A stretch of DNA of 12,996 nt from an archaeon. GTDB taxonomy: Archaea > EX4484-52 > WAPT01. Made by a program: the position numbers and the translations under genes. Shown piece by piece: positions 1-12,996 of this stretch. Within the stretch, counting starts at the first letter, position 1; each line of letters starts with the position of its first letter. Location: NCBI GenBank assembly GCA_029258795.1, contig JAPDKB010000011.1, positions 1 through 12,996 on the forward strand, written 5' to 3'. The notes under the pieces were generated by a model, which saw only the letters and a list, made by a program, of their open reading frames with translations, did not search any database and was not told the origin of the DNA.

Positions 1-54
1 ATGGTTGGTAAGGTTGGTTTTGAGTCGGCAGGATTTTTGACTGTGCGGGGATAG
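1..54 (+). other. Short open frame at window edge, unidentified
   Basis: An ATG at the first base opens 17 codons and ends at TAG 52-54. The peptide begins MVGKVGFES and matches no protein I can name. The first 60 bases are about 47 % G+C, clearly richer than the operon that follows. It may be the end of an upstream gene, a decayed fragment or chance; the window edge prevents a decision. Confidence 0.15.
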
Positions 55-68
55 AAAAGGTTAAAAAA
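55..68 (+). promoter_or_regulatory. Possible archaeal BRE/TATA element ahead of the six-gene operon
   Basis: A purine-rich stretch (GAAAAGG, 54-60) is followed directly by TTAAAAAA (61-68). Its centre lies about 24 bases before the ATG at 89, the distance expected if transcription starts at or just before that codon (leaderless). It is the best candidate start for the operon transcript, since no other gene precedes 240. The match is loose in such A+T-rich DNA. Confidence 0.35.
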
Positions 69-88
69 GTTTGCTGGGTTTAATTTGT

Positions 89-196
89 ATGCCTAAAAGG
101 TTGGGTGAAGAGCACATTCAGTTTATAGTTGAAAGGTTAAAACAAGGAAAACCTTTGCCGGAAGAATTTAAATGGTTGTTGTTTGGAGGTAGGTAA
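89..196 (+). CDS. 35-residue leader or truncated methyltransferase N-terminus
   Basis: ATG at 89, TAA at 194-196. The peptide starts MPKRLGEEHIQ and ends in a PLPEEFKWLLFGGR segment. It is charged, helix-prone and protein-like rather than low-complexity. From memory this style of N-terminus (a helix followed by a PLPEEF.xLLF element) resembles the opening of archaeal adenine-specific DNA methyltransferases, but I could not verify that. It stops abruptly, in a different reading frame from the methyltransferase that follows. A GGAGGT sits at 185-190 inside its end but is about 50 bases from the ATG at 240. Best readings are the stump of an older methyltransferase gene whose body was replaced, or a small leader protein. 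Confidence 0.35.
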   Translation: MPKRLGEEHIQFIVERLKQGKPLPEEFKWLLFGGR

Positions 197-239
197 GGTA
201 AGAAACTTTACAGTTTTGAGAATAAGAAAAAGGTATAAA

Positions 240-3200
240 ATGATGATAAATAGAACTCGCTTAAAGGTAGAATTAAGTAATCTTCTGCCTAAAATTAGAA
301 CACCCGAGCATATTTTTAATTTATTTCACTTGTTAAATTATCCTAAAGATTGTTTTTTTGATACAAGTTATAAAAGAAAACCAGAAAAGTTCGATCTCAA
401 AGTTGGGGAAAAAAAGAAAATAAAAAATATTTATACTATTTTAAAATTCCAAGAAAACTTAACAGTTTTTCTAGTTGAGGTTAAAACACTCTCCTCTGTG
501 CTAGTAAGATATCTAGCAAAGTTTTTTTCTGATAATTATGATTCTGTTTTATTAGTAATAACGAAAGATTATCATAATATTTTATTTGTTTTACCTGATT
601 ACGAGAGAGGACAAAAGGGAAAACCTAGACTAAAAATTACGAAATTGTATGTTGAAAGAGGAGAGCCGTACTATACTGCCCTAGAAATCTTATCTAATAT
701 AGCCTATGAGGGTGAATCAGATTGGAGGAAAATAAAAAGAAAATGGCAGGAAGCATTTAATGTAGAGAGAGTAACAGAAAAATTCTTTGAAGATTATAAA
801 ACTATTTTCTTTAAGATTAGAAATTATCTTCTCAAGCAAAAGATAGGTAGAAAAGAGGCTCACCAATTTACTTTACAGTTACTTAACAGAATTATGTTTG
901 TTTACTTTGTGGCAAAAAAAAGATGGCTAAATAATGATACGAGATTCATGAGATTTTTCTGGCAAAGATATTTAGTTGAAAGAACTAAAGGAAATGTAAA
1001 GAAAGATAGTTTCTATGATATTTGGCTTAAGCAATTATTTTTTAAAGCATTTAATAACAGACAATCGGAGATTACAGATTTACCAAAGGATATAAAGGAA
1101 ATGTTCTATGATTTCCCTTATCTTAATGGTGGTTTATTTGCAGAAAATGAATTAGATAAATTAAATGTCAAACTAACTGACGATCTTTTCAAAGAAATTT
1201 TTTTATTTTTTGAGAAGTACAATTTTACGATAAAAGAAGACATGCCTTTAGAAAGGGAGGTTGCTGTTGATCCAAAGATGATCGGTTATGTTTATGAATC
1301 TCTTGCTAATGTAGCTGAGGAAATTTATGATAGGAACGATTTGGGTATTTTTTACACTCCTACTATTGAGGTCTATTTTATGTGTAGGAGATCCTTAGTA
1401 GAATATTTGTCAAACCATCTTCCTGAAATACCAAAAGAAAAAATTTACGAATTTGTATTTGATGAGGATAAAGAAAAAGTAGAGAAATATTTTGATAAAA
1501 TAAATGCTTGGAGAAGGATAAAAGATGTATTAGACAATCTTTCTGTTGTTGACCCTGCATGTGGTTCTGGCGCGTTTTTAGTAGGAATGATGAATGTTCT
1601 GTATGAATTATATAAAATTGTTTTTAAACATTTGGGGAGGAAATGGAATGCTTTTGATTTGAAAAGTTCGATAATAAGCAGATCACTTTATGGGGTAGAT
1701 GTGATGCCTTGGGCAATTCGTGCTGCTGAATTGAGATTATGGTTACAATTAATAATAGAAACAGAATTTAGCAAAGAAGATCTAAAGAAAAGACCTTTAT
1801 TGCCAAATCTAAATCTTAATCTTAGAATTGGAGATTCTTTAGTTCAGGAGATAGGAGGAATGATGATTAGTTTGAAAAGTCCAGATATTTCTGAAAGGTT
1901 AAAGAAAAAACTCTACTGGCTGAAAAAAGAAAAGGAGAAGTATTTCTTTAATATCTCAAGTGAATTTATTAGTAGAAAAGATATACTGAAAGAGGAAGTA
2001 AAGCTTTTTGAGGAAATTATAGAAGAAAGAAAAAGAAAACTTTTGAAAAAGAGACAATTACTCGAAGAGATATCCAAAAATAAAAAAGCTTCACAAAAAT
2101 CCTTATTTAAAACGGTATCAAAATATGATAAGATTTCTTTTGGCGAGATAGAAAAACGAAATATAAAACAATTATTGGGAAAAATCCCTTCAAGTTTAAG
2201 CGAATTTAATAAGTTAATTCAAACACAGATTGAGAGGATTGATAAAGAAATAGGTGAACTAGAAAAAATAAAAGAAAACCTAGAAGATCCTGAAAAGAAA
2301 CCTTTTATTTGGGAAATTGATTTTGCCGAAATTTTTGGAGATAAAGGTGGGTTTGATATTGTTATTGGGAATCCTCCCTATGTAAGGCAGGAAAAGATTT
2401 CTCCACCTAATAAGACAAAAGCTGAGGTAACTTTAGAAGATAAAAGAGAGTATAAAGAAAAGTTGATAAAATCTGTAAAGAACAGATTTCCTATAATCGA
2501 AAAAATAGATAAGAAGAGTGATTATTACATTTACTTCTATTTCCATGGCTTGAGTTTGTTGAATGAGAAGGGTGTATTTTGTTTCATAACTTCAAATTCT
2601 TGGCTGGACGTAGAATTTGGTAAAGATTTACAAGAATTTCTCCTAAAATATGTTCCAATAGTTGCTATCTATGATAATCCAAAAAGAAGTTTCGAGCATG
2701 CAGATATAAACACGATAATTGCTCTATTTGGTGCTCCTAAAATTGAAGAAAAATTGATAGAAGATCTAAAAATAGAAACTAATAACTGGTCAATGTTAAA
2801 CCATATTGCTAAATTTGTAATGTTTAAAAAACCATTTGAGGAGGTTTTAACTTCCGAGAACTTAATTAAAATTGATGAAATCGATATTAAAGTTAAACAT
2901 AAAGAACTGATGGACTTGGTCGATAATGTGCTTAATACCGAAGATTTCAGAGTTTTTCCGATTTTGCAGGGGGATTTACTTAAAGATGGATGGGAATATC
3001 CAGAAAATTACGACAAAAATAAAGGAAGATTTAAAGCTGGGCAATATGTAGGGAATAAATGGGGTGGGAAGTTCTTAAGAGCTCCAGAAATCTTTTACAC
3101 AATTTTGAAGAAGGGAAAGGGGAAATTGGTTAGATTGGGAGATCTTACTAAAGTTAGAAGAGGATTTACGACAGGTGTGAACGATTTCTTTTATTTACCA

Positions 3201-4022
3201 AGTAAATATTTCGATATTAAGGAAGAAGGAAATTATTACAAATTAATTCCTAAGCAAGATGGATTACCAAAGGATATTAAGATAGAAAAAGAATTTCTAA
3301 AACCTGTTATAAAATCTCCAAGAGAATGCAAAACGATCATAATAAAGCCAGAAGATTTGAAACACAAGGTTTTCATTTGTAACAAATCAAAAAAAGAATT
3401 GAAAGGAACGGGAGCTTTGAAATACATTGAATGGGGAGAGAAGATGAAGTTTAATAAAGTACCGACTGTGGAGGGGAGAAAATATTGGTGGAGTTTAGGT
3501 GAAAGAAAAATAAGTGATGCATTATGCATGATGAGTTATAATGATCGTCATATCTTTTGGAAAAATGGAAAGTTTTTAGTAGATGCCAGATTTTATGATA
3601 TTTATGCAAAAAAAGAATATTCCAAAAATCTAATATTCTCTTTAAATTCAACTATAACTTTCTTAAGTGTAGAATTAAATGGAAGAATAAACCTTGGTGA
3701 AGGTGCTCTTGATTTTAAAGTTTATGAAGCTAAAAATATTATGATTTTTTCTCCTATAGCAATCTCAATTAAAAACATGAATAAAGGATTGCTGACTCGT
3801 GAAATCCGCTCAATCTTCGAAGAACTCGGTTTCGATCCTTCCAGACCGATTCGTGGGCAAGAGCCGAATCCTCTACCAGACAGAGCCGAGCTTGACAATA
3901 TTATTTTTGACGAACTCGGTTTAACCGAAGAGGAGAGGAAAGAGGTTTATTGGGCTGTTGCCGAGTTGGTGAAACAAAGGTTGGAAAAGGCGAGAAGTTT
4001 GAAGAAAAAAGGAGGGGTGTGA
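240..4022 (+). CDS. Eco57I/type IIG-like adenine-specific DNA methyltransferase, probably with N-terminal nuclease-like domain
   Basis: 1260 residues, expected to transfer a methyl group from S-adenosylmethionine to adenine N6 in DNA. Motif I DPACGSGAF lies at residues 438-446 and catalytic motif IV NPPYV at 711-715, the order of gamma-class N6 adenine methyltransferases. About 150 lysine/glutamate-rich, coiled-coil-like residues (roughly 555-700) separate them. Near the N-terminus LVEVKT holds an E-x-K pair (E80, K82), consistent with a PD-(D/E)XK fold, possibly cleaving; the partner aspartate is not certain. Around 963-990 LGDLTKVRRGFTTGVNDFFY resembles the start of a type IIG target-recognition domain. 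The last 80 residues are encoded by G+C-richer DNA. I chose ATG 240 because AAGG lies 7 bases upstream; an in-frame TTG at 183 would add 19 poorly conserved-looking residues. It is the first gene of the operon, 3 bases from the next. It is either a stand-alone restriction-modification enzyme or the modification arm of the whole cluster. Confidence 0.85.
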   Translation: MMINRTRLKVELSNLLPKIRTPEHIFNLFHLLNYPKDCFFDTSYKRKPEKFDLKVGEKKKIKNIYTILKFQENLTVFLVEVKTLSSVLVRYLAKFFSDNYDSVLLVITKDYHNILFVLPDYERGQKGKPRLKITKLYVERGEPYYTALEILSNIAYEGESDWRKIKRKWQEAFNVERVTEKFFEDYKTIFFKIRNYLLKQKIGRKEAHQFTLQLLNRIMFVYFVAKKRWLNNDTRFMRFFWQRYLVERTKGNVKKDSFYDIWLKQLFFKAFNNRQSEITDLPKDIKEMFYDFPYLNGGLFAENELDKLNVKLTDDLFKEIFLFFEKYNFTIKEDMPLEREVAVDPKMIGYVYESLANVAEEIYDRNDLGIFYTPTIEVYFMCRRSLVEYLSNHLPEIPKEKIYEFVFDEDKEKVEKYFDKINAWRRIKDVLDNLSVVDPACGSGAFLVGMMNVLYELYKIVFKHLGRKWNAFDLKSSIISRSLYGVDVMPWAIRAAELRLWLQLIIETEFSKEDLKKRPLLPNLNLNLRIGDSLVQEIGGMMISLKSPDISERLKKKLYWLKKEKEKYFFNISSEFISRKDILKEEVKLFEEIIEERKRKLLKKRQLLEEISKNKKASQKSLFKTVSKYDKISFGEIEKRNIKQLLGKIPSSLSEFNKLIQTQIERIDKEIGELEKIKENLEDPEKKPFIWEIDFAEIFGDKGGFDIVIGNPPYVRQEKISPPNKTKAEVTLEDKREYKEKLIKSVKNRFPIIEKIDKKSDYYIYFYFHGLSLLNEKGVFCFITSNSWLDVEFGKDLQEFLLKYVPIVAIYDNPKRSFEHADINTIIALFGAPKIEEKLIEDLKIETNNWSMLNHIAKFVMFKKPFEEVLTSENLIKIDEIDIKVKHKELMDLVDNVLNTEDFRVFPILQGDLLKDGWEYPENYDKNKGRFKAGQYVGNKWGGKFLRAPEIFYTILKKGKGKLVRLGDLTKVRRGFTTGVNDFFYLPSKYFDIKEEGNYYKLIPKQDGLPKDIKIEKEFLKPVIKSPRECKTIIIKPEDLKHKVFICNKSKKELKGTGALKYIEWGEKMKFNKVPTVEGRKYWWSLGERKISDALCMMSYNDRHIFWKNGKFLVDARFYDIYAKKEYSKNLIFSLNSTITFLSVELNGRINLGEGALDFKVYEAKNIMIFSPIAISIKNMNKGLLTREIRSIFEELGFDPSRPIRGQEPNPLPDRAELDNIIFDELGLTEEERKEVYWAVAELVKQRLEKARSLKKKGGV
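4011..4019 (+). promoter_or_regulatory. Ribosome binding site for the TcmP-like gene
   Basis: GGAGGGGTG overlaps the end of the methyltransferase gene, six bases before the ATG at 4026. It contains the GGAGG core, the clearest Shine-Dalgarno match in the window, and fixes the start of the next gene. It also suggests coupled translation. Confidence 0.7.
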
Positions 4023-4025
4023 AAA

Positions 4026-4907
4026 ATGATAGTAAAACCTCATACAAGCCTAAAACATAGGATTTTAGGAGTATATTTTAAAATATGCAGAGAAGTGGCT
4101 AAAAGGAGGGATTTATACTATGTAGACCTCTTTGCTGGCGATGGAGAAGCAAAATGTGAAGAGACACCAATAAAAAAATGGGATTCTCCTCTAATACATT
4201 CATTATTGAAAAATGCTGAAAAAGAGAATCTAAAACTACACTGTTTTTTAAATGAATTAGATAGAACAAGATATGAGAAATTAAAAGAAAAAGTATCATC
4301 CTATAATAAATATGTAGAAGATATAGAAAATGAAGATGCAAACAAAATATACAAAAAATTTTTGGAGAACATACCAAAAAATCAATGGTCTATTTGGTTC
4401 TTAGATCCCAGCAAACACTCAGATTTAAAATGGACTACCATAGAAGGAATTGCTAATCACAAGGGATGGGACAATATAAGTAGAGTAGAGAGAAAACCAG
4501 AATTAATTATAAATTTTATGACTTATACAATGCAACGAAGTATAAGGAGAAATGATGAAAGTATTACAGAAGCATTAGGAACGGATGTATGGAAAGAAAA
4601 AATAGAAAAAAATCCTAAAACTCCTGTATATGAAATATTTTTAAAGCTGTTTTTAGATCAACTCGAAAGATTAGGATATAACTGTACTTGGTTTTCAATA
4701 GAACAAACTCCCCCTCAGAGAACGCATCTTTATTATCTAATATTTGCAAATAATATCCCTTCCGCAATAAAAATAATAGCTGAAAAATTTGCTCCTTGGA
4801 TTAAAAGGACTATTAGAGATAAGTGGACAAAAGAAAATTTCAAATGGAGAATGATGACAAAAGCTAAAAAGCAAAGATATAAATTATTATGTGAATATGG
4901 GGGATAA
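4026..4907 (+). CDS. tcmP: Divergent three-Cys-motif partner protein (TcmP-like), methyltransferase-like fold
   Basis: 293 residues. The layout follows the TcmP family (named for genes found beside three-cysteine-motif phage Gp37/Gp68-type proteins). An N-terminal KHRILGVYF helix is followed by YYVDLFAGDG (D34-G40), which resembles motif I of S-adenosylmethionine-dependent methyltransferases, then a D-S-P-L segment and an N-E-L-D strand end. The position where relatives carry DPFG reads DPSKH here (D127-H131), so the second active-site-like loop has diverged. A conserved-looking INFMTYTMQRS and a late YYLIF segment follow. There is no zinc ribbon and no radical-SAM part, unlike the next gene. 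The family's biochemical activity is not known to me; SAM binding is inferred from the motif. It ends one base before the next gene's ATG, so the two paralogues are probably made together and may pair. Confidence 0.7.
   Translation: MIVKPHTSLKHRILGVYFKICREVAKRRDLYYVDLFAGDGEAKCEETPIKKWDSPLIHSLLKNAEKENLKLHCFLNELDRTRYEKLKEKVSSYNKYVEDIENEDANKIYKKFLENIPKNQWSIWFLDPSKHSDLKWTTIEGIANHKGWDNISRVERKPELIINFMTYTMQRSIRRNDESITEALGTDVWKEKIEKNPKTPVYEIFLKLFLDQLERLGYNCTWFSIEQTPPQRTHLYYLIFANNIPSAIKIIAEKFAPWIKRTIRDKWTKENFKWRMMTKAKKQRYKLLCEYGG
4899..4905 (+). promoter_or_regulatory. Ribosome binding site deciding the TcmP-radical SAM start
   Basis: GGGGGAT lies 3 bases before ATG 4909, resembling the GGAGGTGAT core complementary to the 16S rRNA 3' end. 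Earlier in-frame starts exist (GTG 4891, ATG 4897), but they overlap the upstream gene and have no comparable site. ATG 4909 follows the upstream TAA (4905-4907) by one base. Confidence 0.5.
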
Positions 4908-4908
4908 A

Positions 4909-6903
4909 ATGGATTTGAAATGTCCTATTTGTGGATCTGAAATGAAAATAGACAGAAAATCAAAATTAGCCGAATGTATAAATTGCGGATTGATTGCTTG
5001 GTATTATGAAGAGCAAACAAAAATGAAGCATAAAGTATTCGAAGATTATTTTGATAAATGGGTTAAAATTCTCGGTAAGTACTATAAACTAAATTATGTT
5101 GATGGTTTTGCTGGAGCAGGTTTATACTATGATAGAAATGGTAACTTCCATTATGGTTCTCCGATCTTAGCTGCAAATATAATAAGAAAAAATAAGAAAA
5201 AAGCCAACTTAGTTTTAATAGATAAAAATGAGAAAATTCTTAGTAATTTAAAAAAAATTATTGATTTTATAGAATTAGATAAATCATCGAATTTGAAAAT
5301 ATTTATTATTTCTAAAGATTTCAATTCAACTATCAATGAAATACTAAAAACTACAAATGGTAACTTGGCACCCACATTTGTTTTTGTGGATCCGTTCGGA
5401 TTTAACGATGTAAAATATGAGACTTTGAAGAATATTATGGAAAAGGTGCCAAAGCCAGAAATATTAATAAACTTTATGTTTAATGCTATTACAAGATTTC
5501 TAGGGATTAGAAATCTTTCTAAAAGTTTTAAAGAAGTATTTGGGTTAAAAAATTGGAGAGAAGCACTTGAAAAAATTCAAGGCACTCGCGAAGATAAGGT
5601 ATTACAACTTTATATTTCTCAACTTAAAAAAATCTCAAAATTCGTTTTTCCTTATAGATTAACTTTCCCTCGTAAAAGAAGGACATATTACTATCTTATC
5701 CATCTTACTAACTACTTAAAAGGAGCTTCTATTATGAAATCTAGTTTTGCGAAATATTCATATGGGAGGGTTGAATGGCTTGGAACTTATGGAGGACAAA
5801 TGAAATTAACAGAAATAGGTACTGTAAAGCTCAGCGAAATAAAGGGCTATTTACTCAAAAAATATGATAAGAAAAAAATTACTTTTAAACAAATAATTGA
5901 AGAAAATATAGATACGACATCATATCTTGAAAGCGATTTTAGAAAAGTAATTAAAAAATTAGAAAAGGAGGGCATTGTGTATGTAGAAAGATTTCCGAAA
6001 ATTGGTAAAAATGGTAAACCTCGGGCTGGCTTAGATCTCAATGATGTCATTTATTTCAATACATTCCCAAGCATCAAAAGAAAAACACTTCTTTACAGAA
6101 CAAAAGTAGAGTATGGAAATTTTACAATAAATCACATTTTAGGATGTTCACATGGATGTAAATATCCATGTTATGCATGTATGCTTGCAATTAGATATGG
6201 AAAGGTTAAAGATTATGAAGATTGGATACATCCAAGAATTGTGTCAAATGCTTTAGAATTATTGGATAAGGAAATACCCAAATATAAAAAGGAGATCGAT
6301 TTTGTTCATCTATCATTTACAACAGATCCTTTTATGTACGATCCTGTAAATAAAAGAGTATACCCACAGATAAAAGAATTGACATTAAAAATTATTGAAA
6401 AATTAAATAAAAATGGAATAAAAGTGACTGTATTAACAAAAGGTATATTCCCTAAAGAGCTTGTAAATTTTGATAAATTCAGCAAAGAGAACGAGTATGG
6501 TATTACATTAGTTTCCTTAAATGAAGATTTTAAAAAGAAATTTGAGCCTTATTCTGCTCCTTTCGAGGAGAGAATATCTTCTTTAAAATTCCTTCATGAA
6601 AATGGGCTTAAGACATGGGTAAGTATCGAACCTTATCCTACACCAAATCTTGATCCAGGAGCATATAATATTGAAAGGCTTTTGAATACAATCAAATTTG
6701 TTGATAAAATAATTTTTGGTAAATTAAACTATAATGTGAAATCAAATAAATTTGAAAATAATGAAGAATATTATAGGGAATGTGCAAAAAAGGTAATCGC
6801 TTTTTGTAAAAAATATGGAATTAAATATCATATAAAAGAAGGCACACCTTATAGCAATAATAAAACTAAAACTATCTTTAAGAATGACAAAAAACTCTTC
6901 TAA
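4909..6903 (+). CDS. Fusion protein: zinc ribbon + TcmP + winged helix + radical SAM-like domain
   Basis: 664 residues from ATG 4909. Order: a zinc ribbon with C5, C8, C23 and C26; a canonical TcmP domain with KHKVFEDYFDKW, then VDGFAGAG (D65-G71), a GSPILA segment and FVDPFG (D161-G164); a lysine-rich stretch around 300-375 that looks like a winged helix; then from about residue 395 a radical-SAM-like domain. The last opens with GCSHGCKYPCYAC, giving C413, C417, C421 and C424, followed by FVHLSFTTDPFMYD, KVTVLTKG and KTWVSIEPYP. These resemble the spore photoproduct lyase/COG1533 branch of radical SAM proteins. Such domains bind a 4Fe-4S cluster and cleave S-adenosylmethionine to start radical chemistry; the substrate here is unknown. 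TcmP proteins are usually separate genes beside three-cysteine proteins, so this fusion argues for a physical partnership. It overlaps the next gene by 20 bases. Confidence 0.75.
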   Translation: MDLKCPICGSEMKIDRKSKLAECINCGLIAWYYEEQTKMKHKVFEDYFDKWVKILGKYYKLNYVDGFAGAGLYYDRNGNFHYGSPILAANIIRKNKKKANLVLIDKNEKILSNLKKIIDFIELDKSSNLKIFIISKDFNSTINEILKTTNGNLAPTFVFVDPFGFNDVKYETLKNIMEKVPKPEILINFMFNAITRFLGIRNLSKSFKEVFGLKNWREALEKIQGTREDKVLQLYISQLKKISKFVFPYRLTFPRKRRTYYYLIHLTNYLKGASIMKSSFAKYSYGRVEWLGTYGGQMKLTEIGTVKLSEIKGYLLKKYDKKKITFKQIIEENIDTTSYLESDFRKVIKKLEKEGIVYVERFPKIGKNGKPRAGLDLNDVIYFNTFPSIKRKTLLYRTKVEYGNFTINHILGCSHGCKYPCYACMLAIRYGKVKDYEDWIHPRIVSNALELLDKEIPKYKKEIDFVHLSFTTDPFMYDPVNKRVYPQIKELTLKIIEKLNKNGIKVTVLTKGIFPKELVNFDKFSKENEYGITLVSLNEDFKKKFEPYSAPFEERISSLKFLHENGLKTWVSIEPYPTPNLDPGAYNIERLLNTIKFVDKIIFGKLNYNVKSNKFENNEEYYRECAKKVIAFCKKYGIKYHIKEGTPYSNNKTKTIFKNDKKLF

Positions 6904-7717
6904 AAAAGTGGATAACATAAGTAAATCTGTAATTAAAAAAATAAAAAAAGAAGTTGAAAAAAGCGGGCATCCTGTTAGTTTGAAAACTTCAATTATTTTA
7001 AATAAGAAAGGTTGGTATGTGAGAAATGCGCCCAGATACTTTGATTCAAATTTAAAAATTTCTCGTGAAATAGATATTGTTGCACAAAAGAAATCTATTT
7101 ATGTAAAAGATGCTATTGATGTATTAATTATTGAATGCAAAAAATCTAAAGGTAAGCCTTGGGTCTTTTTTAGACAAAATAAATTTAATGCTGATGTACT
7201 ATCACTTAATGTAGATATGGCAGAAACGACTGAAGGTGCAATTTATGATTGGTTAGGGAAGCATATATTCAAAAAACATTATTATTACAAAAGACCTTGC
7301 CATACCTACTACTTTGTAGCTAACGCAAATCCAGCTAGTAAGGCAGGTAAGCAAATTTTTGATGCAACAGAGCAAGTCCTAAGTGCCTTAAGATTTTATT
7401 TGGTACAAAGATTTAATTTATTTTCAGAATATAGACTAAAGCCAAAAATTCCCACGTTTTTTTATCCAATAATTGTTTTTGATGGGAAGATGTTTGAAGT
7501 ATCGGTTGAAGAAGCGGATATAAATATAAAAGAAACAGATTGGATTTCTCTGTGGATAGAAAAAGAACTTAAAGAACCGTTACTTATGAAATTCTTATAC
7601 AGACAAGGTTTTCGCAGAGTAGTATACTCAAAACCAATTGTAATCGATATTGTAAAACTCGATTACTTTGAAGAATTTTTAAAAAATTTTGATAAGTTAA
7701 GTAGTGATCAAAAATGA
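6884..7717 (+). CDS. PD-(D/E)XK nuclease-like protein, unnamed family
   Basis: 277 residues. The nuclease call rests on one block: REIDIVA with D64, then IIECKKSKGKPW with E84 and K86, i.e. D-x19-E-C-K, the metal-binding and catalytic layout of PD-(D/E)XK nucleases. The N-terminus is lysine-rich and helical, fitting DNA contact. A second half (about 190-235) holds PIIVFDGKMFEV and a DWISLWI segment, seen in my recollection in other restriction-type nucleases of archaeal and bacterial defence loci. No signal peptide or membrane segment is visible. ATG 6884 overlaps the previous gene by 20 bases and has no clear ribosome site; GTG 6908, after the upstream stop, is an alternative. The stop overlaps the next ATG by four bases (ATGA). 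It is probably a cleavage subunit working with the helicase that follows; inactive relatives also exist, so activity is inferred. Confidence 0.65.
   Translation: MTKNSSKKVDNISKSVIKKIKKEVEKSGHPVSLKTSIILNKKGWYVRNAPRYFDSNLKISREIDIVAQKKSIYVKDAIDVLIIECKKSKGKPWVFFRQNKFNADVLSLNVDMAETTEGAIYDWLGKHIFKKHYYYKRPCHTYYFVANANPASKAGKQIFDATEQVLSALRFYLVQRFNLFSEYRLKPKIPTFFYPIIVFDGKMFEVSVEEADINIKETDWISLWIEKELKEPLLMKFLYRQGFRRVVYSKPIVIDIVKLDYFEEFLKNFDKLSSDQK
7704..7709 (+). promoter_or_regulatory. Ribosome binding site for the PLD-helicase gene
   Basis: GTGATC lies four bases before ATG 7714 and is complementary to the GAUCAC part of the 16S rRNA 3' tail. Together with the ATGA overlap it supports ATG 7714 as the start. 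Confidence 0.5.
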
Positions 7718-10700
7718 CAATTCCACCACAGATAATAGACAACGAAAGAATAAAGCTTTTGGATTTTATAGTTGGTATTCTCAAAGACAGTCCTAATACC
7801 AATCTAGATATCGCTACAGCTTTCTTCAACATCAAAGCTTTTGAAATGATAAAGGATTATGTTAAAGGTATCAAGAGGTTCAGGCTTCTTTTGGGAAAGG
7901 CACCAGAAATTAAAAGTGATAAAACATTAGGTGAGGAGTTACTAAGGATTATTAAAGAAGAGGTTGAAGGTTTGGAATTATCAAAAGAAAATGAGGATAA
8001 TGTAAAAACTTTTATTGAATTTTTGAAAAAATCGAATGTTGAAGTAAGAATCTATGACAAACAATTTTTGCATGGAAAAGCATTCATATTCGATAAGGCA
8101 GTTATTATCGGCTCCTCAAATTTCACTCCTGCTGGCTTAACTCACAATACAGAATTAAATTCAGTACATTTAGAAGCCCAAGCAGAATACGTAAGAAAAA
8201 ATTGGTTTGAGAAATTCTGGCAGGAAGCAAGAGATTTTAAAGAAGAATTAATTGAACTCTTAGAAGCTTCAAGATTTGGAAGTAAAGAATATACTCCTTA
8301 TGAGGTATTTATTAAAGTTCTTTATGAATTGCAAAAAGAAGATATACTTGAACAAGAAAAGATGGAAGAAAGAGAAGGTGCTATTTCTTCCAAAGTTGAG
8401 TTATCAGAGTTTCAGGAAGATGCTGTAATAAGAGTGAAATCAAGATTAAAGAAGTATGGTGGGGTAATAATCGCTGATTCTGTTGGTTTGGGTAAAACAT
8501 GGATAGCAAAGAAAATAATAGAAGAATTTGGTTTTTATGAAAGAAAAAATTTCCTTGTGATATGCCCTCCACAATTAAGAAAAATGTGGAGTGATGAGAT
8601 CAAAAGCATAATGTTACCAGCAAATGTAATGTCTTTAGAAGAGCTTGCATCTGAAAAATTTCTAGAGAAGGCAAACGAGATTACTTCAGGTCATTTAGAA
8701 GATGTCGAATTAGTAATTGTAGATGAAAGTCATAATTTAAGAAATCCTTTGTCAAATAGATGGGAAAATTTCTATAATTTAGTTTGGGAACATATAGCAA
8801 AAAAAGGAAAAAGACCCTATCTTATATTTTTAACCGCTACACCTATTAATAACACAATTTGGGATCTGTATTGGCAAATAATGCTAATAGTCGGAATGGA
8901 TAGAACAGCCTTCATTAAAGAAGGGATCTCAGACTTATTTAAATTCTTCAAAGAAGTTGATAAGAGAGGAGATGCAACTTTACTGAATGATCTCTTAAAC
9001 GAAATATCAATAAGGAGAACAAGAGAGTATATAAAAAAGAATTATCCTAATGCGACTATAAAAGGTAAAAAAATAACATTTCCAGAAAGAATTCTTGAGA
9101 ATATAGAGTACAAATTGGGAGAAACCTATAGAGGGATGTATAAGAAAATAGCAAAAACAATAGCTGAAGACCTTACAATGGCGTGTTATCAATTACTGAA
9201 ATACAAAAAAGTTGAGAAGCTCAGTAAAGAAGAAGAATGGGAATTAAATGGGATGATTGCATTGTCTGGAATTTTAAAAACCATTTTTTTAAAAAGATTA
9301 GAAAGTAGTGTAGAAGCTTTTAGAATAAGTGTTAGGACACATATTCATTTTCTTCAAAAACTTAAGGAGTATATGAAGAAAGGAAAACTTCTAACAAAAT
9401 CAACTTTCAATAAGTACATTATGTGTTTGGATGAAGAGATAGAGAAATTTGAGGATAGATTAGAAAAGTTTAATCCAAATGAATATAACATAGATGAATT
9501 GTTTTCAGATATAGACAAGGACATAAAAATTTTAAAAGAAATTTTAAAGTCCGTTGAAGAAATAACACCAGAGAAAGACGCTAAGCTCAACGTAGTAAAG
9601 AAAAAACTATTAGAATTATCAAAAAAAGGTCAAATAATACTGTTTACTTATTATGAGGATACTCTAAATTATATTTGGAATCAGCTACAAAACTCCAAAG
9701 AATTTAAGAAACTAAAAATAGAAAAAATATCTGGTTCTACTTCAACACGCGAGAGAATAAGAATAGAAAAGGACTTATTAGCGAAAAAGATTGATATTTT
9801 GTTAAGTACAGATGTACTCTCGGAAGGAACGAACTTGCAATCGGCACGAATTATAGTTAACTATGACTTACACTGGAATCCTACGCGCATGCTACAAAGA
9901 GCAGGAAGAATAGACAGGATAGGTTCTCCTTATAAGAAAATTTTTGTTTTTAATGTGTTCCCAGAAGATGAGCTTGAAAGTTTGCTAAAGTTAGTGCAGA
10001 TCCTTCAAACTAAAATTACAAAGATAGATGAGGCTATAGGTTTAGATCAGAAAATTCTGGGAGAAGAGATTCATCCTAAAGTATTTGGTATAATTAGAAA
10101 GATAAGAATGTGCGATACAAAAATTTTAGATGAGTTAGATGAGATGGCTTTTGGAGGTGGAGAAAAATTCTATCAGCCAATAAAAGATTTCATGAAAAGG
10201 CGTGGGTTGGAGGAGTTGAAAAGAATTGAAAAAATTCCTTACGGGATACACAGCGGTCTTAAAAAAGGTATAAGAGGTATTTTCTTTTATTATAAATACT
10301 CTGATTTGTTTCATTTTTGGTATTTATATGATATTGAAAATAAAAAATTTATTACAAATAAATCGGAGATAATAGATTTTATTTCATGCTCGCCAAATGA
10401 AAAAAGAGTAATTCCAGAATTCTCCCAAAAAGTATATGAAATAAATGCTCGAGTGATCCAAAAAATAGAAGAAAATTATAAAGAATTCGAACAAGAACAA
10501 AAAGTGGATACCGAATTAGTAAGAATAGTTAAAGATAAAAGTTCGAGATTTATAAGGGATGTGATAAAAGAAGTTGAAATTTGTATCGATGAACATCTTA
10601 TAGAACATCCAGATGATCAAGATGTAATCTCTTTATGGGATAATGCAAGAAATAAATTGTTAACAATCTCTTTAACAAAAAAAAGATTACAAATTTTAAG

Positions 10701-10857
10701 AAAGATATGGAAAAAGTATAAAAAAACTGGTGATTGGAAACAACTAATAAGAGAAATTTGGAATTTTGTTAAGCAATTGAGTTCTAGGAAAAGAACAGAA
10801 ATTCCACAGTTTGAAAAGAATAAACTAAAGCTTGTTGCAATAGATTTCATTTCCTAA
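7714..10857 (+). CDS. Phospholipase D (HKD) nuclease fused to SNF2-type helicase/translocase
   Basis: 1047 residues. The N-terminal PLD-type nuclease domain carries one HKD motif, HGKAFIFD (H120, K122, D127), followed by IIGSSNFTPAG. A single HKD implies that two protomers form the active site, as in PLD-family restriction enzymes such as BfiI. Helicase lobe 1 has Walker A DSVGLGKT (255-262), motif II DESH (337-340) and motif III TATP (374-377). Lobe 2 has STDVLSEGTNLQ (from 698) and QRAGRIDRIG (728-737), typical of SNF2/superfamily 2 translocases. About 300 further residues are charged and helical, with no motif I recognise. It should bind DNA, move along it using ATP and deliver the nuclease. 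In class 1 DISARM the SNF2 helicase (DrmD) and PLD protein (DrmC) are separate; here they are one chain. It starts within the preceding stop, and its own stop overlaps the next ATG by one base. Confidence 0.85.
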   Translation: MTIPPQIIDNERIKLLDFIVGILKDSPNTNLDIATAFFNIKAFEMIKDYVKGIKRFRLLLGKAPEIKSDKTLGEELLRIIKEEVEGLELSKENEDNVKTFIEFLKKSNVEVRIYDKQFLHGKAFIFDKAVIIGSSNFTPAGLTHNTELNSVHLEAQAEYVRKNWFEKFWQEARDFKEELIELLEASRFGSKEYTPYEVFIKVLYELQKEDILEQEKMEEREGAISSKVELSEFQEDAVIRVKSRLKKYGGVIIADSVGLGKTWIAKKIIEEFGFYERKNFLVICPPQLRKMWSDEIKSIMLPANVMSLEELASEKFLEKANEITSGHLEDVELVIVDESHNLRNPLSNRWENFYNLVWEHIAKKGKRPYLIFLTATPINNTIWDLYWQIMLIVGMDRTAFIKEGISDLFKFFKEVDKRGDATLLNDLLNEISIRRTREYIKKNYPNATIKGKKITFPERILENIEYKLGETYRGMYKKIAKTIAEDLTMACYQLLKYKKVEKLSKEEEWELNGMIALSGILKTIFLKRLESSVEAFRISVRTHIHFLQKLKEYMKKGKLLTKSTFNKYIMCLDEEIEKFEDRLEKFNPNEYNIDELFSDIDKDIKILKEILKSVEEITPEKDAKLNVVKKKLLELSKKGQIILFTYYEDTLNYIWNQLQNSKEFKKLKIEKISGSTSTRERIRIEKDLLAKKIDILLSTDVLSEGTNLQSARIIVNYDLHWNPTRMLQRAGRIDRIGSPYKKIFVFNVFPEDELESLLKLVQILQTKITKIDEAIGLDQKILGEEIHPKVFGIIRKIRMCDTKILDELDEMAFGGGEKFYQPIKDFMKRRGLEELKRIEKIPYGIHSGLKKGIRGIFFYYKYSDLFHFWYLYDIENKKFITNKSEIIDFISCSPNEKRVIPEFSQKVYEINARVIQKIEENYKEFEQEQKVDTELVRIVKDKSSRFIRDVIKEVEICIDEHLIEHPDDQDVISLWDNARNKLLTISLTKKRLQILRKIWKKYKKTGDWKQLIREIWNFVKQLSSRKRTEIPQFEKNKLKLVAIDFIS

Positions 10858-11525
10858 TGAATTCCTACTTCTTAGGGTTTATTGGGGTATCTCTTCAACT
10901 TATTCTTATTTTGTCTATTAAAAGTTATTTACATCTTGAACGAGAAAAGCCGAATTTAAAAGATCAGTTTATTTGGACTATTGTTGGTCTTATTGGAACT
11001 TTATTTTTATTTTTCTTATTAAAAGTTTTTTTGCCTATAGATGAAAATAAGTCTAGTCTTTATAATGCTATATTTTTTATATTAGGGGTAACACCTCTTT
11101 TGGAAGAGTTTTTATATAGAAGAGTAATACTTCAACATTTCTTAAATTTAAAGGAGCAATCTTTTTCAATAAAGGAATTATTAGCATTAATATGGATGAG
11201 TATATCTTTAATTATTCCACCTACTTTTTTAGGACAATATACTTTAAAACATATTCTTTACACTTTTGTTGCTTTTTTACTTCCTTTCTGTTATTTTTCG
11301 TTTAAAAAATCAGAAAGGAAGAAACCTTTTATAAATTGTTTATCAAATCTTATTTTTTTAATTTCGCAGGATGTTTTGTTTGTTCTAGGACATGGAAGTT
11401 CCGCATCCATGTCTCTATTTTTTACAGGATTTTTATACGGTTTTCTTTATTTAGAGAGCAAAACAATTATACCCTCATTGATTGCACACTATTTCTATAA
11501 TTTTCTCATTTTTATTTATTCTTAA
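10857..11525 (+). CDS. CPBP-family intramembrane metalloprotease
   Basis: 222 residues, mostly hydrophobic, with about six to eight membrane segments, one of which starts immediately at the N-terminus. All three CPBP (Abi/CAAX protease and bacteriocin-processing) signatures are present: EEFLYRR with E83, E84 and R88; FVLGH with F175 and H179 (FxxxH); and HYFYN with H211 and N215 (HxxxN). The family comprises glutamate-type or metal-dependent intramembrane proteases that cut substrates within the membrane; some serve in bacteriocin immunity and others in prenyl-protein maturation. Its ATG overlaps the helicase stop (TAATG) and has no ribosome site of its own, so it is translationally coupled and presumably belongs to the system. 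Its substrate is unknown; a role as membrane effector or accessory is inference from position alone. Confidence 0.75.
   Translation: MNSYFLGFIGVSLQLILILSIKSYLHLEREKPNLKDQFIWTIVGLIGTLFLFFLLKVFLPIDENKSSLYNAIFFILGVTPLLEEFLYRRVILQHFLNLKEQSFSIKELLALIWMSISLIIPPTFLGQYTLKHILYTFVAFLLPFCYFSFKKSERKKPFINCLSNLIFLISQDVLFVLGHGSSASMSLFFTGFLYGFLYLESKTIIPSLIAHYFYNFLIFIYS
11501..11523 (+). terminator. Possible T-rich archaeal terminator at operon end
   Basis: Eighteen of these 23 bases are T (runs TTTT and TTTTTATTTATT), ending at the CPBP stop. Archaeal RNA polymerase can terminate at T-rich tracts without a hairpin. The same bases encode Phe, Ile and Tyr in a membrane segment, so the bias may be purely coding. 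Confidence 0.2.
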
Positions 11526-11541
11526 CTTACTTAGCTTCTAA

Positions 11542-11712
11542 AATTTTGGCAAATTCTATTTACAAGAACAAAAAATCACCAAACTATTAGAAAACTTTTC
11601 GTATTCGTCTGAAACGGTTAATAGATCCGCAATAAGGGCATACGAGATATTTTGGAAGTATATGAAAATCTTCTCTAAAGGAAAGTTTATAAAGTTTTAT
11701 TTACTAAAGTAA
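11542..11712 (+). pseudogene. Decayed reading frame, unidentified
   Basis: This frame stays open for 56 codons between a stop at 11539-11541 and TAA 11710-11712, with no ATG near its beginning. It reads like real protein: QEQKITKLLENFSYS, then a tryptophan- and aromatic-rich RAYEIFWKYMK. It lies in the 387-base stretch between the CPBP gene and the GH5 gene that otherwise has no intact gene. It may be the remnant of a transposase or of a small helical protein, but I cannot assign a family. Confidence 0.3.
11679..11694 (+). promoter_or_regulatory. TATA-like element with upstream purine box
   Basis: AGGAAAG (11679-11685) precedes TTTATAAAG (11686-11694), a good match to the archaeal BRE plus TATA layout. 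Transcription would start near 11716-11719, where an ATG opens only a seven-residue peptide. If used, it may drive a non-coding RNA or be left over from a decayed gene. Confidence 0.35.
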
Positions 11713-11718
11713 ATAAAA
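11695..11718 (+). repeat. 24-base inverted repeat (11-base arms, 2-base centre)
   Basis: The arms TTTTATTTACT (11695-11705) and AGTAAATAAAA (11708-11718) are perfect reverse complements around AA. The palindrome begins at the base after the TATA-like element and runs up to the predicted transcription start, the classic position of an archaeal repressor operator. As RNA it would form a weak A/U hairpin, so a terminator is also possible. Confidence 0.6.
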
Positions 11719-11822
11719 ATGGAAATGTTGGATGGTCTTTAGTTTGTTTGCTGTTCTGTTGGTTCTGATGTGTTAGATGACATGCATTATAGACTTTATA
11801 CTACAACACTTCATTAAGCAAA

Positions 11823-11840
11823 GTTGAAAAATTCTTCAAC
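11823..11840 (+). repeat. Short inverted repeat GTTGAA-N6-TTCAAC
   Basis: Six-base perfect arms (11823-11828 and 11835-11840) flank a six-base centre. The heptamer CAAAGTT occurs at 11819-11825 and again at 11842-11848. The site lies about 40 bases upstream of the TATA box of the GH5 gene, so it could be a regulator site; it is short enough to be chance. Confidence 0.25.
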
Positions 11841-11851
11841 ACAAAGTTTAA

Positions 11852-11908
11852 CTTGCCGAGTCAGTGATGCAGTAAGAGAATTATATAAAAAGGATGAACG
11901 TATTTAAT
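11852..11908 (+). pseudogene. Short coding-like remnant upstream of GH5 gene
   Basis: One frame reads CRVSDAVRELYKKDERI before a TAA at 11906-11908. Another frame just upstream reads SKVEKFFNTKFNLPSQ. The two would join through a one-base frameshift near 11857. The LPSQ...AVRELYKK pattern faintly recalls the N-terminal part of TnpB-type proteins, but the stretch is too short to claim this. Confidence 0.2.
11876..11891 (+). promoter_or_regulatory. Leaderless archaeal promoter (BRE/TATA) of the GH5 gene
   Basis: AGAGAA (11876-11880 and adjacent) is followed by TTATATAAAA (11881-11890). The TATA centre is about 27 bases before ATG 11913, so transcription should start at or within a base or two of the start codon. 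There is no Shine-Dalgarno site before that ATG. This is the clearest archaeal signal in the window and makes the GH5 gene a separate transcription unit. Confidence 0.6.
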
Positions 11909-11912
11909 ATAT

Positions 11913-12860
11913 ATGACAAATAATAAGGTTGAGTATAGTTTTGTAAATCATAAAATAATGCTTAAAGGTGTTTCTATAGCAGACCCTCTTAAGCTTGTGA
12001 AAGATGATAAAATTGATATTAGGAGAAAATTACGGTTTATAAAAAAATATCATTTAAATACTATTCGAGTGCCAATTCTTCCAGGATTTTGGAGAGCTTA
12101 CCCAGATTTCTATTTTACATATTTAGAACAATTAGCAGATGCGTGTAAAAAAGAGGAAATGTTCTTAATTATAGATTGGCATGCCATAGGTAATCCTGTA
12201 AAAGGAGAAACTAGGATGGTAAACAAATACCTTTGTATAAAAAGAAAGAAGTTCTTACTTTATGACGCAAATATGGATATAGCTATAAAATTTTGGACAT
12301 CTATCTCTAATATTTTTCAATACGAGGATTATGTGATCTTTGAAATATTTAATGAACCTTGTCCAGATAGTAAACCTATTCCAAAATTAGGCTTATCTCC
12401 TTTATATTGGAAAGACTGGAAATCAAAGGCAGAAAAAATAATCAACATTATTAGGAGAAAAACATATAATTTTATATTAATTGGTACAATTAATTGGTGT
12501 AATAATATAGAGAAAGTTGTGGAAAACCCTATAAACGAGGAGAACATAGCTTATGTTCTTCACCCTTATCCAGGACATGAGGGTTGGATGAAAAATATAA
12601 AGCTAGCTATTAAAAATAATCTTCCTATATTTATAACCGAATGGGGATTTAAAGAAAATACTTCTTCTAAAATATTTAGAGGTAAGAAAGAAAGTTATGC
12701 TCTTCCCTTGTTAAACCTTTTAGAAAAAAATAAGATTAGTTGGATAGCATGGTGTTATGATACTGTGTGGGGACCTGCACTTCTTAATTCTTGGAGAAAG
12801 GATGATTACACAAAGTGGGGACAATTTCTTTTTAATTGGTTAAATAAGCATAAAAAATAG
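11913..12860 (+). CDS. Glycoside hydrolase family 5 (cellulase-like) enzyme
   Basis: 315 residues, about the size of one GH5 (beta/alpha)8 barrel. Landmarks come in family order: MLKGVSIADP at strand 1, NTIRVPILPGFW with the conserved arginine, IIDWHA (H90), FEIFNEP with acid/base E148 in N147-E148-P149, VLHPYPGHEGW (H217, Y219), FITEWGF with nucleophile E243, and a late WIAWCYDTVWGP with the substrate-stacking tryptophan. It should hydrolyse beta-1,4 or related glucan or mannan links by the retaining mechanism; the exact substrate cannot be read from sequence. There is no signal peptide, membrane segment or carbohydrate-binding module, so it is probably cytoplasmic or exported by an unrecognised route. 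It has its own leaderless promoter and is probably unrelated to the upstream operon. Confidence 0.85.
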   Translation: MTNNKVEYSFVNHKIMLKGVSIADPLKLVKDDKIDIRRKLRFIKKYHLNTIRVPILPGFWRAYPDFYFTYLEQLADACKKEEMFLIIDWHAIGNPVKGETRMVNKYLCIKRKKFLLYDANMDIAIKFWTSISNIFQYEDYVIFEIFNEPCPDSKPIPKLGLSPLYWKDWKSKAEKIINIIRRKTYNFILIGTINWCNNIEKVVENPINEENIAYVLHPYPGHEGWMKNIKLAIKNNLPIFITEWGFKENTSSKIFRGKKESYALPLLNLLEKNKISWIAWCYDTVWGPALLNSWRKDDYTKWGQFLFNWLNKHKK

Positions 12861-12874
12861 AAAATAAGCTATGA

Positions 12875-12988
12875 CACGCACATTATTTGGCATTCACCAT
12901 TGACTATGTTTGGGAGACAGCCAGAGGAAAAGCAGAGCACTTCTATGCCTGTGTTTGTTGTCATTATTTTGCCTTTATCCTTGCATAG
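12875..12988 (+). pseudogene. Coding-like fragment at window end, unidentified
   Basis: A 37-codon frame runs from just after TGA 12872-12874 to TAG 12986-12988. It contains FTIDYVWETARGKAEHFYA and a CVCCHYFAF end, rich in aromatic residues and clearly protein-like, yet it has no start codon. An ATG at 12871 in a neighbouring frame reads MTRTLFGIHH and stops where this frame becomes convincing, suggesting a frameshift. The local G+C is higher than in the GH5 gene. A broken transposase is the likeliest explanation, but I cannot name the family. Confidence 0.3.
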
Positions 12989-12996
12989 TTGCCATA

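Follow-up and report, generated by a model that had tools for sequence, protein, structure and literature searches.

Six open reading frames lie close together on the forward strand of the window, the stretch of 12,996 bases that was analysed, which is a whole contig with flanking genes outside view. They occupy positions 240-11525, and their features are as follows.

240..4022, + strand: adenine-specific DNA methylase, type IIG/PglX-like, 1260 aa (Pfam Eco57I, 1e-26; PADLOC REase_MTase_IIG, 1.2e-52)
4026..4907, + strand: TcmP1, 293 aa, with a predicted RlmJ-like methyltransferase fold and the motifs DxFAGDG and DPSK (TIGR04474, 1.8e-32)
4891..6903, + strand: TcmP2-radical SAM fusion, 670 aa (TIGR04474, 2.5e-53; Radical_SAM, 1.7e-9; GMT-wHTH, 4e-6)
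6145..6171, + strand: non-canonical Cx3Cx3C cluster motif, C-S-H-G-C-K-Y-P-C, fusion residues 419-427 (invariant in a 6-row alignment)
6884..7717, + strand: putative PD-(D/E)XK nuclease, 277 aa, motif R-E-I-D64 ... E84-C-K86 (motif only)
7714..10857, + strand: PLD-SNF2 helicase, 1047 aa (Pfam PLDc_2, SNF2 and Helicase_C; PADLOC C3a139 HKD+Snf2, 1.4e-54, and DrmD)
10857..11525, + strand: CPBP/Rce1-like membrane protease, 222 aa, EEFLYR motif (Pfam Rce1-like, 4.6e-8)

The methylase gene, whose reading frame opens at a TTG at 183 and has an ATG at 240, is followed by a gap of 3 bases, and the subsequent junctions are overlaps of 17, 20, 4 and 1 bases in that order. The six genes form a real operon, as the first-pass annotation had claimed from their close packing. 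Its identification of the parts was confirmed by Pfam and NCBIfam for the methylase, both TcmP domains, the radical SAM domain, the PLD-SNF2 helicase and the CPBP protease, with the putative PD-(D/E)XK nuclease supported by its motif and by no family match. A GH5 cellulase gene is located about 390 bases downstream of the six-gene set and outside it. The G+C content of the contig is 29.7% vs 39-46% in five stretches elsewhere in the genome, and because of this low value the contig may have been acquired or mis-binned, which leaves its host and its mobility uncertain. The operon genes are missing from both same-genus genomes examined, and the contig-end sequences are not repeated elsewhere in the genome, which gave no mobile-element border.

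Both large outer genes encode proteins with intact motifs. The methylase contains motif I (DPACGSGAF) at 438 and NPPY at 711, and the PLD-SNF2 protein has the HxK motif of the PLD domain at 120, a Walker A motif (DSVGLGKT) at 255, DESH at 337 and motif VI at 728. The PADLOC type IIG profiles match the methylase; the VEVK sequence near its N-terminus is not conserved in relatives, and on this ground the idea of a nuclease there was dropped and none is ascribed to this chain. Searching 394 archaeal genomes with the PLD-SNF2 protein gave matches in 20, and the HxK motif is kept in every PLD-SNF2 homologue checked. When 15 of these neighbourhoods were fetched for comparison of their gene content, a clear relative of the methylase was found near the PLD-SNF2 gene in eight (L167, L169, L170, L172 and L174-L177) and a weak one in two more (L178 and L180); the two genes also adjoin in L256 and L258. 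The closest comparison is with L167 (genome G349), where the methylase is 56% identical to that of the window over 1258 aa and the PLD-SNF2 protein is 57% identical along its length. In this locus an M78 metallopeptidase and a DUF4411 protein stand between the two genes, replacing the TcmP, radical SAM and nuclease genes. As read from the sequence, AbiEi- and AbiEii-like genes precede the PLD-SNF2 gene in L174 and L175, and a Fic-like gene precedes the methylase in L169. The cargo of these relatives is thus toxin-antitoxin-like. Methylase and PLD-SNF2 helicase constitute a recurrent archaeal two-gene unit with exchangeable cargo between or beside its genes, and because the relatives of this backbone carry other genes, the window is to be seen as one instance of it, in which TcmP1, the TcmP2-radical SAM fusion and the putative nuclease are embedded.

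Comparison with known systems places the operon close to, and outside of, several of them. DISARM class 1 comprises drmD, drmMI, drmA, drmB and drmC. The window has a SNF2 helicase of the DrmD kind, an adenine methylase with similarity to DrmMI and a PLD nuclease; in contrast to DISARM, the PLD nuclease is fused to the helicase and DrmA and DrmB are absent from the operon. The family scans therefore agree with the earlier description of a defence-type set with class 1 DISARM-like parts but without DrmA or DrmB, and the scores of the NCBIfam DISARM models against the window were all far below cut-off. ARMADA type I likewise pairs a PglX-like methylase with an adjacent BrxHII/RapA-like helicase, in archaea as well (PMC12458937), but the defining part of ARMADA is a YprA helicase (PMC12458937, a preprint), and a YprA-like helicase with the MZB module is absent from the window genome. 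In this 96.3% complete genome the hallmark domain of YprA and DrmB (PF09369, MZB/DUF1998) was not found at all, with eight genomes serving as positive controls. Because this domain is absent genome-wide, the operon is neither DISARM nor ARMADA. The ARMADA account makes no mention of radical SAM (PMC12458937). Neither the PglZ phosphatase nor the BrxC ATPase of BREX is encoded by the six genes, and no Dpd genes for 7-deazaguanine insertion occur within the window. Hma (helicase-methylase-ATPase) resembles the window in combining a helicase and a methylase with embedded genes, but no DUF499/HmaC ATPase is present within the window.

The two TcmP domains are well-supported members of their family, with TIGR04474 scores of 113 bits for TcmP1 and 182 bits for TcmP2 vs a curated cut-off of 53, and both match the PADLOC candidate models PDC-M30A and PDC-M41A. 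What distinguishes the window from these family and candidate entries is that TcmP is doubled, that one copy is fused to a Cx3Cx3C radical SAM domain, and that the set is embedded between methylase and nuclease genes. From its N-terminus, the fusion protein consists of a CPxC..CxxC ribbon, a TcmP domain (~37-300), a winged helix-turn-helix (~311-363) and a radical SAM domain resembling spore photoproduct lyase (SPL) (~395-650). The last of these scores 38.5 bits against Pfam Radical_SAM (cut-off 29.5). The usual cluster motif of radical SAM enzymes is Cx3Cx2C. This canonical form is absent from the window domain, which has Cx3Cx3C instead; the surrounding sequence, GCxHGCxYPCYA, is kept throughout the 6-row alignment, and the altered spacing occurs in 112 of the 114 loci studied. 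In the TcmP domains, K46, D71, G77, D167 and P168 are invariant in an alignment that includes TcmP1, and the motif IV position reads DPFG in TcmP2 and DPSK in TcmP1.

The AlphaFold model of the fusion (mean pLDDT 93.4, pTM 0.91) allowed both halves to be compared with solved structures. The radical SAM part is closest to SPL (Z 19.1 over 251 residues, 4.0 A), with the next different radical SAM enzyme at Z 15.4. In contrast to this likeness in fold, the identity to SPL is 14%, the cluster motif is Cx3Cx3C rather than Cx3Cx2C, and the fusion has no match to the SPL equivalog models TIGR04070 and TIGR03886 at E 0.01. The model thus shows an SPL-like radical SAM enzyme with an altered cluster motif. 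The TcmP part is closest to RlmJ (Z 17.6 over 214 residues, 3.0 A), followed by 2oo3, a DUF519 protein (Z 17.1), and then Trm1 (Z 15.0). When PDB sequences were searched with the fusion and with profiles of TcmP and of the radical SAM domain, all matches were weak, among them HI0767-type methylases (E 0.014), 2oo3 (E 0.046), RlmJ (E 0.34) and SPL (E 0.87). RlmJ is the 23S rRNA m6A2030 methylase, in which K18 and D164 of the DPPY motif are catalytic and whose active site resembles those of DNA m6A methylases (PMC3814359). Judging by residue order and fold, K46 and D167 of TcmP would correspond to K18 and D164 of RlmJ. The modelled TcmP structure shows an RlmJ (m6A)-type methyltransferase fold that keeps a Lys in the N-terminal helix and the Asp-Pro of motif IV, both seemingly catalytic. 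The two proteins differ in that their identity is 13%, their genetic contexts are dissimilar and DPF or DPS stands where RlmJ has DPPY; because of this last difference, methyl transfer by TcmP is only likely.

Relatives of the pair are widespread. No relatives were detected when the fusion protein alone served as the query in a scan of genome contigs, and the 6-row radical SAM alignment recovered 460 places encoding relatives among 84,980 species genomes. The best 80 of these 460 were listed, and a total of 114 loci was studied. The relatives occur in archaea, candidate-phyla bacteria, Omnitrophota, Nitrospirota, Clostridia and others, and also on 31 viral contigs. TcmP is encoded in the same operon as the radical SAM protein in 99 of the 114 loci, and the two are fused in at least five loci besides the window (L036, L038, L039, L040 and L053). 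Among 11 further archaeal TcmP loci, nine have a neighbouring three-Cys protein of the SPL, PA0069 or DUF5131 kind, so TcmP pairs with several branches of the radical SAM group; SPL-like proteins with the canonical CxxxCxxC are among its partners. Our literature search, with most subscription journals outside its coverage, found no study on the function of TcmP-radical SAM proteins. The first-pass annotation held that they belong to no named defence system. This stands for named and tested systems, with the amendment that TcmP is catalogued at NCBI without a function and matches the PADLOC candidates mentioned above.

The neighbourhoods connect the pair with restriction. An Eco57I-type methylase is its operon partner in L036, L082, L103, L104 and L110, a SNF2 protein and a type ISP methylase accompany it in L089, type III Mod and Res in L093, and type III-like Mod and Res together with HEPN-SNF2 in L035. 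Loci of the L035 type have relatives in gut phages, some with two TcmP genes (L119, L127, L128 and L130). HindIII-type nucleases stand beside the pair in L123 and L137, GmrSD in L121, and a DUF499/HmaC gene beside a TcmP and SPL-like pair in L030 (genome G240). The idea that the pair serves as a stand-in methylase next to the HindIII-type nucleases was dropped, since opposite-strand reading frames in L123 and L137 bear NPPY. Pfam families were tallied in two sets of 117 proteins taken from the same loci, one operonic and one distant: N6_N4_Mtase was found in 11 vs 2 (Fisher, 0.009) and N6_Mtase in 8 vs 2 (Fisher, 0.05); combined, the two families give 19 vs 4 (p 8e-4), a figure in which counts may overlap and viral loci that are related to one another are only partly independent. 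Eco57I, ResIII, GmrSD, HindIII and YhcG families were listed only among the operonic proteins. A search with seeds of our own, the seed loci being left out, gave 23 methylases in 1.22 Mb near the pair vs 2 in 0.79 Mb of background, and 8 helicases vs none; as its seeds were drawn from the surveyed loci, this Poisson enrichment carries less weight than the tallies of Pfam families. A helicase was present in 13 loci, each of which has a methylase too. DNA methylases and restriction genes of types IIG, ISP, II, III and IV are over-represented next to the pair, and lineages far apart share this association of the pair with methylases, SNF2 or Res helicases and restriction nucleases. A methylase lies within 8 kb of the pair in 27 of the 114 loci, with none in view in the other 87, many of which are on short contigs. 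Since a methylase is out of view for most pairs, the pair is able to work in the absence of a restriction-modification system, and we read it as a portable module acting on nucleic acid that joins such systems often, not always.

The particular arrangement of the window did not recur. The exact six-gene set was found only once, neither TcmP nor genes for this radical SAM protein occur in any of the 15 archaeal PLD-SNF2 neighbourhoods, and a second TcmP-radical SAM fusion adjoining a PLD-SNF2 gene was not seen among the loci surveyed, many of whose contigs are short. The nearest case is L036, where a methylase 46% identical to that of the window over 946 aa directly precedes a TcmP-radical SAM fusion before the contig ends; this shows the linkage of methylase and fusion apart from the window. 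The L036 genome has other PLD-SNF2 genes, one of them at a contig edge.

The two remaining genes are less well placed. For the putative nuclease, neither the families of Pfam, NCBIfam and PADLOC nor the PDB sequences gave a match. Its E-I-D-x(19)-E-x-K motif is invariant between the window and two distant archaeal relatives (L009 and L010), which is consistent with the PD-(D/E)XK assignment, and the structure model built from a 3-row alignment was unusable (pLDDT 33). A search without a positive control, covering 12 genomes in which TcmP-radical SAM proteins are RM-linked, gave no relatives of the nuclease. The CPBP protease gene is the last of the operon and has no relative in the L167 neighbourhood; its membership in the system is doubtful.

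Taken together, the earlier reading of the locus is partly supported, and we favour, with middling confidence, a methylation-based defence operon with a nested nucleic-acid-modifying module. By analogy with its families, the type IIG/PglX-like methylase would methylate adenines of the host DNA at N6 as a mark, and the PLD-SNF2 protein, to judge from its relatives in DISARM, ARMADA and BREX, would translocate along incoming unmarked DNA and cut or block it, here without YprA. The two SAM enzymes may act in sequence on a nucleobase, TcmP positioning or methylating it and the radical SAM domain then adding a radical-based change. Self nucleic acid would in this way be protected by a second mark or by a repair, and the putative nuclease may act where this second mark or repair is missing. 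The version that we favour has DNA as the target of a second mark or of a step of self-protection, and the role of the TcmP-radical SAM protein in DNA modification is what we infer; because RlmJ acts on rRNA, RNA is as possible a substrate as DNA. It is also conceivable, though doubtful, that TcmP and the Cx3Cx3C radical SAM partner form an undescribed, widespread hypermodification machine that provides a second self-mark in many restriction systems and is nested here in a new, YprA-free methylase and PLD-SNF2 defence system.

Several other explanations need to be weighed, three of them (independent passengers, action on RNA and DNA repair) as live rivals. The pair and the nuclease could be separate defence-island genes, each a complete system, that were inserted by chance and do not cooperate with the backbone. 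That relatives of the backbone hold unrelated cargo at the same place, that most TcmP-radical SAM pairs stand without a restriction-modification system and that the PDC-M30 and PDC-M41 candidate models match TcmP alone would all fit such independence, but neighbouring genes of the six overlap or almost touch, methylases are over-represented near the pair, and L036 keeps the related methylase directly before the fusion, the rest not being in view. We consider independence of this kind rather unlikely. A binning artefact or chance adjacency in a fragmented metagenome-assembled genome, to which the deviating G+C content of the contig and the missing genes in the two same-genus genomes might point, is highly improbable, as the operon is continuous with overlapping genes, both of its halves recur elsewhere, and binning touches the host name only.

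The remaining alternatives concern what the pair does. It might modify or repair tRNA or rRNA, so as to shield the cell against immunity effectors that cut RNA or to mark its own RNA as self, a role in keeping with the resemblance of TcmP to a 23S rRNA m6A methylase and with the HEPN-SNF2 proteins and toxin-antitoxin-like cargo in comparable loci. We regard this as unlikely, given that the active site of RlmJ is itself similar to those of DNA m6A methylases (PMC3814359), that SPL, to which the radical SAM partner is similar, acts on DNA, and that the pair has DNA methylases and restriction enzymes for DNA as its neighbours. The likeness to SPL, its best fold match, and the pairing of TcmP with canonical SPL-like proteins suggest instead DNA repair, in which an SPL-like enzyme and a base-flipping partner of methylase fold would reverse lesions arising from nearby nucleases or from base modification by the phage or the host, and would have no part in marking. 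This is distinctly unlikely, since the window protein matches no SPL equivalog model, the altered cluster motif is conserved and the linkage to methylases suits modification better.

The TcmP proteins and their three-Cys partners occur in hundreds of genomes and in phages, and the modelled fold provides a concrete candidate role for them on nucleic acid, with the neighbourhoods tying the TcmP-radical SAM pair to restriction systems. The backbone with its exchangeable cargo is in turn a place to look for more archaeal defence genes. If the reading as a modification module is true, radical-SAM chemistry would serve the marking of self and non-self DNA. If the pair makes a mark, this chemistry would join methylation, phosphorothioation and 7-deazaguanine in DNA self-recognition, and if the pair repairs or acts on RNA, it would represent a new support function in immunity.

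The G+C content of the window (1-12996) is 29.7%, compared with 39-46% in five stretches elsewhere in this genome, and the contig may therefore be a foreign island or have been mis-binned. A cellulase gene of glycosyl hydrolase family 5, which is apparently unrelated to the operon, lies on the same strand about 390 bases downstream of it (11913-12860).

Further genes lie within or next to the methylase and PLD-SNF2 backbone, or part of it, at other loci:

L167, 9473-11117: HTH-M78 peptidase and DUF4411 pair, between methylase and PLD-SNF2
L168, 9782-11436: HTH-M78 peptidase and DUF4411 pair, adjoining a PLD-SNF2 fragment
L256 (Methanophagales), 2333-11998: PLD-SNF2, apparent cytosine-C5 methylase, HhH-GPD-like protein and adenine methylase

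The HTH-M78 and DUF4411 pair is likely a toxin-antitoxin cargo of this backbone, and the L256 gene set, as read from its sequence, is perhaps a further cargo type.

TcmP was observed with a radical SAM or SPL-like partner in other settings:

L030, 325-5274: SPL-like protein with a canonical CxxxCxxC, TcmP and DUF499/HmaC, in a single archaeal operon
L035 (MT836112.1), 3080-12895: integrase, TcmP, radical SAM, type III-like Mod and Res, and a HEPN_Swt1-SNF2 fusion
L121 (viral contig), 8871-14628: TcmP-radical SAM, with a type IV restriction gene (GmrSD-DUF4357) immediately after it

L035 is a human-gut element that carries no annotation. Gene sizes in a second viral contig, L129, match the L121 arrangement, which is Pfam-confirmed in L121 only. 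The GmrSD-DUF4357 protein may cleave DNA bearing foreign modifications.
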